From Chryseobacterium glaciei (GTDB lineage Bacteria; Bacteroidota; Bacteroidia; Flavobacteriales; Weeksellaceae): a stretch of DNA of 64,000 nt. The stretch is from contig NZ_CP015199.1 in assembly GCF_001648155.1 (NCBI RefSeq), forward strand, positions 4,225,001-4,289,000, given 5' to 3'. Below the pieces are notes generated by a model, which was given only the letters and a program-made list of their open reading frames with translations, did no database searches and was not told the DNA's origin. Below, one piece after another: positions 1 through 64,000 of this stretch. How positions within the stretch are numbered: position 1 is the stretch's first letter; the number at the start of each line of letters is the position of its first letter. Position numbers and translations under genes: made by a program.

Positions 1-60
1 CAGGACATTTCCAAGAGCTAAACCGCCAATTCCGGCTCCGATTATTGAGATTGAATTCAT
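1..60 (-). CDS. FAD-dependent monooxygenase, N-terminal 20 residues only (cut by window edge)
   Basis: Reading leftward from the ATG at 58-60 gives 20 residues beginning MNSISIIGAGIGGLALG. This is a beta strand followed by GxGxxG, the dinucleotide-binding fingerprint at the start of flavin monooxygenases of the PHBH/TetX superfamily. The rest of the gene lies outside the window. Its start codon overlaps the stop of the upstream lipoprotein gene (TAATG), so the two are probably co-transcribed and translationally coupled. Substrate cannot be judged from this fragment. Confidence 0.75.
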   Translation of the reverse strand, partial: MNSISIIGAGIGGLALGNVL

Positions 61-650
61 TATTTTAAGTTTTTTAATTCATTCAATAATTGATTTTGCT
101 TATTGATGAAATTATTCAAACTGTCTGTTTTCAAAGGATGAGCGTTTTGGTATTTTTCGATCTCGGGAAGCGTTTTTTTGATTTTGAAAGCGTTATAAAA
201 ACTGGAAATTTTATAATTATTAAGATTGACTTGCTTTGTTAATTCTTCCAATTTTTTCTTTTTTAAATTAAATTTTTCTGAACTATTTTGTAAAAGACTA
301 AGAATTTCTTTTTTTAATGCAGAGTCTCTAATTACTTTAGCTCTATTCTCAGCGATGTTATAATAATCTTCAGAGTTAGTAATTATGTCTTTATAAATAT
401 TCTGCATTTCTCGGCTGTCTTGCTGAATTGATAAAACTTTTTCATCTAGTTCTTTTAAATCTTTATTATTTTTAATTTGCTCAGAATAGATTCCTTCTAA
501 AATATCCTGAGTATTACTTAATCTTTTTATAGGAAAGCTTGATTCTGTATTTTCTGCTGCTTTTTCTACAATTTCAGTTTGTTTAGGCTTATTTTCTGAA
601 CAAGAAAGTAATGATAGAGATAGGATAGAGGAGAAAAGTATTTTTTTCAT
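60..650 (-). CDS. Predicted lipoprotein, unknown function
   Basis: A 196-residue protein. It begins with a lysine-containing n-region, a hydrophobic core and a lipobox (SLLSC), so it should be exported, lipidated at Cys17 and anchored in a membrane. The mature part is hydrophilic, rich in Lys, Glu and Asn, and predicted largely helical, possibly coiled coil. No enzymatic motif was recognised. Its stop overlaps the start of the FAD monooxygenase at the left edge (TAATG). Function unknown; the lipoprotein call is well supported by the N-terminus. Confidence 0.8.
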   Translation of the reverse strand: MKKILFSSILSLSLLSCSENKPKQTEIVEKAAENTESSFPIKRLSNTQDILEGIYSEQIKNNKDLKELDEKVLSIQQDSREMQNIYKDIITNSEDYYNIAENRAKVIRDSALKKEILSLLQNSSEKFNLKKKKLEELTKQVNLNNYKISSFYNAFKIKKTLPEIEKYQNAHPLKTDSLNNFINKQNQLLNELKNLK

Positions 651-677
651 AGTTTATTTTAATTTTATTCTCAATTT

Positions 678-763
678 TTGTCATTCCGGAGGAATCTAGA
701 CGTAGTTTTTTAAATATAATTGTAGAGATTCTTCACTCCGCTGCGCTTCGTTCTGAATGACAA
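678..763. repeat. Fold-back interspersed repeat (TTGTCATTC...GAATGACAA)
   Basis: The ends are 9-bp perfect inverted repeats (678-686 and 755-763). A second inner pair, GAATCT and AGATTC, lies inside them. The right half contains CTTCACTCCGCTGCGCTTCG. This is the style of short palindromic element commonly seen between genes of Chryseobacterium and relatives. A decayed half copy lies at 2190-2224. Confidence 0.7.
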
Positions 764-818
764 ACGTGATGGTCAATTTATTATTTCAATTAGTTGAAGA
801 TACTTCCAAAATTGTTAC

Positions 819-851
819 AAAAAAAAACGGAGCTTGAAAAATCAAACTCCG
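819..851 (-). terminator. Intrinsic terminator of rpoD
   Basis: CGGAGcTTGA and TCAaACTCCG form a 9/10-bp stem with a 4-nt loop at 828-851. On the minus strand it is followed by a run of T (A-run 819-827 on the plus strand). It sits 24 bp past the rpoD stop codon. Confidence 0.8.
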
Positions 852-874
852 CCTAATAAATTGTTGCGCTAAAA

Positions 875-1741
875 TTATTTACCTAAATAAGATTTCAGGA
901 TCTTGCTTCTGGTATTATGCTTTAGTCTCTTAATTGCTTTTTCTTTGATCTGACGGACTCTCTCTCTTGTAAGATCGAAAGTTTCACCAATTTCCTCTAA
1001 AGTCATTGGATGTTTTCCGTTCAATCCGAAGTATAATCTTACTAAGTCAGCCTCTCTTGGAGTCAAAGTATTTAATGCTCTTTCAATTTCAATTTGAAGA
1101 GATTCAAGCATTAGATCTTTATCTGGACTTGGAGATTCTCCTGAACGCAATACATCATAAAGATTAGAATCTTCACCTTCTACCAAAGGTGCATCCATAG
1201 ACAAGTGTCTTCCGGAGTTTTTCATAGATTCTTTAATATCTTCCTCGCTCATATCAAGAACTTCAGCCAATTCTTCCGGAGAAGGAGGTCTTTCGTTTTC
1301 TTGTTCTAAGTGAGCATATGCTTTATTGATCTTGTTGATGGAACCAATTTTATTCAATGGCAATCTTACAATTCTTGACTGTTCTGCCAAAGCCTGTAAA
1401 ATCGACTGACGAATCCACCAAACCGCATAAGATATAAATTTGAAACCTCTAGTTTCATCATACCTTTTTGCTGCTTTCATCAGTCCTAAGTTACCTTCAT
1501 TAATTAAATCGGGTAAAGAAAGACCTTGATTTTGGTATTGCTTAGATACGGAAACTACGAAACGAAGGTTGGCCTTGATTAATTTCTCCAGTGCAGCTCT
1601 GTCGCCCGCACGTATTCTTTGTGCCAAATCTACTTCTTCGTCCGCAGTGATCAGTTCCACTTTACCAATTTCCTGCAAATACTTGTCTAATGAAGCAGTT
1701 TCCCTGTTGGTTACCTGCTTAGTGATTTTTAATTGTCTCAT
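875..1741 (-). CDS. rpoD: RNA polymerase primary sigma factor RpoD/SigA
   Basis: A 288-residue sigma-70 protein. Region 1.2 ([15 protein letters not shown]) starts near residue 17, followed by region 2 ([21 protein letters not shown], then [17 protein letters not shown]), region 3, and region 4 with a helix-turn-helix ([20 protein letters not shown]) near residues 245-265. It lacks the long acidic region 1.1 of proteobacterial RpoD, as is normal for Bacteroidota housekeeping sigma factors, which recognise TTTG/TAnnTTTG promoters. Boxes of that type are visible in this window. It stands alone with its own terminator at 819-851. Confidence 0.97.
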
Positions 1742-1891
1742 TTATTTTATCCTCAAAATAGAGTTACTATATATTATACGTTTGAAAAGGTAAAAAGGTT
1801 ACACATGTTTCAATTATTTTTTATTTAATTAAAATAAATTTCGAAAATTAGTTGTAAATTATCGCTCTTGTAAATCTGGGAGAGGATTTTG

Positions 1892-2168
1892 AACCATTAA
1901 GATTTTATTTAAAGAGTTGGGCATAATTAAGATAAATCATTTTAATTATTTAATATTAAGGTTAATATTTTTATTTAAAGCTTTATCCCGCTTTCCACTA
2001 TATCTTTTGGGTTACGGGCTCCGCTTCGCTTCGCCCGCAACCCAAAAGGATGTCGCTACAATCGGGGCTAGGGTTGCAGTCGTTTTTTCAGAATCAGGTA
2101 TTACGAGGAACGTAGTGACGAAGCAATCTCTTAATAGTCTTAACTTCTTAAATCAATCTTAATGGTTT
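1892..2168. repeat. AACCATTAAGAT-type fold-back element interrupted by a second repeat
   Basis: The left end (AACCATTAAGAT from 1892) and right end (ATCTTAATGGTTT to 2168) are inverted copies. Two other copies with the same ends lie at 7943-8056 and 12011-12089. The right-end segment with repeated CTTAA motifs is shared by all three. Here the interior holds an unrelated palindrome (1985-2055) and an ACGAGGAACGTAGTGACGAA segment, so the copy is a composite. An 81-codon reading frame inside it is not a gene. Confidence 0.75.
2004..2048. repeat. Nested stem-loop repeat inside the 1892-2168 element
   Basis: CTTTTGGGTT (2004-2013) pairs perfectly with AACCCAAAAG (2039-2048). GGGC/GCCC pair inside, and a GC-rich CTCCGCTTCGCTTC loop follows. 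The flanks read TATCCCGCTTTCCACTATAT and GATGTCGCTACAATCGGGGC. It is GC-rich against the AT-rich surroundings and looks like a separate repeat family inserted into the outer element. Confidence 0.7.
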
Positions 2169-2189
2169 AAATTTTTAAGTATTTAATTT

Positions 2190-2224
2190 AGATTCCTAAT
2201 TTAATTTCGTTCTGAATGACATTG
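2190..2224. repeat. Decayed half copy of the 678-763 repeat
   Basis: GATTCCT followed by TTTCGTTCTGAATGAC (2205-2220) matches the right half of the element at 678-763. No left half can be seen. Confidence 0.5.
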
Positions 2225-2280
2225 CAAATATTTTATTTATGAGAACATTAGTGTTTATTTGTGAAAAAAATTAGTGTTTT

Positions 2281-2312
2281 AAAAACAAAAAAAGCGAAAC
2301 CTAAGTTCCGCT
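2281..2312 (-). terminator. Intrinsic terminator of the S1/P1 nuclease gene
   Basis: AGCGAAAC (2293-2300) pairs with GTTCCGCT (2305-2312), one G:U-type mismatch. The A-run at 2281-2292 gives a T-tract on the minus strand. Confidence 0.65.
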
Positions 2313-2361
2313 CATATAATTTTAAATTGACAATCAACTAAAGGCTATCAACAATCAACAA

Positions 2362-3153
2362 TTAAAACAAATCATTTAACAATTTTGCCAGTCTCAAACC
2401 TCCGTAAAGAAGCTGTCTTTCCATTGTATCATTGAATTTGTACTGATAATCATAAGATAATTTTGAATCATTTGGAGTTTGTGCGTAGATTTTATTCGCA
2501 ATTTTGTGAGAATCATACAACCAGTCTTCCAAAGTTCCTGTCTGAATTTGTTTTACTTCATCATCAGTTTTGATATCCAATAATTTCGAATATTCTGTAT
2601 AGCTGTATTTTTGAGAATCTACTAATTTTCCGTCCCAAACTGAGTGTAAATTTGTTTTTTCTCCAAAATAAGTTACATTGATTTTGTTTCCTCCTAAATC
2701 TTCAGACCTCCCTGTGTGCATAGGCTGAGAAAGATCTCCCATAATATGAATCAAGAAAATCAAAGCAATTTTTCTGTCTTTTTCAGAAGTTTTTTCATCT
2801 TTTACCTGAGCAGACAAAGTTTTCACCTGAGTATACAAGCTCGGACCAGCCTGAGCTTTCAAATTTTGCTCAAATGCTTTGAAATCTGCCTGTGGATCAA
2901 TGTTTACGTAATGCCAAGCTGAAGCCTGCTTCCAAGCACCTGTAGTGTCAGATTTAATGAAATCCGGCCAGTTTGCCCAATAAGCAAGACGTTCTCTCCC
3001 CATTATTTTTTTGATCTCTCTTCTTGCTTTCCCGGAAAGGTGGTTTTCAGCGATTTCTGCAATAATTCTGTGCCCCGTCAATCCCCACGCATAAGAATAC
3101 AGTGAAGATGTGATGAATGCTAACATCAGAATTTTAGAATAAATACTTTTCAT
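2362..3153 (-). CDS. Secreted S1/P1-family zinc nuclease
   Basis: About 263 residues from the second ATG (MKSIYSKILMLAFITSS); an ATG four codons upstream is also possible. A signal peptide is followed by YA|WGLTGHRIIAEIAENHL. The Trp left at the new N-terminus and the following His are the first zinc ligands of S1/P1 nucleases. Further ligands are visible in WANWPDFIKSD, WHYVN, HIMGDLSQPMH and NLHSVWDGKL. The enzyme should cleave single-stranded DNA/RNA or 3'-nucleotides outside the cytoplasm, probably for phosphate or nucleoside scavenging. It is a single gene with its own terminator. Confidence 0.93.
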   Translation of the reverse strand: MKSIYSKILMLAFITSSLYSYAWGLTGHRIIAEIAENHLSGKARREIKKIMGRERLAYWANWPDFIKSDTTGAWKQASAWHYVNIDPQADFKAFEQNLKAQAGPSLYTQVKTLSAQVKDEKTSEKDRKIALIFLIHIMGDLSQPMHTGRSEDLGGNKINVTYFGEKTNLHSVWDGKLVDSQKYSYTEYSKLLDIKTDDEVKQIQTGTLEDWLYDSHKIANKIYAQTPNDSKLSYDYQYKFNDTMERQLLYGGLRLAKLLNDLF

Positions 3154-3165
3154 TTTATATAACAT

Positions 3166-3549
3166 TTTTCAGATCGCAAAGATACGGCTCGCTTTCCGAA
3201 TTGTATTAAAAATTGAATAATTTCTTGCTTTTCTAAGGTTAATAAAATTTAATCTAAATAAAAGGTTTAAAGTAAATCATTCTATCTTTTTAAGATATAT
3301 TTGAAAATTGGAGCTTTGAAAACTTAGTATTTTTAACAACTTAAATATATTCAATGATTAAAATTTTTAAATATTAATGTTATACAAATCTCAAACTTAT
3401 ACTTTTACCGTATTTTCACGGAAATTATAATATATTATTCTATTTAATGTTAATAAATTAGTATTTTTAGAAGAAATTTATTGAGAAAATGCTTTTTCAA
3501 TAATTAGAGATATATTACCTTTACAAGCCAAATAATCACAGGAAACACT
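3166..3549. other. AT-rich intergenic region with one promoter-like box
   Basis: A 384-bp gap between the divergent nuclease and tssG genes. No reading frame worth calling. TATATTTG (3296-3303, plus strand) matches the Bacteroidota -7 consensus but would leave a leader of about 240 nt before tssG. TATTACCTTTAC near 3510 is a weaker and closer alternative. Otherwise featureless. Confidence 0.4.
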
Positions 3550-4491
3550 ATGTATGAGAATAATATTGTAGATATGTATTACAATAAGCTGCAGACAGAT
3601 TTCAAGGCAGAAGCTGTCGCGGTGAATCTGTTGAAATATCACAGAGCGGTAAGCAATATCTTTATTGACAGGATCGGGATCAATGACAGGGCTTATTTAA
3701 AGGATATTAAAAATATTTCAAGCAATTATTTAGGTTTTGATGAAGAAGTTTTTACGATAGAAACGTACAGAGAAGGAATTTACGATTACCTTCCTGAAGG
3801 ACTTTTTCATCCGCCTTCATTGGGTGCTACGAGAAAAAACGTTGAAAGCGTTGTTAAGGAAATCCGAAAGCAAAAAAGGGTAGAAGAAGATGCCAGAAAG
3901 TTTTTCCAACCTTTTGAATTGGAAATTTTCTTTACGGAAGTCAGTGCTTTGCTTAAAGAATTCGATTTTGACCTTACCAGCGACACCGATACTTTGCTAG
4001 AAACTGTCAGCGAACTTTGGCCTTTGGTGAAGATGCTAGATAAACAAAATGCCTATATTTTTATCTATATTTTACCGTTTTTTCATCAGATCAGAGGAGA
4101 TAAAAAATGGCTTGAAAGATGTATGACAGCATTTTTACAAGTGCCTGTAGAGGTAACTTTTGCCCCAAATGTTATTGATGGAATAGGGGGAAATAATGAT
4201 TCTATGTTATTAGGAAATTCAAAATTGGGAGTTACTTATATTCCGAGTGGGAAACATATGGACGGACAGCGAAATTGGGTAGTGAATATCGGCCCGATTC
4301 CGTATTCGGATATGAAAAAATATATTCATGGAAACCCGTTCAGAAAAGTACTTCAGGCTTTATACGATTATTTTCTTCCTGTAAGCGTAGATGTGGAAGA
4401 AAATTTTATCACAGAAAAGAAAGAATATTCATTTATGCTTGAGGATGATGGCAGAAATGCAAACCGCCTCGGATACTCTACCTTTCTGTAA
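3550..4491 (+). CDS. tssG: Type VI secretion baseplate subunit TssG (subtype iii)
   Basis: A 313-residue soluble protein ending in RLGYSTFL, which matches the LGWxTWL-type tail typical of TssG/ImpH/VasB. The middle carries the weakly conserved alpha/beta segments of that family. It is followed after 54 bp by a TssN-like membrane protein and then TssK, a partnership specific to Bacteroidota T6SS-iii. TssG sits in the baseplate wedge with TssE, TssF and TssK. Family assignment rests mainly on the C-terminal signature and the neighbours. No tssF is adjacent, which is unusual because tssF and tssG are normally paired. Confidence 0.75.
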   Translation: MYENNIVDMYYNKLQTDFKAEAVAVNLLKYHRAVSNIFIDRIGINDRAYLKDIKNISSNYLGFDEEVFTIETYREGIYDYLPEGLFHPPSLGATRKNVESVVKEIRKQKRVEEDARKFFQPFELEIFFTEVSALLKEFDFDLTSDTDTLLETVSELWPLVKMLDKQNAYIFIYILPFFHQIRGDKKWLERCMTAFLQVPVEVTFAPNVIDGIGGNNDSMLLGNSKLGVTYIPSGKHMDGQRNWVVNIGPIPYSDMKKYIHGNPFRKVLQALYDYFLPVSVDVEENFITEKKEYSFMLEDDGRNANRLGYSTFL

Positions 4492-4545
4492 AATATTTTA
4501 TTATATTTACAATCACCAACAAAATATAAATTCGAAAAGAAACAA

Positions 4546-5448
4546 ATGGAAATTTCTTCAGTTAAAGGGATCTTTTTTAGGTATATTTTAATGCCACTAA
4601 TAGCAGTTATTATGATGATTATCCTCGGAATAATCAGAAGAAACAAACCTGCTATAAAAATTAAAGTAATCATCATATACGTTCTGCTTTGCAGTTTGTG
4701 TCTTGCTTTACCTGGTTTTTTCGGGTTTGCAGGGAATTTGTTTAACCCATATTGGTATCTTATTGCACAGATTATTTACCTTATTTTTGGGATTATTCAC
4801 GTTAATTTATTAGATAAGTATTTCAAAAAACATATCGAATCTGTGTCGATGAGTATTTTGTTTGAATCAATACTTTCATTGACGTGTATCGCTTTCGGCG
4901 GATATCTTTTTTATCTGATTTTTAATTGGATGAGTAAAGGAACAGGTTACGCTATCATGTCGGCAACGAGCATGTTGATCTTTTTGGTTCCGATGGTATT
5001 TTACTATTGCTATATTCAGTTCATCAGTATTCCGTTCGATATTTATAAAACCTGGAGATATTCACCGGATCAGAGACTTCCGGACTTTGAAGGTGCAGAT
5101 TTTGATAGATTAATGGTGTTGAATGTTGAGTTAAGCAAAAATCTTGAAGACGCCAACAGATTTAGAATTAAAGCTAAAACTTTACCAACCGGAGTAACTT
5201 TCGGAGACTGGTTTTATAGAGTAGTGGATGATTATAATCACAAGAATCCGGGATCTATCATTCATTTATCAGACATTGAAAAAGAACCATATTATTGGAT
5301 CTTTTATACAAAAAAATCGTTTTTCAGTTTCAGAAGGTATATTAATTTTGATATGGATATTTCTGCAAACGGCATTTCAGAAAATGAAGTGGTGATCTGC
5401 AAAAGAGTTATCCAGCACGAAGAAGAAGGAATTACGAGAAAACCATAA
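4546..5448 (+). CDS. tssN: TssN-family T6SS-iii membrane protein
   Basis: A 300-residue inner-membrane protein. Hydrophobic segments lie near residues 9-28, 40-60, 66-90, 105-128 and 138-162, and a cytoplasmic domain of about 130 residues follows. TssN is one of the components found only in Bacteroidota T6SS and is thought to contribute to the alternative membrane complex. The call depends on topology, size and position between tssG and tssK; a profile search would settle it. An antisense frame overlapping its start is not a gene. Confidence 0.65.
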   Translation: MEISSVKGIFFRYILMPLIAVIMMIILGIIRRNKPAIKIKVIIIYVLLCSLCLALPGFFGFAGNLFNPYWYLIAQIIYLIFGIIHVNLLDKYFKKHIESVSMSILFESILSLTCIAFGGYLFYLIFNWMSKGTGYAIMSATSMLIFLVPMVFYYCYIQFISIPFDIYKTWRYSPDQRLPDFEGADFDRLMVLNVELSKNLEDANRFRIKAKTLPTGVTFGDWFYRVVDDYNHKNPGSIIHLSDIEKEPYYWIFYTKKSFFSFRRYINFDMDISANGISENEVVICKRVIQHEEEGITRKP

Positions 5449-5472
5449 TCACAAATTTTAAAAGTATTAACT

Positions 5473-6612
5473 ATGATACAGCCTATAAAACATTTTGCAA
5501 TCAATTGGGTAGATGGGATGAAAGTTTCCCAAAGACACCTGAATGATCAGGATAATTTTCTAATAGATACCATCAGAGATTCAAATTCTTTGGCGATCAC
5601 AACATATAATTACGGACTTTTACCAATCCCGAACGAGTTTACAGACAAAACTATTTTTGATGTTCATAATACGGCAACAAATGATGTTCAATTAGTTATA
5701 AAACATTGTAGCGCAGTGACTTTAGCAGGCTACAGAGTTGAGTTGAATGATAGGAGAGTAAGCGTAAAATCATTAGCCAAATCAATGAATGAAGAACAGG
5801 CTGATGGAGAATATTATATCCTAATTTCCGTTAATCCGTTTGATAAAGTTCCGTTTGGAGATATTGATCCTGAAGAAATTCCGCCTCGTCATCCCAATGC
5901 ACAACCGAATCATCATATCGAGTTGCTTCCAGTAACTTCTTTGAATAGCAGTTACTCAGGAGGGAATTATCTGATCGTCGGAAAGGTTGATTTAAAGGGA
6001 AATATCGCGCAGGTAGATTCTAATTTTATTCCGCCTTGTACGTCTATTCAGAGTCATCCTGCTTTGTTGGATTATTACAACAGCTATGCAAAATCTATCG
6101 GAAATTTACAGCAATACGCTTTTAAAATCATTCAAAAAGCATCTCATAAAAATCAAAATACAGCGTTAGCTCAAAATGTTAAGTTTCTATGTAACACGAT
6201 GGTTACGACGTTTGGAGATATGTATTTCCAATTCAGAAATATTATTCCTTGGCAACCACCTGTATTTTTAATTGAAAATTTTGCAAAATTGGCGCTTCAT
6301 TTATACAATTCAACTCAGGTTTTGGTTCCTGCAGAATTGGAGGAAATGTTGAATTATAGCTTAGAATGGAGTGAAATTGCCCCTCATACCTTATTAAATC
6401 AACTATCTATTGTTGCTGAAACCAATTACGATCACCATAATTGTGGCGAACCACTTCTTTATATCCAACAGATGTTGAGAAGTTTAGAAACAATTTTCTC
6501 TAAATTAAGTGAATTGGATTACATCGGTCAGAGAAAAGAAAACATCATTGTTAACGAACAGGAAGTTTCTTCAAACAGCAATCCGAAAAGAGGCTGGAGT
6601 GTTCTAGATTAA
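5473..6612 (+). CDS. tssK: Type VI secretion baseplate adaptor TssK
   Basis: A 379-residue protein. The N-terminus INWVDGMKVSQRHLNDQDNF matches the TssK pattern (WxEGMxLxxxHFxxQD), with proline-rich central loops (PPRHPNAQPN) and a helical C-terminal half. TssK links the baseplate to the membrane complex. It starts 24 bp after tssN in the same orientation and is followed by a terminator, so tssG-tssN-tssK form a closed three-gene unit. It is shorter than proteobacterial TssK (about 440 residues), which I take to be usual for subtype iii. Confidence 0.85.
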   Translation: MIQPIKHFAINWVDGMKVSQRHLNDQDNFLIDTIRDSNSLAITTYNYGLLPIPNEFTDKTIFDVHNTATNDVQLVIKHCSAVTLAGYRVELNDRRVSVKSLAKSMNEEQADGEYYILISVNPFDKVPFGDIDPEEIPPRHPNAQPNHHIELLPVTSLNSSYSGGNYLIVGKVDLKGNIAQVDSNFIPPCTSIQSHPALLDYYNSYAKSIGNLQQYAFKIIQKASHKNQNTALAQNVKFLCNTMVTTFGDMYFQFRNIIPWQPPVFLIENFAKLALHLYNSTQVLVPAELEEMLNYSLEWSEIAPHTLLNQLSIVAETNYDHHNCGEPLLYIQQMLRSLETIFSKLSELDYIGQRKENIIVNEQEVSSNSNPKRGWSVLD

Positions 6613-6638
6613 TTTTATAATCACTTTCAAAAAATATT

Positions 6639-6671
6639 TAATCCCGAACGCAATAATTTGGGATTTTTTGT
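6639..6671 (+). terminator. Terminator of the tss operon
   Basis: AATCCC (6640-6645) and GGGATT (6660-6665), extended by flanking A/T pairs, form a hairpin followed by TTTTTTG. It lies 27 bp after the tssK stop. Confidence 0.7.
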
Positions 6672-6760
6672 ATAAAATTGTCTGATTAAATTCTCACAGG
6701 TTTTTAGAGAATATTATATGCAGTCATCTGTGTAAATCTGTGGGAGAAAAAAATAAAAAA

Positions 6761-7939
6761 ATGAATTTAAACCAAATAAGACAAGACACAAAAGGTTTAT
6801 CCGATAATAAAATATTTCTAAACAACGCTGGTTCATCATTAATGCCAAAAGTTGTTGTAGAATCAATGGTTGATTATTTTCATCAGGAAGAACAATTCGG
6901 AGGATATGAAGTCGCCAACCGAACTGCAACTTTACTGGAAGAGTTTTATGAAGAAACAGCAAAACTGATCAACTGCAAGTTATCAAATATTGCTTTTGCA
7001 ACCAGCGCGACGGATGCTTATACAAAAGCGTTGTCGAGTATTGTTTTCAAAGAAGGAGATGTTATCATTACCACTGTTGATGATTATATTTCGAATCAGA
7101 TCACTTTCATTTCGCTTCAGAAAAAATTAAATATAAAAGTAATTAGAACGAAAAATCTTTCAGATAATGAATTGGATTTGGAGGATTTAGAAAATTTAAT
7201 CAAGAAACACAATCCAAAATTAATTGCAGTTACGCATATTCCTACAAATTCAGGTTTGATTCAAAACGTTGAAGGTGTAGGGAAAATTTGCCGTCAATAT
7301 GATGTTTTATATTTGGTTGATGCTTGCCAATCTGTTGGACAAATGGTTGTTGATGTTGAGAAAATCGACTGTGATTTCCTGACTGCCACAGGAAGAAAAT
7401 TCATGCGTGGACCGAGAGGAACTGGATTTTTATATGTTTCTGACAGAGTTTTAGAGCAAAATTACGCTCCCTTATTGTTAGATATGAGAGGTGCAAACTG
7501 GACGGAATATGATGATTATGAATTATTTAAAACCGCAAAAAGATTCGAACATTGGGAGATTTCTTATGGTTCTTTACTAGGTTTTATGGAAGCTGTAAAG
7601 TATGCAAATAATATTGGCTTAGATAATATTGAAAATTATAACAAAAATTTATCTGGAAAACTTAGAGAAAACCTTAAAAATAGTGGTTTCAACGTTTGGG
7701 ATTGGGGAAATAAGCTTAGTAGTATTGTTACTTTTTGTGAGCCTAATGGTGAGCTTGAAAATATTCAAAAAGTCCTAAAAGAGAATAATATATTTTTCTC
7801 AGTAACCTACAAAAATTCCGCTTTGATTGATTTTACTAATAAAAATGTGAATGGAATAGTAAGACTTTCACCACATTACTTTAATACAACGGAAGAAATT
7901 GAAACTGTTTCTGAAATTTTGAAAAATAGCTTGAAGTAA
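6761..7939 (+). CDS. Class V aminotransferase-like PLP enzyme (cysteine desulfurase superfamily)
   Basis: I start at the ATG at 6761 (MNLNQIRQDTKGL), not the in-frame GTG at 6740. The 392-residue protein has the class V fold marks: FLNNAGSSLMP near the N-terminus, YLVDACQSVGQ with the PLP-contacting Asp, and ATGRKFMRGPRGTGFLYV, where the Lys (about residue 213) should form the Schiff base. The GPRGTG loop and lack of a clear mobile-loop catalytic Cys favour an aminotransferase, lyase or isopenicillin-epimerase-like role over NifS/SufS. Substrate unknown. Single gene. Confidence 0.85.
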   Translation: MNLNQIRQDTKGLSDNKIFLNNAGSSLMPKVVVESMVDYFHQEEQFGGYEVANRTATLLEEFYEETAKLINCKLSNIAFATSATDAYTKALSSIVFKEGDVIITTVDDYISNQITFISLQKKLNIKVIRTKNLSDNELDLEDLENLIKKHNPKLIAVTHIPTNSGLIQNVEGVGKICRQYDVLYLVDACQSVGQMVVDVEKIDCDFLTATGRKFMRGPRGTGFLYVSDRVLEQNYAPLLLDMRGANWTEYDDYELFKTAKRFEHWEISYGSLLGFMEAVKYANNIGLDNIENYNKNLSGKLRENLKNSGFNVWDWGNKLSSIVTFCEPNGELENIQKVLKENNIFFSVTYKNSALIDFTNKNVNGIVRLSPHYFNTTEEIETVSEILKNSLK

Positions 7940-7942
7940 AAA

Positions 7943-8056
7943 TTTAACCATTAATATTTTTTTAAGAGATTAAGTTTAATTAAGAAAAACATGCTGATTT
8001 TAAAGCGTAGCTAATCTTAACATTCTTAACTCCTTAAACAAATCTTAATGGTTCAA
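7943..8056. repeat. AACCATTAA-type fold-back element, copy 2
   Basis: The ends TTTAACCATTAA (from 7943) and TTAATGGTTCAAA (to 8056) are inverted. The right part, CTTAACATTCTTAACTCCTT followed by AAACAAATCTTAATGG, closely matches the right part of the copies at 1892-2168 and 12011-12089. It fills the convergent gap between the PLP enzyme and the DtxR gene. Confidence 0.7.
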
Positions 8057-8060
8057 AAAA

Positions 8061-8714
8061 TTATTTTTTAACCAATATTTTCTCCGTAGCTTTTTTACTT
8101 AAAATTTCCTGTTTACCTTCAACTTCAACCGTTACGGATCTGTCAAAACTTTCAATTTTAATAACTTTTATTTTGGTATTCAGGAGCAGTTTTCTTTCGG
8201 TTAAATAATTCAGAAAGGCGTCATCAGAAAGCGTAACAGAAGCAAAAACTACTGTTTCTCCAACATTGCATCCGCTTAATTTCTGTAAATCCTGGGAGAT
8301 AATATTTCCGTCTTTATCAGGAATTGGTTCTCCGTGCGGATCAAACTTTGGATGGTCTAATATTTCATCCATCTTATCAAAGAAAATAGTAGAGTGCACG
8401 TGCTCAAGCTGTTCTGCGATTTCGTGGACATTTTCCCAGCCGAAATTCATTTTTTTAACCAAAAACATTTCGGTAAGTCTGTGTTTACGTACCACCAAAG
8501 CGGCTTCGCGTCTTCCTTTTTCGGTGACTCTGAGAGGTTTGTAGGTTTCATAAATGACCCAACTTTTGTCGGCAAATTTCTTCATCATGTTATTGACACT
8601 CGGCATTTTTACATTTAAAAATTTGCTCAGCTCGTTAATCGTAACCTTTCCTTCATTGTCAACTAAATGAAACAAAGCTTTCAGATAATTTTCTTCTGTT
8701 AATGTTGTTTTCAA
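8061..8714 (-). CDS. DtxR/MntR-family metal-dependent transcriptional regulator
   Basis: 217 residues with the family layout: an N-terminal winged helix (LTEENYLKALFHL, then VTINELSKFLNVKMPSVNNM), a dimerisation and metal-binding domain with HRLTEMFLVKKM, HEIAEQLEHVHS and a C-proximal HPKFDPHGEPIPD, and a FeoA/SH3-like tail. It should bind Mn2+ or Fe2+ and repress uptake genes, or activate efflux and storage. The start codon is TTG: the canonical N-terminus begins exactly there and no suitable ATG exists. A candidate operator overlaps its own promoter (8718-8745), suggesting autoregulation. Confidence 0.92.
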   Translation of the reverse strand: MKTTLTEENYLKALFHLVDNEGKVTINELSKFLNVKMPSVNNMMKKFADKSWVIYETYKPLRVTEKGRREAALVVRKHRLTEMFLVKKMNFGWENVHEIAEQLEHVHSTIFFDKMDEILDHPKFDPHGEPIPDKDGNIISQDLQKLSGCNVGETVVFASVTLSDDAFLNYLTERKLLLNTKIKVIKIESFDRSVTVEVEGKQEILSKKATEKILVKK

Positions 8715-8717
8715 AAT

Positions 8718-8745
8718 GTTAGATGATTTTCAATACAAATCTAAC
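8718..8745 (-). promoter_or_regulatory. Inverted-repeat operator over the dtxR-type promoter
   Basis: GTTAGAT (8718-8724) and ATCTAAC (8739-8745) are perfect 7-bp inverted arms separated by 14 bp. On the minus strand TAGATTTG (8736-8743) matches the Bacteroidota -7 box, so a bound repressor would cover it. Probably the regulator's own site; it may also affect the divergent aldolase gene. Confidence 0.6.
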
Positions 8746-8799
8746 AAAATATTATTAAAATTCAGGTCTTGTTAATTTAACTTTTTTTAATTTTACTGT

Positions 8800-9837
8800 A
8801 TGAAATTTTCATTTAAAAACGACTATTCAGAGGGATGCCACCCAAATATCTTGCAGGCACTTTTACAAAGTAATCTCGATCAGCAGGCTGGCTATGGCGA
8901 AGATGAATATTCTTTACAGGCTAAAGAATTAATTAAAGAAAAAATTAAAAACCCAAATTCGGACATCTATTTTGTTTCCGGAGGAACACAGGCAAATTTA
9001 ATTGTAATCTCTTCTATTTTAAGACCTTATCAATGTGCAATTTCGGCTTCTACAGGACATATTTTAAATAATGAAACCGGAGCAATCGAAGCGACAGGCC
9101 ATAAAATATTAAATATTGAAACAGAAGATGGGAAATTAAGACCAACGGATATTACTCCTGTTTTGGAAAATCATCAAAATGTTCCGCATCAGGTAATGCC
9201 AAAATTGGTTTATATTTCGAATTCTACTGAGCTAGGAACGATTTATAATGCAAAAGAATTAGAAGATTTATCTACTTTTTGTAAACAAAACAATCTGTAT
9301 TTATTTATGGATGGGGCAAGACTGGGACATGGTTTGACCTCCGAAATCAGTGATTTAACTTTAGAAAAAGTAGCGGAACTAACGGATATTTTTTATTTAG
9401 GAGGAACCAAAAACGGAGCATTGATTGGAGAAGCGATTGTTATTAATAATCAGGAACTTAAACAGGATTTTGGTTTTAATATCAAACAAAAAGGCGCATT
9501 ATTAGCAAAAGGGAGATTATTGGGAATTCAGTTTTTGGAACTGATGAAAAATGATTTGTATTTTGATCTGGCAAAACATGCAAATAATCAGGCGATGAAG
9601 ATTAAAAATGCAATGAAGAATAAAGGAATAGAATTTCTTTCCGACACTTATACTAATCAGATATTTCCGATTTTGAGTAATGATTTAATTGATATTTTAT
9701 CTGAAAAATTTGAGTTTTATGTTTGGAAGAAAATTGATGAAAATAATTCTGCGATCCGCTTGATAACTTCTTGGAATACAGGCGATGAACCTGTAGACAG
9801 TTTTATAGAGATCATTAATAGTGAATATCATAATTAA
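8800..9837 (+). CDS. Threonine aldolase-like PLP enzyme (beta-eliminating lyase family)
   Basis: 345 residues with the low-specificity L-threonine aldolase pattern. SFKNDYSEGCHPNIL starts the protein, then FVSGGTQANLIVI, the PLP-binding LFMDGARLGHGL (Asp171) and FYLGGTKNGALIGEA with Lys204 as Schiff-base residue. It likely cleaves L-threonine or allo-threonine, or a related beta-hydroxy amino acid, to glycine and an aldehyde in the cytosol. It is divergent from the metalloregulator with 85 bp between start codons. A shared bidirectional terminator follows. Confidence 0.9.
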   Translation: MKFSFKNDYSEGCHPNILQALLQSNLDQQAGYGEDEYSLQAKELIKEKIKNPNSDIYFVSGGTQANLIVISSILRPYQCAISASTGHILNNETGAIEATGHKILNIETEDGKLRPTDITPVLENHQNVPHQVMPKLVYISNSTELGTIYNAKELEDLSTFCKQNNLYLFMDGARLGHGLTSEISDLTLEKVAELTDIFYLGGTKNGALIGEAIVINNQELKQDFGFNIKQKGALLAKGRLLGIQFLELMKNDLYFDLAKHANNQAMKIKNAMKNKGIEFLSDTYTNQIFPILSNDLIDILSEKFEFYVWKKIDENNSAIRLITSWNTGDEPVDSFIEIINSEYHN

Positions 9838-9838
9838 A

Positions 9839-9866
9839 AAAACAGCCTGCAATCAGGCTGTTTTTA
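9839..9866. terminator. Bidirectional terminator
   Basis: AACAGCCTG (9841-9849) pairs perfectly with CAGGCTGTT (9854-9862), with A-rich and T-rich flanks on both sides. It serves the convergent aldolase and 9869-10189 genes. Confidence 0.9.
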
Positions 9867-9868
9867 TT

Positions 9869-10189
9869 TTAATCTTCGACAAGTATTTTTTTGATACCTT
9901 CAATGACTTCATTTTCAAGTTTTTTAATCTTTTCCTTTTTCATGTACATATAAATACCGATCGGGAAACAAAAAATAAGATATAACAAAGCAGAATCTGA
10001 AGCTGTTTCTGTAGTTACTTTGCCAATCTCAGGTTTTGCATTTATTTTTACATTTCCTGTTAATGTAAATCCGCTAGTTCTTACTTGAAGTGCTCCAAAA
10101 CTTGTCTGAATTTTATATTGTGGAAACGTTTTCTTCAGTCCATCAATCAATTCATTTTTCGAAAACGGTTTAAAATTTAAACTTTGCAT
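9869..10189 (-). CDS. Small membrane protein, unknown function
   Basis: 106 residues. An N-terminal soluble part of about 65 residues resembles a small alpha/beta domain (FKPFSKNELIDGLKKTFPQY, then a beta-rich stretch). One membrane segment (ALLYLIFCFPIGIYMYM, about residues 68-85) follows, and then a charged tail. No signal peptide, no family recognised. It shares the terminator at 9839-9866 with the convergent aldolase. Confidence 0.7.
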   Translation of the reverse strand: MQSLNFKPFSKNELIDGLKKTFPQYKIQTSFGALQVRTSGFTLTGNVKINAKPEIGKVTTETASDSALLYLIFCFPIGIYMYMKKEKIKKLENEVIEGIKKILVED

Positions 10190-10287
10190 AGTGTTTGTTA
10201 TTAATAATTTTTGTTAGTATGAGTGTGAGCCCGTACTATAGCAAATACCATGCAATATATTTCAATAATTAGGGAATAATTGATGTT

Positions 10288-10785
10288 TTATTTTAAAACT
10301 TTTGAAACCAATTTGCAATCAACTAATTTATAATCTGTTCCCTCATATTTTATCTTGTTTTCATTAACGAATTTAGTTCCTGTCTGAGAATCTCTTTCAC
10401 CAACACCTTCAATTATTGCGTCTTTTTTCTGTAGAAAATAAATATCATTTGTATTTCCTGATTTTCCTTCTGCAGCAAATTCATAAGTCAATTTAAGCGT
10501 ATCACCAGATTTTATTCCGGACAAAGTTCCCATAGAACTGTCTTTTTCGCTGTTTTTATAAGATAGTTTTCCTGTAATGGTTCCTAAATTATCATCAATA
10601 GTCGCAAAAACACTGTCTTTTCCAACAACTCCTAAATAGCAGAATGATTTTGGCCCCAGCGTATCAACCACAGGTTCAGTTGTTGCCACTGTATCGACAT
10701 CTGTTTTTGGAGTTACAGTTTCCGTTTTTTTATTACAGTTCATCAAAAAAAATGATACCGAACTTAATAAGATTAATTTTTTCAT
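10288..10785 (-). CDS. Predicted lipoprotein, unknown function
   Basis: 165 residues. The signal peptide ends in a lipobox (FFLMNC), so Cys17 should be lipidated. A Thr/Val-rich linker (KTETVTPKTDVDTVATTEPV) precedes a beta-rich domain of about 115 residues with repeated strands (GTITGKLSYKN, GTLSGIKSGDTLKLTYEF). This resembles small membrane-anchored beta-barrel or lipocalin-like folds, but no family was recognised. Single gene. Confidence 0.78.
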   Translation of the reverse strand: MKKLILLSSVSFFLMNCNKKTETVTPKTDVDTVATTEPVVDTLGPKSFCYLGVVGKDSVFATIDDNLGTITGKLSYKNSEKDSSMGTLSGIKSGDTLKLTYEFAAEGKSGNTNDIYFLQKKDAIIEGVGERDSQTGTKFVNENKIKYEGTDYKLVDCKLVSKVLK

Positions 10786-11045
10786 ACCTTTTTTATTATG
10801 TTAAATCAAATTTCGTGCTGCTAAAATAATAATACTATTTTTAATATAATTAAATATAAATTAAAAATAATATTTAGTTTTAAATGTATTTATGATTTTA
10901 ATTTAATCAATAATGATAAAATTATGAACGGTTTTCCTAATCGCTGAGAATCGCTTAAAAAAAACATTTCCGAATAAATATTCGTATATAGGAAAAATAA
11001 TTTGAGGCATGATTAATGTTTCTATACTATTAAAAATTCATTGTT

Positions 11046-12005
11046 ATGAAAAGTTTGCTTAAAATTATTTTTGTTGTTGTATTTATTTTTGGAATTAATC
11101 AATTAAAAGCAGAAACTCCACAAAATTATATTTATACATCTTCGGGAGATCTTCAGAAAATTGAAAAGCTCATCACCCAAAAAGATATTGGAGGAGTTCA
11201 AATTGTTTATAATTGGAAATCATTAGAAACATCGAAAGATATTTATGACTTTTCAAGAATTGAAAAAGATCTTGATTATTTAACCAAATTGAATAGAAAA
11301 TTATTTATTCAACTTCAAGACAGATTTTTTGAACCGGAAGCGAGGTATGTGCCGGATTATATTTTAAATGAAAAAGAATATAAAGGAGGTTTGGTTCCGC
11401 AATTTGATAATCCTGGAGAAAATAAACCGATTGGAAATGGTTGGGTTACTCAACAATGGAATTCTGCAGTTCAGCAAAGATTTCAAAAACTGATAGGAGA
11501 GTTGGCGAAAAAATTTGATGGAAAAATCCAGGGAATCAATTTGCCGGAAACTGCGATTGACATTGATATGAAAAGAGATAAAACAGGTTTCAGTTGTGAT
11601 AAATATTTTCAGGCTGAACTTGACAATTTAAAATTTGCAAGAAGTGTTTTCAAAAAATCATACGTTTTACAATATGTGAATTTTTTTCCGTGTGAATGGG
11701 AAAACGATCATAAATATATGTCCAGATTGTTTGAATTTGCGAAAGAAAATAATGTAGGTTTGGGCGGACCGGATATTGTTCCTAATAAAAATGCACAGAT
11801 GAAAAATTCATATCCATTCTTTAATAAGTATAAAGGAAATTTACCTTTGGTCGCAATGGCTGTGCAGGAGCCGACTTTAACCTATAAAAATCCAAAGACT
11901 AAAAAACCTTTTACAAAAGAAGAGTTTGTAGAATATGCAGAAAATTATTTAGGAGTTAACATAATATTTTGGAGTGTAGAATCTCCTTGGCTGAAAAATT
12001 CCTAA
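11046..12005 (+). CDS. Secreted TIM-barrel glycoside-hydrolase-like protein
   Basis: 319 residues with a signal peptide cleaved near QLKA|ETP. It follows a TIM-barrel glycosidase plan: GGVQIVYNWKSLETSKDIYD (the phrase found at the start of GH42/GH5-like barrels), RKLFIQLQDRFF, FDGKIQGINLPETAID with a candidate acid Glu, NNVGLGGPDI, VAMAVQEPTLTY and IIFWSVESPWL. The Glu residues on these strands are candidate acid/base and nucleophile. The substrate and GH family were not identified. Single gene followed by a repeat. Confidence 0.65.
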   Translation: MKSLLKIIFVVVFIFGINQLKAETPQNYIYTSSGDLQKIEKLITQKDIGGVQIVYNWKSLETSKDIYDFSRIEKDLDYLTKLNRKLFIQLQDRFFEPEARYVPDYILNEKEYKGGLVPQFDNPGENKPIGNGWVTQQWNSAVQQRFQKLIGELAKKFDGKIQGINLPETAIDIDMKRDKTGFSCDKYFQAELDNLKFARSVFKKSYVLQYVNFFPCEWENDHKYMSRLFEFAKENNVGLGGPDIVPNKNAQMKNSYPFFNKYKGNLPLVAMAVQEPTLTYKNPKTKKPFTKEEFVEYAENYLGVNIIFWSVESPWLKNS

Positions 12006-12010
12006 TTGAT

Positions 12011-12089
12011 TTTAAACCATTAAGATCTATTTTATTGTAATTATAAAACTTAATATTCTTAATTACTTAATTGAATCTTAATGGTTTAA
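12011..12089. repeat. AACCATTAAGAT-type fold-back element, copy 3 (short)
   Basis: The ends TTTAAACCATTAAGAT and ATCTTAATGGTTTAA are near-perfect inverted repeats of about 15 bp. The interior is only about 50 bp with TTAATATTCTTAATTACTTA, matching the right parts of copies 1 and 2. It occupies the convergent gap between the secreted barrel protein and DUF4256. Confidence 0.75.
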
Positions 12090-12098
12090 TTATTTTTG

Positions 12099-12659
12099 TC
12101 ATACTTTCAAACAGCCACGAAAACCTCTTGCTGCATAATAAGAATCTGCACCGTTATGGTACGTGAAAACGATATTGTAACGACGATCACAGAAAATAGC
12201 ACCACCTAATTCTCTAATATTCGCGGGAGTTTTAATCCAGCTTGAAGTTTTTAAATCAAACTTTCCGAGCTGTTGAAGTTGGCGATATTGATCTTCTGAT
12301 AATAATTCAATGCCCATTTCCAGGGCTTTATCGATCACATTATTTTCAGGTTTATTGGCTTTTCTTGCTTCCCAAGCCTGATAATCGTAGCAGAGACTTC
12401 TCCGTTTTGGGCTCTCTGGCGAACAATCAAAGAAAATATATTCGTCATTTTTTTTATCATAATCAATAACATCCGGTTCACCTTCGGTTACTTCCATTTC
12501 ATTTAATGACCAAAATTTATCGGGATTTGCTTCCAATTTTGACTGAATTTTATCCCAATCAAGACCTTTGTGACGGTTTATATTTTTTTCAAAACGGGTT
12601 TTTAATGTTTTAAGGAGAGCGTCTGCCTGTTCGGAGGATAATTTTCTATTATTTTTCAT
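12099..12659 (-). CDS. DUF4256 family protein
   Basis: 186 residues matching a widespread family of unknown function. Typical signatures are LLKTLKTRFEKNINRHKGLDW near the N-terminus, SLNEMEVTEGEPDVI, FFDCSPESPKRR, SLCYDYQAWEARK and FTYHNGADSYYAARGFRGCL at the C-terminus. No signal peptide or membrane segment, so it is probably cytosolic. It is the last gene of an ArsR-led operon with SRPBCC, YdeI and DoxX proteins, a combination common in soil bacteria. Confidence 0.85.
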   Translation of the reverse strand: MKNNRKLSSEQADALLKTLKTRFEKNINRHKGLDWDKIQSKLEANPDKFWSLNEMEVTEGEPDVIDYDKKNDEYIFFDCSPESPKRRSLCYDYQAWEARKANKPENNVIDKALEMGIELLSEDQYRQLQQLGKFDLKTSSWIKTPANIRELGGAIFCDRRYNIVFTYHNGADSYYAARGFRGCLKV

Positions 12660-12709
12660 GTTGATTGTATTTGTGTTAAAAATTCTAGATTAAATTTATT
12701 CAAAAATAA

Positions 12710-13099
12710 TTAAATAAATTTTCTGTCTGATGGTCGGAAATACCAAGAAATACAAGTAATAATAAGAAGCAATAATGGTGGAAAAGTCCTGCCAATCGGA
12801 TCTCCGACAATGATATGGGAAACCAAAGCTCCGGACATTGCGAAGAAAAATCCGGCATACGCCCATTCTTTTAATAATGGATATTTCGGAATTAAAGCAA
12901 CGATGACTCCCAATATTTTCCATATTCCAATGATGCTCATTAAGTAAATTGGGTAACCTAGTCTTGTGAAATTTTCTACTTCATCTTTGTTTTTCATCAG
13001 CTGAACAATGGCTGTTGAAACCATTCCCAAAGACATCCAAAGAGTGAAAATCCAGTAGATGATCTTATTTCTTTTTGTTGATTTATTTTGTGTTTCCAT
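12710..13099 (-). CDS. DoxX family membrane protein
   Basis: 129 residues with four predicted membrane helices (WIFTLWMSLGMVSTAIVQL, YPIYLMSIIGIWKILGVIVA, EWAYAGFFFAMSGALVSHII, LLLLIITCISWYF). The pattern around GIWKILGVIVALIPKYPLLKEWAYAG is that of DoxX/DoxD-like proteins. Their role is usually unclear and often tied to redox or thiol stress. It lies 19 bp after the YdeI gene in the ArsR operon. Confidence 0.85.
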   Translation of the reverse strand: METQNKSTKRNKIIYWIFTLWMSLGMVSTAIVQLMKNKDEVENFTRLGYPIYLMSIIGIWKILGVIVALIPKYPLLKEWAYAGFFFAMSGALVSHIIVGDPIGRTFPPLLLLIITCISWYFRPSDRKFI

Positions 13100-13118
13100 T
13101 TTTATAATTATTTAGTAA

Positions 13119-13697
13119 TTAGTCATTTATGCCTTTTCCGATAAGTATGTCGGGAATACATTTTTCAATCCTTGACTCACGGGTTTTTGATTGTTTTGCC
13201 GAAGAAAAATGGAGTAGATAGGCTCTTTGTCTTCCGGGAGTTAAATCTTCAAAAGCTTTTTTTAAGGCTGAATTTTCCTCTAACTTTCTTTGAAATTCTT
13301 CGATCATTTCAAATTGTTTGGTTTCTTTCATTTCTACTTTTATACCTGATTTTTCTACTTCAAGAGCTTCAAACATATAGTTTTTAATGATTTTCTCTAA
13401 ATCAACAATTTCTTTTAAATCCGTAAATCGAATCTGTCTCGCAACCTGAACATTTTCAGATTGTTGGATTAAAATATTGTCGGAATCATTCATCAAAGCA
13501 CCTTTGAAAAATAGGAGTGCGCAATATTCTTTAAATCCATGGATCAAAAAAATATTTTTGTTATCATAAGTGTAGCAGGGGCATCCCCATTTTAGGTCTT
13601 CCTCAAGCCCTGTGTCCAGAGCGATTGCTCTTAATTTTTCAAATTCTTTCTGCCATTGTTTGGCTTGGTCAAAGAAGAAATCAACTTTAGGATTCAT
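13119..13697 (-). CDS. YdeI/OmpD-associated family protein (DUF1801 domain)
   Basis: 192 residues. The N-terminal DUF1801 part is recognisable by LEEDLKWGCPCYTYDNKNIF and KEYCALLFFKGALM. The C-terminal YdeI-type helical tail reads FEDLTPGRQRAYLLHFSSAK followed by TRESRIEKC. Members are small cytosolic proteins linked by annotation to antimicrobial peptide tolerance in Bacillus, though the mechanism is uncertain. Third gene of the ArsR-led operon. The 67-bp gap before it carries a GTAATTGGTAATGAGTAAT repeat also seen near bioA. Confidence 0.85.
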   Translation of the reverse strand: MNPKVDFFFDQAKQWQKEFEKLRAIALDTGLEEDLKWGCPCYTYDNKNIFLIHGFKEYCALLFFKGALMNDSDNILIQQSENVQVARQIRFTDLKEIVDLEKIIKNYMFEALEVEKSGIKVEMKETKQFEMIEEFQRKLEENSALKKAFEDLTPGRQRAYLLHFSSAKQSKTRESRIEKCIPDILIGKGIND

Positions 13698-13764
13698 AAT
13701 TTATGAGTGATAAGTAATTGGTAATGAGTAATATTTGTCAATTATTAATTTTAAAGGCGAGCTT

Positions 13765-14232
13765 TTAAGCTTTTTTAGAAAAAATAATCTGCAGACGATT
13801 ATGAGCCATATTTAAGCCTTGTGCAAATGGAAGTTTAAGGATTTGATCTCTGTAATCGACTGATTTGTAAATAGTTTTAATTACTATTTTGCTTGTATTT
13901 TCCGTTAATTTTTCAAATTCTAAAAATTCTAACTGAACCGGAAAAGGAGTGTTTTCCATTTGGAAAGTTCTCGTAATTTTTTGATTATGAACAAATTCGT
14001 GAATTGTTCCATTGGCGCGGAAAACGACATCGCCTTGAGGATTTGATGTTTCAAACTGATATCCGCCATGTTGCTGATTATCAAGTTTTAAAACTTTTGT
14101 TCCCATCCATTGCTCAACCAATTCGGCTTCTGTATAAGCTTTGAATAATAGTTCTAAAGGCAAATCAAACTCTCTTGTAATAAGGATTTCCTGCTTGTTA
14201 TCTTCGGCTTGGATTTTCGTTTTTAGTTCCAT
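13765..14232 (-). CDS. SRPBCC (AHSA1-like) domain protein
   Basis: 155 residues of START/SRPBCC fold: an initial strand ILITREFDLPLELLFKAYTE, then EAELVEQWMG, a central beta sheet (GGYQFETSNPQGDVVFRANG) and a C-terminal helix. These helix-grip proteins bind a hydrophobic ligand in a central cavity; this subgroup is usually annotated as activator of Hsp90 ATPase homologue 1-like. It starts 5 bp after the arsR-type gene, so the two are almost certainly co-expressed, a very common pairing in bacteria. Confidence 0.9.
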   Translation of the reverse strand: MELKTKIQAEDNKQEILITREFDLPLELLFKAYTEAELVEQWMGTKVLKLDNQQHGGYQFETSNPQGDVVFRANGTIHEFVHNQKITRTFQMENTPFPVQLEFLEFEKLTENTSKIVIKTIYKSVDYRDQILKLPFAQGLNMAHNRLQIIFSKKA

Positions 14233-14237
14233 ATTTT

Positions 14238-14561
14238 CTATTTTTTCTGTTGATAGGCTTTCATTACGCTTTCTAATTTATTGAATTTTTCGTCCCACAT
14301 TTGACGAAAAGGTTCGATAAAATCGGCAATTTCTTTCATTTTATTTGGATTGAGATGATAGATCATTTCGCGACCATTTTGTTCCTGAATTAATAATTCA
14401 CATGCTGTGAGGATCTGCAGATGCTTTGAAACAGTAGGTCTGGCTGTATCAAAATTTGAAGCAATAGCACCAGCCGTCATAGATTGTGTGGCAACCAACA
14501 TAAGAATCGATCTTCTTGTAGGATCTGCTATGGCCTGAAAAACATCTCGTCTTAAATTCAT
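14238..14561 (-). CDS. ArsR-family winged-helix repressor
   Basis: 107 residues. Winged helix: [20 protein letters not shown], then [23 protein letters not shown] as recognition helix, and a wing with [20 protein letters not shown]. No ELCVCDL-type Cys motif, so not a classical arsenic sensor; it belongs to the subgroup paired with SRPBCC proteins. It heads a five-gene operon and has a perfect 15-bp inverted repeat around its promoter, consistent with autorepression. Confidence 0.93.
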
Positions 14562-14563
14562 TA

Positions 14564-14611
14564 CGTAGTTATTTAACTACAAATATATGTGAAGTTAAAT
14601 AACTACGCAAA
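14564..14611 (-). promoter_or_regulatory. Promoter and operator of the arsR operon
   Basis: On the minus strand TTTG (14608-14611), a 20-bp spacer and TATATTTG (14580-14587) make a full Bacteroidota promoter. CGTAGTTATTTAACT (14564-14578) and AGTTAAATAACTACG (14593-14607) are perfect 15-bp inverted arms flanking the -7 box, one of them filling the spacer. A dimer bound here would block RNA polymerase. Confidence 0.85.
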
Positions 14612-14959
14612 TTTATTTTCATAAAATGTTGATTTTTAATGATTAATGGAGCAAAATAGAAACGATACTCAAATAAAGTACTTATTTTAAGTCAGGTATA
14701 ATACTATCTAAGTGCATTAATAGTGGGTAAATGGCTGAAAATCGTCTAAAGATAATTTTACAAATTTTTGATTAAAATACAGCAGTACACTCTTCTTTTT
14801 TGTCAAATTTAAAATGTCCTATAATTAATATTATGTTAAGTTGTAAATTGCCATTAATTTGTTATTCGATTTTTGAGATTTATATTTATGAATAATTATT
14901 GAAAAAGTAGATATTAGTTTATTTAAGCACAAAACAGGCATGATACCGAACGAATTTAG

Positions 14960-15169
14960 AAATTTGAATTTAATGATCTAAAATCAGGAACTTCTTATAT
15001 TTTTGTGACTTCAAATGACGGAATTACGTATAAACGATTAAAGTCAAAAAATTCAGGTTCTATTACTGTTTCTTCAGATAATACATTTTATGAGCCTTAT
15101 AAAATTCCTTTTGAAGAAATTTTGGAAGTCTGGAAATATGCTTCAGGAATTTTCCCGGAAGAGTTTTAA
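14960..15169 (+). pseudogene. Remnant of an S24/LexA-like XRE regulator C-terminus
   Basis: An open frame without a start codon encodes LKSGTSYIFVTSNDGITYKR, then SDNTFYEPYKIPFEEILEVW and a short tail ending PEEF. This is the typical last segment of S24-like (LexA-fold) helix-turn-helix regulators of Bacteroidota. The preceding sequence continues with similarity only in another frame (IPNEFRNLN), and the DNA-binding half is missing. I read it as a decayed regulator. The rest of the 14612-14959 gap holds nothing I can support. Confidence 0.6.
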
Positions 15170-15216
15170 TCTAAAATAAAAATATTATATTTATTTCCGA
15201 AAAAAAATGATAGGTT

Positions 15217-15708
15217 ATGCCGACTGATGCGTCTCACAAGCTGATTCCGATGACAACTTTTGTTATTGAATATTATTCTAATGAAGGTTATGCTGATCTT
15301 CAGACATTACGCTTGATGAATAATTATGCTAATTTCTTAAAACAGTCTTTAACTCTTGGAATGTTTGTTCCGGTAGATCCACAAGGGAATGTACTAAAGG
15401 AACCAAAAAACTATGCGATATGGAAAACGCTGGAGCATAACGACGGAAAAAAAAGCGATGCTGTTGGCTTTGAGGAACATAGAATATATCAAACCGCAGA
15501 ACGAAACTGTCTTTTTGAAGGATTTGAATTGGTGTACAACGGATATTCTGTTGTTCGGATTGTTAAATCAAATAATAATTCCGTTGAATTGTCTTTTAGC
15601 AAGAATGATTTAAAATGTTCAACATTTAAAGATATTGAGGCATTTTCTGTTTTAGATGAAATATCTTTAACGCCTAAAGCATTAAAAACCATCGGAATAA
15701 AAAAATAA
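15217..15708 (+). CDS. Hypothetical protein
   Basis: 163 residues, no signal peptide or membrane helix, so probably cytosolic. The first half looks helical (LQTLRLMNNYANFLKQSLTL) followed by FVPVDPQGNVLKEPKNYAIW. The second half is mixed alpha/beta. Family not recognised. It lies 47 bp after the decayed S24 regulator, in the same direction, which may mark a small region of turnover. A frame on the opposite strand is not a gene. Confidence 0.6.
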   Translation: MPTDASHKLIPMTTFVIEYYSNEGYADLQTLRLMNNYANFLKQSLTLGMFVPVDPQGNVLKEPKNYAIWKTLEHNDGKKSDAVGFEEHRIYQTAERNCLFEGFELVYNGYSVVRIVKSNNNSVELSFSKNDLKCSTFKDIEAFSVLDEISLTPKALKTIGIKK

Positions 15709-15780
15709 ATTAAAAGGTTGAAAAATCTGCCTTTTATTTCTGAAGAAAGGCTCAGATCATAAATCCAAGCCTTTTTAAAT

Positions 15781-16911
15781 TTAATCAAATCTTTTCTGAA
15801 AAGAAAATCCGGATTGATGCATTGCAATTTCATTTTTACCTGTTTCGAGTTGTGCCTGACTTACATAAATTTTCATTTGCTGTTCATAATCGTTGATGGC
15901 ACTTTCTAAGGTTTCAAACTTTCCGGTGATTAAGTTTTCAGATAAAATTAAGGCATCCAATAATCCTGTATTAGCGCCCTGACCAGCAAAAGGAGGCATT
16001 ACGTGGGCTGCATCTCCAATCAAAGTTATTGGTAAAGGACGATTGTTTTTCCAAGCTTTATCTATAGAAATTTTTCTTGTCGGCAATCCTGCAAAAAAGT
16101 TTGTTGAACGGAATAATTGATGATAACATTCGTCCCAATCAGGAAGTATATTGGATAGAAACTCAGCAATATTTTCTGTATTTTGAAAATTTAAGTCATT
16201 TTCATGAATCCATTTTTCAGGTTTTCTGAACGTTACATTATACGTTAATGCACCGTTGTTATTAGGATTTGCCACTAAATTAATTCCATTATCAGCCAGC
16301 ATTAATATATTGTTGTTGCATAATTGAAAAAACTCTGAACATTGTATTTCAGGCTGAAAAACTTCACCCTGTATAATAAAAGTTCCGGTATACTCTACTT
16401 CTGCATCTGTAACAAATTTTTTGGCTTTGGACATTCCGCCATTGGCTCCTATTACAAGATCTGCGGTTGCAATCATCTTATTTTCAAAATGTAGGAGCCA
16501 TTTTTCGTTTTCTTCTTCAAATTCGGTGAATTTTCTGTCCCAAATCACAGTATTTGGTGTTAAGCTGTCTAGTAAGATTTGTCTTAAATCATTTCTATTG
16601 ATCTCAGGATTATCGTATTGATTTTCGGGTATTGAATTTTTAATGAATAAAACTTTGCTCTGTTCATCAACTACTGTTCTTCCCATCGGAATCGCTTTAG
16701 CATAATAACTTTCCAGTAATCCTGCTTTTTTCATAGCATCCTGTCCTGAACCTTTGTGCAGATCTAATGTTCCACCCCAAATTCTTACTTTTGGGTCTTT
16801 ATCTCTTTCGTAAACAGTTACATTTATTCCTTCTTGCTGTAGTAATTTTGCTAAGATTAAACCAGCCGGTCCTGCGCCAATAATGGCTACATTTTTATTC
16901 TTTAATAACAT
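15781..16911 (-). CDS. Tet(X)-like FAD-dependent monooxygenase
   Basis: 376 residues, similar along their whole length to Tet(X) tetracycline monooxygenases as I remember them. The FAD fingerprint GAGPAG is at residues 12-17. Then come GGTLDLHKGSGQDAMKKAGL, NPEINRNDLRQILLDSL, NTVIWDRK, NGGMSKAKKFVTD, ANPNNNGAL and ITLIGDAAHVMPPFAGQGAN, and a C-terminal helix. Tet(X) hydroxylates tetracyclines and inactivates them. Here the positions of Tet(X) Arg213 (GNRLM) and His234 (ALHFG) appear to be Ile and Thr, so the substrate may differ. Single gene on the chromosome with no mobile element beside it. Confidence 0.88.
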   Translation of the reverse strand: MLLKNKNVAIIGAGPAGLILAKLLQQEGINVTVYERDKDPKVRIWGGTLDLHKGSGQDAMKKAGLLESYYAKAIPMGRTVVDEQSKVLFIKNSIPENQYDNPEINRNDLRQILLDSLTPNTVIWDRKFTEFEEENEKWLLHFENKMIATADLVIGANGGMSKAKKFVTDAEVEYTGTFIIQGEVFQPEIQCSEFFQLCNNNILMLADNGINLVANPNNNGALTYNVTFRKPEKWIHENDLNFQNTENIAEFLSNILPDWDECYHQLFRSTNFFAGLPTRKISIDKAWKNNRPLPITLIGDAAHVMPPFAGQGANTGLLDALILSENLITGKFETLESAINDYEQQMKIYVSQAQLETGKNEIAMHQSGFSFQKRFD

Positions 16912-17004
16912 AATTTTGCCTTGTTTAATATGAACACAAAATTCTGAAATGTTTCTACGACAGGATTGTATAAATGCGACAAAATGAGGCTTGAAATGAT
17001 TAAT

Positions 17005-18126
17005 TTAAAAGCTAATGATTTGCGTATTTCTTTGACGGATAGCTTTTTCCGTTCTTGGAATGAAATTTTCGGTAATGTTTAGTGCTGCGGTAGCCTGAAC
17101 TTCTTCAATAAATGGTCTCAAATTCTGATTATATTCTTGAAATGCAAGGGTAAAATTACCGTCATATTTTTCCAAAGCATCCGCTAATGTTGCAGCTCCG
17201 ATCATAGATAATGAACCGCCCATTCCTGCGGCGGGAGAAGCACAATATCCGGCATCGCCTATCAGCGCTACTCTACCTTTTGTCCATGACGGCATTTTTA
17301 TCTGGCAGAATTTATCGAAGTAAAAGAATTCGGAATTTTGTACTTCTTCCAGTAATTCTGCGGTTCTCCAGCTTTGTCCTTCAAACTGTTTCAGAATAAT
17401 TTTTCTTTGTTGATCTTCATTTCGATAATCATAAGTAATCTCTTTTTCTGAAAAAAAGCAGAAAATAATATCGGTTTTATGGTTGTAAGCATTCAATGTA
17501 ACAGCCTTGTCGGGCACGTTGTACATTTGCATTGTTTTTTGTTTAATTAAAAGCTTATCAGCAATTGTAATTGAAAAATAAGCTCCCAAAAAATGAGAAT
17601 ATTCCATTTCTTCACCAAACCAGATTCTTCTCACCCCCGAATGAATGCCGTCGCAACCTAATACCAAATCAAACGAACGTTGTAAACTATTTTTAAAACT
17701 AACTTGTATATTGTCTTGTGTTTCATTTAAAGCTGTGATGTTGTTGTTGAAAATAAATTCAACGTCATTTTTCAGTTTATCAAATAAAATATTCATAAAC
17801 TGATCGCGTTCAATTTCGATTTCATCATCGATAGATTCGGGATCTTCGTTCAAAATTATTGAGCCTTCTGAAATATCGTCAGCATTTTTAAATTCTATCT
17901 TTTCGACGTTCAGTCTGTTTGCTTTTAGCTGCTCAAAAATTCCCATTCGTTTAGAAATTTCGAAAGCCATGCCTTTGATATCAATTGCTGCTCCGGCAGT
18001 TCGGGATTTGGCTGAGAGTTCAATAACAGTTACTTTATAACCTAATCTATTCATCCAGTAAGCGGTTGAAAGTCCGGCAATACTTGCGCCAGAAATGAGG
18101 ACTGATTTTTCTTTTAATAATTCCAT
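17005..18126 (-). CDS. FAD-dependent monooxygenase (PHBH fold)
   Basis: I start at the ATG at 18126 (MELLKEKSVLISGASIAGLS); the in-frame TTG eight codons earlier lacks support. The 373-residue protein has the GxSxxG variant of the FAD fingerprint, the DG motif LVLGCDGIHSGVRR and the second FAD motif VALIGDAGYCASPAAGMGGS. It should use NAD(P)H and O2 to hydroxylate a small hydrophobic molecule. The substrate is unknown. A divergent or upstream AraC regulator gene lies 77 bp away in the same direction, so the two may form a unit. Confidence 0.9.
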   Translation of the reverse strand: MELLKEKSVLISGASIAGLSTAYWMNRLGYKVTVIELSAKSRTAGAAIDIKGMAFEISKRMGIFEQLKANRLNVEKIEFKNADDISEGSIILNEDPESIDDEIEIERDQFMNILFDKLKNDVEFIFNNNITALNETQDNIQVSFKNSLQRSFDLVLGCDGIHSGVRRIWFGEEMEYSHFLGAYFSITIADKLLIKQKTMQMYNVPDKAVTLNAYNHKTDIIFCFFSEKEITYDYRNEDQQRKIILKQFEGQSWRTAELLEEVQNSEFFYFDKFCQIKMPSWTKGRVALIGDAGYCASPAAGMGGSLSMIGAATLADALEKYDGNFTLAFQEYNQNLRPFIEEVQATAALNITENFIPRTEKAIRQRNTQIISF

Positions 18127-18202
18127 TGTATTGATTTTTTGTTGATACAAAGGAACATCGTAAAAATAGAGATAGCAATGTCAGAACAAAGTAAGTATTG
18201 GA

Positions 18203-19060
18203 CTAATCGCGGTTTTTGTTTCGAAAAGCTAAAGGAGTCATTCCGGTAACTTTAGTAAAAAGGCGTGAAAAATAAGGATAATCGTCATACCCTAATGCTG
18301 TAGCAATCTCTTTTACAGACTGATCTGAATGATAAAGCAAACGTTTGGCTTCTAAAACAATACGTTGCTGAATGTGATAAGAAACTGAATAACCGGTAGT
18401 GTTTTTGATGCACTCATTTAGGTAAGGCGTAGAAATATTGAGTACTTGGGCATACTCTGACGGACGTTTTACAGTTATATATTTCTGTTCTAAAATTTGT
18501 TTAAAAACTTTGGTAACAATTTCAAACCTAGACAATTTTTCCAAAGGTTGATTATGTTCTAAATATTGAGAAATAACCAATGCTACCAACGTATTACAGC
18601 TATCTTTTAACAAAGAATGATAGAGTTTTTCGTTTTTTCGGGCGTAGTATTTTAAAGAAAGTGATACCGCCTCAGAAATAAGGGAAAATGTTTCCTGGTC
18701 TAATAGTAAAGGTTTTACAGGTCTGATTTCATCCAATAATTTTAGATATTCAGGATTCAGATATTCACTGTTGAGTGCCCAGGTGCTGACGGTTATATTC
18801 TCGGTAGATGTTGTGTAATGCACCTGATCAGGATGAATGTAAATGACAGATGATTCTTTAATTTCATATTTTTGAAAATCAATTTCAATGGAAACTGTAC
18901 CTTTTTCAAGCAAGAAAAATGAATGAAGATCGTGCCGATGCGACTGTTTTTCCTCTTCATTAATTATTGAATGGTCAAAAGACACTCTTTCCATGACAAT
19001 GCCCGGACTGCGTTCATCAGCCATGGAATTAACAGGAATTGATTTTGTCTTTTTATTCAT
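18203..19060 (-). CDS. AraC-family transcriptional regulator (cupin sensor)
   Basis: I choose the ATG at 19060 (MNKKTKSIPVNSM); the frame extends to a TTG at 19081, but that would run into the palindrome at 19074-19112. About 285 residues. An N-terminal cupin (SHRHDLHSFFLLEKGTVSIE, then IYIHPDQVHYT) is followed by two C-terminal helix-turn-helix motifs (PSEYAQVLNISTPYLNECIK and VKEIATALGYDDYPYFSRLF). Likely activates the downstream FAD monooxygenase, by position. Confidence 0.9.
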   Translation of the reverse strand: MNKKTKSIPVNSMADERSPGIVMERVSFDHSIINEEEKQSHRHDLHSFFLLEKGTVSIEIDFQKYEIKESSVIYIHPDQVHYTTSTENITVSTWALNSEYLNPEYLKLLDEIRPVKPLLLDQETFSLISEAVSLSLKYYARKNEKLYHSLLKDSCNTLVALVISQYLEHNQPLEKLSRFEIVTKVFKQILEQKYITVKRPSEYAQVLNISTPYLNECIKNTTGYSVSYHIQQRIVLEAKRLLYHSDQSVKEIATALGYDDYPYFSRLFTKVTGMTPLAFRNKNRD

Positions 19061-19073
19061 TAAATTGTTTATT

Positions 19074-19112
19074 AACCACAAAAGGTAAAAGGCTTTTTAA
19101 CCTCTTGTGGTT
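19074..19112. repeat. Palindrome between AraC and glyoxalase-fold genes
   Basis: AACCACAAAAGGT (19074-19086) and ACCTCTTGTGGTT (19100-19112) pair at 12 of 13 positions, loop 13 nt. There is no strong T-run, so terminator function is uncertain. The outer AACCACAAAAG is the same word that ends the 58256-58420 repeat. Confidence 0.6.
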
Positions 19113-19126
19113 TAATTTTAAATATA

Positions 19127-19549
19127 TCATGCAGGCTCCCAAAGCTCTATTTTATTGCCGTCTGCATCCATAATATGTACAAATTTTCCGTATTCATGAG
19201 CTACAATTTCGTCAACTACAGTTACGCCGTTTTCTTTAAGATTTTTTACTAATCCTTCAATATTCTGAACTCTGTAATTGATCATAAATTCCTTCTTTGA
19301 AGGCGCGAAATATTCACTTCCATTTTTGAAGGGACTCCATTGTAAAGCGTTGATTTCTTCTGGATTATTAATGTTTCTGGATTCAAAAGTTGAACCCCAA
19401 TCATTGGTGTCTAATCCTAAATTTTTCGCATACCATTCTCTGGTTTCCTTTGGATTGTCTGTGAAAAAGAAAATTCCGCCAATTCCTGTTACTTTTGGGG
19501 TTGTATCAATTGAGTTTGATTGTTCTGCTTGATTGTTTTGGTCTTCCAT
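19127..19549 (-). CDS. VOC/glyoxalase-fold protein
   Basis: 140 residues. After a 20-residue polar extension comes a single vicinal-oxygen-chelate domain: GGIFFFTDNPKETREWYAKN, LGLDTNDWGSTF, VQNIEGLVKNLKENGVTVVD and VHIMDADGNKIELWEP. The terminal Glu of KIELWEP is the usual metal-ligand position. Such proteins include lyases, dioxygenases and bleomycin-type resistance proteins; nothing here fixes which. It lies 14 bp after an AraC gene and is probably co-transcribed with it. Confidence 0.88.
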   Translation of the reverse strand: MEDQNNQAEQSNSIDTTPKVTGIGGIFFFTDNPKETREWYAKNLGLDTNDWGSTFESRNINNPEEINALQWSPFKNGSEYFAPSKKEFMINYRVQNIEGLVKNLKENGVTVVDEIVAHEYGKFVHIMDADGNKIELWEPA

Positions 19550-19563
19550 ATTTTTTGTTTTTA

Positions 19564-20385
19564 TTAAATTTTAGTTTGTTTAAAAGTGATAAAATCACTG
19601 CTTATTATTCGTTTCCCTTTCTTCGCATTTCGAGCAAATACAGCTGGTGTCGTTCCACTGTATCGCTTAAATTCTCTGCTTAAATGAGCCTGATCGGTAT
19701 ATCCCAATTCAACGGCTAAAGAAGCAAGATTAGATTCCGGATCTATCCATAATTGATTTCGAACTTGTTCAAACCGAATCAAACCCGATACGTCTTTTAC
19801 CGTATGACCAGATGATTGCTTGAATTTTCTTTCCAATGTACGAACAGTTGAATGAGCTTCCGTTGCTATTTGGTTTACAGGCATCGTTCCTTTTGCTTCT
19901 CTCATTGCATTTCCTGCTTTTGAGAGTGTCGTATCGTTAGAAATTTGTAATGTATTCAGGAAATACTGTTCTACCTGAGATATTGCTTCATCTACTCTAC
20001 CATTCTGAATATATTGAGCTAAAATAGGTTGAAGTTGGGTTATAGAATGTTCAAAAACACGTATTCCATCTTTTCCTGAGGGTAATTCAAGCAAATCAAA
20101 AATACTCCAAGGGAAACATCTGATTCCAATAATTTCTAAGCTGTTTTTTGAATAAAAATTGACAGGTTGATTAAGAAGTCCTATCATAAATGGTGAAGGC
20201 AAAGGTTCTATATTTCCTTTATTAGAAATGCTGCAGCCGTTTCCGAAATGAAAAATAATTTCTGCATAACCATCGGGAATTACTTCAAAACCAGATTCTA
20301 CTTCTCCGAATTCTCTTTTGTCATACCAAAAACATTGGATGCTATTTCGTAACTCTTCAGCAGGTTCAAATTCTCGGTGTTGCAT
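19564..20385 (-). CDS. AraC-family transcriptional regulator (DUF6597-type sensor domain)
   Basis: 273 residues. The N-terminal half (LRNSIQCFWYDKREFGEVES, IPDGYAEIIFHFG) is the short beta domain common in Bacteroidota AraC proteins. The C-terminal half has the two helix-turn-helix units (MPVNQIATEAHSTVRTLERK and LASLAVELGYTDQAHLSREF, then RYSGTTPAVFAR). It is 14 bp upstream of the VOC gene and likely controls it. Ligand unknown. Confidence 0.9.
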   Translation of the reverse strand: MQHREFEPAEELRNSIQCFWYDKREFGEVESGFEVIPDGYAEIIFHFGNGCSISNKGNIEPLPSPFMIGLLNQPVNFYSKNSLEIIGIRCFPWSIFDLLELPSGKDGIRVFEHSITQLQPILAQYIQNGRVDEAISQVEQYFLNTLQISNDTTLSKAGNAMREAKGTMPVNQIATEAHSTVRTLERKFKQSSGHTVKDVSGLIRFEQVRNQLWIDPESNLASLAVELGYTDQAHLSREFKRYSGTTPAVFARNAKKGKRIISSDFITFKQTKI

Positions 20386-20630
20386 TTTGAAAGATTAGAG
20401 TTTTTCGGCTCAGTTTTTTTAGAAATATTTCAGAAACGGGTTTTATCAAAAATAATAAATAATTAGATAAAGTGGAAATATTTATTTGAGATTCAAAACG
20501 TAATGATTTTCATTTAGGGTTTAAGTTTTAATTATTTATATATTAATCAATTATAATGAAAATTTTATAGTTGTATGGCATAATAATAGGTTGTTTTTAA
20601 TTAAGTACAACTTTTAAAACCATTCACAAC

Positions 20631-21626
20631 ATGAAATCAGATCATATAGTACAAAAAAGCCTTAGAGGAAAAACAGTAGTTATTACGGGTGGAAGCAGTG
20701 GCGTTGGACGGGCAGTTGCAGAAGCTTTTGCATTGGAAGGATGTAACATTGTTGTTGCTGCAAGAGGTAAAGAAGCGTTAGACGAAACCGTAAGTTTATG
20801 CAGAGATCTAGATGTAGCAGCCATTGGTGTGCCTACAGATGTTTCGGTAGCTGAACAGGTTGAAAATCTGGCACAGACTGCTCTACAGTTTAACGGAAGA
20901 ATTGATATCTGGGTCAATAACGCAGGAGTAATGGCTAGCGGAAAGTTTGAAGAAATTCCGATGAAACTTAATGAACAAGTGATTAAAACCAATTTGTTTG
21001 GCTATATGCATGGCGCCTATTCAGCATTGCCAATTTTTAAAAAACAGAATGACGGAATTCTTATTAATAATGTTTCGATTGGCGGATTTATGCCTGCTCC
21101 GTACAGCGCAGTTTATTCAGCAACCAAATTTGGAATTCGCGGGATGATGGAATGTCTTCACGGAGAAATTTCAGATTTCCCCAACGTTCATATTTGTAAT
21201 CTCTATCCACAAATTCAACGGTCTACGGGAAATATGCATTCTGCAAAATATTCGGGATTGGATTTTAAAATTCCTCCTTTTGCGGCAGATCCAAGAGATA
21301 CAGCAGCGAAAATAGTCGAACTGGCAAAAAATCCGCGAAAAGATCTATTTCCGGATGCAGTTTCGTTAATTCTTAAAAATGTCTACGGATTATTTCCAAA
21401 ACCAATCATGAATATTGCTTCTGCCGGAATGCGATTAATGATGAAAGTTAAAAAAGCTCCTTCCGATGACGGAAACGTGTTATATCAATCCTCAGAACCG
21501 CACAGAATTTATGGTGAAACGATGTTTCCGGTTCCTTCAAGGAAAACTAAAATGGCTGTGTTAGCCGGAGTTGGTCTTGGGTTGGCTTATATGTTATTGG
21601 CAAACCGATCTTCAAATAAAGATTAA
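20631..21626 (+). CDS. SDR-family oxidoreductase with C-terminal membrane anchor
   Basis: 331 residues. Classical short-chain dehydrogenase: GGSSGVGRAVAEAF (cofactor loop near residues 19-32), VNNAGVMASG, a catalytic Ser region NVSIGGFM and the YSATKFG Tyr/Lys pair. The protein is about 80 residues longer than minimal SDRs and ends in a hydrophobic helix (MAVLAGVGLGLAYMLLA). It probably reduces or oxidises a carbonyl with NAD(P)H at the membrane. Single gene with its own terminator. Confidence 0.92.
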   Translation: MKSDHIVQKSLRGKTVVITGGSSGVGRAVAEAFALEGCNIVVAARGKEALDETVSLCRDLDVAAIGVPTDVSVAEQVENLAQTALQFNGRIDIWVNNAGVMASGKFEEIPMKLNEQVIKTNLFGYMHGAYSALPIFKKQNDGILINNVSIGGFMPAPYSAVYSATKFGIRGMMECLHGEISDFPNVHICNLYPQIQRSTGNMHSAKYSGLDFKIPPFAADPRDTAAKIVELAKNPRKDLFPDAVSLILKNVYGLFPKPIMNIASAGMRLMMKVKKAPSDDGNVLYQSSEPHRIYGETMFPVPSRKTKMAVLAGVGLGLAYMLLANRSSNKD

Positions 21627-21648
21627 TTCAAGAAGAAAATAAGCCTAA

Positions 21649-21681
21649 AAAACATCTTTCAAATTGAGAGATGTTTTTTTT
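21649..21681 (+). terminator. Terminator of the SDR gene
   Basis: AACATCT (21651-21657) pairs with AGATGTT (21669-21675), followed by a long T-run. Confidence 0.75.
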
Positions 21682-21701
21682 ATACAAAGTGAATATTTCT
21701 T

Positions 21702-21876
21702 GTTGGAAAATCGCAAAGGCGCAAAGATTTTGACCATTATTATGTTTTAAGGCGCAAGAAAATCAAAGATTTTCAGCAAATGTTGAACTTGAAACAGGAG
21801 AAATTTTATCGTAGATAAAATCTTTGCGCCTTAACAGAGTCTTAATTATAATTTTGCGCCTTTCCGATTTTCCAAC
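21702..21876. repeat. GTTGGAAAATCGCAAAGGCG fold-back element, copy 1
   Basis: A 175-bp element with about 25-bp terminal inverted repeats (left from 21702, right ending 21876; about 23 of 25 match). The interior contains TTTTATCGTAGATAAAATCT followed by TTGCGCC. The copy at 41203-41358 has the same ends and interior. It ends 2 bp before the aldo-keto reductase stop codon. No reading frame inside. Confidence 0.8.
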
Positions 21877-21878
21877 TA

Positions 21879-22871
21879 CTATACTTTTGGAACCTGTGCT
21901 TTTTCATAAATTAATCCTTCCGCTTTCAATTCATTCCAAAAATCTGTTGGAATAACTTTTTGAAGTGCATTTACATTATCCTGAACCTGCTGCGGCTTGC
22001 TTGCTCCAGGAATTATCGCTGCAAATTCATCAGCGGCCAACACAAAATGAAGCGCTGCATCGATGATATTGATATCATATTTGTTTGCAATTTCATCTAT
22101 TCGATCACGTTTTTCTGTCATCCCTTTTGGAATCACATCTTTGTAATTATATCGGTCTCTTCCGGCTATAAATCCTGAATTATACCCTGCACCTGAAACC
22201 AGTTTCACTCCGGCTTTTTTTACGGCAGGAAGTAATCTGTCGAGAGCATCTTCATGCTCTAAAATTGAATATTGTGTTGCAGAAAGACAAATATCAGGAT
22301 CAGCAGCTTCGAGACAGTCTAAAATAGGTTCGATCTTATTGACGCCCATTCCCCAAGCTTTTATCACACCTTGATCTCTCAATTCGGAAAGAACTTTAAA
22401 AGCTCCTTTTTTTGCCTGTTCCAAAAAGTATGGATACCTGTCTCCTACCTGATCTTCAGACAGATCGTGAACGTAAACAATATCAATATGACTCAAGCCT
22501 GTTCTTTGTAAGCTTTCATCAATTGATCTTTTAATTGCGTCTGCGGTGTAATCATGTTTAAAATCATAATTCAAGGGCTTTTTCCACATGGTTGGTGGAA
22601 CTTCAGATTCCGGAACTTCTGTAAAAAGTCTTCCCACTTTGGTTGAAAAAACAAAATCATTTCTGTCTTTATTTTGAAGGAAATTTCCAAATCTTCTTTC
22701 GCTTTTTGTAAGACCATACCAAGGGGAAGTATCATAATATCTTATTCCTAAATCCCATGCTTCCTGTAAAATGCTGTTTGCTTCTTCATCAGAAATATTT
22801 TCAAAAGCTGTTCCTATTGCTACTCCACCTAATCCGAGCCTGTGTTTTTCTATTAGAACCTCTGTTTTCAT
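21879..22871 (-). CDS. Aldo/keto reductase
   Basis: 330 residues of AKR barrel: LGLGGVAIGT at the N-terminus, the Asp/Tyr pair in RYYDTSPWYGLTKSE, Lys in FVFSTKVGR and His in DIVYVHDL, which together are the catalytic tetrad. The C-terminal cofactor loop is IIPGASKPQQVQDN. It resembles the D-threo-aldose/L-fucose dehydrogenase-like subgroup. It should act on sugar or other aldehydes with NAD(P)H in the cytosol. Single gene; convergent with the SDR gene across a repeat. Confidence 0.92.
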   Translation of the reverse strand: MKTEVLIEKHRLGLGGVAIGTAFENISDEEANSILQEAWDLGIRYYDTSPWYGLTKSERRFGNFLQNKDRNDFVFSTKVGRLFTEVPESEVPPTMWKKPLNYDFKHDYTADAIKRSIDESLQRTGLSHIDIVYVHDLSEDQVGDRYPYFLEQAKKGAFKVLSELRDQGVIKAWGMGVNKIEPILDCLEAADPDICLSATQYSILEHEDALDRLLPAVKKAGVKLVSGAGYNSGFIAGRDRYNYKDVIPKGMTEKRDRIDEIANKYDINIIDAALHFVLAADEFAAIIPGASKPQQVQDNVNALQKVIPTDFWNELKAEGLIYEKAQVPKV

Positions 22872-23100
22872 ATTTTATTATTTAAAGTGTTTGATTCTTC
22901 ATTTTATGCAAACATCGTGCAGACCTTTTATAAAGTGATTGAGAAAAATAAGTTGATATAATTCTTTTAAAATTAAATTTTGATTTAAATAATTAATGGT
23001 CAGACTTCTTTGGTCTTATTATTGAAAGTATTTAGTAGGAATGATAGAAGTACTGTTTTCTCAAACCTTTTTCAAAAACAAAATCAATAAAATATAAAAT

Positions 23101-23478
23101 ATGGAAACGAAAGAAATATCAAGAATTGCTCTCGGAGCATTTCTAATTACAGCTGGAATTGGTCATCTTACCTTTGCCAGAAAGAAATTTCAGGCTCAGG
23201 TTCCGGATTGGGTTCCTTTAAAGAAAGATGATACAGTAGTTTATTCTGGAATCGCTGAAATACTTTTAGGAACGGCAACAATTGTAACTCCTAAAAAGTA
23301 CCGAAAAACAATGGGTAAAGTTGTCGCCACTTTCTTTGCTGCCGTTCTTCCTGGAAATATTGCTCAGTATCAAAACAGAAAAGATTCGTTTGGATTAAAT
23401 ACTGATAATCGAAGATTGGGAAGACTTTTTATGCAGGCTCCATTGATTGGCTGGGCTTTGAAATCTACCGATGAATGA
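23101..23478 (+). CDS. DoxX-like small membrane protein
   Basis: 125 residues with about four hydrophobic segments (IALGAFLITAGIGHLTFA, VYSGIAEILLGTATIVTP, VVATFFAAVLPGNIAQY, LFMQAPLIGWALKS). GHLTF and the following QVPDWVPL match the DoxX-like family often annotated as membrane protein. Role not known; neighbours suggest oxidative or carbonyl stress. Single gene. Confidence 0.8.
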   Translation: METKEISRIALGAFLITAGIGHLTFARKKFQAQVPDWVPLKKDDTVVYSGIAEILLGTATIVTPKKYRKTMGKVVATFFAAVLPGNIAQYQNRKDSFGLNTDNRRLGRLFMQAPLIGWALKSTDE

Positions 23479-23599
23479 AAATAATTATAAATTTAAATTT
23501 TCAAATCTAACTCGTTATTTTTGTGTTTATTGAGAAAAAAATATATTTATATTTAATAAAAAGGCATAGTATATGCTAGTATTTAATCAAATCACTTAA

Positions 23600-23782
<183 letters not shown>

Positions 23783-23809
23783 AAATTTTAATAATTAATC
23801 TTAAATTAT

Positions 23810-23846
23810 AAAAAGATGTTCGTCAGTTGATGAACATCTTTTTTTT
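23810..23846 (+). terminator. Terminator after the small membrane protein
   Basis: AAAGATGTTC (23812-23821) pairs perfectly with GAACATCTTT (23832-23841), followed by a T-run. Confidence 0.88.
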
Positions 23847-23876
23847 GTGGAAAATATCAAATATAAAATTATTTTA

Positions 23877-23884
23877 TATATTTG
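23877..23884 (+). promoter_or_regulatory. Candidate -7 promoter box of the MarR-GNAT gene
   Basis: TATATTTG matches the Bacteroidota -7 consensus and lies about 80 bp upstream of the start. The AT-rich GTAATTAATTAT just downstream is partly palindromic and could be the MarR site. No good -33 TTTG at the usual distance. Confidence 0.4.
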
Positions 23885-23963
23885 CATAACTGATTATGTA
23901 ATTAATTATTTAAATGAATTAAAAGCTCACATTTTATATTAATTATCAAAGAAAATAAAACAT

Positions 23964-24914
23964 ATGGATTTTTATAACAGAACAGGAAAAATGGCGATTG
24001 GAAGCAGATTAAGATTGCTGACAGGAAAAGTAACCGAAGATGCTGCTAAGATCTATGAATTGTACAATATAGAATTTTCTCCAAAATGGTTTCCGGTATT
24101 TTTTATTTTAATGGAAAATGGTGGAAAAACAATCACCGAAATAGCTGAAGAAATTGGGCATTCTCAACCATCTGTAACTAAGATTATTAAAGAAATGACT
24201 ACTGCAGATCTAGTTAATTCAAATTTGCAGTCGGATGATAAAAGAAGAAATGTTGTAGGATTGACTAAAAAGGGAATTGAGGTTTCCAAAACATTAGAAA
24301 TCCAATGTGCTGACATTGAAAACGCAATTGAAAGCATGACAGCCGAAGCTTCACACAACCTTTGGGAAGCAATTGCCGAGTGGGAGTTTCTTTTAGAGAA
24401 AAAATCTCTTTTTAAACGTGTTTTAGACCAGAAAAAAAACAGAGAAAGTAAAGATGTACAAATCGTTGAATATCAACCAAAATATCAGGAAGCTTTCCGA
24501 GCTTTGAATGAAGAATGGATCTCCACGTATTTTGAAATGGAGGAAGCCGATTACAAAGCATTAGACAATCCCAAAGAATATATCTTAGATAAAGGCGGGA
24601 AAATATTTGTGGCTTTATACAAAGATGAACCTTTAGGTGTTTGCGCTCTTATTAAAATGAATGATGGAAATTACGATTTCGAAATGGCAAAAATGGCCGT
24701 ATCACCCAAAGCACAAGGAAAAAGTATCGGTTGGCTGTTGGGACAAAAAGTTGTGGATTCAGCCAAAGAATTAGGCGCTTCAAAGCTTTATCTTGAAAGC
24801 AATACGATCCTTAAACCTGCTATCAATCTTTATTATAAGTTAGGTTTTGAAAAAGTTGCTGGACATGCCACGCCTTACAAACGATGCAATATCCAAATGG
24901 AATTGGTTTTATAA
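23964..24914 (+). CDS. MarR winged-helix / GNAT acetyltransferase fusion regulator
   Basis: 316 residues in two parts. Residues about 1-150 are a MarR-type winged helix (KTITEIAEEIGHSQPSVTKI as recognition region, wing LQSDDKRRNVVGLTKKGIEV). Residues about 155-316 are a GNAT domain with the acetyl-CoA loop VSPKAQGKSIGWLLGQKV and the C-terminal LYYKLGFEKV. Such fusions are known in many bacteria. It may sense or acetylate a small molecule while controlling transcription. Single gene with terminator. Confidence 0.92.
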   Translation: MDFYNRTGKMAIGSRLRLLTGKVTEDAAKIYELYNIEFSPKWFPVFFILMENGGKTITEIAEEIGHSQPSVTKIIKEMTTADLVNSNLQSDDKRRNVVGLTKKGIEVSKTLEIQCADIENAIESMTAEASHNLWEAIAEWEFLLEKKSLFKRVLDQKKNRESKDVQIVEYQPKYQEAFRALNEEWISTYFEMEEADYKALDNPKEYILDKGGKIFVALYKDEPLGVCALIKMNDGNYDFEMAKMAVSPKAQGKSIGWLLGQKVVDSAKELGASKLYLESNTILKPAINLYYKLGFEKVAGHATPYKRCNIQMELVL

Positions 24915-24920
24915 ATGATA

Positions 24921-24946
24921 AAAAAGCCTCCGATTCAGGAGGCTTT
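24921..24946 (+). terminator. Terminator after the MarR-GNAT gene
   Basis: AAAGCCTCC pairs with GGAGGCTTT around a 6-nt loop. It lies in the convergent gap and may also serve the minus-strand operon ending at 24973. Confidence 0.8.
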
Positions 24947-24972
24947 AAATGAGAAATGAAGTTTGGTTTAAA

Positions 24973-26436
24973 TTACTCAATATTCTTTTTAAAATTTCTA
25001 GACAACGGTATTTCTATTTTCCCTTCCAGAAAAACGGAGGCTCCGTTATTGGAAATGATCGAATTTTTGTTAATAATAAAAGATCTGTGAACCTGCGTGA
25101 AATTGGGTGGTAATTCTTTAATGATTTCAGAAATTTTACCTCTTACAAATTCTTTCTTCTTCGATGTATAAAGCTGTAAATAATGATCTTCAGCTTTGAT
25201 ATACAAAAGTTCCTTTAAGTAGATTTTTGTTCTGTTTTTCAACACAATATGATCTTCTATGACCAATTGTTTTACTTTTTCCAGCTCCTGAATAGTCTGT
25301 GTATGCTCAATTTGCAGAGATTCTTTTTCCAGATCCAGTTTTTTCTTTGTATGGTCTACCCTCTTCCATCGAATGAAGGAATACATAGCGATAAGAAAAA
25401 CTAATCCTATCAAAACAAAATACAGTATTTTATTTTCCTGGTAACTCATTGCTATTTTTTTTAGGGAGGAGATTTGTTTATCCTTTTCAACTACCTGATA
25501 TTGGGTATTTATTTGATGAATGGCAATATTTTGTTCTGTATCATTTATTTTTTTGTTCAAATGAGTGTAAAGAGAATCATATTTTTTTCTGTTTGAATGG
25601 TCGTTCAGATGGTCATAACTTTCCTTAAACTTCTGGTATAGAAGTCTTTTAGATTTCAATTCGTATTGTTGAATGGGAACTGCTTCAGCTTTCAAAAACC
25701 AATAAACAGCTTCATTATATTTTTTTTGAATGAAAAATGAATTTCCATAATTGTAATAAAGAATGAATAATTCATATTTTATTTTATATTTTGTAGCTAG
25801 GTCAATTCCCTGAATAAAAAACTTTTCTGCTGTTTGAAAATTATCTTTTGTATAATTAAAAAGTCCGAAATTATTTAAAATTTTAACTCTCGTTTCAAGA
25901 TCAGTAGAATTTTTGCTGTAAGAATATGCAGTATCTAAAACTTTAACGGCAGCGTTAATAACTTCAACATTTTTTCTTTTATCAAAATCAAATTCATAAA
26001 ATTTTTCAATTGCTTTTTGATTGTAGGCTAATGCTAATCTTTCATTTGATCTTGTTTTGGAAGCATAATTATAGTAATCATTAAAAAAAGTATATCCATA
26101 TTTGTCATAGTTTACCTGTGAGGAAATCACTTTATGAATCTCCAGCGACAAATCGTGATACTGATTTTTATAATTTAATTTTCCAAATAGATCCCTGCTT
26201 TTCATATAATAGTAAAGCGCAGAGTCTTCCTGATTGAGATATTCAAAATTTTTGCCCAAAACATAGTCGTATTTTGCCAACTCTAGTGAGGATTTTTCGT
26301 TGAGAATATTCCTTTTTATTGTGACTATATTTTTGGGGAACTCTTCAAATTTCTGATTCTCGAGATAACCGTTCAGACTCTGAGCTTTAATGATGATTGC
26401 AGAAAATATAAGAAGTATATATCTTATTGCTTTCAT
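24973..26436 (-). CDS. Membrane-anchored TPR sensor with LytTR DNA-binding domain (operon gene 7)
   Basis: 487 residues. A signal-type N-terminus (ILLIFSAIIIKAQS), then about 300 residues of helical TPR-like repeats that should lie in the periplasm (DSALYYYMKSRDLFGKL; DNFQTAEKFFIQGIDLA; KKYNEAVYWFLKAEAV). A membrane helix (LYFVLIGLVFLIAMYSFI, about 335-355) and coiled coil follow, then a LytTR domain in about the last 95 residues (IYLKELLYIKAEDHYLQLYT, FTQVHRSFIINKNSI). It overlaps the preceding gene by ATGA, so it belongs to the caspase operon. It probably carries an envelope signal to DNA; the direct repeat at 30674-30702 is a candidate target. Confidence 0.9.
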   Translation of the reverse strand: MKAIRYILLIFSAIIIKAQSLNGYLENQKFEEFPKNIVTIKRNILNEKSSLELAKYDYVLGKNFEYLNQEDSALYYYMKSRDLFGKLNYKNQYHDLSLEIHKVISSQVNYDKYGYTFFNDYYNYASKTRSNERLALAYNQKAIEKFYEFDFDKRKNVEVINAAVKVLDTAYSYSKNSTDLETRVKILNNFGLFNYTKDNFQTAEKFFIQGIDLATKYKIKYELFILYYNYGNSFFIQKKYNEAVYWFLKAEAVPIQQYELKSKRLLYQKFKESYDHLNDHSNRKKYDSLYTHLNKKINDTEQNIAIHQINTQYQVVEKDKQISSLKKIAMSYQENKILYFVLIGLVFLIAMYSFIRWKRVDHTKKKLDLEKESLQIEHTQTIQELEKVKQLVIEDHIVLKNRTKIYLKELLYIKAEDHYLQLYTSKKKEFVRGKISEIIKELPPNFTQVHRSFIINKNSIISNNGASVFLEGKIEIPLSRNFKKNIE

Positions 26437-26936
26437 GGAAGTTCTTCTATTCTCACAACTCCTCCGTCATGTGTTTGGCGCGGAATGGGGCTCATCAAAT
26501 ACTCACACTTGTCATCTACTGGATTATTGGTATTAAACTTTGACCATTCTTTAGAATAATCAAGAAAATTTTCTGCAGTAATAGATGGATCGCAGTCAAA
26601 TCTTCTAAGTCTTGCTTCGAAATAGGGCATTAGCTTTTCAAAATCTCTATAATCGACTTCATTTAAAAAAGAAACTCTTACGTAATCATCTTTTTTCCAT
26701 CCTAAGTCATTTTTAATTATAAAACGGAAGGTCAATTCTTCATTACCATCCTCCATACATGGGGTTCCAAGATTATCATTAGAAATATTAATGACAACTC
26801 CTTTTAACGATATTCCTGGCTCTACAATGTTGATAATTTTTGCTCTTCTAAATTCAAACGGATTAATGTTTAAAATTCCTTTTAATACGACTTCAAATCT
26901 TATGTAATCGTTTTCAATTTTAATTGTACTCATCAT
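26433..26936 (-). CDS. Unknown protein (operon gene 6)
   Basis: 167 residues starting MMSTIKIENDYIRFEVVLKG; the second Met is equally possible. The first 115 residues look beta-rich (RAKIINIVEPGISLKGVVIN, ELTFRFIIKNDLGW), perhaps a beta-sandwich or barrel-type domain. The last 50 are irregular with Pro and charged residues. No catalytic motif, signal peptide or membrane segment. It lies 21 bp after the caspase gene, is preceded by the AAAAACTAAT leader word, and overlaps the LytTR gene by 4 bp. Function unknown. Confidence 0.75.
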   Translation of the reverse strand: MMSTIKIENDYIRFEVVLKGILNINPFEFRRAKIINIVEPGISLKGVVINISNDNLGTPCMEDGNEELTFRFIIKNDLGWKKDDYVRVSFLNEVDYRDFEKLMPYFEARLRRFDCDPSITAENFLDYSKEWSKFNTNNPVDDKCEYLMSPIPRQTHDGGVVRIEELP

Positions 26937-26957
26937 GATATTAGTTTTTATGGTTTA

Positions 26958-27752
26958 TTAGCTCTGGCTTAAAACAAGGGTTTTTGTTAGAAAAAATTCT
27001 TCATCTAAAAAATTTTGAATATCTCTGTCTATAAATGGCAGGTTATAGGGAAGTGTTTTTTCAACTTCATTTTTAACGGCTTCAAAAAAAGCATTGAAAG
27101 TTCCGATAAAATTACCTTCATTATACACCTTTTCAAATGCTTCTGTAAAAGGGCTTAACTGATCTTTAGCCTGACTGTCTTTCGCTACATTCCGATCTTG
27201 AGAAGACGAAATATGATTCATCAATATATTTGCTTCCTTAAATTCTTTAAAATGCAATTGAAAGCTATTGAGGTAAGGAGATACATCTTCTAAATAAAGA
27301 CTAAAACTTTTGCTGATGCTGTAGGTTGTGGTGACAGATTTTTTATTTAAAGTTCCACCATAACAACAGTCGGTTACAAGTACGACTTTAGAATTTTCTG
27401 GAAACCACGACCAGCAGTTTTTGAGTTCATCATCTATGAAATACCTATCATATAAAACTGCGATCTGATCATAACCGACATTTTCTTCTCCCGAAATATC
27501 TTTAATAGTAAAACCATGTCCGCAATAGGTTACGAAAAAAATATCTTCCGGAGTTATTTTCTTTGAAATAGCTCTAAGAGTATTTAATAAATTGATGCTT
27601 GTGGCATTTTTTCCCAACAATTCAATTGCTTCGAAATCATTTTCTTCTGCTATTTTTTTGTAAAATCTTGTACTGGCTTCAGGAGAATTGAGGCTGCTAT
27701 TACTAATGAGCGAGGTTTCATTTAAACCTATGTGTAACGAATATTTTTTCAT
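26958..27752 (-). CDS. Metacaspase/orthocaspase-like protease (peptidase C14; operon gene 5)
   Basis: 264 residues. It starts with a strand and Gly-Leu-Asn turn (YSLHIGLNET), as in bacterial caspase-like proteins. The two catalytic segments are clear: FFVTYCGHG with His79, and VVLVTDCCYGGT with Cys130 after Asp128, matching the HG and DxC patterns. The C-terminal half has ISSSQDRNVAKDS and SPFTEAFEKVY, which fit the later caspase strands. No signal peptide or extra domain, so it should be a cytosolic cysteine protease with Arg/Lys or Asp specificity undetermined. It sits inside the seven-gene operon; a cell-death or defence role is inferred. Confidence 0.9.
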   Translation of the reverse strand: MKKYSLHIGLNETSLISNSSLNSPEASTRFYKKIAEENDFEAIELLGKNATSINLLNTLRAISKKITPEDIFFVTYCGHGFTIKDISGEENVGYDQIAVLYDRYFIDDELKNCWSWFPENSKVVLVTDCCYGGTLNKKSVTTTYSISKSFSLYLEDVSPYLNSFQLHFKEFKEANILMNHISSSQDRNVAKDSQAKDQLSPFTEAFEKVYNEGNFIGTFNAFFEAVKNEVEKTLPYNLPFIDRDIQNFLDEEFFLTKTLVLSQS

Positions 27753-27775
27753 GGTATGTAGTTTTTTATTAGTTT

Positions 27776-28381
27776 TTATCCAAAATCTCTTTCATTCAAT
27801 AAGGTGTAGGTAAACTTATTTCCGAAAGCATTTCTTGCGTTTTTACATTTAAGCATGAATTCCTGAAAATGTCTTGCATCTGCAAAAACCTGGCATCCGG
27901 CTGAAAATTGAGTGTTGTCTGAATTCCAATCTCCATTAAGCGGACCTTTGTGAATATTAATTCCAAACATCCCTGTATCAATTTTTGTTAGATCAACATC
28001 TAAATTTCCATTTTTATTATCATCCCGATAGACCTTTACACTTCCTAATCTTTGACAAATTGCATCATATTTTCCCTGATGTTTATCTATACAATGTGTT
28101 CCTACATATTGTCCTTCCACTAAAATAGCCGCCCCTTTACTGTTTATAGGGTTTTTCAAATAGTGTATGCTAGGATCTGTGGTTATCGGATAATAATTCA
28201 CGTGCCAGTTCCCCATAAAGTTATGAAAAACAACTAAAGTATCATCAAATTTTTCATGTCTTAATGCTTTATTTCTTATTCCAACGATGTTGATGTTCCA
28301 ATCTACTTCGGGAGTGTTGTAAATTCTGTAGTTTTTAGAATTCATAACATTCAAAATGCTGTTGATGTTTGGCTGTATCAT
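27776..28381 (-). CDS. YkuD-like (L,D-transpeptidase-type) Cys/His protein without signal peptide (operon gene 4)
   Basis: 201 residues. The segment MFGINIHKG (His144) followed 15 residues later by FSAGCQVF (Ser160, Gly162, Cys163) has the spacing of the YkuD catalytic motif HX14-17SxGC. The upstream half (HNFMGNWHVNYYPITTDPSI, GAAILVEGQYVGTHCIDKHQ) resembles the beta platform of phage or plasmid proteins with this fold. There is no signal peptide, unlike L,D-transpeptidases that work in the periplasm. It starts 5 bp after the barrel gene. It could be a cell-wall enzyme exported by another route, or a repurposed cysteine hydrolase. Confidence 0.7.
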   Translation of the reverse strand: MIQPNINSILNVMNSKNYRIYNTPEVDWNINIVGIRNKALRHEKFDDTLVVFHNFMGNWHVNYYPITTDPSIHYLKNPINSKGAAILVEGQYVGTHCIDKHQGKYDAICQRLGSVKVYRDDNKNGNLDVDLTKIDTGMFGINIHKGPLNGDWNSDNTQFSAGCQVFADARHFQEFMLKCKNARNAFGNKFTYTLLNERDFG

Positions 28382-28386
28382 GGTGA

Positions 28387-29481
28387 TTAGTTTTTTGTTT
28401 TAGGATTGTTTACAAATCCCCAACTAATTCCTAAAAAAGTAATTAAATTGGTATTCGAAATTTCAAAGTTTTTTCCAAATCCTCCATTGAAAGTCAATTC
28501 GTTGCTGAATTTCCATTGAATTTGCCCGACAGAGCGATAATCTCCTCCATCACCATTTCTTTTAACATATTCATAAGCTGTTGAAAATTTCTTACTCAAA
28601 ACAACCTGAAGTTTAAGTCCAAAATCTGTAAATTGACTGGTAGATAGTATTTTATCCTCGATGTAATTATCTTTTAAATATCTTAGAAAAAAGTAGAATT
28701 TAAAAAAACGAGTATAGTCTTTATTTAAATTAAAAGATAAACCAAGCGTAGACCAAATTCCATATCTATCCGTTCTGAAAGAAGAAATTCTGTTATTTGG
28801 AGATATTGAACTGTAAGCACCAGATACGTCTAGGGTTACCATTGGGTTTTTTAATTGATTTATAAAACTTGACAATTTTTCCTCAACTTTCAATTCCTTT
28901 TTAATATTATCCTTTTCTTTTTCAAGTAGTATTGTATATTTTTCATATTCGTCTGTAGTTACAGATGGTTCATCAATCCCTTTTTCTTTAAGTTTTTCTT
29001 TAGCCTTTTCAGTTATTTCATCATCATTAGCTATTGTTTCAAACAACTCATGAAGTTCTTTAGGTGAAGAATTGTATAGTGTTAAAATATTTGTTCTTGC
29101 CCCAAAGGCTATAGTTGTTGCAGAATCTTTTGGAATAGCATTCAATGAAAGGGTTATTTTACTTAAATTATGAAAACCACTACTTTCATATTTAAAAGTT
29201 GAATCTGTATCTTTTAATCCAAAAAACTCATATCCTTCATACTTCTTTTTATTAAGATAATAGAAAGGTGTGACTTCTACAGATAGGTTTGATAAGTTAT
29301 TGGTATTTAAACTTAGCTGTTTAGGTATAGAGTTTGCAAAAACTATACTTGGGCTGTTATCAAGTAAAGCCATACTAACCGATTGAGTATTATCAATATC
29401 TTTTATGCTCAGATCAGTTCCAGATTGCGATTTTATAAGTATGCAACAAAATATAAAAATCGTTTGTATTGTTGTTTTCAT
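28387..29481 (-). CDS. Predicted outer-membrane beta-barrel protein (operon gene 3)
   Basis: 364 residues with a signal peptide (TIQTIFIFCCILIKSQS). A periplasmic beta-rich domain (residues about 25-140) is followed by a Lys/Glu-rich helical or coiled-coil stretch (about 150-205) and then repeated amphipathic strands (PMVTLDVSGAYSS, IWSTLGLSFNLN, FKFYFFLRYL, LKLQVVLSKKFSTAYEYV), ending near FLGISWGF. This resembles a small outer-membrane barrel. It overlaps the preceding gene by ATGA. No family recognised; its place beside caspase and sensor genes suggests a surface or envelope role. Confidence 0.7.
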   Translation of the reverse strand: MKTTIQTIFIFCCILIKSQSGTDLSIKDIDNTQSVSMALLDNSPSIVFANSIPKQLSLNTNNLSNLSVEVTPFYYLNKKKYEGYEFFGLKDTDSTFKYESSGFHNLSKITLSLNAIPKDSATTIAFGARTNILTLYNSSPKELHELFETIANDDEITEKAKEKLKEKGIDEPSVTTDEYEKYTILLEKEKDNIKKELKVEEKLSSFINQLKNPMVTLDVSGAYSSISPNNRISSFRTDRYGIWSTLGLSFNLNKDYTRFFKFYFFLRYLKDNYIEDKILSTSQFTDFGLKLQVVLSKKFSTAYEYVKRNGDGGDYRSVGQIQWKFSNELTFNGGFGKNFEISNTNLITFLGISWGFVNNPKTKN

Positions 29482-29894
29482 ATTAAATCTATAATTTTTA
29501 ATAAAATCACTTTATTTCCTCTTTCACTTTGAATTGGTATCAACTTATCATAAGAATCATAAGTAATATCTCCTTGGCTTCCACCACTAATTTTATAATT
29601 AAATTGAAGCAATTTTAAAAGATCTTCCAAATTGTCTTCATCTGCATATCCAATATGTGATTCAATTACAACCGTTCCTTTTTTATGATAAGATTCTGTA
29701 CCAATCAATGTTTTAGGTATGTTAATCTTGGAATCTTTGGACGATGTAATAGTTGTTTTATGGAGATACAAGTCTCCTATCAGTTTATACTCAAGCTGTA
29801 AAAATGTGCGGAGTGGGAATAGTTCGATCACATTAGATAAATTAAAACTAGCATAGATCTTATTGTTCGTTTTCCCTGTTTCATACTTTTCCAT
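29478..29894 (-). CDS. Unknown protein (operon gene 2)
   Basis: 138 residues from the ATG at 29894 (MEKYETGKTNNK). The frame stays open to an ATG at 29954, but that start would lie inside the preceding gene, and the region before 29894 resembles the leaders of other operon members. Mixed beta-rich sequence (YASFNLSNVIELFPLRTFLQ, GTVVIESHIGYADEDNLEDL). No signal peptide or membrane helix. It overlaps the barrel gene by ATGA. Not recognised; a small binding or adaptor domain is possible. Confidence 0.65.
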   Translation of the reverse strand: MEKYETGKTNNKIYASFNLSNVIELFPLRTFLQLEYKLIGDLYLHKTTITSSKDSKINIPKTLIGTESYHKKGTVVIESHIGYADEDNLEDLLKLLQFNYKISGGSQGDITYDSYDKLIPIQSERGNKVILLKIIDLI

Positions 29895-29931
29895 AATTCT
29901 GATTTTTATTTGGTTATTGTTTTTTAATGAT

Positions 29932-30609
29932 TTATTCCATAATTTTTTCGGCATCTTCAGTTAAAGCCACTGCTTTTTCACCTTTTCGAAGCTCGATTTC
30001 TTTTACAAGATTGTTGTTTTTTAGGATTTCGATTTTTTTGTCGATTTCGGTATTGTCTTGATTTACTTCTGTTTTGATGAGGTCAATAGGTCGGAATTTG
30101 TTCTCTTTGTTTTTGATAGAGTTCATGATTTCTGTATAATGCGGTGTTTTGAATTTTTCCAACTCGCTAGCATTAATTTGAGGATTACTCTCTGTACTTA
30201 CGGCGATTGTTTCTACAGTTTTGCTTAGCTGTTCAATTTCAGATTTAACTTGTTTATTATCTTCCTTTAAATTTTGCATTACTCTCCCTGAAATATTATT
30301 TAAAAAGTCCAAAGACGCATAAGAAGCAATAATGCAAAATCCGGAAAAGATTAAATAATTGACAGAATGCCCGTCTGTTCCCTTTTTTACAATGTATAAA
30401 CTACTTATAATATCGCTTGAGACTAAACTAAGAAAAAGAGGTACGGCGATAGAAGCAATAATTCCTAGACAGATATTTTTTGATAAGACGACTCCGCTAC
30501 AGGTTGTACCTCTCAATGTGTTTCCTACTCCGCCAACAATTCCGCAAATGAGCATGATATAAATTAAATTAATTGTCGGCCCGCTTAAAAAGTTTAGTAA
30601 AGTTAACAT
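29932..30609 (-). CDS. Three-TM membrane protein with coiled coil and winged-helix-like tail (operon gene 1)
   Basis: 225 residues. Three hydrophobic helices (about 13-31, 46-66, 84-104) are followed by a coiled coil (about 108-136) and a 70-residue cytoplasmic tail. The tail ends IDKKIEILKNNNLVKEIELR and then KAVALTEDAEKI, the cadence of a winged helix with wing and C-terminal helix, as in MarR. From memory, three-TM proteins of this style were linked to prokaryotic YEATS domains in computational surveys of conflict systems, but I cannot verify membership. First gene of the operon, with a good promoter 26 bp upstream. Confidence 0.75.
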   Translation of the reverse strand: MLTLLNFLSGPTINLIYIMLICGIVGGVGNTLRGTTCSGVVLSKNICLGIIASIAVPLFLSLVSSDIISSLYIVKKGTDGHSVNYLIFSGFCIIASYASLDFLNNISGRVMQNLKEDNKQVKSEIEQLSKTVETIAVSTESNPQINASELEKFKTPHYTEIMNSIKNKENKFRPIDLIKTEVNQDNTEIDKKIEILKNNNLVKEIELRKGEKAVALTEDAEKIME

Positions 30610-30634
30610 GGTTATTAGTTTTTGTTTCCTGAGA

Positions 30635-30702
30635 CAAAGTTTGTTATTAATCAGCGCTCTAGCAAATAAATGTCGTGAATGACATGAAAAATAACGTGAA
30701 TG
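30635..30702 (-). promoter_or_regulatory. Promoter and LytTR-type direct repeat of the caspase operon
   Basis: On the minus strand TTTG (30663-30666), a 20-bp spacer and AAACTTTG (30635-30642, 7 of 8 to TAnnTTTG) form a promoter. Immediately upstream, CGTGAATG occurs twice in direct orientation on the plus strand (30674-30681 and 30695-30702), exactly 21 bp apart. That is the geometry of LytTR binding sites. The last gene of the operon encodes a LytTR protein. The binding is inferred. Confidence 0.6.
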
Positions 30703-30892
30703 GTAAGAATGAATTTGATAATTATTAATTCAGATAATAAAACAGAATTTTAAGAAAAAAATATTTGAATTTTGACTTAGCTCAAAAACAAAATCAAGAG
30801 AAGTTTTTTGTGATTTTTTAATATTTTGGACTAAAATTTTCTGGGCAATGAGTTCACATTATCATTAAATTTACATTTTCAATATTTCTTTA

Positions 30893-31741
30893 ATGGCAAG
30901 AACCGAGATAGCACTTCATAAAGACGAACTCACAACAATCGGAATAGAGATAAGTCCCATTGACGGACTTTGCGATATGTGGCAGACTCCGCATCGGGAT
31001 GATCATTTTATGTTTATTATCCAGAAAAAAGGGAATTTTCTTTGGGAGCTGGATTTTCGTGAAGTTGTATTGTCCGGACCTTCGATTTGTTATATTGCAA
31101 CAGGTCAGGTTCACCGTTATTTAGAGTATAAAAATTGTGAAGGTTGGTTTGTTTTTGTCGAAACAGCATTGATTCCCAAGGTTTATCTTGAAGTTTTTAA
31201 TGCCTGTCAAAATTCTCATCAGATTGCTTCGATAGTAGAAAATCACGATATTTTTTCGTTTATTCCTGTTTTTAAATCTATACTTGAGGATCAAGGCAAG
31301 CCGTTTCAAAATATGGTAATAAGTTCATTAACAGACAGTTTAATGGGGATTATCGTGAAAGAATTAATACAGGTGCAGAATTCTGAAGGTTTGATCGGTG
31401 GAATAAAGTATAAAACTGTGCTTCAATTCAAACAATTGATACAAACACATTATAAAGAATTCAAACAGGTAAAAGAATATGCTTCTTTGCTAAATATCAC
31501 CCCATTATATTTAAACGAAATTGTAAAAGAGATCACCGGATTTTCCGCCAGTCATTGGATTCATCAGGAAATAATCATTGAAGCTCAACGTCTTTTATAT
31601 TATACTGATCTGGATATTAAGCAAATTGCGTTTCAGCTCGGATATGAAGATCATACTTATTTTTCAAGGTTTTTTAAGAAGAATGCGGGATTGACTGCTT
31701 CTAAATTTCGTGAACAAAAACCATTGTTTGTCCAATCATAA
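30893..31741 (+). CDS. AraC-family transcriptional regulator
   Basis: 282 residues. N-terminal cupin-like sensor (RDDHFMFIIQKKGNFLWELD, CYIATGQVHRYLEY) and two C-terminal helix-turn-helix units (VKEYASLLNITPLYLNEIVK and IKQIAFQLGYEDHTYFSRFF) followed by NAGLTASKFREQ. It lies 77 bp upstream of an MFS transporter on the same strand and probably regulates it. It is divergent from the caspase operon with 283 bp between starts. Confidence 0.92.
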   Translation: MARTEIALHKDELTTIGIEISPIDGLCDMWQTPHRDDHFMFIIQKKGNFLWELDFREVVLSGPSICYIATGQVHRYLEYKNCEGWFVFVETALIPKVYLEVFNACQNSHQIASIVENHDIFSFIPVFKSILEDQGKPFQNMVISSLTDSLMGIIVKELIQVQNSEGLIGGIKYKTVLQFKQLIQTHYKEFKQVKEYASLLNITPLYLNEIVKEITGFSASHWIHQEIIIEAQRLLYYTDLDIKQIAFQLGYEDHTYFSRFFKKNAGLTASKFREQKPLFVQS

Positions 31742-31818
31742 CCTTTGAATAGCTATCGTCTATTCTAGCTTGCCGATCTACTTTTGTATCGTAATTATTT
31801 AAAATAAAACATTACGAC

Positions 31819-33045
31819 ATGACAATGAAAAATACAAAAGTAGTCACTCAAAATATGGGCTACAGTACTCAACAAGAACAAAAATCACAATTGGTAAAAG
31901 TGCTTACTCCGATTGTAATTTCCGTATTTGCGGTTTATCTTACTATTGGTATTGCTTTGGGAGTTTTGCCTGCATTTATAAAAAATGATTTAAAACTAGG
32001 AAGCCTTGCCATAGGAGCTGTGATCGGACTTCAATCTTTAGCTACTTTACTCACGCGTGCCTACGCCGGAAAAATTACAGATACTTTGGGTGCAAAAATC
32101 AGTAATCATAGGGGTGTGATCATGGTTTTGCTTACCGGAATATTATATATTTTAGGAAGTTATTTCGTTAATATTCCTCTTTTAGCGATCGGATTAATTC
32201 TAATTTCCAGAATCATTCACGGAATATCTGAAAGTATGCTGGTCACAGGCTCGTTAACGTGGGGAATTGGTTTGCTTGGTCCTCAAAATTCCGGAAAAGT
32301 AATGACTTGGAACGGGATCGCAATGTATGCAGGAATTGCCATAGGTGCTCCTTTAAGTATATGGCTGGGCAGTAGATTTGGAATTATGGTTCCTTTTATT
32401 TTAATCATCATATTATCTTTGATAAGTTGGTTGTCAACAGCTAAACTTCCTACACTTGCTGTGGATGCTTCTCATATCAGAACACCTTTTTATAAAGTAA
32501 TCGGAAAGGTATCAGATCAAGGATTAGCGCTTGCTTTTTCGTCTATGGGATTTGCGTGTATAGCGTCTTTTATTGCTTTATTATTTGCAGAAAGAAATTG
32601 GGGCGATGCTTCTTTAGGATTTATTTGCTTTGGCGGATTTTACGTTCTTACCCGTTTATTTTTCTCTTCCTTTCCGGATAAATATGGAGGTTATAAAGTG
32701 GCTTTAGTTTCCTTTGTAATCGAGATTATCGGACAACTTTGTATTGGATTTTCTACTTCAGGCTGGATGGCAATAGTTGGTTGTGCACTTACCGGAATTG
32801 GATTTTCTTTAGTATTTCCTGCGTTGGGAGTGTTGGCAATCAAAAAAGTTACGCCACAGATGAGAGGTACAGCTTTGGGAGCGTATGCTGCTTTTTTCGA
32901 TCTTTCATTGGGATTAGCCGGACCGATTGCAGGGATCATTGCAGGATGGTTTAGTTATCAATCCATTTATATATTTGGTGCAGTAAGCTGTTTATTGGCT
33001 TTCTTAGTACTGCTGATTAAGCAAAAGAATTATAAATCTAATTAA
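31819..33045 (+). CDS. MFS transporter (YfcJ/YhhS-like)
   Basis: 408 residues with about 12 membrane helices. LLTRAYAGKITDTLGAK is the A-motif loop between helices 2 and 3, and the matching second-half loop is LTRLFFSSFPDKYGGYK. LGPQNSGKVMTWNGIAMYAG resembles the YfcJ/YhhS group of putative arabinose or drug exporters. Likely proton-driven efflux across the inner membrane, substrate unknown. It follows an AraC gene; the second ATG at 31825 is also possible. TACTTTTG at 31779-31786 could be a -7 box. Confidence 0.9.
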   Translation: MTMKNTKVVTQNMGYSTQQEQKSQLVKVLTPIVISVFAVYLTIGIALGVLPAFIKNDLKLGSLAIGAVIGLQSLATLLTRAYAGKITDTLGAKISNHRGVIMVLLTGILYILGSYFVNIPLLAIGLILISRIIHGISESMLVTGSLTWGIGLLGPQNSGKVMTWNGIAMYAGIAIGAPLSIWLGSRFGIMVPFILIIILSLISWLSTAKLPTLAVDASHIRTPFYKVIGKVSDQGLALAFSSMGFACIASFIALLFAERNWGDASLGFICFGGFYVLTRLFFSSFPDKYGGYKVALVSFVIEIIGQLCIGFSTSGWMAIVGCALTGIGFSLVFPALGVLAIKKVTPQMRGTALGAYAAFFDLSLGLAGPIAGIIAGWFSYQSIYIFGAVSCLLAFLVLLIKQKNYKSN

Positions 33046-33063
33046 TTTTTACAGGCAAAAAAT

Positions 33064-33098
33064 AAAATAGGATGCGTATTACTACATATCCTATTTTT
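33064..33098. terminator. Bidirectional terminator
   Basis: AAATAGGAT and ATCCTATTT pair around GCGTATTACTACAT, with A- and T-runs at the ends. Located between the convergent MFS and LOG genes. Confidence 0.85.
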
Positions 33099-33101
33099 TA
33101 A

Positions 33102-33686
33102 TTAGACTTTATCTTTCGAGATCCATTTATCAACTTTTGGAGCTTCGTAGTTTTTTATTTTATTTAAAAGAGATTCTATATTTTCATCTACGATCAGCAT
33201 TTTTTGGTTAATTTCTTTCAGAAAACCTTTGTCAACCATGGTCTGAATCATATTTAATAATTCAGTATAAAATCCATTGATATTTAAAATCGCGATGGGT
33301 TTCTGATGCAATCCCAATTGAGCCCAAGTTATCATTTCAAAAAACTCTTCCAACGTTCCGTAACCTCCAGGCAAAACGATAACGCCATCTGAAAGTTCAT
33401 TCATTTTGGTTTTTCGTTCGTGCATTGTTTCTACTAATATCAGTTTGGTAAGATGTTTGTGAGCGATTTCTTTTCCTTGTAAAAAATGAGGCAAAATACC
33501 AATGGCTTCTCCGTTATTTTCCATCACTCCATTAGCTACGGTTCCCATCAAACCTGTGATGGCACCGCCATAAACCAATCCGATTTTTTGGGTAGCTAAT
33601 TGTTTTCCCAATTCATAAGCCTGCTCTTCATAAATTTTATCTGTTCCAAAACTTGATCCGCAGAATACGGTGAGTCGTTTTATCAT
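33102..33686 (-). CDS. LOG-family nucleoside 5'-monophosphate phosphoribohydrolase
   Basis: I start at the ATG at 33686 (MIKRLTVFCGSSFG); the frame runs 29 codons further upstream without resembling the family. 194 residues. Typical marks are VFCGSSFG, GLVYGGAITGLMGTVANGV, MHERKTKM and the signature LPGGYGTLEEFFE, which binds the phosphate and provides the catalytic Glu. The family (TIGR00730, lysine-decarboxylase-like fold) releases free bases from cytokinin-type or adenosine monophosphates. Cytosolic. Single gene. Confidence 0.93.
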   Translation of the reverse strand: MIKRLTVFCGSSFGTDKIYEEQAYELGKQLATQKIGLVYGGAITGLMGTVANGVMENNGEAIGILPHFLQGKEIAHKHLTKLILVETMHERKTKMNELSDGVIVLPGGYGTLEEFFEMITWAQLGLHQKPIAILNINGFYTELLNMIQTMVDKGFLKEINQKMLIVDENIESLLNKIKNYEAPKVDKWISKDKV

Positions 33687-33929
33687 TTCTTTAATTTTAA
33701 ACGTTTGAAAATCAATAATATTAAATTTTGTTTTACTTATATAAACGAAGTGCCTTTGTTTTTCTTTAGTCAAGAAATTTATTATTTAAAATTCTTTGTT
33801 TATCCTTGCGATAATTTTAAACACAAAGCAACACAAAGATCTGATGAGCAAGAATTAAAAATTAAGATAGACAAAGCCGTTTCACTTATTTTTGAAAAAC
33901 AAAATGAAAAATGTACAACGGTAAATATA

Positions 33930-35318
33930 TTAAGATATCGCCATTTCTGCTCTCTTAGTTTTCACTTCTTTTACGACTAAATAAGTCAATATTCCGATTG
34001 CGCAAACCGCATAAGCTGTTAAAATTCCCAAGCTTAAATTCCCAACCGCCCATTTTGATGGGAAGATTTGGCTCATTAAACTCATAAATGATAAACCTAT
34101 TCCTGCGCCCAGAAAATAACTCGTGCTTGTTAAACTGGAAGCCACTCCATAATCTGAAGATTGTACATCTTGGATGCCTAAAATTGATAAACTTGTAAAG
34201 CAAAACGTCATTCCAACTCCTGAAATACACGCTGCGCCGATTAAAACACTTGTTAACGGATGACCAATATAAACGGATATAAATAAAGATAAGGCTCCTA
34301 TCAACATAAAACTCCATCCAAAAACTCCCATTTGAGAAGGATTCATTTTTTTTGAAATATGAGGCAGAACAAATTTAGAAATCAAAGCAGACATCAAACT
34401 AAACGGAACCAACATTAATCCCGCTGAAGCAGCGCTGTGATTCATATCTTTCTGCAGCATCAGAGAGATCAAGAATAAAAATGAAATAAAAAAAGCTCCC
34501 AAAGCAAAAAACGTAATATTCGAAATCACTAAAGATCTGTGTTTGAATAATTGCAGATCAATTAAAGGCTGTGCAACCGTTTTTAAACGATAAAATACAA
34601 CTCCCAAAATAGCAAATGAAATCGCTAAAGAACCAATAACCTGAATCGGCTGTTCTTTGATATGAAATAATTCGTGGGTTCCGTAAGTTAACGTTAACAG
34701 TCCCAAAACAAGGAGAATCCCAGATATGGCATCTGTTTTTTGAACGTTTGTATTCTTCTCATCCTTAGGTAGATATTGATACGAAAGAACAAGAGTCACC
34801 AAAAGAATCGGAACATTAATAAGGAAAACCCAATGCCAGCTCATATAAGTGCTGATGATACCTCCAATGGACAATCCACTACCCGATCCGATCGCGGCAA
34901 ATGAACTGAAAACGCCTAAAGCACGGTTTCTTTCCTGATTTTCTCTGAACGTGTTCGTGACAATTGACAAGGCTGAAGGCATGATAAATGCAGCTCCCAA
35001 TCCTTGCAAAGCACGGAATATGGCTAAAACCTGGAAATTGGTTGAAAGCCCAGCACCTAAAGACGTTAACATGAAAATCAATCCGCCAATAAGAAATATC
35101 TTTTTTCGTCCGATTTGATCGGATAATTTCCCGCCAATAATTAAAAATCCGCCAAAAAACAGAACATATAAAGTTTGTAACCACTGAACAGTATCCGCTC
35201 CAATACCGAATTGCTCCTGAATGGAAGGGATTGTAAGGTTAATGATAGCGATATCAAGGGCTTCCACAAAAGTTCCTATCGAAGCTAAAATTAATATCAG
35301 GTTTTTTCTTGTTGGCAT
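33930..35318 (-). CDS. DHA2-family MFS drug efflux transporter (EmrB/QacA-like)
   Basis: I choose the ATG at 35318 (MPTRKNLILILASIG) over an upstream TTG. About 462 residues and 14 helices. LDIAIINLTIPSIQEQFG (motif D1), GGKLSDQIGRKKIFLIG (motif A) and ALQGLGAAFIMPSALSI and GLSIGGIISTYMSWHWVFLIN (motif C) are the DHA2 signatures. It should export toxic organic compounds with protons across the inner membrane. It is divergent from an Lrp/AsnC gene, with phased GAACA boxes over the shared region, which suggests Lrp control. Confidence 0.93.
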   Translation of the reverse strand: MPTRKNLILILASIGTFVEALDIAIINLTIPSIQEQFGIGADTVQWLQTLYVLFFGGFLIIGGKLSDQIGRKKIFLIGGLIFMLTSLGAGLSTNFQVLAIFRALQGLGAAFIMPSALSIVTNTFRENQERNRALGVFSSFAAIGSGSGLSIGGIISTYMSWHWVFLINVPILLVTLVLSYQYLPKDEKNTNVQKTDAISGILLVLGLLTLTYGTHELFHIKEQPIQVIGSLAISFAILGVVFYRLKTVAQPLIDLQLFKHRSLVISNITFFALGAFFISFLFLISLMLQKDMNHSAASAGLMLVPFSLMSALISKFVLPHISKKMNPSQMGVFGWSFMLIGALSLFISVYIGHPLTSVLIGAACISGVGMTFCFTSLSILGIQDVQSSDYGVASSLTSTSYFLGAGIGLSFMSLMSQIFPSKWAVGNLSLGILTAYAVCAIGILTYLVVKEVKTKRAEMAIS

Positions 35319-35353
35319 AATCTTCAAAATTTCTGGCAAAATTACTATTATTA

Positions 35354-35464
35354 GAACATTTTTAAAAATTATGTACTAAATTTGGAACAAATATTCTTTT
35401 AATCGATTAATTAAGAACAAATGTTCTTTTAATTGAATTTTAAACCTTTAAAATAGAACAAATG
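35354..35464. promoter_or_regulatory. Four phased GAACA boxes between the MFS and Lrp genes
   Basis: GAACA starts at 35354, 35385, 35415 and 35456, at intervals of 31, 30 and 41 bp, near whole turns of DNA. The two central copies share GAACAAATnTTCTTTTAAT, and the second contains the palindrome AGAACA-AA-TGTTCT. TAAATTTG (35377-35384, plus) and CAAAATTA (35337-35344, a minus-strand TAATTTTG) are candidate -7 boxes of the two genes. The layout suits an octameric Lrp protein. Confidence 0.65.
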
Positions 35465-35932
35465 GCAACCGAAAATTATTCAGTCGACGAAAAAGACCTT
35501 TCTATACTACGTTTATTGCAGAAGGATGCGAAATTAAGCATCAGAGATATTTCGGCAAGAATTAACCTGAGTCCTACTCCAACGCATGAACGCATCAAAC
35601 GTATGGAAAAGTTGGAAATCATTAAAGAATACACCGCAATTGTTGACCGTAAGAAAGTGAATAAAGGCATGATGGTCGTTTGCATGATTGCTCTAAATGC
35701 CCATAACAAAAGTGTTGCAACGAAATTCATAGAACAGGTAAGCAAACTTAAAGAAGTCGTTGAATTCTATAACATCAGTGGTGAGTTTGATTTTATGTTG
35801 AAAATTTTAGCACCAAATATGGATGAATTTCATGAATTTTTTGTGAATCAGCTTTCAGAGATTGAGGGAATCGGGCAAACCAAAAGTATTTTTGTAATGA
35901 ACAGTATCAAAGAAAGTTCTCAAATACTTTAA
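35462..35932 (+). CDS. Lrp/AsnC-family transcriptional regulator
   Basis: 156 residues. N-terminal helix-turn-helix (SILRLLQKDAKLSIRDISAR, INLSPTPTHERIKRME) and C-terminal RAM domain (NKGMMVVCMIALNAHNKSVA, VVEFYNISGEFDFMLKILAP). It binds an amino acid or related ligand and wraps DNA as an octamer. Divergent from the DHA2 transporter, its probable target. The last GAACA box overlaps its own start codon, suggesting autoregulation. Confidence 0.95.
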   Translation: MATENYSVDEKDLSILRLLQKDAKLSIRDISARINLSPTPTHERIKRMEKLEIIKEYTAIVDRKKVNKGMMVVCMIALNAHNKSVATKFIEQVSKLKEVVEFYNISGEFDFMLKILAPNMDEFHEFFVNQLSEIEGIGQTKSIFVMNSIKESSQIL

Positions 35933-36145
35933 TTTTTTTTGCAATAAACAATAGTTCCTATATCAAGTGATTTATGAATTTTGATTAATTTTAATAATCT
36001 GATTGACTGTTATTTATGAATTAATTTTTATAATACATGCTATTTGAATTAAGAAAATAATGTAAATATTTTAATCTATTTCGCTAGATAAAATAAATAT
36101 TTCAATCAATTATGTAAATTTTATATGAAACCTAATATAATTTCC

Positions 36146-36222
36146 TATATTTGCGGATCGAAATAATTTTTTTTCATCATTTGTGTTTTTTTAGACCTCC
36201 TTTTTGGAGGTCTTTTTTTTAT
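36146..36222 (+). ncRNA. Candidate short RNA with own promoter box and terminator
   Basis: TATATTTG (36146-36153) is a full -7 box and is followed about 40 bp later by a perfect terminator (AGACCTCC at 36193-36200, GGAGGTCT at 36206-36213, then T9). The region lies 210 bp after the Lrp stop and 150 bp before the lectin start and contains no reading frame. It would give a transcript of about 60 nt. The hairpin could instead end a long 3' tail of lrp. The rest of 35933-36369 shows nothing else. Confidence 0.4.
36193..36222 (+). terminator. Intrinsic terminator in the lrp-lectin gap
   Basis: A perfect 8-bp GC-containing stem (AGACCTCC/GGAGGTCT), 5-T loop, then a run of T. A strong terminator by any criterion. 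Confidence 0.9.
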
Positions 36223-36369
36223 TTTAGATTTAAATATAAACTATTAGTATTTAGTACATTATGATCTGCGTATAAATACTGAAAATAAAAAATAGTATTT
36301 TCTACGCTATATTATATCTCAATTAAGTGACAACTTTGTAATGGTTAAACAACTTAAAAACATTACACC

Positions 36370-36714
36370 ATGTCAAATTTCAAAATTAACATCATTGCCG
36401 GACCACTTTGGAGCAATGACGAAGCACAAAAATTAGGAGGTCGTATCGCAGCGGCACATTTAGGAAAGTTTACCGGACAATGGAGCACCATTGTTGAGGG
36501 AGAAATGAGTGTTATCGAAGTTGAGCTGAATACTCAGCCAACGGGAGATAGCGAGTATACATTAGACGTTCTTGCTGGTCCTATCTGGAGTATCGAGGAT
36601 GCTAAAGAAGTTTGTCCTGCAATATGTGCGTCTTACGGAGGTACGTGGAACGGACAATGGACTACAGTCGTAGAAGGCAAAATGAGCGTTTGCGGTTGCG
36701 TGTTCAAATTCTAG
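36370..36714 (+). CDS. MVL-type mannan-binding lectin (two tandem repeats)
   Basis: 114 residues built of two homologous repeats: residues 4-52 (INIIAGPLWSNDEAQKLGGR, GQWSTIVEGEMSV) and 62-112 (LDVLAGPIWSIEDAKEVCPA, GQWTTVVEGKMSV). The AGPLWS and GQWxTxV signatures are those of the Microcystis viridis lectin family, which binds the Man-GlcNAc core of high-mannose glycans. Four Cys occur only in repeat 2. No signal peptide, so cytosolic unless exported unconventionally. Single gene with its own terminator. Confidence 0.92.
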   Translation: MSNFKINIIAGPLWSNDEAQKLGGRIAAAHLGKFTGQWSTIVEGEMSVIEVELNTQPTGDSEYTLDVLAGPIWSIEDAKEVCPAICASYGGTWNGQWTTVVEGKMSVCGCVFKF

Positions 36715-36732
36715 AATAATTAAAACTATTAT

Positions 36733-36763
36733 GAATCTCCGAGGTAACTTGGAGATTTTTTTT
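36733..36763 (+). terminator. Terminator of the lectin gene
   Basis: AATCTCC (36734-36740) pairs with GGAGATT (36751-36757), followed by T7. Confidence 0.85.
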
Positions 36764-36860
36764 GTTTTTAGGATATAATTTTTTGTCGTTTCAGATTAAA
36801 ATATTGGCAAACTTAAGCAAACTGACAGTATTAATTTTGCATCAAAATAATTCTGTTACC

Positions 36861-38066
36861 ATGACAAAGACTGAAAAAAGAAAAAATGCTTCATATATTT
36901 TATTGATCATTAATGTGTTGATAGTGATTTTAGTATCAAGCAACTTACGATCACCTATCATTTCTGTGGCTCCAGTGTTGAGCGATGTACGGGAAGCTTT
37001 TGGGTTGGATAATTTCCAAGTGAGTATGCTGACCTCTATTCCACTATTTATGTTTGCGACTTGTTCGGTTTTGGTGAGCCGATTTTCACATAAATTCAGT
37101 ATCAGTCGGTTTTTAATGTATTCATTAATTATTTTGAGCTTTGGTTTGTTTTTAAGAATTACAGGTTCTCTATGGATGCTGTTTTTAGGATCAATATTTA
37201 TAGGCTTAGGAATTTGTATAGGAAATGTAGTAACTCCGGGATATATTAAGAATAATTTTCCGAAGCAGATCGGTTTGATGACTGGAATTTTTGCAGTATC
37301 AATGAATCTTACGGCTGCCTTGGCTTCAGGTTTCAGTGTTAGAATCGGGGAATGGACAGGTTTTGGATGGCGCGGTTCACTCGGAATTTGGTTGGTGATT
37401 GCGGTGTTGGGACTTATAGTTTTAACTCTTGAAATTTTATTCAATAAAAAGAATGCAGAACAAACGAAAAACGCTTTAAGTGTTTCAGATTTTAATATGT
37501 TTAAATCTTCCCAAGCCTGGAGCATCAGTGCTTTTATGGGATTACAATCTTTATTTTATTATTGTCTGATGACATGGCTTCCATCGTTGCTGACCGATTT
37601 TAATATGCAGGCAGAAAGTACGGGCTGGGTTCTTTTTGTTATCCAGATCACCATGATTCCGGTTGCTTTTTGTTGTCCCATTATTGCAAGTAAAATGAAA
37701 GATCAGAGAATATTAATCGTTTTTATTTGTGTTTTAATGTTTGCTAGTACGATGATGTTTGTCTGGCTGCAATCTCAATGGATTTATGTAAATGCTGTCA
37801 TTATTGGGATTTCGAACGGATTGTCTTTTAGTTTATCTATTTTATTCTTTTCAACAAGAACAAAAAACAGCGCGAATGCGATCAAAATTTCAGGAATGGC
37901 TCAATCTATAGGATATCTGATTGCCGCATTTGGTCCGCCAGTTTTCGGAAAATTACATGATTGGGATGTTTCTTGGAAAAGTTCTTTTTACTTTTTAAGT
38001 GTTGCGGTGATTCTGATGTTCTATTTTGGAATGAAGGCTGCGAAAAATAAAAGTGTTGAGGATTAA
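36861..38066 (+). CDS. MFS transporter, CynX/NimT-like
   Basis: I start at the ATG at 36861 (MTKTEKRKNASYILL); the frame is open further upstream, through the lectin terminator, but has no family support. About 401 residues, 12 helices. SSNLRSPIISVAPVLSDVRE at the start is the hallmark of the CynX/NimT group (cyanate and nitroimidazole transporters). SIFIGLGICIGNVVTPGYIK, then FPKQIGLMTGIFAVSMNL, also match. An inner-membrane exporter or importer of a small organic compound. Substrate unknown. Confidence 0.9.
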   Translation: MTKTEKRKNASYILLIINVLIVILVSSNLRSPIISVAPVLSDVREAFGLDNFQVSMLTSIPLFMFATCSVLVSRFSHKFSISRFLMYSLIILSFGLFLRITGSLWMLFLGSIFIGLGICIGNVVTPGYIKNNFPKQIGLMTGIFAVSMNLTAALASGFSVRIGEWTGFGWRGSLGIWLVIAVLGLIVLTLEILFNKKNAEQTKNALSVSDFNMFKSSQAWSISAFMGLQSLFYYCLMTWLPSLLTDFNMQAESTGWVLFVIQITMIPVAFCCPIIASKMKDQRILIVFICVLMFASTMMFVWLQSQWIYVNAVIIGISNGLSFSLSILFFSTRTKNSANAIKISGMAQSIGYLIAAFGPPVFGKLHDWDVSWKSSFYFLSVAVILMFYFGMKAAKNKSVED

Positions 38067-38120
38067 TTTGAATAAAATTACCCATAAAAGATCAACGGAT
38101 GATAGTAATAAAATTAATTT

Positions 38121-38272
38121 TAAACGCAAAGTTTTAATATAAACATATTATTTTTAGTGAGCAAAGAGATGTGACAGAGTCGCTGATGAAGGTAGCTTCT
38201 TAAGAATCAATTATATTGATTCAATTCTTTGCTCTCTTTTAAATATATAAAATTCTAAAAATCTTTGCGTTA
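38121..38272. repeat. AAACGCAAAG fold-back repeat with nested arms
   Basis: Outer ends TAAACGCAAAG (38121-38131) and CTTTGCGTTA (38263-38272) are inverted. Inside, GAGCAAAG (38159-38166) pairs with CTTTGCTC (38227-38234), and AGAATCAAT with ATTGATTC. It fills the convergent gap between MFS and esterase genes. Related in style to the 21702 and 41203 elements, but not clearly the same family. Confidence 0.6.
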
Positions 38273-38313
38273 AAAAACATTTAATTTATTCTTGAATTTC
38301 TAGATTCACAATT

Positions 38314-39129
38314 CTATTTATTATCAAAATATCTATTAAATAAAGAAAGTTGATTAGATAAAGATTGACTCCAATAATTGGCATTATGGTCACCAATAGA
38401 TTCTATATAAAGATGTTGGATTTTTTGATCAGTTAATTTTTCATGAAATTTTCTGTTTTGCATGATCATTTGTTGATCGTCGGTTCCGCAATCAAAAATA
38501 TAGTTTTGTTGTGCGGTTTTCATAAGCTCTACTTTATTATCTGTTAAATATTTTGGATCTAATGATTCTAAAGAACCTAATACTTTATCAACCTGATAAT
38601 GTTTATATCCTTCCCCAAAAGATGTAAAATCTAATGCGCCGCAAGAACTTCCTACAACTCCGAAAGTATTATGATAAGTTACTCCGATATTCACAGCGCC
38701 ATAGCCACCCATACTCCATCCCAGGATTCCTCGGGATTGTTTTTCTTTTTTGGTAGGATAATTCTTGTCGATAAAATCTACCAATTCTTTACCAATAAAA
38801 GTTTGATATTGAGAGTCTTTAAGAACCGGACTGTCTACATACCAGCTATTATAATTTCCATCAGGCAAAATATAGATCGTATTGTATTCCTGTGCTTTTT
38901 TGCTTAAACCCGGAAGGTCTTCTTTCACAGTTCTGTCGGGATTTCCACTATAACCGTGAAGGATATATACCGTTTTATAATTTGTAGCCGGTTTTAGATC
39001 GGGAGTGATGATGATTGCCTTAATATTTTTATTCATTGCGGGACTAAAAACCTCTTTATGAGTAATTTTTTGAGCAGATATTTCAGCAAAACTAATTGTT
39101 GTGCATAAAATGATTATTAACTTTTTCAT
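38314..39129 (-). CDS. Secreted esterase of the alpha/beta hydrolase fold (esterase D-like)
   Basis: 271 residues with a signal peptide (IIILCTTISFAEISAQ). YKTVYILHGYSGNPDR carries the oxyanion region and RGILGWSMGGYGAVNIGV the nucleophile Ser in GWSMGG. FDCGTDDQ and IESIGDHNANYW are the likely Asp and His regions. This is the putative esterase (PF00756) group of feruloyl and trehalose-mycolyl-like enzymes. Probably a periplasmic or outer-membrane carboxylesterase. Single gene. Confidence 0.9.
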   Translation of the reverse strand: MKKLIIILCTTISFAEISAQKITHKEVFSPAMNKNIKAIIITPDLKPATNYKTVYILHGYSGNPDRTVKEDLPGLSKKAQEYNTIYILPDGNYNSWYVDSPVLKDSQYQTFIGKELVDFIDKNYPTKKEKQSRGILGWSMGGYGAVNIGVTYHNTFGVVGSSCGALDFTSFGEGYKHYQVDKVLGSLESLDPKYLTDNKVELMKTAQQNYIFDCGTDDQQMIMQNRKFHEKLTDQKIQHLYIESIGDHNANYWSQSLSNQLSLFNRYFDNK

Positions 39130-39219
39130 GTGGTAAAAATGTTTAATTAGTGATTAATATTACACTGCAAAATTGCAAGAGATAAAACAGAAAAGCATCA
39201 ACATATGTTGACGCTTCTT

Positions 39220-39789
39220 TTATTTTAATTCTTTTCTTATTCTGCTCAGTTGAGTGGGTGTAACTCCCAGATAAGAAGCAATATGATGCTGTTTCAGCCG
39301 ATTGTACAAAGATTTATTCTTCAATAAAGACAAATAACGCTGCTTTGCGGTTTCGTATTTTAAAGATATTTCCAGCGGTTCTTTTTTTACGACCCAGTTT
39401 TTCTCAAGATAATGCATATGGAATAATGCAAGATCGTGATGTTTATTTAATAATTTTCTATACTCTTTTGCTGAATATTTTATAACCTTACAGTCTTCTA
39501 ATGCAATGATATTAAAATCACTAGGTTCATTTTTTATGATCGCGGAAGTGGAGGCAACAAAGCTATTTTCCTCAAAAAATATCTTATAAACAGAATCTCC
39601 GTTTTCATTGTTTGTGTAATATCCTATCAATCCTTTTTGTAAGAAATAATAGTATTGAGCCATCATTCCCGATTCCAAGATCAATTCGTTTTTATGATAG
39701 ATCTCTTCAGTGCAAATCTTTGATAAATCTGTAATTGTTTCCTGTGATATTGGATGATAAAGGTTAATATGTTCTAAGAATTCTTTCAA
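39220..39789 (-). CDS. Crp/Fnr-family regulator (Bacteroidota type)
   Basis: 189 residues. The cyclic-nucleotide-binding beta roll includes NELILESGMMAQYYYFLQKG, IGYYTNNENGDSVYKIFFEE and FVASTSAIIKNEPSD. The C-terminal helix-turn-helix is HHIASYLGVTPTQLSRIRKE. The typical arginine that binds cAMP phosphate is not obvious, as in most Bacteroidota members. Next to a sugar O-acetyltransferase gene 22 bp upstream on the same strand, so the two may be co-transcribed. Confidence 0.92.
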   Translation of the reverse strand: MKEFLEHINLYHPISQETITDLSKICTEEIYHKNELILESGMMAQYYYFLQKGLIGYYTNNENGDSVYKIFFEENSFVASTSAIIKNEPSDFNIIALEDCKVIKYSAKEYRKLLNKHHDLALFHMHYLEKNWVVKKEPLEISLKYETAKQRYLSLLKNKSLYNRLKQHHIASYLGVTPTQLSRIRKELK

Positions 39790-39811
39790 TGTAATTGACT
39801 TAAATTAATAA

Positions 39812-40378
39812 TTAATCATTTTCCGTGATCTCTCTTAAAACTTTACAAGGATTTCCGAAAGCAATCACATTATCCGGAATGTCTTTGGTAACAACACTTC
39901 CAGCGCCAATAATAGAGTTATTTCCAATAGAAACTCCGGGTAAAACGACTACATTTCCGCCAAACCAAACGTTATCGCCAACAGAAATTGGATGAGCATA
40001 TTCCAAGCCTTCGTTTCTTTGAATAGCATTAATGGGATGTCCTGCGGTGTAAAAACTACAGTTCGGACCAACGAAAACATTATCTCCAAAACTAACTTTA
40101 GCGCAATCGAGAATCACAAGATTATGATTGGCATAAAAATTCTCTCCAAGCTCAATATTATAGCCGTAATCGCACCAAAATGGCTGTTCAATTAAAAACT
40201 GCTCTTTTGAATGTTTGATAATTTGTTTTATCAACTCGTTTCTCTTTTCTGTATCAGAGTTTTTGGTTTGATTGTATTCGTGGCACAAATCTTTGCATTT
40301 CACTCGTTCATCAATTAATTCCTGATCATAATTGGCATTATATAAAAGTCCTTGTGCACATTTTTCTTTTTCTGTCAT
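39812..40378 (-). CDS. Maltose/galactoside-type O-acetyltransferase
   Basis: 188 residues of the left-handed beta-helix family. N-terminal Maa domain (MTEKEKCAQGLLYNANYDQE), hexapeptide repeats (ISVGDNVWFGGNVVVLPGVS, IGNNSIIGAGSVVTKDIPDN) and the catalytic His in FYTAGHPI. It transfers acetyl from acetyl-CoA to a sugar hydroxyl, in the cytosol as a trimer. It starts 9 bp after the DUF421 gene on the same strand and is followed by a Crp gene. Confidence 0.94.
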   Translation of the reverse strand: MTEKEKCAQGLLYNANYDQELIDERVKCKDLCHEYNQTKNSDTEKRNELIKQIIKHSKEQFLIEQPFWCDYGYNIELGENFYANHNLVILDCAKVSFGDNVFVGPNCSFYTAGHPINAIQRNEGLEYAHPISVGDNVWFGGNVVVLPGVSIGNNSIIGAGSVVTKDIPDNVIAFGNPCKVLREITEND

Positions 40379-40387
40379 ATTCTTTAT

Positions 40388-41095
40388 TTAGGTAACTCTT
40401 TTTTTATTGCTTGCGGGGATCCACTCATTTTTTTTGCATTTTGAGCATTTGCGGGTGTCTCCGGGAGTTTTGATTTCTGTATGTCCGCAGAAAGTACAAG
40501 CGTAATAATCGTCTTTTTCTATCTTTTTTAAAGGCTTTTCTAAAGAATTCGGCATGATTGGTAGGCCAAATTTTACATCTTTATCTTCATAAAAGAAAAC
40601 ACTGATCTCTCCAGAAATTTCTTCGATCGCAGTTTCAACCTGACCTAATTGCGAAACACCTCTCAATCGTAATTCAGCAAAAAATTCATCACTTCCTAGA
40701 TTTTCCTTTTTAAAATTATCTATTGCAAATTCGCCATTTTCAATTAAACAAATGGATTTTCCTTCAAGCAATTGTTCAAAGCCTTTATATTTTCCGATAA
40801 AATGGGTGATAATACTGTAAAGTAAAATAATAACAAAAAAAACAATGATGGATGAAATAATTCCCACATCTTTATTAAACATTGGGTCTCCGGCCGCCGA
40901 ACCTAACCCGATAATCACCACAAGTTCAAATAACGAAAGTTGCTTCACTCCCCTTTTTCCTAAGATTCGTAATCCGATAATGATGGTTAAAAACATGATT
41001 GCTGTACGCAATATGATTTCTAGAATGAATGACCATTCTTCATGACCCATTAATAATTCTTTCCAGTTAAGATTTAATAAAAATGTCGATAACAT
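40388..41095 (-). CDS. DUF421 (YetF-like) membrane protein with C-terminal zinc ribbon
   Basis: 235 residues. Three N-terminal membrane helices (FILEIILRTAIMFLTIIIGL, FELVVIIGLGSAAGDPM, IISSIIVFFVIILLYSIITH), then the YetF domain with FEQLLEGKSICLIENGEF and DEFFAELRLRGVSQLGQVE. An unusual tail reads YYACTFCGHTEIKTPGDTRK followed by CSKCKKNEW: two CxxC pairs that should bind zinc. Role of DUF421 proteins is unclear. First gene of a likely unit with the acetyltransferase and Crp genes. Confidence 0.9.
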   Translation of the reverse strand: MLSTFLLNLNWKELLMGHEEWSFILEIILRTAIMFLTIIIGLRILGKRGVKQLSLFELVVIIGLGSAAGDPMFNKDVGIISSIIVFFVIILLYSIITHFIGKYKGFEQLLEGKSICLIENGEFAIDNFKKENLGSDEFFAELRLRGVSQLGQVETAIEEISGEISVFFYEDKDVKFGLPIMPNSLEKPLKKIEKDDYYACTFCGHTEIKTPGDTRKCSKCKKNEWIPASNKKRVT

Positions 41096-41202
41096 AGAAA
41101 ATTATTTATAGTGACGAGTTCAAAAAATACGCCAATCAATCATAGAATTTGTTTTAAACAATATAAAAAAGTTTCGAGGAAAATGGGGAAGAGAATATTT
41201 TT

Positions 41203-41358
41203 GTTAGATAATCGCAAAGGTGTAAAGATTCTCACTTTATAATCTTTTAATTTCCATTAAGTTCGTGATTTATGCATAATCAATTTTATCATAGATAAAA
41301 TCCTTGCGCTTTAAAAACAATATTCTTAATTAAAATTGCGTCTTTGCGATTTTCCAAC
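41203..41358. repeat. GTTGGAAAATCGCAAAG fold-back element, copy 2
   Basis: Left end GTTAGATAATCGCAAAGG (from 41203) and right end CTTTGCGATTTTCCAAC (to 41358) are inverted. The interior TTTTATCATAGATAAAATCC followed by TTGCGC matches the copy at 21702-21876. It occupies most of the 279-bp gap between DUF421 and bioA; nothing else is seen there. Confidence 0.75.
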
Positions 41359-41374
41359 TATAAAAAGTAAAATT

Positions 41375-42685
41375 TTAAACAAATTTTTGATTAAAACTTG
41401 CATTTGTTTCTTCTTCAATTTTAAATCTATCCAAAACCTCCAGAATATTTTTATAGATAAAATTCAATTCCTCTGAAGTAATGCAGTAAGGCGGAACCAA
41501 ATACATCACATTTCCCAAAGGTCGCATGATAATTCCTCTCGACAGAAATTCATCATACAACATCTTTCCTATTTCATTAAAATAAGAAGTTCCTTGATCA
41601 TTTTTAAACTCCCAAGCCAAAATTGTTCCTGTCTGACGAACATTTTCAACATTCGAATGTTGCTTTAAAATAGCTGAAAACTGAAAATGCTGTTCAGAAA
41701 TCCGCTGAATATTGTTTTGTGTTTCTTCATTTAATAACAATTCCATACTCGCCAAAGCGGCTGTACAAGACAACGGATTGGCGGTAAAAGAGTGCCCGTG
41801 AAACAAAGTTTTATATTTATCATCTGACAAAAAAGCATTGTAAATTTCATTGGAGCAGGTGGTGATTCCCATCGGTAAAGTTCCGCCCGTCAATCCTTTA
41901 GAAAAGCACATAATATCAGGATTTTCTGAAAGATGATTGGCTGCAAACAGTTTCCCTGTTCGTCCAAAACCAGTAAAGACTTCATCCTGAACCATTAAAA
42001 TTTCTTGTTCTCTGCAAAATTTCATTAATTCATCCAAATTTTGAGCTTCATACATCAACATTCCTGCAGCACCCTGAATTAAAGGCTCGTAGATAAAACA
42101 CGCTATTTCATCAGCACAATTTTTAATCTGATTTTTTATGCTTTCCAGATTTTCAGAAGTTGGAGTATCGATGAAAATAACTTCAAACAACATTTCTCCG
42201 AAAGGTTTTGTCCAGACACTTCTTCCGCTCACAGACATGGCGCCAAAAGTATCTCCGTGATAGGCATTTTTAAAAGCTAAAATTTTAGTCTTTTCTTTTC
42301 CTTTATTATAGCAAAACTGAATACACATTTTCAACGCTACTTCCACGGCTGTCGAACCATTGTCAGAATAAAAAACTTTCTGCTGATTATTCGGAAGCAA
42401 TTGCAATAGATTTTCGGAAAGTTGTATAGCCGGTTCATGCGTAAAACCGGCAAAAATAACTTGTTCTAATGTATTCAACTGCTCGGAAACACGTTGTGCA
42501 ATATAAGGATGCGCGTGCCCATGCAAAGTCACCCACCATGAAGAAACTGCATCAATATATTGCTTTCCCTCATTGTCATAAAGATGAACACCTTTTCCTC
42601 TAACGATGGGAATGGTGTCGTTGGCAGTTTTCATTTGGGTGTACGGATGCCAGTTGACGGCCTTGTCGCGTTCTTGTAAATTCAT
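41375..42685 (-). CDS. bioA: Adenosylmethionine-8-amino-7-oxononanoate aminotransferase BioA
   Basis: 436 residues. Class III aminotransferase: NWHPYTQMKT at the start, AVSSWWVTLHGHAHPYI, YSDNGSTAVEVALKMCIQF, AYHGDTFGAMSVSG, MVQDEVFTGFGRTGKLFA (PLP Asp region) and CFSKGLTGGTLPMG with the Schiff-base Lys. The WHPYTQMK and SWWVTLHGH motifs are diagnostic of BioA. It transfers an amino group from S-adenosylmethionine to KAPA, making DAPA. Last gene of the bio operon, separated from bioB by 108 bp of repeat. Confidence 0.97.
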   Translation of the reverse strand: MNLQERDKAVNWHPYTQMKTANDTIPIVRGKGVHLYDNEGKQYIDAVSSWWVTLHGHAHPYIAQRVSEQLNTLEQVIFAGFTHEPAIQLSENLLQLLPNNQQKVFYSDNGSTAVEVALKMCIQFCYNKGKEKTKILAFKNAYHGDTFGAMSVSGRSVWTKPFGEMLFEVIFIDTPTSENLESIKNQIKNCADEIACFIYEPLIQGAAGMLMYEAQNLDELMKFCREQEILMVQDEVFTGFGRTGKLFAANHLSENPDIMCFSKGLTGGTLPMGITTCSNEIYNAFLSDDKYKTLFHGHSFTANPLSCTAALASMELLLNEETQNNIQRISEQHFQFSAILKQHSNVENVRQTGTILAWEFKNDQGTSYFNEIGKMLYDEFLSRGIIMRPLGNVMYLVPPYCITSEELNFIYKNILEVLDRFKIEEETNASFNQKFV

Positions 42686-42689
42686 AAGT

Positions 42690-42790
42690 AATGGGTAATT
42701 GGTAATGAGTAATTTTGTGAATCGTCAATAGTGAATTGTGAATTATCCAAGCTTATATTGACAATTGAGTATTCACAATTCATAATTTTA
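42690..42790. repeat. GTAATGGGTAATTGGTAATG and GTGAATTGTGAATTAT repeats
   Basis: GTAATGGGTAATTGGTAATG is related to GTAATTGGTAATGAGTAAT near 13710. Next, TGAATTGTGAATTAT (about 42730) and TATTCACAATTCATAATT (about 42770) form an inverted pair. Such AT-rich tracts are frequent in this genus. It interrupts the otherwise tightly packed bio operon. Confidence 0.5.
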
Positions 42791-42793
42791 AAA

Positions 42794-43813
42794 TTAGACT
42801 AAGCTTGTTTTCCAGGTTTCAAACTGATCCATCACTTTTTCTGTTTCTCTTTTCATAGGTTTTAATCCCAAAGTTTGCAGCATCTGCATGTCTTCTGAAA
42901 CTCCCGGATTTGGCGTTACCAATAAGGTTTCTCTTTCTCCTGTGAAGATCGAATTCGCACCTGCCATGAAGCACCAGCCTTGTTCAAACTCTGTCATTTC
43001 AATTCTTCCTGCGCTCAAACGAACCATTGAAGAGGGCATTACTATTCTTGCAGTGGCGATCATTCTTACCATTTCCCAAGTATCCGTTTTTTCATTATTT
43101 TCAAGTGGAGTTCCTGCTACTCTTGCTAATGCGTTGATTGGAACTGATTCAGGATGTTTTGGCATTGTGGCTAAGGTTAAAAGCATTGAAATTCTGTCCT
43201 TATGACTTTCTCCAAGACCAATAATACCTCCTGAGCAAACCGTAATTCCTACTTTTCTGACATTATTGATAGTGTTGATTCTATTATCAAAAGTTCTGGT
43301 AGAAATAATCTCTTCATAATACTGTTCTGAAGTGTCCAGATTATGATTGTAAGCGTACAAACCAGCTTCCTGCAAACGAATGGCTTGATCTTCTGTTAGC
43401 ATTCCTAACGTGCAGCAAACTTCAAGGCCAAGATCATTAACACCTTTTACCATATCAATCACGCGATCAAAATCACGGTTATTTCTTACTTCTCTCCAGG
43501 CTGCAGCCATACAAAAACGGGAAGAACCATTGTCTTTTGCTTTTTGGGCATGAGCAATTACGGTTTCCGTTGGTAATAAAGCCTGAACTTTAATATTCGT
43601 ATGATAACGTGCAGCTTGTCCGCAATATGAACAATCTTCAGTACAACCACCTGTTTTTATAGATAATAATGTTGACATCTGTACTTCTTCCGGATTGTGC
43701 CACTCGCGATGAACGGTTGCTGCTTTATAAATTAATTCAAGTAAAGGCTGATGATAAATTTCTTCTATTTCTTCTTTGGTCCAATCATTTCTAATTTCTG
43801 TTTTTTTATCCAT
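42794..43813 (-). CDS. bioB: Biotin synthase BioB
   Basis: 339 residues. The radical-SAM cluster motif is [15 protein letters not shown] (CxxxCxxC). Later signatures are [45 protein letters not shown] and RLSAGRIEM, whose Arg holds the [2Fe-2S] cluster used as sulfur donor. It inserts sulfur into dethiobiotin. Its start overlaps the bioD stop by one base, so they are translationally coupled. Confidence 0.98.
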
Positions 43814-44424
43814 TATTCTAAATTTGTTAATTGTTTTGTACTTTTTTCTATATTTTCTTTTGTTATATTTTCAATGTCTGGAATCCTTATTATTTCGGTT
43901 TCCGGTTGAATGTTTTCACAAATGATCCTTTCTGTATCAGATGGAAAAGTTCCGTTAAGAATCAAATATTTTAGGTTAATTTTTTTTTGGTTTAAAGCCA
44001 TGATCGATAATAAAGTATGATTGATGCATCCTAAATAATTTCTCACTACCAAAGCCACGGGAAGTTGTAATTTTTCAATTAAATCGATGATGAATTCTTT
44101 GTTATTTAATGGAACCATTAATCCTCCGGCTCCTTCTATAATTAGATTATTCTGAGTTTCGGGAAGTTTAAATTCATTTAAATCAATTGTAATTCCTTCT
44201 TCTTTTGCAGACTGATGTGGTGAAGCTGCCAATTGTAATCGATAAGTTTCAGGATGAATAACTATATTTTCACCAACCCAATCTTGAATTTTCATGCTAT
44301 CTGAAAAATGTAAATCTCCAGACTGAATTGGTTTCCAGTAATCAGTATTAAAATATTTCGTTAAAATTGCCGAACAAACGGTTTTTCCTACTTCTGTTCC
44401 GATTCCGGTTACAAATAATTTCAT
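43813..44424 (-). CDS. bioD: Dethiobiotin synthetase BioD
   Basis: 203 residues. P-loop [20 protein letters not shown], and the family signature [14 protein letters not shown]. It closes the ureido ring of dethiobiotin from DAPA, CO2 and ATP in the cytosol. Overlaps bioF by ATGA upstream and touches bioB by TAATG downstream. Confidence 0.96.
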
Positions 44425-45530
44425 GTAAATTCTTTAATAATTTTCGTTAGCTGTATAATTTCTTCTTCTGTATTAAAGCTGTGCAGACAAATTCTCAATC
44501 TTTCCGTTCCTTCTTTTACGGTTGGACTATAAACTGCATAGGTTAAAAATCCTTCATTCAATAAAGTTTCCTTTAAAGTTCTCAATTGATGATTATCCGG
44601 AATTACAATCGCCTGAATCGGACTGTTTTCAAAAGAAGGAGTTTTCAAATTTTGTCGCCGAAAAATTTTAATATTCTCTTGGAGTTTTATTGATAATTTT
44701 TCATTTTCTTTTAAAAATTCATAACCTGTTTTTATACTCATCCACTGTATATTCTGAGCCGAAGTTGTATAGATAAAAGGAGAGGCAAAATTGATGAGAT
44801 AAGACTTCACAATCTCTTCACAAAGTATTGCGGCTCCATGAGCTCCAAATGCTTTTCCATACGTAATAACGGTTGTTAAAACTCGATTCTGTAATTGATA
44901 TTTCTCAACCAAACCATATCCAAAAACACCAAAAGCATGCGCTTCATCCACAATTAAGCTGCCTTTATATTTTTCTACAATTTGAATGATTTCCTTAATG
45001 GGCGCCACATCGCCATCCATCGAGTACAAGCTTTCTATAGCGACATAACAGTTTCCGTTTTGCTTTTTTAAAACCTGTTCTAAATCTTCAACATCATTAT
45101 GCTTAAATTTCAACTTTTTCGCATGCGACATTTTACAGGCATCATGTACAGAACGATGAATTTTTTCATCAACAATAATCGTATCGTGTCGGGTTGGGAG
45201 TGTTGAAAATAAAGCCAAATTTGCATTATAGCCTGAAGAAAAAAGTAAAGCAGAAGAATAGTTGTGTTCTTTTGCAATATAATTTTCGGTTTCAATAACG
45301 GTCGAACTGTTTCCGCTTATCAATCTTGAACCTGTACTTCCGGAGAGTAATTGAGGATTTTCTATAATTTGTTTTAATAATAAATTTTGCAATTCACTAT
45401 TTCTCGCTAATCCCAAATAGTCATTAGAATAAAAATCTATTCCTTCGGATTTTGGCCGTAAAATTCTCAAAGTCCCTTCTTCTCTTCTTTTTTCTAAAGC
45501 TTCCTGAAAATGGTTGAAATTTTTAAGCAT
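44421..45530 (-). CDS. bioF: 8-amino-7-oxononanoate synthase BioF
   Basis: I start at the ATG at 45530 (MLKNFNHFQEALEKRREEGT); an ATG at 45587 would lie inside the upstream gene. 369 residues. AOS-family marks: IDFYSNDYLGLARN, LLSGSTGSRLISGNS, LIVDEAHAFGVFGYG and VITYGKAFGAHGAAI with the PLP Lys. It condenses pimeloyl-CoA or pimeloyl-ACP with alanine to give KAPA. The start overlaps the ferritin-like gene by 8 bp. Confidence 0.95.
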   Translation of the reverse strand: MLKNFNHFQEALEKRREEGTLRILRPKSEGIDFYSNDYLGLARNSELQNLLLKQIIENPQLLSGSTGSRLISGNSSTVIETENYIAKEHNYSSALLFSSGYNANLALFSTLPTRHDTIIVDEKIHRSVHDACKMSHAKKLKFKHNDVEDLEQVLKKQNGNCYVAIESLYSMDGDVAPIKEIIQIVEKYKGSLIVDEAHAFGVFGYGLVEKYQLQNRVLTTVITYGKAFGAHGAAILCEEIVKSYLINFASPFIYTTSAQNIQWMSIKTGYEFLKENEKLSIKLQENIKIFRRQNLKTPSFENSPIQAIVIPDNHQLRTLKETLLNEGFLTYAVYSPTVKEGTERLRICLHSFNTEEEIIQLTKIIKEFT

Positions 45531-46146
45531 AATTAAACTTTGCAACTTCCTCAATGATCGCGTTGATCCATTGGTTATGAAGTTCATGTTCTATTTTTAA
45601 AATATTTTCAGCGTGAGGTTTCCAATTTTCAGAAAATTCGTCAAGTTGATTGATCATTTCCTCCAAATGCCCTTCTTCTTCTAGAATTATTGATTTAACC
45701 ATGATTTTAGAAGACGTTTTTGTCAGAATATCCTGATAAACAGGATATAATTCATCGGCACGAACTTCAATTGCATAAGTCACAAAAAGATAGGCTGCAT
45801 ATTTCAACTCTTCTTTTGTTAAGCTGAAATTATTCTGAAGATATTTACAAGCTTTAACATCCAAAGAATGAAGATATTGTCGTGTTGCAATTGATGCTAA
45901 AAGTTCTTTCTCTTCATAGGTTTTGCATAAATCGGAATCCAATTTTCCGATTTGTTTTTTAAGATAATAAGCATGGCGATGCTCTTCTGCAGCGTGTTTT
46001 AGTTGTATTAAACTTACTTTCGTCGGATGTTCACAGGCAGAGATTTTTCTCGCTCCTGCATTTTCCATGAAAGAAAGGGTGTTCAGCCACTTGGCATGCG
46101 TTTCATTATCCTGTACAATTCTTTCGAGTAGATTGTAGAATTCCAT
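45523..46146 (-). CDS. Ferritin-like di-metal protein at the head of the biotin operon
   Basis: 207 residues, almost all helical. Two ExxH motifs (KHAAEEHRHAYYL with Glu55/His58; IILEEEGHLEEM with Glu157/His160), plus Glu15 in helix 1 and Glu127 in AIEVRADEL, fit the carboxylate/His metal site of the ferritin-like four-helix bundle. It overlaps bioF by 8 bp and opens the bio operon. No bioC, bioH, bioI or bioW is nearby, so I suspect, without proof, a role in making or protecting the pimeloyl precursor. It could instead be an unrelated oxidase. Confidence 0.75.
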   Translation of the reverse strand: MEFYNLLERIVQDNETHAKWLNTLSFMENAGARKISACEHPTKVSLIQLKHAAEEHRHAYYLKKQIGKLDSDLCKTYEEKELLASIATRQYLHSLDVKACKYLQNNFSLTKEELKYAAYLFVTYAIEVRADELYPVYQDILTKTSSKIMVKSIILEEEGHLEEMINQLDEFSENWKPHAENILKIEHELHNQWINAIIEEVAKFNYA

Positions 46147-46159
46147 AGATTTTTATTTT

Positions 46160-46197
46160 ATGGTTCAAATGTAGTATATTGCCGGATGGTTGAATGG
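46160..46197. promoter_or_regulatory. Bio operon promoter box and candidate MocR direct repeat
   Basis: TACATTTG on the minus strand (46166-46173) matches the -7 consensus, 20 bp upstream of the first bio gene's start. ATGGTTCAAATG (46160-46171) and ATGGTTGAATGG (46186-46197) are direct repeats at 9 of 12, 26 bp apart, inside the 67-bp divergent region. MocR proteins often bind direct repeats. Confidence 0.45.
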
Positions 46198-46213
46198 TGC
46201 CAGTTTTTGTATT

Positions 46214-47701
46214 ATGGATAGTCCGGCTGAAATTCCTTATAAAAGTTTTGTAAAAATTGATAGAAAGTCTGAAACTTCTATCTATATGCAAATTTCCAAT
46301 CAGTTGATCAATGCGATACAGAGAGGTTATATTCCTTTCGGAATAAAACTTCCGGGAACGAGAGCTTTAAGTCAGATTTTGGAAGTACACCGAAATACAA
46401 TTGTTGCGGTTTATGATGAATTATTTGCGCAAGGTTGGGTAGAGAGCCTTCCGAATAAAGGAACTTTTGTCATCGGAAAGAATCAGGAAAAGCCATTAAA
46501 AATTAAAACTTTTGAGGAAAACCATCTTGAAAAGTACCCAAAATCGACAGGTTTTTCTTTTAAAACGTCAAATATTTTAGATAATCCTTTTGAGCACTCT
46601 ACTTGTGAATATATTTTCAATGATGGCGTTCCAGATATCAGATTAACCCAAATTGATCAACATTCTAAATTCTACAGCTCTATTCTGAAGCGAAAGTCTC
46701 AGCAAAAAATGTTAGGACATTACAATCACGATGGAAGTGAATTTTTCAAGAAAAATCTTTCCCATTACCTCAATTTATCACGAGGATTACCCATTTCGAA
46801 GAATAATCTTCTCATCACCCGAAGCACGGAAATGAGTATTTATATCGTTTCGGAAATATTATTGTCACAAGGAAATACCGTTTTGGTGGGAGCTTTAAGT
46901 TATTTTTCTGTAAATATGATCTTTCAAAAAGCTGGGGTTGATATTGTTTCAATTCCGATTGATGAAGAGGGAATTATCGTAGAAAGTGTAAGAGAAGCCT
47001 GTCAAAAACAAAAGATCAGAATGCTTTACATTACGCCCCATCACCACTATCCTACTACGGTCACCTTGAGTGCAAAACGAAGACTAGAGCTTCTCAATTT
47101 AGCCAACGAATATGGTTTTATCATTCTTGAAGATGATTACGATTATGAATTTCATTATGATAAAAGTCCGATTCTTCCCTTGTCCAGCGCCGATACGAAC
47201 GGAATGGTTATTTACATTGGCTCATTTGGAAAATCTCTTGCTCCAGGCTTTCGTACAGGCTTTATTGTGGCTCCCGAAAATTTGATGATTGAAATGCGGA
47301 AATACCTCGGAATTATCGACAGACAGGGCGATGTTTTGATGGAACGGGTTCTTGGAGAAATGATCGCTGAGGGTGAAATTAACCGTTATTTAAAGAAATC
47401 ATTAAAAGTTTATCAGGAAAGACGAGATCATTTTTCTGATTTGTTGAATGAACATTTAGGAGATTTCATCAACTTTCAAAAACCATCGGGAGGCCTCGCT
47501 ATCTGGGCAGAATGGAATATTCCGATCAACCTGATGCAACTCAGCCGTCATTGCACTCAAAACAATCTTTTTATTCCCAAAACTTTACTTTATCAGAATA
47601 AAAATATTACTGCAATGAGATTGGGGTTCGGAAATTTAAATTTTGATGAAATGGAAAAAAGTATCGAAATTTTATCTGAAAGTGTAAAATTAGTGACCTA
47701 A
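46214..47701 (+). CDS. MocR/PdxR-type GntR regulator with aminotransferase domain
   Basis: I choose the ATG at 46214 (MDSPAEIPYKSFVKI) over an upstream TTG. About 495 residues. An N-terminal GntR winged helix (MQISNQLINAIQRGYIPFGI, KLPGTRALSQILEVHRNTIV) is joined to a class I aminotransferase domain: LLITRSTEMSIYIVSEILL, ILEDDYDYEFHYD, and YIGSFGKSLAPGFRTGFIV with the PLP Lys. Such fusions sense PLP or an amino-acid-like ligand. Being divergent from the bio operon by 67 bp, it probably regulates it; BioA and BioF are PLP enzymes. Confidence 0.93.
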   Translation: MDSPAEIPYKSFVKIDRKSETSIYMQISNQLINAIQRGYIPFGIKLPGTRALSQILEVHRNTIVAVYDELFAQGWVESLPNKGTFVIGKNQEKPLKIKTFEENHLEKYPKSTGFSFKTSNILDNPFEHSTCEYIFNDGVPDIRLTQIDQHSKFYSSILKRKSQQKMLGHYNHDGSEFFKKNLSHYLNLSRGLPISKNNLLITRSTEMSIYIVSEILLSQGNTVLVGALSYFSVNMIFQKAGVDIVSIPIDEEGIIVESVREACQKQKIRMLYITPHHHYPTTVTLSAKRRLELLNLANEYGFIILEDDYDYEFHYDKSPILPLSSADTNGMVIYIGSFGKSLAPGFRTGFIVAPENLMIEMRKYLGIIDRQGDVLMERVLGEMIAEGEINRYLKKSLKVYQERRDHFSDLLNEHLGDFINFQKPSGGLAIWAEWNIPINLMQLSRHCTQNNLFIPKTLLYQNKNITAMRLGFGNLNFDEMEKSIEILSESVKLVT

Positions 47702-47713
47702 GCCCCAAGGTAG

Positions 47714-48129
47714 TTTATTGAATCAGAGAATCTTCACATTATCGAAGTTTTAGATTTAAAAAATAATGATGTTACAAAATATTTTACGAAAAAATTAGCT
47801 TTAGGAACAGGAACTCAGCCAAGAGTAGATCATTTTTATAACATGCCGGCTTCCCAAAGACAAAATTTATTGGCAAAACAACCTCCACTTTATAAAGGAA
47901 TTAATTTCGAATTGATCAACGATATTTTCGATACAATGTACGAAATGTGCCTTTACATGTAGACTTGAAACCAAGTTGTCAACTCGATAATATTTCTCCC
48001 GAAGGCAATTCTTATGTCCTGAATTTCACTAATGTTCAGGATGAAATTACTTTCACTCTTCTTTTTAATAGCTTTAATTTTCCCACAACAATTAATTGGA
48101 TTAATGCTTCTCTGATATACAGTGAGTGA
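47714..48129 (+). pseudogene. Decayed gene of unknown family, frameshifted
   Basis: Two overlapping frames read as one protein. 47714-47962 encodes ENLHIIEVLDLKNNDVTKYF through LINDIFDTMYE then stops. From about 47947 the next frame continues LHVDLKPSCQLDNISPEGNS through NWINASLIYSE. No start codon in good context exists, and the frame break near 47945 is best explained as a one-base change. Family not recognised. Confidence 0.55.
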
Positions 48130-48409
48130 TAATCAAATTAATGATTTCAGGTTATTCTTTTCTGTACTCTCTTTATTACTGATTACGGTGTTGGCACTTT
48201 CCTACTATCCTGCAGTAAATGACAGTAAGAAAGCAAGCTTTTTGGTATTTTTACGCCAGTTGATTTTATACATTCCGTTAATGTTGATTTTACCGTATTA
48301 TTTCGGGGTTAAAAGCATCTATTGAGGAAGTGCTTTGATTGAATTAACAGTTGGAATTATTACTTTCTTCTTACTAAATAATTATAAGCTAAAATTGAAA
48401 AAGGCTTAA
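48122..48409 (+). pseudogene. C-terminal remnant of a MATE-type efflux protein
   Basis: The frame encodes FRLFFSVLSLLLITVLALSY, FLRQLILYIPLMLILPYYFG and KSIY, then an in-frame TGA (48323-48325), probably a former Trp codon, then GSALIELTVGIITFFLLNN and a Lys-rich end. This matches the last two helices of MATE multidrug transporters. The other ten helices are gone. The overlapping end of the previous remnant suggests a deletion junction near 48120. Confidence 0.65.
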
Positions 48410-48482
48410 AAATTTTAATTTCCATACATTCTTAAAGTGATTGGTTAGATTTTTGAATATTAAATCTAAACCAATCATACCA

Positions 48483-49505
48483 TTGAAACTAATCACATTC
48501 ACCAATAAAGGTATTTACTGTCCGCAAGGGAAATTTTACATTGATCCTTGGCGACCTGTCGATTATGCAGTTATCACACATGGTCACGCCGATCATGCCC
48601 GCTGGGGAATGAAAAAATATCTGTGTCACCATTTCACAAAACCTATTTTACATCAAAGAATTTCCCCCGACATTGAATGTCAGACATTACAGTATGGTGA
48701 AGTCTTGGATATCAACGGTGTTAAACTCTCACTCCATCCGGCAGGCCATATCATTGGTTCTGCCCAAATTCGTTTGGAATATAAAGGATATGTAAGTGTG
48801 GTTTCCGGAGATTATAAAGTTCAGGACGACGGATTAAGTACGCCTTTTGAGTTGGTTAGGTGCAATGAATTTGTTACAGAAAGTACTTTCGGACTTCCCA
48901 TTTACAATTGGCTGGAAGTTCCTGATCTTAATAAAAGACTTCAAAACTGGGTGTTACGAAATCAGGAAAATCAAAAGACATCAGTTTTCATTGGTTATTC
49001 TTTGGGAAAAGCTCAGAGAATCATGAAAGTGGTTGAGGGAATGGGGAAAATCTATGTTCACTACTCTATTGGTAAACTCAATAAAGCATTTGAAGAGGTC
49101 GGAATTATACTTCCCGACTATGAAGTTCCCGATTTTAGAGAAAGTATAAAACATGTTCAAGGCGATATTGTGATTGTTCCGCCAGCTTTGTTGGATAGCA
49201 ATGTAATTAAAAAAATACCGGACGCTGCCACAGCGATTTGTTCAGGCTGGATGCAGGTTCGCGGAGCAAGAAGATGGCGAAGTGCCGATGCAGGATTTCC
49301 CATGAGCGATCATGCCGATTGGAAAGGGTTGTTGCAAGCCATTAAAGCTACGGAAGCGGAAATTGTACACGTTACGCATGGACAAACCGAAGTTTTTTCT
49401 AAATATTTAAATGAAATCGGAATAACATCTGATGTCGTTGAAACGTTGTATGGCGATAATGATGAAGAGGAAACCGAGAAAGAAGTTATTAAAGATGTTG
49501 AATAG
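48483..49505 (+). CDS. Ligase-associated DNA exonuclease (metallo-beta-lactamase fold)
   Basis: I start at the TTG at 48483, giving MKLITFTNKGIYCPQGKFYI, which is how the family begins; the frame runs 14 codons further upstream with no ATG. About 340 residues. VITHGHADHARWG is the metal-binding HxHxDH motif; HPAGHIIGSAQ, VVSGDY and PMSDHADW are the later ligand and beta-CASP-like positions. It belongs to the SNM1/Artemis-like nucleases found beside ATP-dependent DNA ligases. First of four repair genes. Confidence 0.92.
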   Translation: MKLITFTNKGIYCPQGKFYIDPWRPVDYAVITHGHADHARWGMKKYLCHHFTKPILHQRISPDIECQTLQYGEVLDINGVKLSLHPAGHIIGSAQIRLEYKGYVSVVSGDYKVQDDGLSTPFELVRCNEFVTESTFGLPIYNWLEVPDLNKRLQNWVLRNQENQKTSVFIGYSLGKAQRIMKVVEGMGKIYVHYSIGKLNKAFEEVGIILPDYEVPDFRESIKHVQGDIVIVPPALLDSNVIKKIPDAATAICSGWMQVRGARRWRSADAGFPMSDHADWKGLLQAIKATEAEIVHVTHGQTEVFSKYLNEIGITSDVVETLYGDNDEEETEKEVIKDVE

Positions 49506-49509
49506 TCTC

Positions 49510-49546
49510 TTAACCATGTCAAGGTTTTGAACCTTGACATGGTTAA
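49510..49546. repeat. Perfect palindrome (AACCATGTCAAGGTT type)
   Basis: Left arm 49510-49526 and right arm 49530-49546 are perfectly complementary over 17 bp with a 3-nt loop. It lies between exonuclease and ligase genes. It resembles the mobile palindromes of this genus and could also act as an attenuator or as an RNase barrier. No T-run follows. Confidence 0.8.
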
Positions 49547-49590
49547 CGAAAAACGGAAAAAGTGAACAAAACAAATGCTATCCCCTACTT

Positions 49591-51171
49591 ATGAAACATT
49601 TTGCAGAATTGATCAACGCTTTGGAAAGTACCAACAAGACCAACGCAAAAATTGATGCCATTATTGATTATTTGGAACGCGCTCCCGATGAAGATAAATT
49701 GTGGTTTATCGCCTTGTTCACAGGTAAAAGACCGAAACGAAATGTCAACACCAATTATATGAAAGAATGGGCATTGGAAATTACCCAATTACCATTTTGG
49801 CTTTTTCAGGAAAGCTATTCTTCTGTTGGAGATCTTGGTGAAACTATTTCGTTAATTCTCCCTCCTCCAACGGAAAAAATTGATAAAACATTGTCTGAAT
49901 GGATGAATGAAATTATCAGTTTAAAAAATAAAACAGAAGCAGAAAAGAAAGAATTCGTTTTACATTCATGGAATGGATTGGATTATACAGAACGTTTGAT
50001 TTTCAATAAATTACTGGGCGGAAGTTTCCGTATTGGAGTCTCTTCTAAAACATTAATTAATTCTTTAACAAAGTTTTCAGGACAGGAAGCAAGCACATTA
50101 ATGCACAGTTTAATGGGAAAATGGCAACCTGATGAAGTTTCATTTAAAGAACTGATTTCAGCGGAAAATATTAACCCAGATAATTCCAAACCCTATCCTT
50201 TCTGTTTGGCTTATCCTTTAGAAAAAGAATTGGGAGAACTCGGAACTCCAGACGAATGGCAAGTTGAATATAAATGGGACGGAATTCGTGGACAAATCAT
50301 CAGACGAAATGATGAAGTTTTCATTTGGTCGAGAGGTGAAGAATTGGTCACAGAACAATTCCCTGAAGTTGCAGAAACAATACAGGCAATGAAAGGAAAT
50401 TTTGTTTTGGATGGAGAAATACTTGCGGTAAGGGATGGTAAAGTTTTAAATTTTAATGAATTACAAAAAAGATTAAACCGAAAAAACTTACCTAAAAAAA
50501 TGCTTTTGGAAATTCCGATTGAAGTTTTTTGTTATGATCTTTTAGAATTGGAAGGAACTGATCTACGCGAAAAACCAATCTCTGGCAGACGCGCGATGCT
50601 GGAAGAATTACTATTAAATCAAGCTCCTGAAAATATTAAGCTTTCTCAAGTTATTGATTTTGAAAACTGGGAAGATTTAAACCAAATCAGAGAAAATTCC
50701 AGAGATATTAATAGTGAAGGTTTGATGTTGAAACAAAAAAATTCCCCTTATCATTCCGGACGAAAAAAAGGCGATTGGTGGAAATGGAAAATCAATCCTT
50801 TAACGATTGACGCCGTTCTCATTTATGCACAAAAAGGAAGTGGAAGGCGAAGTGCCTATTACACTGACTACAGTTTTGCCGTGAAAAATGGCGATGTTTT
50901 GGTCACCATTGCAAAGGCATATTCAGGCTTAACGGATAAAGAAATAATGGAAGTGAGCAAGTTTGTCAATAAAAATGCGATTGAAAAATTTGGACCTGTT
51001 CGTACCGTAAAACCGGAATTGGTTTTTGAGATTGCTTTTGAGGGAATTGGTTTTAGCAATCGACATAAAAGCGGTGTGGCATTACGATTTCCAAGAATTG
51101 TGAGATGGCGGAAAGATAAAACTGTGAACGAGATTGATGATTTGGAAGAAATTAAAAAATTGATACAATAA
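49591..51171 (+). CDS. ATP-dependent DNA ligase (repair type)
   Basis: I start at the ATG at 49591 (MKHFAELINALESTNKTNAK). 526 residues. An N-terminal helical DNA-binding domain, then the nucleotidyltransferase motif VEYKWDGIRGQ, whose Lys (about 228) is adenylated, FVLDGEILAV (motif III), SEGLMLKQKNSPYHSG (motif IV) and WWKWKINPLTIDAVLIYAQK (motif V and OB-domain entry). It seals nicks using ATP, in addition to the chromosomal NAD-dependent LigA. It forms the core of the repair cassette. Confidence 0.96.
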   Translation: MKHFAELINALESTNKTNAKIDAIIDYLERAPDEDKLWFIALFTGKRPKRNVNTNYMKEWALEITQLPFWLFQESYSSVGDLGETISLILPPPTEKIDKTLSEWMNEIISLKNKTEAEKKEFVLHSWNGLDYTERLIFNKLLGGSFRIGVSSKTLINSLTKFSGQEASTLMHSLMGKWQPDEVSFKELISAENINPDNSKPYPFCLAYPLEKELGELGTPDEWQVEYKWDGIRGQIIRRNDEVFIWSRGEELVTEQFPEVAETIQAMKGNFVLDGEILAVRDGKVLNFNELQKRLNRKNLPKKMLLEIPIEVFCYDLLELEGTDLREKPISGRRAMLEELLLNQAPENIKLSQVIDFENWEDLNQIRENSRDINSEGLMLKQKNSPYHSGRKKGDWWKWKINPLTIDAVLIYAQKGSGRRSAYYTDYSFAVKNGDVLVTIAKAYSGLTDKEIMEVSKFVNKNAIEKFGPVRTVKPELVFEIAFEGIGFSNRHKSGVALRFPRIVRWRKDKTVNEIDDLEEIKKLIQ

Positions 51172-51180
51172 ATTAAATTT

Positions 51181-51350
51181 ATAAACGCAAAGACACAAAG
51201 AATTTATTTATAATTGAAAATATTTTTCGTTCGCAAGGGCACTTCGTTCAGCAAATGATAGCAATAAACCTTGGCTGAGTGAAACGCCTTTGCGAACGAA
51301 AAAATATGCAGAAAATATTTTAAAAATATCCTTGCGAACCTAGCGTTAAA
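51181..51350. repeat. Long fold-back element with nested arms between ligase and helicase
   Basis: Outer AAACGCAAAG (from 51183) and CTAGCGTT (to 51347) are weakly inverted. Inside, TTTTTCGTTCGCAA (51223-51236) pairs perfectly with TTGCGAACGAAAAA (51290-51303), and TTCGTTCAGC with GCTGAGTGAA at 8 of 10. It could form an extended hairpin of over 25 bp. There is no gene inside. Confidence 0.7.
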
Positions 51351-51368
51351 AATCAAAAAACAAAAAAA

Positions 51369-53813
51369 TTGGCTGCATTTGAAAATACCGACGGATTTAA
51401 GGTCATTCAACAATGGATGGCTGATAAAGGCAATTCCCCTTTCAATTTTCAAATCGAAACTTGGCGAAAATTCGGAAATGGATATAGCGGAATGGTCATT
51501 GCTCCGACAGGTTTTGGGAAAACTTTTTCCGTTTTTTTAGCTCTAATTTCAGATTTTCTAACGCATCCTGAAAAGTATAAAAAAGGATTAAAAATGATCT
51601 GGGTAACTCCTCTTCGTTCACTGTCAAAAGATATTGCAAAAGCAATGCAGGAAGCGATTGATGAGATTGGGCTAGATTGGCTTGTAGGCGTTCGAAACGG
51701 TGATACAGATCCTAAAGTAAGACAGCAACAGGTGAAAAATATGCCCGATATTTTGGTGGTAACTCCCGAAAGTTTACATCTTCTTCTAGGACAGAAAAAT
51801 CACCTCCGATTCTTTACAAATCTCCAATGTTTTGTGGTGGATGAATGGCATGAATTACTAGGCTCAAAACGTGGAGTTATGGTTGAATTAGGTGTTTCTC
51901 AGTTGAGAAAATATGTTCCAAAAATGAAAATTTGGGGAATTACCGCAACCATAGGAAATTTAGATGAAGCGTTGGAAACTTTAATTCCTTATAACATTAA
52001 AAAGACTAAAATTACCGCCAAAGAACATAAAAAGATTGATATTATTCCTGTTTTTCCTGATGAAGTAGAAATTTTGCCGTGGGCGGGACATCTTGGACAT
52101 AAATTAGCGGATAAAGTGGTTCCGATTATTTTAGCTTCTAAATCAACGATTGTTTTTACCAATACCCGGAGCCAAAGTGAAATGTGGTATCAGTTGTTAT
52201 TGGAGGCTTATCCGGATTTTGCGGGTCAGATTGCGATTCATCACAGTTCGATCGATGCTCATTTAAGAATTTGGATTGAAGAAAATTTAAGTAATGGAAA
52301 ATTAAAAGCTGTCGTTTCCACATCATCTTTAGATTTAGGCATTGACTTTAAACCTGTTGATACCGTAATACAAATTGGCTCAGCAAAAGGGGTTGCAAGA
52401 TTCCTTCAACGAGCCGGGCGAAGCGGCCACTCCCCTTTTGAAACCTCAAAAATATATTGTGTACCTACTCATTCTTTAGAGTTGATCGAGGTTGCAGCAT
52501 TAAAAGAAGCTGTCAAACAAAAGGTTATTGAACCTCGCGATCCACAGGTATTGTGTTTTGATGTTTTGGTTCAGTTTTTAATGACTTTAGCGATTGGCGA
52601 TGGATTTTATCCTGAAGAAACCTATGAAAGGATTAAACAAATTTATACTTTCCAAGAAATTAGAGATGAAGAATGGAAAAGTATACTCGAGTTTCTAACG
52701 ATTGGCGGAAGTGCTTTAAAAAGCTATGAAGAATATCACAAAGTCGTTGTGATGGAAGATGGTTTATTTAAAGTAACTTCTCGAAAAATAGCCATGCTTC
52801 ACCGTATGAATATGGGTGCAATCGTAAGTGATGCGATGTTAAAAGTGAAATTTATTTCAGGTGGCTATATCGGAATGGTTGAGGAATATTTTATCTCAAG
52901 ATTAAAAAAAGAAGAAAAATTTATATTAGCTGGAAGAGTTTTGGAAATTGCGATTGTGAAAGACATGACAGTCTATGTTCGATTATCGAAAGGGAAAGCG
53001 ATGGCGCCAAGTTACTTAGGAGGAAGATTGCCTTTAAGCTCTAATTTAGGACACTTTTTAAGAGAAAAACTATCAGGCGCGCTAAATCCAAAAGCTTCTG
53101 AGAAAGAACTGAAATTTTTACATCCATTACTGGCAAAGCAGGAAGAACGTTCTCATATTCCGAAAGATGATGAATTTTTGGTTGAATTAATTAAAAACCG
53201 CGAAGGTTATCATTTATTTATGTATCCTTTTGAAGGCCGTTTGGTGCATGAAGTGATGGCGGCATTGATTGCTTACCGGATTTCAAAATTAGCTCCGATA
53301 TCCTTTTCAATGGCGATGAATGATTATGGTTTTGAGTTATTCAGCGATAAAGAAATTCCGTTAAATGAAGAAAATTTACAAAAAATATTAACCAGAGATA
53401 ATTTGATGGTTGATGTAATTTCAAGTATTAATTCGGCTGAAATGGCAAGAAGAAAATTCCGTGATATCGCCGTAATTTCTGGAATGGTAATCCAAAACTT
53501 TCCGGGACAACAGCGATCCAATAAGGCATTACAAAGTTCTGCAGGTTTAATTTTTAAAGTATTGGAAGATTATGATCCGAATCATTTCTTGGTAAGACAG
53601 GCTTATACGGAAGTTTTTAATATGCAATTGCAGGAACAAAGATTGGTTAAAGCCTTTAAACGAATAGAAAAATCAAAAATTATTTTGAAATTTGCCAATA
53701 CTTTTACCCCTTTAAGTTTTCCTATAAAAGTAGATAGTTTAAGACAAACTTTGTCGAGTGAAAGTTTAGATGCAAGGATTAAAAAATTGATTGAACAAGC
53801 GAAGAAAAAATGA
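51369..53813 (+). CDS. Ligase-associated DEXH-box DNA helicase (Lhr-like)
   Basis: 814 residues. No ATG precedes the family N-terminus, so I accept the TTG at 51369; the next Met (residue 17) lies just before the Q motif. NFQIETWRKF, APTGFGKTFSVFL (Walker A), ILVVTPESLHLLL, FVVDEWHELLGSKRG (DEWH motif II), WGITATIG (III) and FLQRAGRSGHS (VI) are all present. The C-terminal 400 residues carry the Lhr-type winged helix and DUF4008 region. It unwinds DNA with the ligase and nucleases of the cassette. Confidence 0.95.
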   Translation: MAAFENTDGFKVIQQWMADKGNSPFNFQIETWRKFGNGYSGMVIAPTGFGKTFSVFLALISDFLTHPEKYKKGLKMIWVTPLRSLSKDIAKAMQEAIDEIGLDWLVGVRNGDTDPKVRQQQVKNMPDILVVTPESLHLLLGQKNHLRFFTNLQCFVVDEWHELLGSKRGVMVELGVSQLRKYVPKMKIWGITATIGNLDEALETLIPYNIKKTKITAKEHKKIDIIPVFPDEVEILPWAGHLGHKLADKVVPIILASKSTIVFTNTRSQSEMWYQLLLEAYPDFAGQIAIHHSSIDAHLRIWIEENLSNGKLKAVVSTSSLDLGIDFKPVDTVIQIGSAKGVARFLQRAGRSGHSPFETSKIYCVPTHSLELIEVAALKEAVKQKVIEPRDPQVLCFDVLVQFLMTLAIGDGFYPEETYERIKQIYTFQEIRDEEWKSILEFLTIGGSALKSYEEYHKVVVMEDGLFKVTSRKIAMLHRMNMGAIVSDAMLKVKFISGGYIGMVEEYFISRLKKEEKFILAGRVLEIAIVKDMTVYVRLSKGKAMAPSYLGGRLPLSSNLGHFLREKLSGALNPKASEKELKFLHPLLAKQEERSHIPKDDEFLVELIKNREGYHLFMYPFEGRLVHEVMAALIAYRISKLAPISFSMAMNDYGFELFSDKEIPLNEENLQKILTRDNLMVDVISSINSAEMARRKFRDIAVISGMVIQNFPGQQRSNKALQSSAGLIFKVLEDYDPNHFLVRQAYTEVFNMQLQEQRLVKAFKRIEKSKIILKFANTFTPLSFPIKVDSLRQTLSSESLDARIKKLIEQAKKK

Positions 53814-53887
53814 AAAAGGGTTAATTGTCAATACCTCAAGAGTGAGTTTTGTGATGAAAAAATGCTTAATAAATTATGTTCATTTCT

Positions 53888-53920
53888 AAACCTAACAGGT
53901 TTTTAAAACCTGTTAGGTTT
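53888..53920. repeat. Perfect palindrome (AAACCTAACAGGTTTT type)
   Basis: Arms of 16 bp (53888-53903 and 53905-53920) around one base, perfectly complementary. Like the one at 49510-49546, it separates two genes of the repair cassette. It lies 69 bp before the chosen pdeM start. Confidence 0.8.
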
Positions 53921-53988
53921 GTATGGCAAATAAGCAAACACTCTGTTCCATTCAAAATTACAAGCGGTTTTTAACACGAGATAGACAA

Positions 53989-54633
53989 ATGAATTTAGCA
54001 ACAAAAAATACAACTATTCAAAACGAAATTTTCACTTTAACCAATCAGCGTGCGTTGTTTTGGAAAAAGGAAAAAGCCTTGATTTTATCCGATCTTCATA
54101 TTGGAAAAACTGCTCATTTCAGAAAAAACGGAATTGCCTTAGCAAATCATATCATGAAAAATGATTTAGAGCGATTATCAATTTTAATAGAATATTTTAA
54201 ACCTGAAAAATTCATTGTTGTTGGAGATCTTCTGCATGCCGGAGATAATTCTGATGTTGACGAATTTTGTACTTGGAAAAATCAATATTCAAATATAAAA
54301 TTCTATCTCGTTGAAGGAAATCACGACCGAATCTCCAAAACTTTAGTCCAAAAATTATGTCTTGATTTTAGAGCCAATCAATTAAAAATTAATGATTTTG
54401 TTTTTGTACATGATTTTGATAAATCAATCGAAGATTTTCAGATTACAGGACATATTCATCCAGGAATTGTGCTTAATTCTGCTGTAAAAAAAATACGACT
54501 TCCCTGCTTTGTACAGACGGAAAATCAGTTATTGCTTCCTGCTTTCAGTGAGTTTACAGGTTTGGATACAAAAAATCTTCCGAAAGGTGGAAGATTCTAT
54601 GTTTTTACGGATTCTGAAATTCATGAAATTTAG
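53989..54633 (+). CDS. pdeM: Ligase-associated DNA damage response endonuclease PdeM
   Basis: I start at the ATG at 53989 (MNLATKNTTIQNEIF); the frame extends 22 codons upstream towards the palindrome at 53888 without family likeness. About 214 residues of calcineurin-type phosphoesterase: ILSDLHIGKTAHF, VVGDLLHAGDNSD, LVEGNHDR, FVHDF and ITGHIHPG hold the metal-binding D, H, N residues. Family members are endonucleases found beside the ATP-dependent ligase and Lhr-type helicase. Last gene of the cassette; convergent with a GNAT gene. Confidence 0.93.
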   Translation: MNLATKNTTIQNEIFTLTNQRALFWKKEKALILSDLHIGKTAHFRKNGIALANHIMKNDLERLSILIEYFKPEKFIVVGDLLHAGDNSDVDEFCTWKNQYSNIKFYLVEGNHDRISKTLVQKLCLDFRANQLKINDFVFVHDFDKSIEDFQITGHIHPGIVLNSAVKKIRLPCFVQTENQLLLPAFSEFTGLDTKNLPKGGRFYVFTDSEIHEI

Positions 54634-54634
54634 A

Positions 54635-55165
54635 TTATTCCAGCATTTTTTTCATCATTAAATCGGTCTGTTCGTCATCTCCCAACCTGAAAATATGTTT
54701 ATCGAATTCAACAAAACCATTTTTTTTGTAGAAATTTACAGCTCTTAGATTTTCTTCCCAAACACCTAACCACAGATAGTTTTTTTTCTGTTGTTGAGCG
54801 GTTTCCAAAGCTTGGTCATATAATAGCTGACCTACTTTTTTACCATGATAACTTTTTTTAACATAAATACGCTCAATCTCCAGAGAGGTTTCATCCTGTA
54901 ATTCGGTTTGAGCTTTACCCGAATTCAGTTTTAAATATCCTACCGCATCATCTTCTTCCCAAGCGATAAAGAAAAATGAATCAGGATTGTTCAGTTCAGC
55001 TTTAATTTTTTCAGTGTTAAAGCTTTCTTCAAGATATGTTTTCATAGCTTCTTCTGAATTACTTTCTGCAAAGGTTTCAGAAAACGTTTGGATTCCTAGG
55101 TTTTGTAATGTTTCAAGGTCTTCAAGAGAAGCTTTATTAATGATAATTGATGCCATTCTATTCAT
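54635..55165 (-). CDS. GNAT-family N-acetyltransferase
   Basis: 176 residues; the ATG three codons in (MASIIINKASLEDLE) is a good alternative start. GNAT features: IIINKASLEDLETLQNLG, FFIAWEEDDAVGYLKLN, then IERIYVKKSYHGKKVGQLLY (acetyl-CoA pyrophosphate loop) and AVNFYKKNGFVEF. It transfers acetyl from acetyl-CoA to an amine, in the cytosol. Its start directly follows the stop of the S41 protease gene, so the two are co-transcribed. Confidence 0.93.
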   Translation of the reverse strand: MNRMASIIINKASLEDLETLQNLGIQTFSETFAESNSEEAMKTYLEESFNTEKIKAELNNPDSFFFIAWEEDDAVGYLKLNSGKAQTELQDETSLEIERIYVKKSYHGKKVGQLLYDQALETAQQQKKNYLWLGVWEENLRAVNFYKKNGFVEFDKHIFRLGDDEQTDLMMKKMLE

Positions 55166-56176
55166 TTATTCCTCTAATTTATTAATAAGATTTTTTATTT
55201 CGGGTATACTTAATTCTGTTTTTGTATCTGTTTTTAAAATATTTTTAAGGGCTTTTGCATGAGCGATTTTCAAGGCATTCTCCACTTTCGTTTCATGATC
55301 AGGGTTAACGCCAATATGTTCCCAGTTGGTATGACTTACCGATGATGTAACTTTACCTGCCGGAACCAGCAATAAGTATTGATCTTGAATAATGAAATCT
55401 TTCACAGGATTGGCAGCACCACCTGTTTTCTCTCCAATTATTTCGGCTAATTTATATTCTTTTAAAAAATAAGCAAGTGCTTCTCCCGCAGAAAATGTTT
55501 TGTTGCTGGTTAAAATATAGACTTTTTTATTCAGATATTTCTCTCCCGAAACCTTTGATAATGTACTGTTAAGATCGGCTTTATTGTTGTATCTGGAATA
55601 GGTCGTATACAAATCGGTCTTATTATTAAAAAAATAGCTACAGAACAATAGAAGCATACCATTATCCCCGCCTCCATTTTCTCTGAGATCAATAATCAGA
55701 GAATTGGTATTGGCCACAAAATTCATGGCAGATTCTAATGTTTTTGTACTGGATTTTGGTTCTGCAAAACCTTTGAAATTGATATATCCAATATTTCCTT
55801 CTAGTCTTTTAACATTTTCAAATCCGAAATTTTCGAGACTGTTATGAAAGTTATTTAATTTCTCCATTTCCTTTTCATTTCCTTGTTTTTTTGGAGTATA
55901 ATTTTCGAGGTATTTAACAAAGAAATGTTTGTCTTTAATAACGGTTCTCAACCTTTCAGTAAGTAATGCTGCGAACTCTTTTTTGCTTAAATTACTAAAA
56001 GATCCTTTTTGAGATTCACTTTTAAATAAAGAATCTACTTTTTTATAGGCATCTTTATCGATATAATATTGCTTCACTTTTTCTGTAATATCAGAAAGTA
56101 CGGCTGTATTATTGTCTTTCTGCGCGTAATAGAGCAAAGAATGGCAAAGGAAAATTCCGACGAGTAATTTTTTCAT
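55166..56176 (-). CDS. Secreted S41-family peptidase (C-terminal processing protease type)
   Basis: 336 residues with a signal peptide (LLVGIFLCHSLLYYAQ). An N-terminal helical domain is followed by the S41 core: NIGYINFKGFAEP, SLIIDLRENGGGDNGMLLLF, VYILTSNKTFSAGEALAYFL with the nucleophile Ser, and AEIIGEKTGGAANPV with the catalytic Lys region. No PDZ domain is evident. It should act on peptides or protein C-termini in the periplasm. The gene downstream is translationally adjacent. Confidence 0.93.
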   Translation of the reverse strand: MKKLLVGIFLCHSLLYYAQKDNNTAVLSDITEKVKQYYIDKDAYKKVDSLFKSESQKGSFSNLSKKEFAALLTERLRTVIKDKHFFVKYLENYTPKKQGNEKEMEKLNNFHNSLENFGFENVKRLEGNIGYINFKGFAEPKSSTKTLESAMNFVANTNSLIIDLRENGGGDNGMLLLFCSYFFNNKTDLYTTYSRYNNKADLNSTLSKVSGEKYLNKKVYILTSNKTFSAGEALAYFLKEYKLAEIIGEKTGGAANPVKDFIIQDQYLLLVPAGKVTSSVSHTNWEHIGVNPDHETKVENALKIAHAKALKNILKTDTKTELSIPEIKNLINKLEE

Positions 56177-56244
56177 AGAAAAAGAATGTAATGTTTCAAC
56201 AAAGGTATTTCAATGAATAAAACATAAATTGTAAAAATGGAAAC

Positions 56245-57039
56245 TCAAATAAACAGCCAAATATTATTCTGCTCGGTATCTACATTTTCAAAAAACTTTT
56301 TGGGGCTTATTTTGGTGAGTTCCTTGAAATCTTTGATAAGATGTGATTGGTCATAAAAAAGGTTTTCATAGGAAAGCTCGGTAAGGTTTTTTACTTTTCT
56401 ATTGGTTATCAAAGCTTTTCTGAATCTCTGGATTTTTCTGTATTCAGAAGCGGGTTTACCTAAATATCTTTTAGAAATTTTATTTACATATTGTCTGGTG
56501 ATCTTATTTTTGGTGGCAATTTCTTCGATACTCAGTTCAGAATCTAAATCAGAAGTTATAGTAGAAGCCAATAGTAAATCTTTAAGCTTAAATTTTAAAA
56601 GCCAATAATCCTCCAGTAATTGTATCTGCATTTTTCTGTCGGATTCTTTTAAGATTTGATCCATTATTTCTTTAAAATCTGAATCTTGAATTTTGTCCTT
56701 TAAATCTATACTCTGATCTGCTTCAAAAAAGTGATACATTCCTAACGGTTTAAAGTAAACGGTAACTTCATTAATCGTCTGTTGATAATGGATTGCCGTT
56801 GGGACAGAACATTGAGAAACAAAATCAATGATTAGATTGTCTGTTGAAGACTCATGAATTTTCAGCCATCCTTTTTCCTGAACAATAGATGCATTCTGAC
56901 AAGCGGATAAAATAAAATAGTTGTCCGGAAATGTAAGGTATTTGATAGGCTTCTGAGATTCATCTTTGGACATGAAATAATATCCTTCAATATATTTTTT
57001 AAGAATAGGATGAGTAGGCTGATAGAAGTTGACTTTCAT
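56245..57039 (-). CDS. AraC-family transcriptional regulator
   Basis: 264 residues. The N-terminal DUF6597-like region (HPILKKYIEGYYFMSKDESQ, VTVYFKPLGMYHFFEA) precedes two helix-turn-helix motifs (SIEEIATKNKITRQYVNKIS and NLTELSYENLFYDQSHLIKD). FKELTKISPKKFFENV closes it. Most similar in layout to Bacteroidota regulators of stress or efflux genes. No obvious target gene beside it apart from the S41 unit 69 bp downstream on the same strand. Confidence 0.88.
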   Translation of the reverse strand: MKVNFYQPTHPILKKYIEGYYFMSKDESQKPIKYLTFPDNYFILSACQNASIVQEKGWLKIHESSTDNLIIDFVSQCSVPTAIHYQQTINEVTVYFKPLGMYHFFEADQSIDLKDKIQDSDFKEIMDQILKESDRKMQIQLLEDYWLLKFKLKDLLLASTITSDLDSELSIEEIATKNKITRQYVNKISKRYLGKPASEYRKIQRFRKALITNRKVKNLTELSYENLFYDQSHLIKDFKELTKISPKKFFENVDTEQNNIWLFI

Positions 57040-57228
57040 AAAATTGAGCAGAAACGTAAAAATACAAATAGAAAATAGTATTATCTCAAATTTTATAATG
57101 AATTAAGTTTTTTTCTAATGAAAAATATTTTTCTTTTAAAATTAATATTGATAGTATTTTATTTTCAATATTGTATTGATAAGTTGGTATATTTGGAAGC
57201 AACTGTTAATAAAACAGTATGATAGACT

Positions 57229-58233
57229 ATGAAACCTATATATTTATTCCTAACGCTATTTTTTAGCAGTCCCGTATTTTCGCAAACGGATTTATTTAAA
57301 CATTATATACTTAATGATTCTAAACTCAAATCATTCCAAATTCATTTAATAACTTCCGACAGCACGGCTGTAAAACCATTACTTGTCTATTTGGACGGAT
57401 CAGGAAATTTCCCAATTTATTATCAGACAAAATCGGGTAAATATTCTACCTCTATTGCTATGGATCTGAAGAAATATTCAAAGGATTATCATATTGTTTT
57501 GATCAGTAAACCTGACGTTCCGTTTAAAGATTCACTTCAGACAAGTGCTTCGGGAAGACGTTTTTATCCAACGAGCGGAAAGTATACTTCATTATACAGC
57601 TTAGATTGGAGAGCAGAAACCGCTTCTAAAGCCATCAACTTTTTAGTAAAAAAGATTCCTGTTAACAAGAAAAAAATCATAGTAATAGGATATTCTGAAG
57701 GTTCACAGGTTGCCCCAAAAGTGGCGGTGCTTAATAAAAAAGTAACAGATGTTGTTTGTATTGTAGGAAATGCTTTAAGTCAGTTTTTTGATTTTATTAT
57801 TGAAACCAGATTAGATGTTGTAAAAAACAAAATTTCGGCAGATGAAGGGCAAAAAATTGTCGATTCTCTTTACAGTGACTACGAAAAAATATATGCAGAT
57901 CCTTTATCTACAAAAAAGACTTGGTACGGAGAAACGTATTTGAAATGGAGCAGCTTTACAAAAACAACTCCACTGGAAAATATGCTGAAACTTAAAATTC
58001 CTATTTTATATATTGCTGGGGGAAAAGATAATAATCAAACCATTATAGGGATGGATTATGCAAAACTGGAATTTTTACGACAGGGTAAAAAGAATCTAAC
58101 CTATAAAGTGTATCCGAACAGCAACCATTATTTTCAGGATGAAGAGATTAAAGATGGAAAGACAGTTACCGTGGACAGAATCGATGAAGTTCATCAGTTT
58201 GCAATTGATTGGGTGAATAAGAATTCAAAATAA
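57229..58233 (+). CDS. Secreted alpha/beta hydrolase
   Basis: 334 residues with a signal peptide (LFLTLFFSSPVFSQ). LLVYLDGSGNFPIYYQ is the first strand and oxyanion turn; IIVIGYSEGSQVAPKVAV carries the GYSEGS nucleophile elbow; ILYIAGGKDNNQ and VYPNSNHYFQDEE are the acid and His regions. A periplasmic esterase, acylhydrolase or peptidase is likely; the substrate is unknown. TATATTTG about 40 bp upstream (57188-57195) is a good -7 box. Confidence 0.88.
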   Translation: MKPIYLFLTLFFSSPVFSQTDLFKHYILNDSKLKSFQIHLITSDSTAVKPLLVYLDGSGNFPIYYQTKSGKYSTSIAMDLKKYSKDYHIVLISKPDVPFKDSLQTSASGRRFYPTSGKYTSLYSLDWRAETASKAINFLVKKIPVNKKKIIVIGYSEGSQVAPKVAVLNKKVTDVVCIVGNALSQFFDFIIETRLDVVKNKISADEGQKIVDSLYSDYEKIYADPLSTKKTWYGETYLKWSSFTKTTPLENMLKLKIPILYIAGGKDNNQTIIGMDYAKLEFLRQGKKNLTYKVYPNSNHYFQDEEIKDGKTVTVDRIDEVHQFAIDWVNKNSK

Positions 58234-58255
58234 TGGAGATGTAGAAATAATTAAA

Positions 58256-58420
58256 AATTTAACCACAAAAGTTACAAAAGCTATTATTGAACTATTTAAA
58301 ATTTAAGCTTGCAAAAGAATAAAAATCAAAGATTTTTTAAGCTTATGTGTTCTTGTTTGCAGTTCATGAAGAACTTAAATAAATAATGCGTAATTCTTTT
58401 GACACTTTTGTGGTTAAAAT
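58256..58420. repeat. AACCACAAAAG fold-back element
   Basis: Terminal inverted repeats of about 25 bp at 58256-58280 and 58396-58420, about 21 of 25 matching, outer words TTTAACCACAAAAG and CTTTTGTGGTTAAA. Interior AT-rich with no gene. Lies in the convergent gap between the hydrolase and nucleosidase genes. Confidence 0.75.
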
Positions 58421-58471
58421 AAAAAATTTAATAGTTTATTGCTGTATTAATTATACAAACTAATTTTTACC

Positions 58472-59053
58472 TTATGAAAATAATATCTTCTTAAAAGCCT
58501 CAGAAGCCAAATGAACCTGTACCGCCCAATCGTCTGCTGCATCACTTCCGGCATCATCTGAGATATATTTTAAACATAGAAACGGAATGTTCTCTTTCAT
58601 TGCAATCAATGCTAATGGATAGGCTTCCATATCTACAATATTATAATCGGTTTCAGAATGATTCATTTCAAAGCTGTCGCCGCTTCCGCAAACGCCCTCT
58701 TTTAGCTCTTCCTTTTTTAAGCCATATTCCAACACAGGCGGAATTCCGGACAAAGGCGTTTCGTACAAACTGAATCCAAGACCTCTTACATCCATATCTC
58801 GCTGGATAAATTTTGTACAGCAAATAACTTCACCTTTATTAAAACTTTTACTTCCTGCCGAACCTAAATTTATAATGAGTTTGGGTTTTCTGAGATGAAT
58901 TTCTTTGGTTAATTCCATGGCTGCATTTACTTTGCCGATTCCTGTAACCAATTTATTTTTATCGTTAAAATCTTCCCCGGCTTCTGAATCTAAAGCAAAA
59001 ACAAAAAGCGTATCGGAAACAGGATAATGAAGTTCGTCGTTTATTTTTATCAT
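58472..59053 (-). CDS. Nucleosidase of the PNP/UDP superfamily (MTA/SAH nucleosidase-like)
   Basis: 193 residues. TLFVFALDSEAGED, LVTGIGKVNAAMEL, LIINLGSAGSKSFNKGEVIC, FEMNHSETDYNIVDMEAYPL and YISDDAGSDAADDW are the motifs of MtnN and futalosine hydrolase: GxGKVNA, NxGSAG, VDMEA and the D near SDDAG. The short length and weak substrate loop leave the exact substrate open. Cytosolic. It lies 12 bp after the DsbA-family gene. Confidence 0.88.
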   Translation of the reverse strand: MIKINDELHYPVSDTLFVFALDSEAGEDFNDKNKLVTGIGKVNAAMELTKEIHLRKPKLIINLGSAGSKSFNKGEVICCTKFIQRDMDVRGLGFSLYETPLSGIPPVLEYGLKKEELKEGVCGSGDSFEMNHSETDYNIVDMEAYPLALIAMKENIPFLCLKYISDDAGSDAADDWAVQVHLASEAFKKILFS

Positions 59054-59065
59054 GAAATAGGGATA

Positions 59066-59764
59066 TTAAATGCTGCAACTATCGGTATCACAAGAAGCTC
59101 CACCATTAGAAATATCTTTAAAAGGAACTACAGTTTCTTTATAAGTCTGTTGAAGTGCTTCCGCAAAAGCTTCTACAGGTTGTGCACCTGAAACGGCATA
59201 TTTTCCATTCAGAATAAAAAATGGAACACCACTAATGCCATTATTTTTTGCGTCTGTAATATCTTGATTTACTTCGTTATCAAACTGATTAGAACTTAAA
59301 ACCTGTTGTGCTTCCTCCTGATCAATTCCTAATTTTCCAGCAATAGAAACCAGTACTTCAAGATCTCCAACATTTTTACCTTCCAGAAAGTGTACTTCAA
59401 ATAAAGCTTCTTCTGCTTCAGAAGCTTTGTTGTATTTTTTAGCTAAATGAATCAATTTATGGGATGAAAACGTATTGGTAATTAATGCTTTTTCAAAATT
59501 AAAATCAATTCCCGACATAGCTCCCATTTGTGCCACCTGACCAATCATTTGCTGAGCCTGAGCATCAGGAAATCCTTTCTTTTCTTTGAAATATTCAGTC
59601 GTAGTTTTTGTTTCCGAAGGATCTAAAGTCGGATCCAACTGAAAGCTCTTCCACTCTACTTCTACTTCATCTTTGAATGGCAATTTTTCAAGCGCCTGTT
59701 CAAAATTATGTTTTCCTATATAGCAAAACGGACACATTACATCCGACCAGATTTCTACTTTCAT
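59066..59764 (-). CDS. DsbA-family oxidoreductase (FrnE-like)
   Basis: 232 residues. Thioredoxin fold: VEIWSDVMCPFCYIGKHNFE with the CPFC active site, a helical insert rich in QAQQMIGQVAQMGAMSG, and the cis-Pro loop NGISGVPFFILNGKYAVSGA. The last residues, CDTDSCSI, add two Cys. No signal peptide, so cytosolic, as for FrnE and 2-hydroxychromene isomerase relatives. Likely a disulfide or glutathione-linked oxidoreductase. Same-strand with the nucleosidase. Confidence 0.92.
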   Translation of the reverse strand: MKVEIWSDVMCPFCYIGKHNFEQALEKLPFKDEVEVEWKSFQLDPTLDPSETKTTTEYFKEKKGFPDAQAQQMIGQVAQMGAMSGIDFNFEKALITNTFSSHKLIHLAKKYNKASEAEEALFEVHFLEGKNVGDLEVLVSIAGKLGIDQEEAQQVLSSNQFDNEVNQDITDAKNNGISGVPFFILNGKYAVSGAQPVEAFAEALQQTYKETVVPFKDISNGGASCDTDSCSI

Positions 59765-59871
59765 TTTTTCTTATTTTAATACTTTAATGAATCTTCTGTA
59801 AAGATTTCTTCAATTATTTTAAGTCAATCAAAGTTAATATATCTGGCTATTTCGACCAAATATATTACGGT

Positions 59872-61038
59872 TTATTCCCCGCATAGTACCACAGTTTTTT
59901 CTCTGCGTTCCAACAGGCTTCTCACTCCTATCATGATGAATGCCAAAATCCCGAAAACAAGTCCGATCCAAGGATTAAATTCTACCCCTTTTGTGATGAT
60001 CATCCATCCGCCTACGGTTGTTCCAAGTGTTACGCCTAAATTACCGAATGAGGTTGCCAAACTATTGGCAAATTCCAATGATTGGGGTACTGATGAGATC
60101 ATATAAGTAGAAGCGTTAAGGAAGCTTGGAGAATAAAGAAAGCCCCAAATACCAATAACCACAATGGTCGCCAGTAAATTTCCATCTGAAAAGTATAATA
60201 AAACAGGGACTAAAATAGTTCCGGAAAGGAAAAAAGCGGTAGTTCCGGCGATATTTTTATTCAGCATTTTTCCAGAGATCCAATTGGCGAAAACTCCGAT
60301 GATCCCGAATAGAAAAAGCATATAACTGATCATTGTGCTGTCCATTCCTTTTGCTTTGTTCAGATAATCAGCAAAATAACTGTAGGTGGAAAACCAAGCC
60401 GTAATCATGAAAAAGTTCATCAACGTACTGATGATAAACGTGGGTTGTGTTAATATTTTCAATTGGCTTCCATAGGATTTTTTCTCTTTTACAGGCATTG
60501 GAGGCAGTAAAAAATAAATTCCTGCCAAAGCAATAACACTCACAACAGACTGAACGATAAAAGAAGATTCCCAAGACCAAACACTGGATAACCATGTCGC
60601 AAAAGGAACCGTAGTTACCATAGCCAGTGCAACACCGCTGAATACAATCCCCATCAATTCATTGCTGTGTTTTTTATCGGCATTAGAGACTGCAACCGAT
60701 AAAGCACTGGCAATGTAAACAGGCTGTAAAAATGCAGGCAATATTCTCACCAACATCAACAACCAAAAAGGTGGCGAAAATGAGGAAACAACTCCCGTGA
60801 TCAGAAACATAAATATGGCAGCAAACATCACTTTTTTACGGTCAAACCCTGACATTAGTAACGTCATAAAAGGTCCTGTAAGGGCAATAATCAACGCAAA
60901 AGCACTTAATAAATACCCAGCCTTATCGATACTGATTTGATAATGCTCTGCTATTTGTGGTAAAATACCAATAACTCCGAATTCTGTTGTGATAACGGCC
61001 AGAAAGCCCAAACATCCTATATATGCGAATTTTTTCAT
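59872..61038 (-). CDS. MFS transporter, DHA1 type (AraJ/YdhP-like)
   Basis: 388 residues with 12 helices. TEFGVIGILPQIAEHYQISI, KAGYLLSAFALIIALTGPFM and MSGFDRKKVMFAAIFMFLIT (motif A) match the AraJ/YdhP exporters. FANSLATSFGNLGVTLGTTV in the second half also fits. It should be a proton-coupled efflux pump in the inner membrane. It lies 13 bp after the HSL-type hydrolase and is probably co-transcribed, under the divergent HxlR regulator. Confidence 0.92.
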   Translation of the reverse strand: MKKFAYIGCLGFLAVITTEFGVIGILPQIAEHYQISIDKAGYLLSAFALIIALTGPFMTLLMSGFDRKKVMFAAIFMFLITGVVSSFSPPFWLLMLVRILPAFLQPVYIASALSVAVSNADKKHSNELMGIVFSGVALAMVTTVPFATWLSSVWSWESSFIVQSVVSVIALAGIYFLLPPMPVKEKKSYGSQLKILTQPTFIISTLMNFFMITAWFSTYSYFADYLNKAKGMDSTMISYMLFLFGIIGVFANWISGKMLNKNIAGTTAFFLSGTILVPVLLYFSDGNLLATIVVIGIWGFLYSPSFLNASTYMISSVPQSLEFANSLATSFGNLGVTLGTTVGGWMIITKGVEFNPWIGLVFGILAFIMIGVRSLLERREKTVVLCGE

Positions 61039-61051
61039 TTTTTAAAGTCTA

Positions 61052-62056
61052 TTATTTTTCTAATTTTTTAGTAATAAATTCTGCGATTTCTTCAATGGCA
61101 GATTGTGTCTCATCGAGAATAATTCCCATGTGCATAAACCCATGAACCATATTTTTATAAAGGCTGGTTTTGACTGAGATTCCAGAATTTTTCATGTGTT
61201 GAGCCAATTCTTCGCCTTCATCTCTTAAAGGATCATGTTCTGCTACGATAACCAACGTATGAGGAGTTGCTTTAAAATCTTTTATTAACATGGGAACAGC
61301 AAATGGATTTTTTTGGTCTTCTTCGGATGATAAATACCATTTCCAAGCTTGTGATCCCCAATCTTTATTAAGAACCGGACCTTCTTTATAAGTTTCCCAA
61401 GATCTTGTACTAAGCGTATTATCAGCGGCAGGATAAATTAAAACCTGAAATTGTAATTGATTTCCCAATTGAGTCGTTAACGCCGTGGCTAATGTTCCAC
61501 CTGCGCTGTCGCCAATGATCCCGATTTTTTGCGGATCAATTCCTAATTTTTCGGCATTATGGATAAGCCATTCTGCAGCCGTTTTACAATCATTTAATCC
61601 GGCAGGAAAAGGATGTTCAGGCGCAAGACGATAATCTACAAACAAAATTACGGCACCTGTTGCATTCGCTAATTTTCTGGCGATTGCATCATGAGTTTCA
61701 TAACCACCGGAAATAAACCAACCACCATGGATATAAATAATAGCAGGCGATTTTGAAGTGACGCCTTTAGGTCTGTATATTCTAACAGGGAGTTGATGAT
61801 CTTCTGCTGGAATATTTACTTCTTCGATTATCGCAACCGATTCTTTTTTACCGCTCAGTTGCAGAGCCATGGTTTCATAATTTTTTCGACTAATCTCTAA
61901 AGGATTTTGACTGTCAAATACTTCTATTTTTGGTAAATAGTCTAGCACTTTACGTATTGTAGGAGTTAATTGCATTTTTGTTTCTCTTTTGGTATTACTT
62001 ATGTTTTTACAGGAAATAGTTCCCAGAATGAGAAGCGTCCCTATTATTTTCTGCAC
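61052..62056 (-). CDS. HSL-family alpha/beta hydrolase, predicted lipoprotein
   Basis: 334 residues. The GTG at 62056 gives a lipoprotein signal (MQKIIGTLLILGTISC), which supports this start; MQLTPTIRKVLDYL at 61975 is the alternative. AIIYIHGGWFISGGYETHDA (HGG oxyanion motif), IGIIGDSAGGTLATAL (nucleophile in GDSAG), VAEHDPLRDEGEEL and HGFMHM complete the triad of the hormone-sensitive-lipase group. Acts on small esters, probably in the envelope. Divergent from the HxlR regulator. Confidence 0.92.
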   Translation of the reverse strand: MQKIIGTLLILGTISCKNISNTKRETKMQLTPTIRKVLDYLPKIEVFDSQNPLEISRKNYETMALQLSGKKESVAIIEEVNIPAEDHQLPVRIYRPKGVTSKSPAIIYIHGGWFISGGYETHDAIARKLANATGAVILFVDYRLAPEHPFPAGLNDCKTAAEWLIHNAEKLGIDPQKIGIIGDSAGGTLATALTTQLGNQLQFQVLIYPAADNTLSTRSWETYKEGPVLNKDWGSQAWKWYLSSEEDQKNPFAVPMLIKDFKATPHTLVIVAEHDPLRDEGEELAQHMKNSGISVKTSLYKNMVHGFMHMGIILDETQSAIEEIAEFITKKLEK

Positions 62057-62148
62057 GTTTATTTATTTTGAGAGAGCAAAATTAAAATACAAACCCTAAA
62101 TTTGCACTGTACACAGTTAATTGTATGGTACTAACAAATTTGTAAGTA

Positions 62149-62532
62149 ATGGCAAAGAAAAAGGAAAATTCAACCAATAGCATTAATGCACAATATATTA
62201 CGGAATGTGATCTCACCTACGCCGTTTGTAAAATTGGAGGAAGATGGAAATTATTGATCTTATGTAAGCTTGAAAATGGCAAATTACGTTTCAGTGAGCT
62301 CAGAGACCGTATTGCAGGGATTACAGAAAGAATGCTTACGCTTCAGTTAAGAGAAATGGAAAAGGAAGGATTGCTAAAAAGGACTGTACATGCCCAAGTT
62401 CCTCCAAGAGTAGATTATGAATTAACAGAAATAGCCAGAGAACTGATTCCTATTTGGAGACAGTTGGAAGATTGGGGAAAGAAGCATAAAAAATTAGTAA
62501 AAGAGCAGGTATTGGAAGTTGATGAAAACTAA
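62149..62532 (+). CDS. HxlR-family (DUF24) transcriptional regulator
   Basis: 127 residues. Winged helix: CDLTYAVCKIGGRWKLLILC, RFSELRDRIAGITERMLTLQ, LREMEKEGLLKRTVHAQVPP with the wing and RVDYELTEIARELI. Cys20 and Cys27 near the N-terminus sit where redox-sensing Cys lie in HypR/YodB-type members, so it may respond to quinones, aldehydes or hypochlorite. Divergent from the hydrolase-MFS pair. TAAATTTG (about 62096-62103) is a -7 candidate, and TGTACACAGTTAATTGTAT is weakly palindromic. Confidence 0.93.
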   Translation: MAKKKENSTNSINAQYITECDLTYAVCKIGGRWKLLILCKLENGKLRFSELRDRIAGITERMLTLQLREMEKEGLLKRTVHAQVPPRVDYELTEIARELIPIWRQLEDWGKKHKKLVKEQVLEVDEN

Positions 62533-62572
62533 TGAGATTTATTTATTCAAATATTTTAGACTTTAAAATAAT

Positions 62573-63766
62573 CTACTTTCCAATCTCTTTATTCACTTTG
62601 TTACAGAAAAGTATATGAGCGATTAAAGCTAATAATCCAAAAGATGCGCCTACGAAACAAACGCCGTCCCATTGCGCATACTGCCATGCGATAGAAGCCA
62701 GCCATGTTCCTAATGATCCACCGATGAAATAGCAAACCATATACACAGTATTTAATCGGTTGACGGCATTAGATTTTATTAAAAAATAATTGGTTTGATT
62801 CATAATGTGACTCGATTGTACACCTAAGTCCACAAGGATCACACCCACGATCAACCCCCAATACGTTTCTCCTGCAAAATAGGTGAACGCCCAGCTTCCT
62901 AAAACAACTAGCAAAGAATAAGAAATAATTCTGTTGATATCTAAAAATTTTTGAAGTTTTCCGACTTTCGCAGCGGCTAAAGCTCCTACTGCACCAGCTA
63001 ATCCGAAGCTTCCTACAACCGATGCACCGGCATTGAATGGCGGTTTTTCCATGTGAAAGACCAATGTTGTAAATAAAGCACACATTGACCCAAAAGCCAT
63101 TGCTCCACGAAATGAAGCAAGCTGTAAAATCGGCTGTGTTTTGGCTAAATGCCCCACAGAACGCATCAATTCTTTATACGTTCCCTTGAAATTAGGCTGC
63201 ATTTCAGGCAACATTTTGTATACGGCAAACCATACCAAGATCATCAACCCTGCAGCAATTCCAAACATGGCTCTCCATCCCCAGACATCGCCTACAATTC
63301 CGCCTATAAATCTTGACAAAAGAATTCCGAGTAACAATCCGGACATGACGGTTCCGATATTGGATGATTTTTCTTTGTCAGACGATAATTCAGCGGCAAT
63401 CGGGATAAATAATTGAGGAATTACAGACGTCACTCCTATCAGTAAACTTGCCGCATATAACATCCATAATTGGGTTGCAAATGTCATCCACAATAACGAT
63501 CCAAAAACTAAAAATAAATCGATCAAAATTAATCTTTTACGCAAAAATTTATCTCCCAAAGGAACAATCATTAATAATCCGACTGCATATCCTATCTGAG
63601 TAAGCATTGAAATTCTGCTGGCTGCACTTTCGGAAACGTTTAAATCTTTCGAAATAAGTCCCAATAAAGGCTGATTATAATAATTGTTGGCAACTACAAG
63701 TCCGGAAATAATGGCCATTAGCCAGATCACAGTACGCGAAATACCGTTGGAAGCGTTCATCTGCAT
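62573..63766 (-). CDS. MFS transporter (YgaY-like)
   Basis: 397 residues, about 12 helices; ATGs at 63766 or two codons later. IISGLVVANNYYNQPLLGLI, then SRISMLTQIGYAVGLLMIVP and GDKFLRKRLILIDLF (motif A) identify the YgaY/tri-transporter group of putative drug exporters. DLGVQSSHIMNQTNYF in the second half also fits. Convergent with HxlR. Substrate unknown. Confidence 0.92.
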   Translation of the reverse strand: MQMNASNGISRTVIWLMAIISGLVVANNYYNQPLLGLISKDLNVSESAASRISMLTQIGYAVGLLMIVPLGDKFLRKRLILIDLFLVFGSLLWMTFATQLWMLYAASLLIGVTSVIPQLFIPIAAELSSDKEKSSNIGTVMSGLLLGILLSRFIGGIVGDVWGWRAMFGIAAGLMILVWFAVYKMLPEMQPNFKGTYKELMRSVGHLAKTQPILQLASFRGAMAFGSMCALFTTLVFHMEKPPFNAGASVVGSFGLAGAVGALAAAKVGKLQKFLDINRIISYSLLVVLGSWAFTYFAGETYWGLIVGVILVDLGVQSSHIMNQTNYFLIKSNAVNRLNTVYMVCYFIGGSLGTWLASIAWQYAQWDGVCFVGASFGLLALIAHILFCNKVNKEIGK

Positions 63767-63959
63767 GGTAAAAATTTACTTCAAATTTAGTTATAGAACT
63801 CTTGATTTTTGATGTATTTCAAATTGTTAATGATTAATTATCAGATTAATGAAATCAATCAGAAAAGAATGTCTTTTTTAGAGACCTACAAAGGTACTTA
63901 TTTTTGTAAAAAAGAGATTTGTATAAATTATCTATTTTCGAGTGGTTAATTCATTTTTT

Positions 63960-64000
63960 TTGTAAAATCGCAAAGACACAATTTTTTAATCATCATATTG
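63960..64000. repeat. Probable start of a third GTTGGAAAATCGCAAAG-type element, cut by window edge
   Basis: TTTGTAAAATCGCAAAGACACAA follows the pattern of the left ends at 21702 and 41203. The rest is outside the window. The region 63767-63959 holds nothing else that I can support. Confidence 0.45.

Follow-up and report, generated by a model that had tools for sequence, protein, structure and literature searches.

The seven minus-strand open reading frames listed at positions 24973-30609 of the window (the 64,000-nucleotide stretch of Chryseobacterium glaciei DNA analysed here) form an operon, genes A to G (Table 1), that by protein family and homology joins a caspase to a predicted phage-type lysin, and this combination points to a switch for controlled self-destruction, one part of which would come from a phage lysis gene. 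The complete operon occurs in four Chryseobacterium genomes and a variant of it in a fifth (5 of 173 genomes in total). All seven genes recur in the same order in C. polytrichastri (L002/L024), C. limigenitum (L003/L084) and genome G678 (L085), which excludes a chance set of reading frames. The sequence-only reading had described these seven genes as one operon and proposed a survey of their co-occurrence, and their linkage is kept across relatives with a patchy spread.

Table 1. Features of the operon and its upstream region, by position in the window.
Feature	Coordinates	Strand	Length	Remarks
Direct repeat ATTCACG-N14-ATTCACG, 21-bp period, operator-like, upstream of A	30674..30701	-		conserved in five operons
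Gene A, YLATT multi-TM protein	29932..30609	-	225 aa	PF20303 E 1.4e-23
Gene B, soluble protein	29478..29894	-	about 138 aa	full ORF from 29954; short relatives
Gene C, envelope/outer-membrane barrel candidate	28387..29481	-	364 aa	signal-like N-terminus by eye
Gene D, predicted phage-type YkuD-fold wall enzyme, H144/C163	27776..28381	-	201 aa	phage homologues, predicted fold
Gene E, caspase-like protease (peptidase C14), H79/C130	26958..27752	-	264 aa	PF00656 E 2.5e-10
Gene F, variable protein	26433..26936	-	167 aa	near-invariant tail PIPRQT[HQ]DGGVVR[IV]EELP
Gene G, TPR - TM - LytTR regulator	24973..26436	-	487 aa	PF04397 6.9e-16, TPR_12 5.6e-7

Organization and genomic setting of the operon

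The intergenic gaps of 38 bp or less reported earlier hold provided that B starts at an inner ATG (about 29894), and this short form matches the B genes of relatives (138 aa in L002_06, 134 aa in L003_06 and 142 aa in L023_09), the B gene of L085 being called in a long form of 158 aa. Two ATGA overlaps (B/C and F/G) were found where three had been claimed, the A/B junction being a gap of about 37 bp. Compared with C. limigenitum, B is 34% identical, whereas A, D, E and G reach 77-92%. B and C form one block that is swapped between operons. The same genomic site in a close relative is occupied by a VgrG-type cassette, and the view that the site is exchangeable is supported.

The defence-island setting raised by the sequence-only reading was rejected: read by eye, the neighbours in the window are metabolic, MFS and AraC genes (LOG and MarR-GNAT being the two put to Pfam), and PADLOC, which returned no named anti-phage system for the seven proteins, gave only a generic caspase model at 22.7 bits. 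For ten proteins of related loci, PADLOC reported the caspase model in five and nothing further.

Upstream repeat and regulator

Both marks of a LytTR-controlled operon are present, a LytTR domain in G and a direct repeat upstream of A in all five operons. The second half of the repeat is identical in 5/5 operons, and the first half has one base altered in the other four; this is the only conserved upstream region found for the operon. The genome holds no second exact copy of the repeat, and a reversed control gave 0 matches; since the pattern was derived from the site itself, the single match means merely that there is no second copy, a chance match being unlikely anyway. The earlier description of G as a TPR-LytTR transmembrane regulator was borne out by the LytTR and TPR_12 matches and by hydrophobic segments at residues 3-21 and 334-352 in a simple hydropathy scan, between which the TPR part probably faces the periplasm. 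The G192 regulator shares 81% identity with this G in the LytTR part versus 25% in the sensor part.

Membrane, envelope and variable proteins

Protein A scores 83.2 bits against the YLATT family (curated cut-off 26.7), in agreement with its earlier description as a membrane protein, and the hydropathy scan flags four segments in place of the three proposed. The YEATS partner suggested for it was not recovered, as none of the seven proteins matches pYEATS (Pfam, E up to 1). Among sister operons pYEATS appears in only two, above the cut-off in L028 (28.7 vs 26.9 bits) and below it in L027 (23.7 bits). Gene C is predicted to encode an envelope protein and candidate barrel, given the signal-peptide-like start and homology to similar predicted proteins; its profile matches the C-like genes of three sister YLATT operons (hhalign 99.4%, 2.9e-21). 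Protein F is 63-65% identical overall with a near-invariant C-terminal tail (three-row alignment), its structure model is poor (pLDDT 65) and its best PDB match has an E of 1.1. By hhalign, no homology linked F, B and the C-terminal region of the G192 caspase to one another, or any of them to the small or tail proteins encoded in sister operons.

Gene D resembles phage lysis enzymes

The structure model of D (pLDDT 92.6) retrieved folds of the L,D-transpeptidase type, with moderate Z scores and a consistent list. Pgp2, Csd6 and Bd1075, which we take to be cell-shape proteins that trim the wall, were the highest-scoring solved folds. Membership in the YkuD / L,D-transpeptidase superfamily is indicated by this fold together with an H...S-x-G-C arrangement, the motif of that superfamily. 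The earlier YkuD-like reading of D was thus upheld by motif, phage homologues and predicted fold, despite the lack of any match to the Pfam YkuD models at E up to 1; a four-row profile likewise found no solved relative by sequence at E up to 1. Homologues of D occur in 26 phage records and number 588 viral relatives, and D matches phrog_3000 and phrog_33083 (endolysin), sharing the same His and Cys. In contrast to these phage proteins, D is chromosomal, lies in a caspase operon and has no recognised holin alongside.

A small TM or holin-like gene adjoins the D relative in 38 of 79 viral loci compared with 32 of 320 control genes, as judged by a simple hydropathy cut on viral contigs that include near-duplicates (79 of 80 loci, L109 having no called D gene). 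By homology to these holin-adjacent phage proteins, D classifies as a predicted phage-type lysin. Considered as a possible holin, A had no profile match among the holin-like genes beside D relatives in phages (hhalign probabilities 0.1-0.4%), holins being diverse.

Gene E and related caspases

Protein E exceeds the peptidase C14 cut-off (40.9 versus 21.4 bits), and the His79/Cys130 dyad proposed for it is present and invariant in seven aligned caspases. It falls below the NCBIfam cut-off for EACC1-associated caspases (NF047832; 24.9 bits vs 140). E-like caspases were found at 1e-6 in 8 of 395 Bacteroidota genomes, its own included, and for six of these loci the neighbouring genes were catalogued; the one neighbour put to Pfam, at L197, is a subtilase.

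Among distant relatives of E on plasmids, 11 of 18 records have wall enzymes unrelated to D nearby, and in two further records the caspase is fused to an amidase or wall-binding domain. The enzymes paired with these caspases comprise CHAP, GH19, chitosanase (named from annotation alone) plus YkuD_2, phage lysozyme and GH108. The survey covered 18 of 21 records, five records being without a gene table (L096, L097, L099, L200, L203), and Pfam was applied to chosen genes, namely 9 lysin/peptidase candidates and a few more. In L096 the match to GH19 covers 35 residues, and L099 and L200 were counted through similarity to L096; CHAP is barely above the cut-off in L061 and L097 and below it in L202, where PG_binding_1 passes. 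Counted as lacking a wall enzyme were L060, L095, L098, L100 and L205, in which at most a minority of the hypothetical proteins was scanned. Three 50-kb stretches from three of the same plasmids contained no annotated lysin among 104 features (one GH3 was not counted); this control is by annotation alone, and hence we claim no significance for 11/18.

With somewhat less than even confidence, we propose that caspases of the E group gate phage-type lysins that have been domesticated and can be exchanged; such a cell-wall analogue of caspase-gasdermin death would have been assembled repeatedly with unrelated enzymes, sometimes by fusion. Of the forms encountered here, the Chryseobacterium operon would be the most elaborate, combining an envelope sensor of its own, a swappable B+C pair and a transcriptional switch.

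A model for protease-gated lysis and its alternatives

We consider the chances about even that the operon is a signal-induced, protease-gated self-lysis module. G, with a periplasmic TPR sensor, a TM segment and a cytosolic LytTR domain, would bind the 21-bp repeat and turn the operon on, perhaps upon phage infection. Membrane protein A and envelope proteins B and C, the latter two a matched, swappable pair, would form the sensing or triggering part whose activation switches on caspase E. E may then cut a partner, most simply F or part of an A-B-C complex, and this cleavage would release cytosolic D or expose it to peptidoglycan, leading to lysis. The sequence-only reading of a conflict or suicide system is retained in part: linkage, patchy spread, the caspase, YLATT, the probably periplasm-facing regulator with its operator-like repeat and the exchangeable site favor it, whereas the YEATS partner and the defence island have been dropped, and the caspase alone as executor is replaced by D, the predicted phage-type lysin, as most likely.

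To our knowledge, the substrates of bacterial caspases are mostly unknown, and a caspase beside a phage-derived lysin provides a specific effector that can be tested. Should E license D, a viral lysis enzyme has been turned into a bacterial death switch, and if such pairing recurs with unrelated wall enzymes, lysin gating would be a general use of bacterial caspases. The operon is also small enough for sensor, operator, protease and effector to be separated by single gene removals.

The same parts could instead carry out programmed lysis for a non-defence end, such as envelope stress, development, or release of DNA or vesicles in a population. The regulator probably looks outward through a TPR region between two hydrophobic segments, no phage sensor was recognised in the operon, and its neighbours are not defence genes by eye; moreover, LypABC, an immune-like module, serves lysis for gene transfer agents (PMC13236601). 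Nevertheless, occurrence in 5/173 genomes, together with the swapping of B+C and of F, is more in keeping with conflict genes than with fixed physiology, and we consider this alternative unlikely.

The presumed wall-trimming roles of the top solved folds would also suit D as a sensor, a decoy or a wall modifier whose altered crosslinks block phage entry or lysis, with E and the rest providing regulation. However, viral relatives of D are enriched next to holin-like genes and several E-like caspases elsewhere are paired with frankly lytic enzyme families, making this quite improbable. We give a slightly smaller chance to an inter-bacterial weapon or self/non-self unit in which D, like the YkuD-fold Tlde1a, acts on neighbours after export via A and C: Pfam finds no VgrG-type domain in the seven proteins, the hydropathy scan finds no TM or signal-like segment in D, and conservation is high in D (82-94%) but not in B and C, the opposite of a diversifying effector.

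Relation to known systems

YLATT was reportedly described by Burroughs and Aravind in 2020. The operon resembles the YEATS-associated YLATT conflict operons (PF20303; NCBI 'YEATS-associated helix-containing protein') in that A is a YLATT protein; a YLATT gene of R. leguminosarum 248 directly adjoins a caspase, and three sister Chryseobacterium operons carry YLATT together with a C-like gene. It differs from them in lacking pYEATS and having a predicted phage-type lysin, and where this operon has a LytTR regulator, a histidine kinase together with a LuxR regulator is present in sister operon L026. Among the open-access papers searched, none was found on YLATT, and none was recognised from its listing as reporting a caspase-endolysin operon.

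A pairing of caspases with wall domains is already known, caspase-amidase fusions having been noted in 2012: of the 671 metacaspases surveyed by Asplund-Samuelsson et al. (PMC3501461), 4 carry Amidase_2 and 11 a peptidoglycan-binding domain, and the authors argue for a cell-death role. Unlike those cases, the pairing here is through an operon, in which a phage-type YkuD-fold enzyme is accompanied by YLATT, B, C, F and a regulator; in addition, differing wall enzymes adjoin related caspases. The CARD-NLR-like lysis system LypABC (PMC13236601) is similarly a protease-containing immune-like module controlling host lysis; here, by contrast, Pfam finds no NLR-type or trypsin domain in the seven proteins, and the predicted lysin is encoded in the operon. 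In the portions at hand of three papers on caspase homologues (PMC8283722, PMC5756287, PMC6426788) there is no mention of amidase, peptidoglycan or lysozyme, and that of PMC7475262 mentions peptidoglycan in cell morphology only. The MaOC1 orthocaspase with its adjacent toxin-antitoxin (PMC7935541) is likewise a caspase homologue next to a toxic activity whose availability it regulates, except that the toxic activity here would be a wall enzyme and cleavage by E is putative. Finally, one cyanobiont is reported to carry both a metacaspase and a murein amidase gene (PMC3688857), and the effector domains mentioned for trypsin-linked conflict operons include lysozyme and papain-like wall peptidases (PMC7159879).

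Gene content and distribution of the operon

The operon belongs to the YLATT/caspase kind, and what is new here is that a phage-type lysin, the YkuD-fold wall enzyme D, is its probable executor and that parallels occur beside other bacterial caspases. As the sequence-only reading had claimed, seven minus-strand genes (A to G, A transcribed first) lie in a row with short gaps or overlaps between neighbours, and the linkage is kept elsewhere: the gene-neighbourhood check found the full set, in unchanged order, in C. polytrichastri (L002, which is also locus L024), C. limigenitum (L003, also L084) and genome G678 (L085). Only two of the three ATGA overlaps that it described were found, and no YEATS domain, which it mentioned as a known partner of three-TM proteins, was found in the window operon. 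The variant operon of genome G192 (L023) keeps A-D and has no F; its caspase protein is a different, longer one of 487 aa, and its G has diverged.

D is present in 5 of 173 genus genomes, in 4 of the 246 genomes of the family sample and in 9 of 395 in the phylum sample. By reading of its neighbours, the D of the fourth family-sample genome, G031, is a lone homologue amid phage-like genes, and no other operon gene lay near D in the contexts read, which covered six of the eight other phylum-sample genomes. At two loci of other Bacteroidota (L087 and L088), a D relative has another endolysin-like gene two genes away, with PHROG lysis matches of 9.7e-6 and 1.4e-5. In Pseudoalteromonas phage ACA1 (L057), a D homologue sits between the tail tube and tail chaperone genes, apart from a recognised lysis cassette.

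Variable genes and genomic site

In 150-base windows, DNA identity to C. limigenitum falls to 54-62% across B and C (29,860 to 28,660) and to 69-73% across F; the rest of the operon is mostly at 79-97%, with one A window at 67%. Protein identities follow (B 34%, C 37%, F 63%, A 77%, E 87%, D 90%, G 92%). Against G678, B and C reach 94-100% and F varies again (64-81%). Since B (a soluble protein) and C (an outer-membrane barrel candidate) are jointly low against the rest of the operon, they appear to have been exchanged together, as would be expected of matched partners. In three aligned F sequences, the last 18 residues are near-fixed and the remainder variable. Because this tail contains an Arg following Pro-Ile-Pro, and bacterial metacaspases are said to cleave after Arg or Lys (PMC4933709), F is a candidate substrate or docking protein for the caspase.

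A LOG-family gene on one side and a MarR-GNAT gene on the other enclose the operon in L002 and L085; in L003 the LOG gene was detected only as its end, and the window has AraC and MFS genes in addition between the operon and these flanks. Genome G210, with a 95%-identical GNAT gene, carries a VgrG-type gene (Phage_base_V 6.5e-17), whose partner genes gave no Pfam match, at the operon's junction. With this cassette at the same junction, the site is exchangeable. Type VI secretion pieces, TssG (3.4e-6) and TssN (1.8e-85), occur about 20 kb from the operon.

Regulation and proposed mechanism

G comprises a signal-like N-terminal segment, TPR, a hydrophobic segment (334-352) and LytTR, a layout by which its sensor part most likely faces the periplasm. 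Upstream of A sits the direct repeat ATTCACG-N14-ATTCACG, no second copy of which occurs in the genome in this exact pattern. All five operons have the same second half, and the first half differs by one base in the four outside the window. Direct repeats with a 21-bp period fit LytTR proteins, and therefore G most likely controls the operon. In G192 the repeat region is conserved and the DNA further upstream is not; its G is 81% identical to the window's in the LytTR part and 25% in the sensor part. A, D and F each have ahead of them a leader that reads ACTAAT..CCATG or nearly so, and these make up three of its four matches in the 64-kb window.

E is a caspase with the catalytic dyad present. 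In the simplest account, for which we infer the functional steps beyond the gene identities, G would induce the operon, sensing would run through A-B-C, E would then be activated, and the wall activity of D would be released, the cell ending in lysis. Rival explanations are that this programmed lysis has no defence role, that the operon is a weapon between bacteria, or that it modifies the wall without killing.

A second YLATT operon type

The YLATT family of A was matched in 12 of 246 family-sample and 10 of 395 phylum-sample genomes. In 7 of those 12 (L025-L031, Chryseobacterium) the gene is housed in a second operon type, with a histidine kinase, a LuxR regulator and a multi-TM protein; several also have proteins ending in a YDxGxLxP-like tail. 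Pfam naming was done for L026 (histidine kinase and LuxR-type response regulator inside; flanked by enolase with citrate synthase and, at the opposite end, by RpoA), and the remaining six were assigned by matching gene lengths and order. L027, L028 and L031 contain a C-like gene (profile match to C 99.4%, 2.9e-21). YLATT carries a pYEATS extension in L028 and also in L027, but there the score is under the cut-off.

Caspases beside wall enzymes on plasmids

Among 72,556 plasmid records, E relatives gave 21 matches, of which 18 were opened and 6-7 kb viewed around each. By annotation and Pfam or similarity, 11 of these 18 have a wall-enzyme gene in view; none was seen there in L060, L095, L098, L100 or L205. 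No annotated lysin turned up in three control stretches of 50 kb each (104 features), taken from the same plasmids and less closely annotated. The set is small, partly related and picked by similarity to E, so the pairing is a pattern, not a statistic.

Features of the operon, its surroundings and related loci
Feature	Record	Position (strand)
Operon ORFs A-G	window	24973-30609 (-)
Most likely start of B (inner ATG)	window	near 29894 (-)
Leader ahead of A	window	30619 (-)
Leader ahead of D	window	28391 (-)
Leader ahead of F	window	26945 (-)
TssG, TssN	window	3550-5448 (+)
VgrG-type cassette, G210	L239	2550-8827
CHAP-type wall enzyme near caspase	L061, L097, L202
GH19 near caspase	L096, L099, L200
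Chitosanase and YkuD_2 near caspase	L080, L101, L201
Phage lysozyme near caspase (divergent)	L082
GH108 near caspase	L204
Caspase protein itself carries Amidase_2	L203	3940-6921
Caspase protein itself carries PG_binding_1	L081

Nine of the caspases come from rhizobia and share 60-100% identity among themselves, yet they neighbour three kinds of wall enzyme or, in L095, none; the partner is therefore exchanged. In L095 a YLATT gene directly adjoins the caspase, which ties the two together outside Bacteroidota too. Amidase_2 and wall-binding domains were already noted in metacaspases by Asplund-Samuelsson et al. 2012 (PMC3501461). The L203 ORF, from Kovacikia minuta, is 994 aa long, with Amidase_2 near the N-terminus and the caspase domain near the C-terminus.
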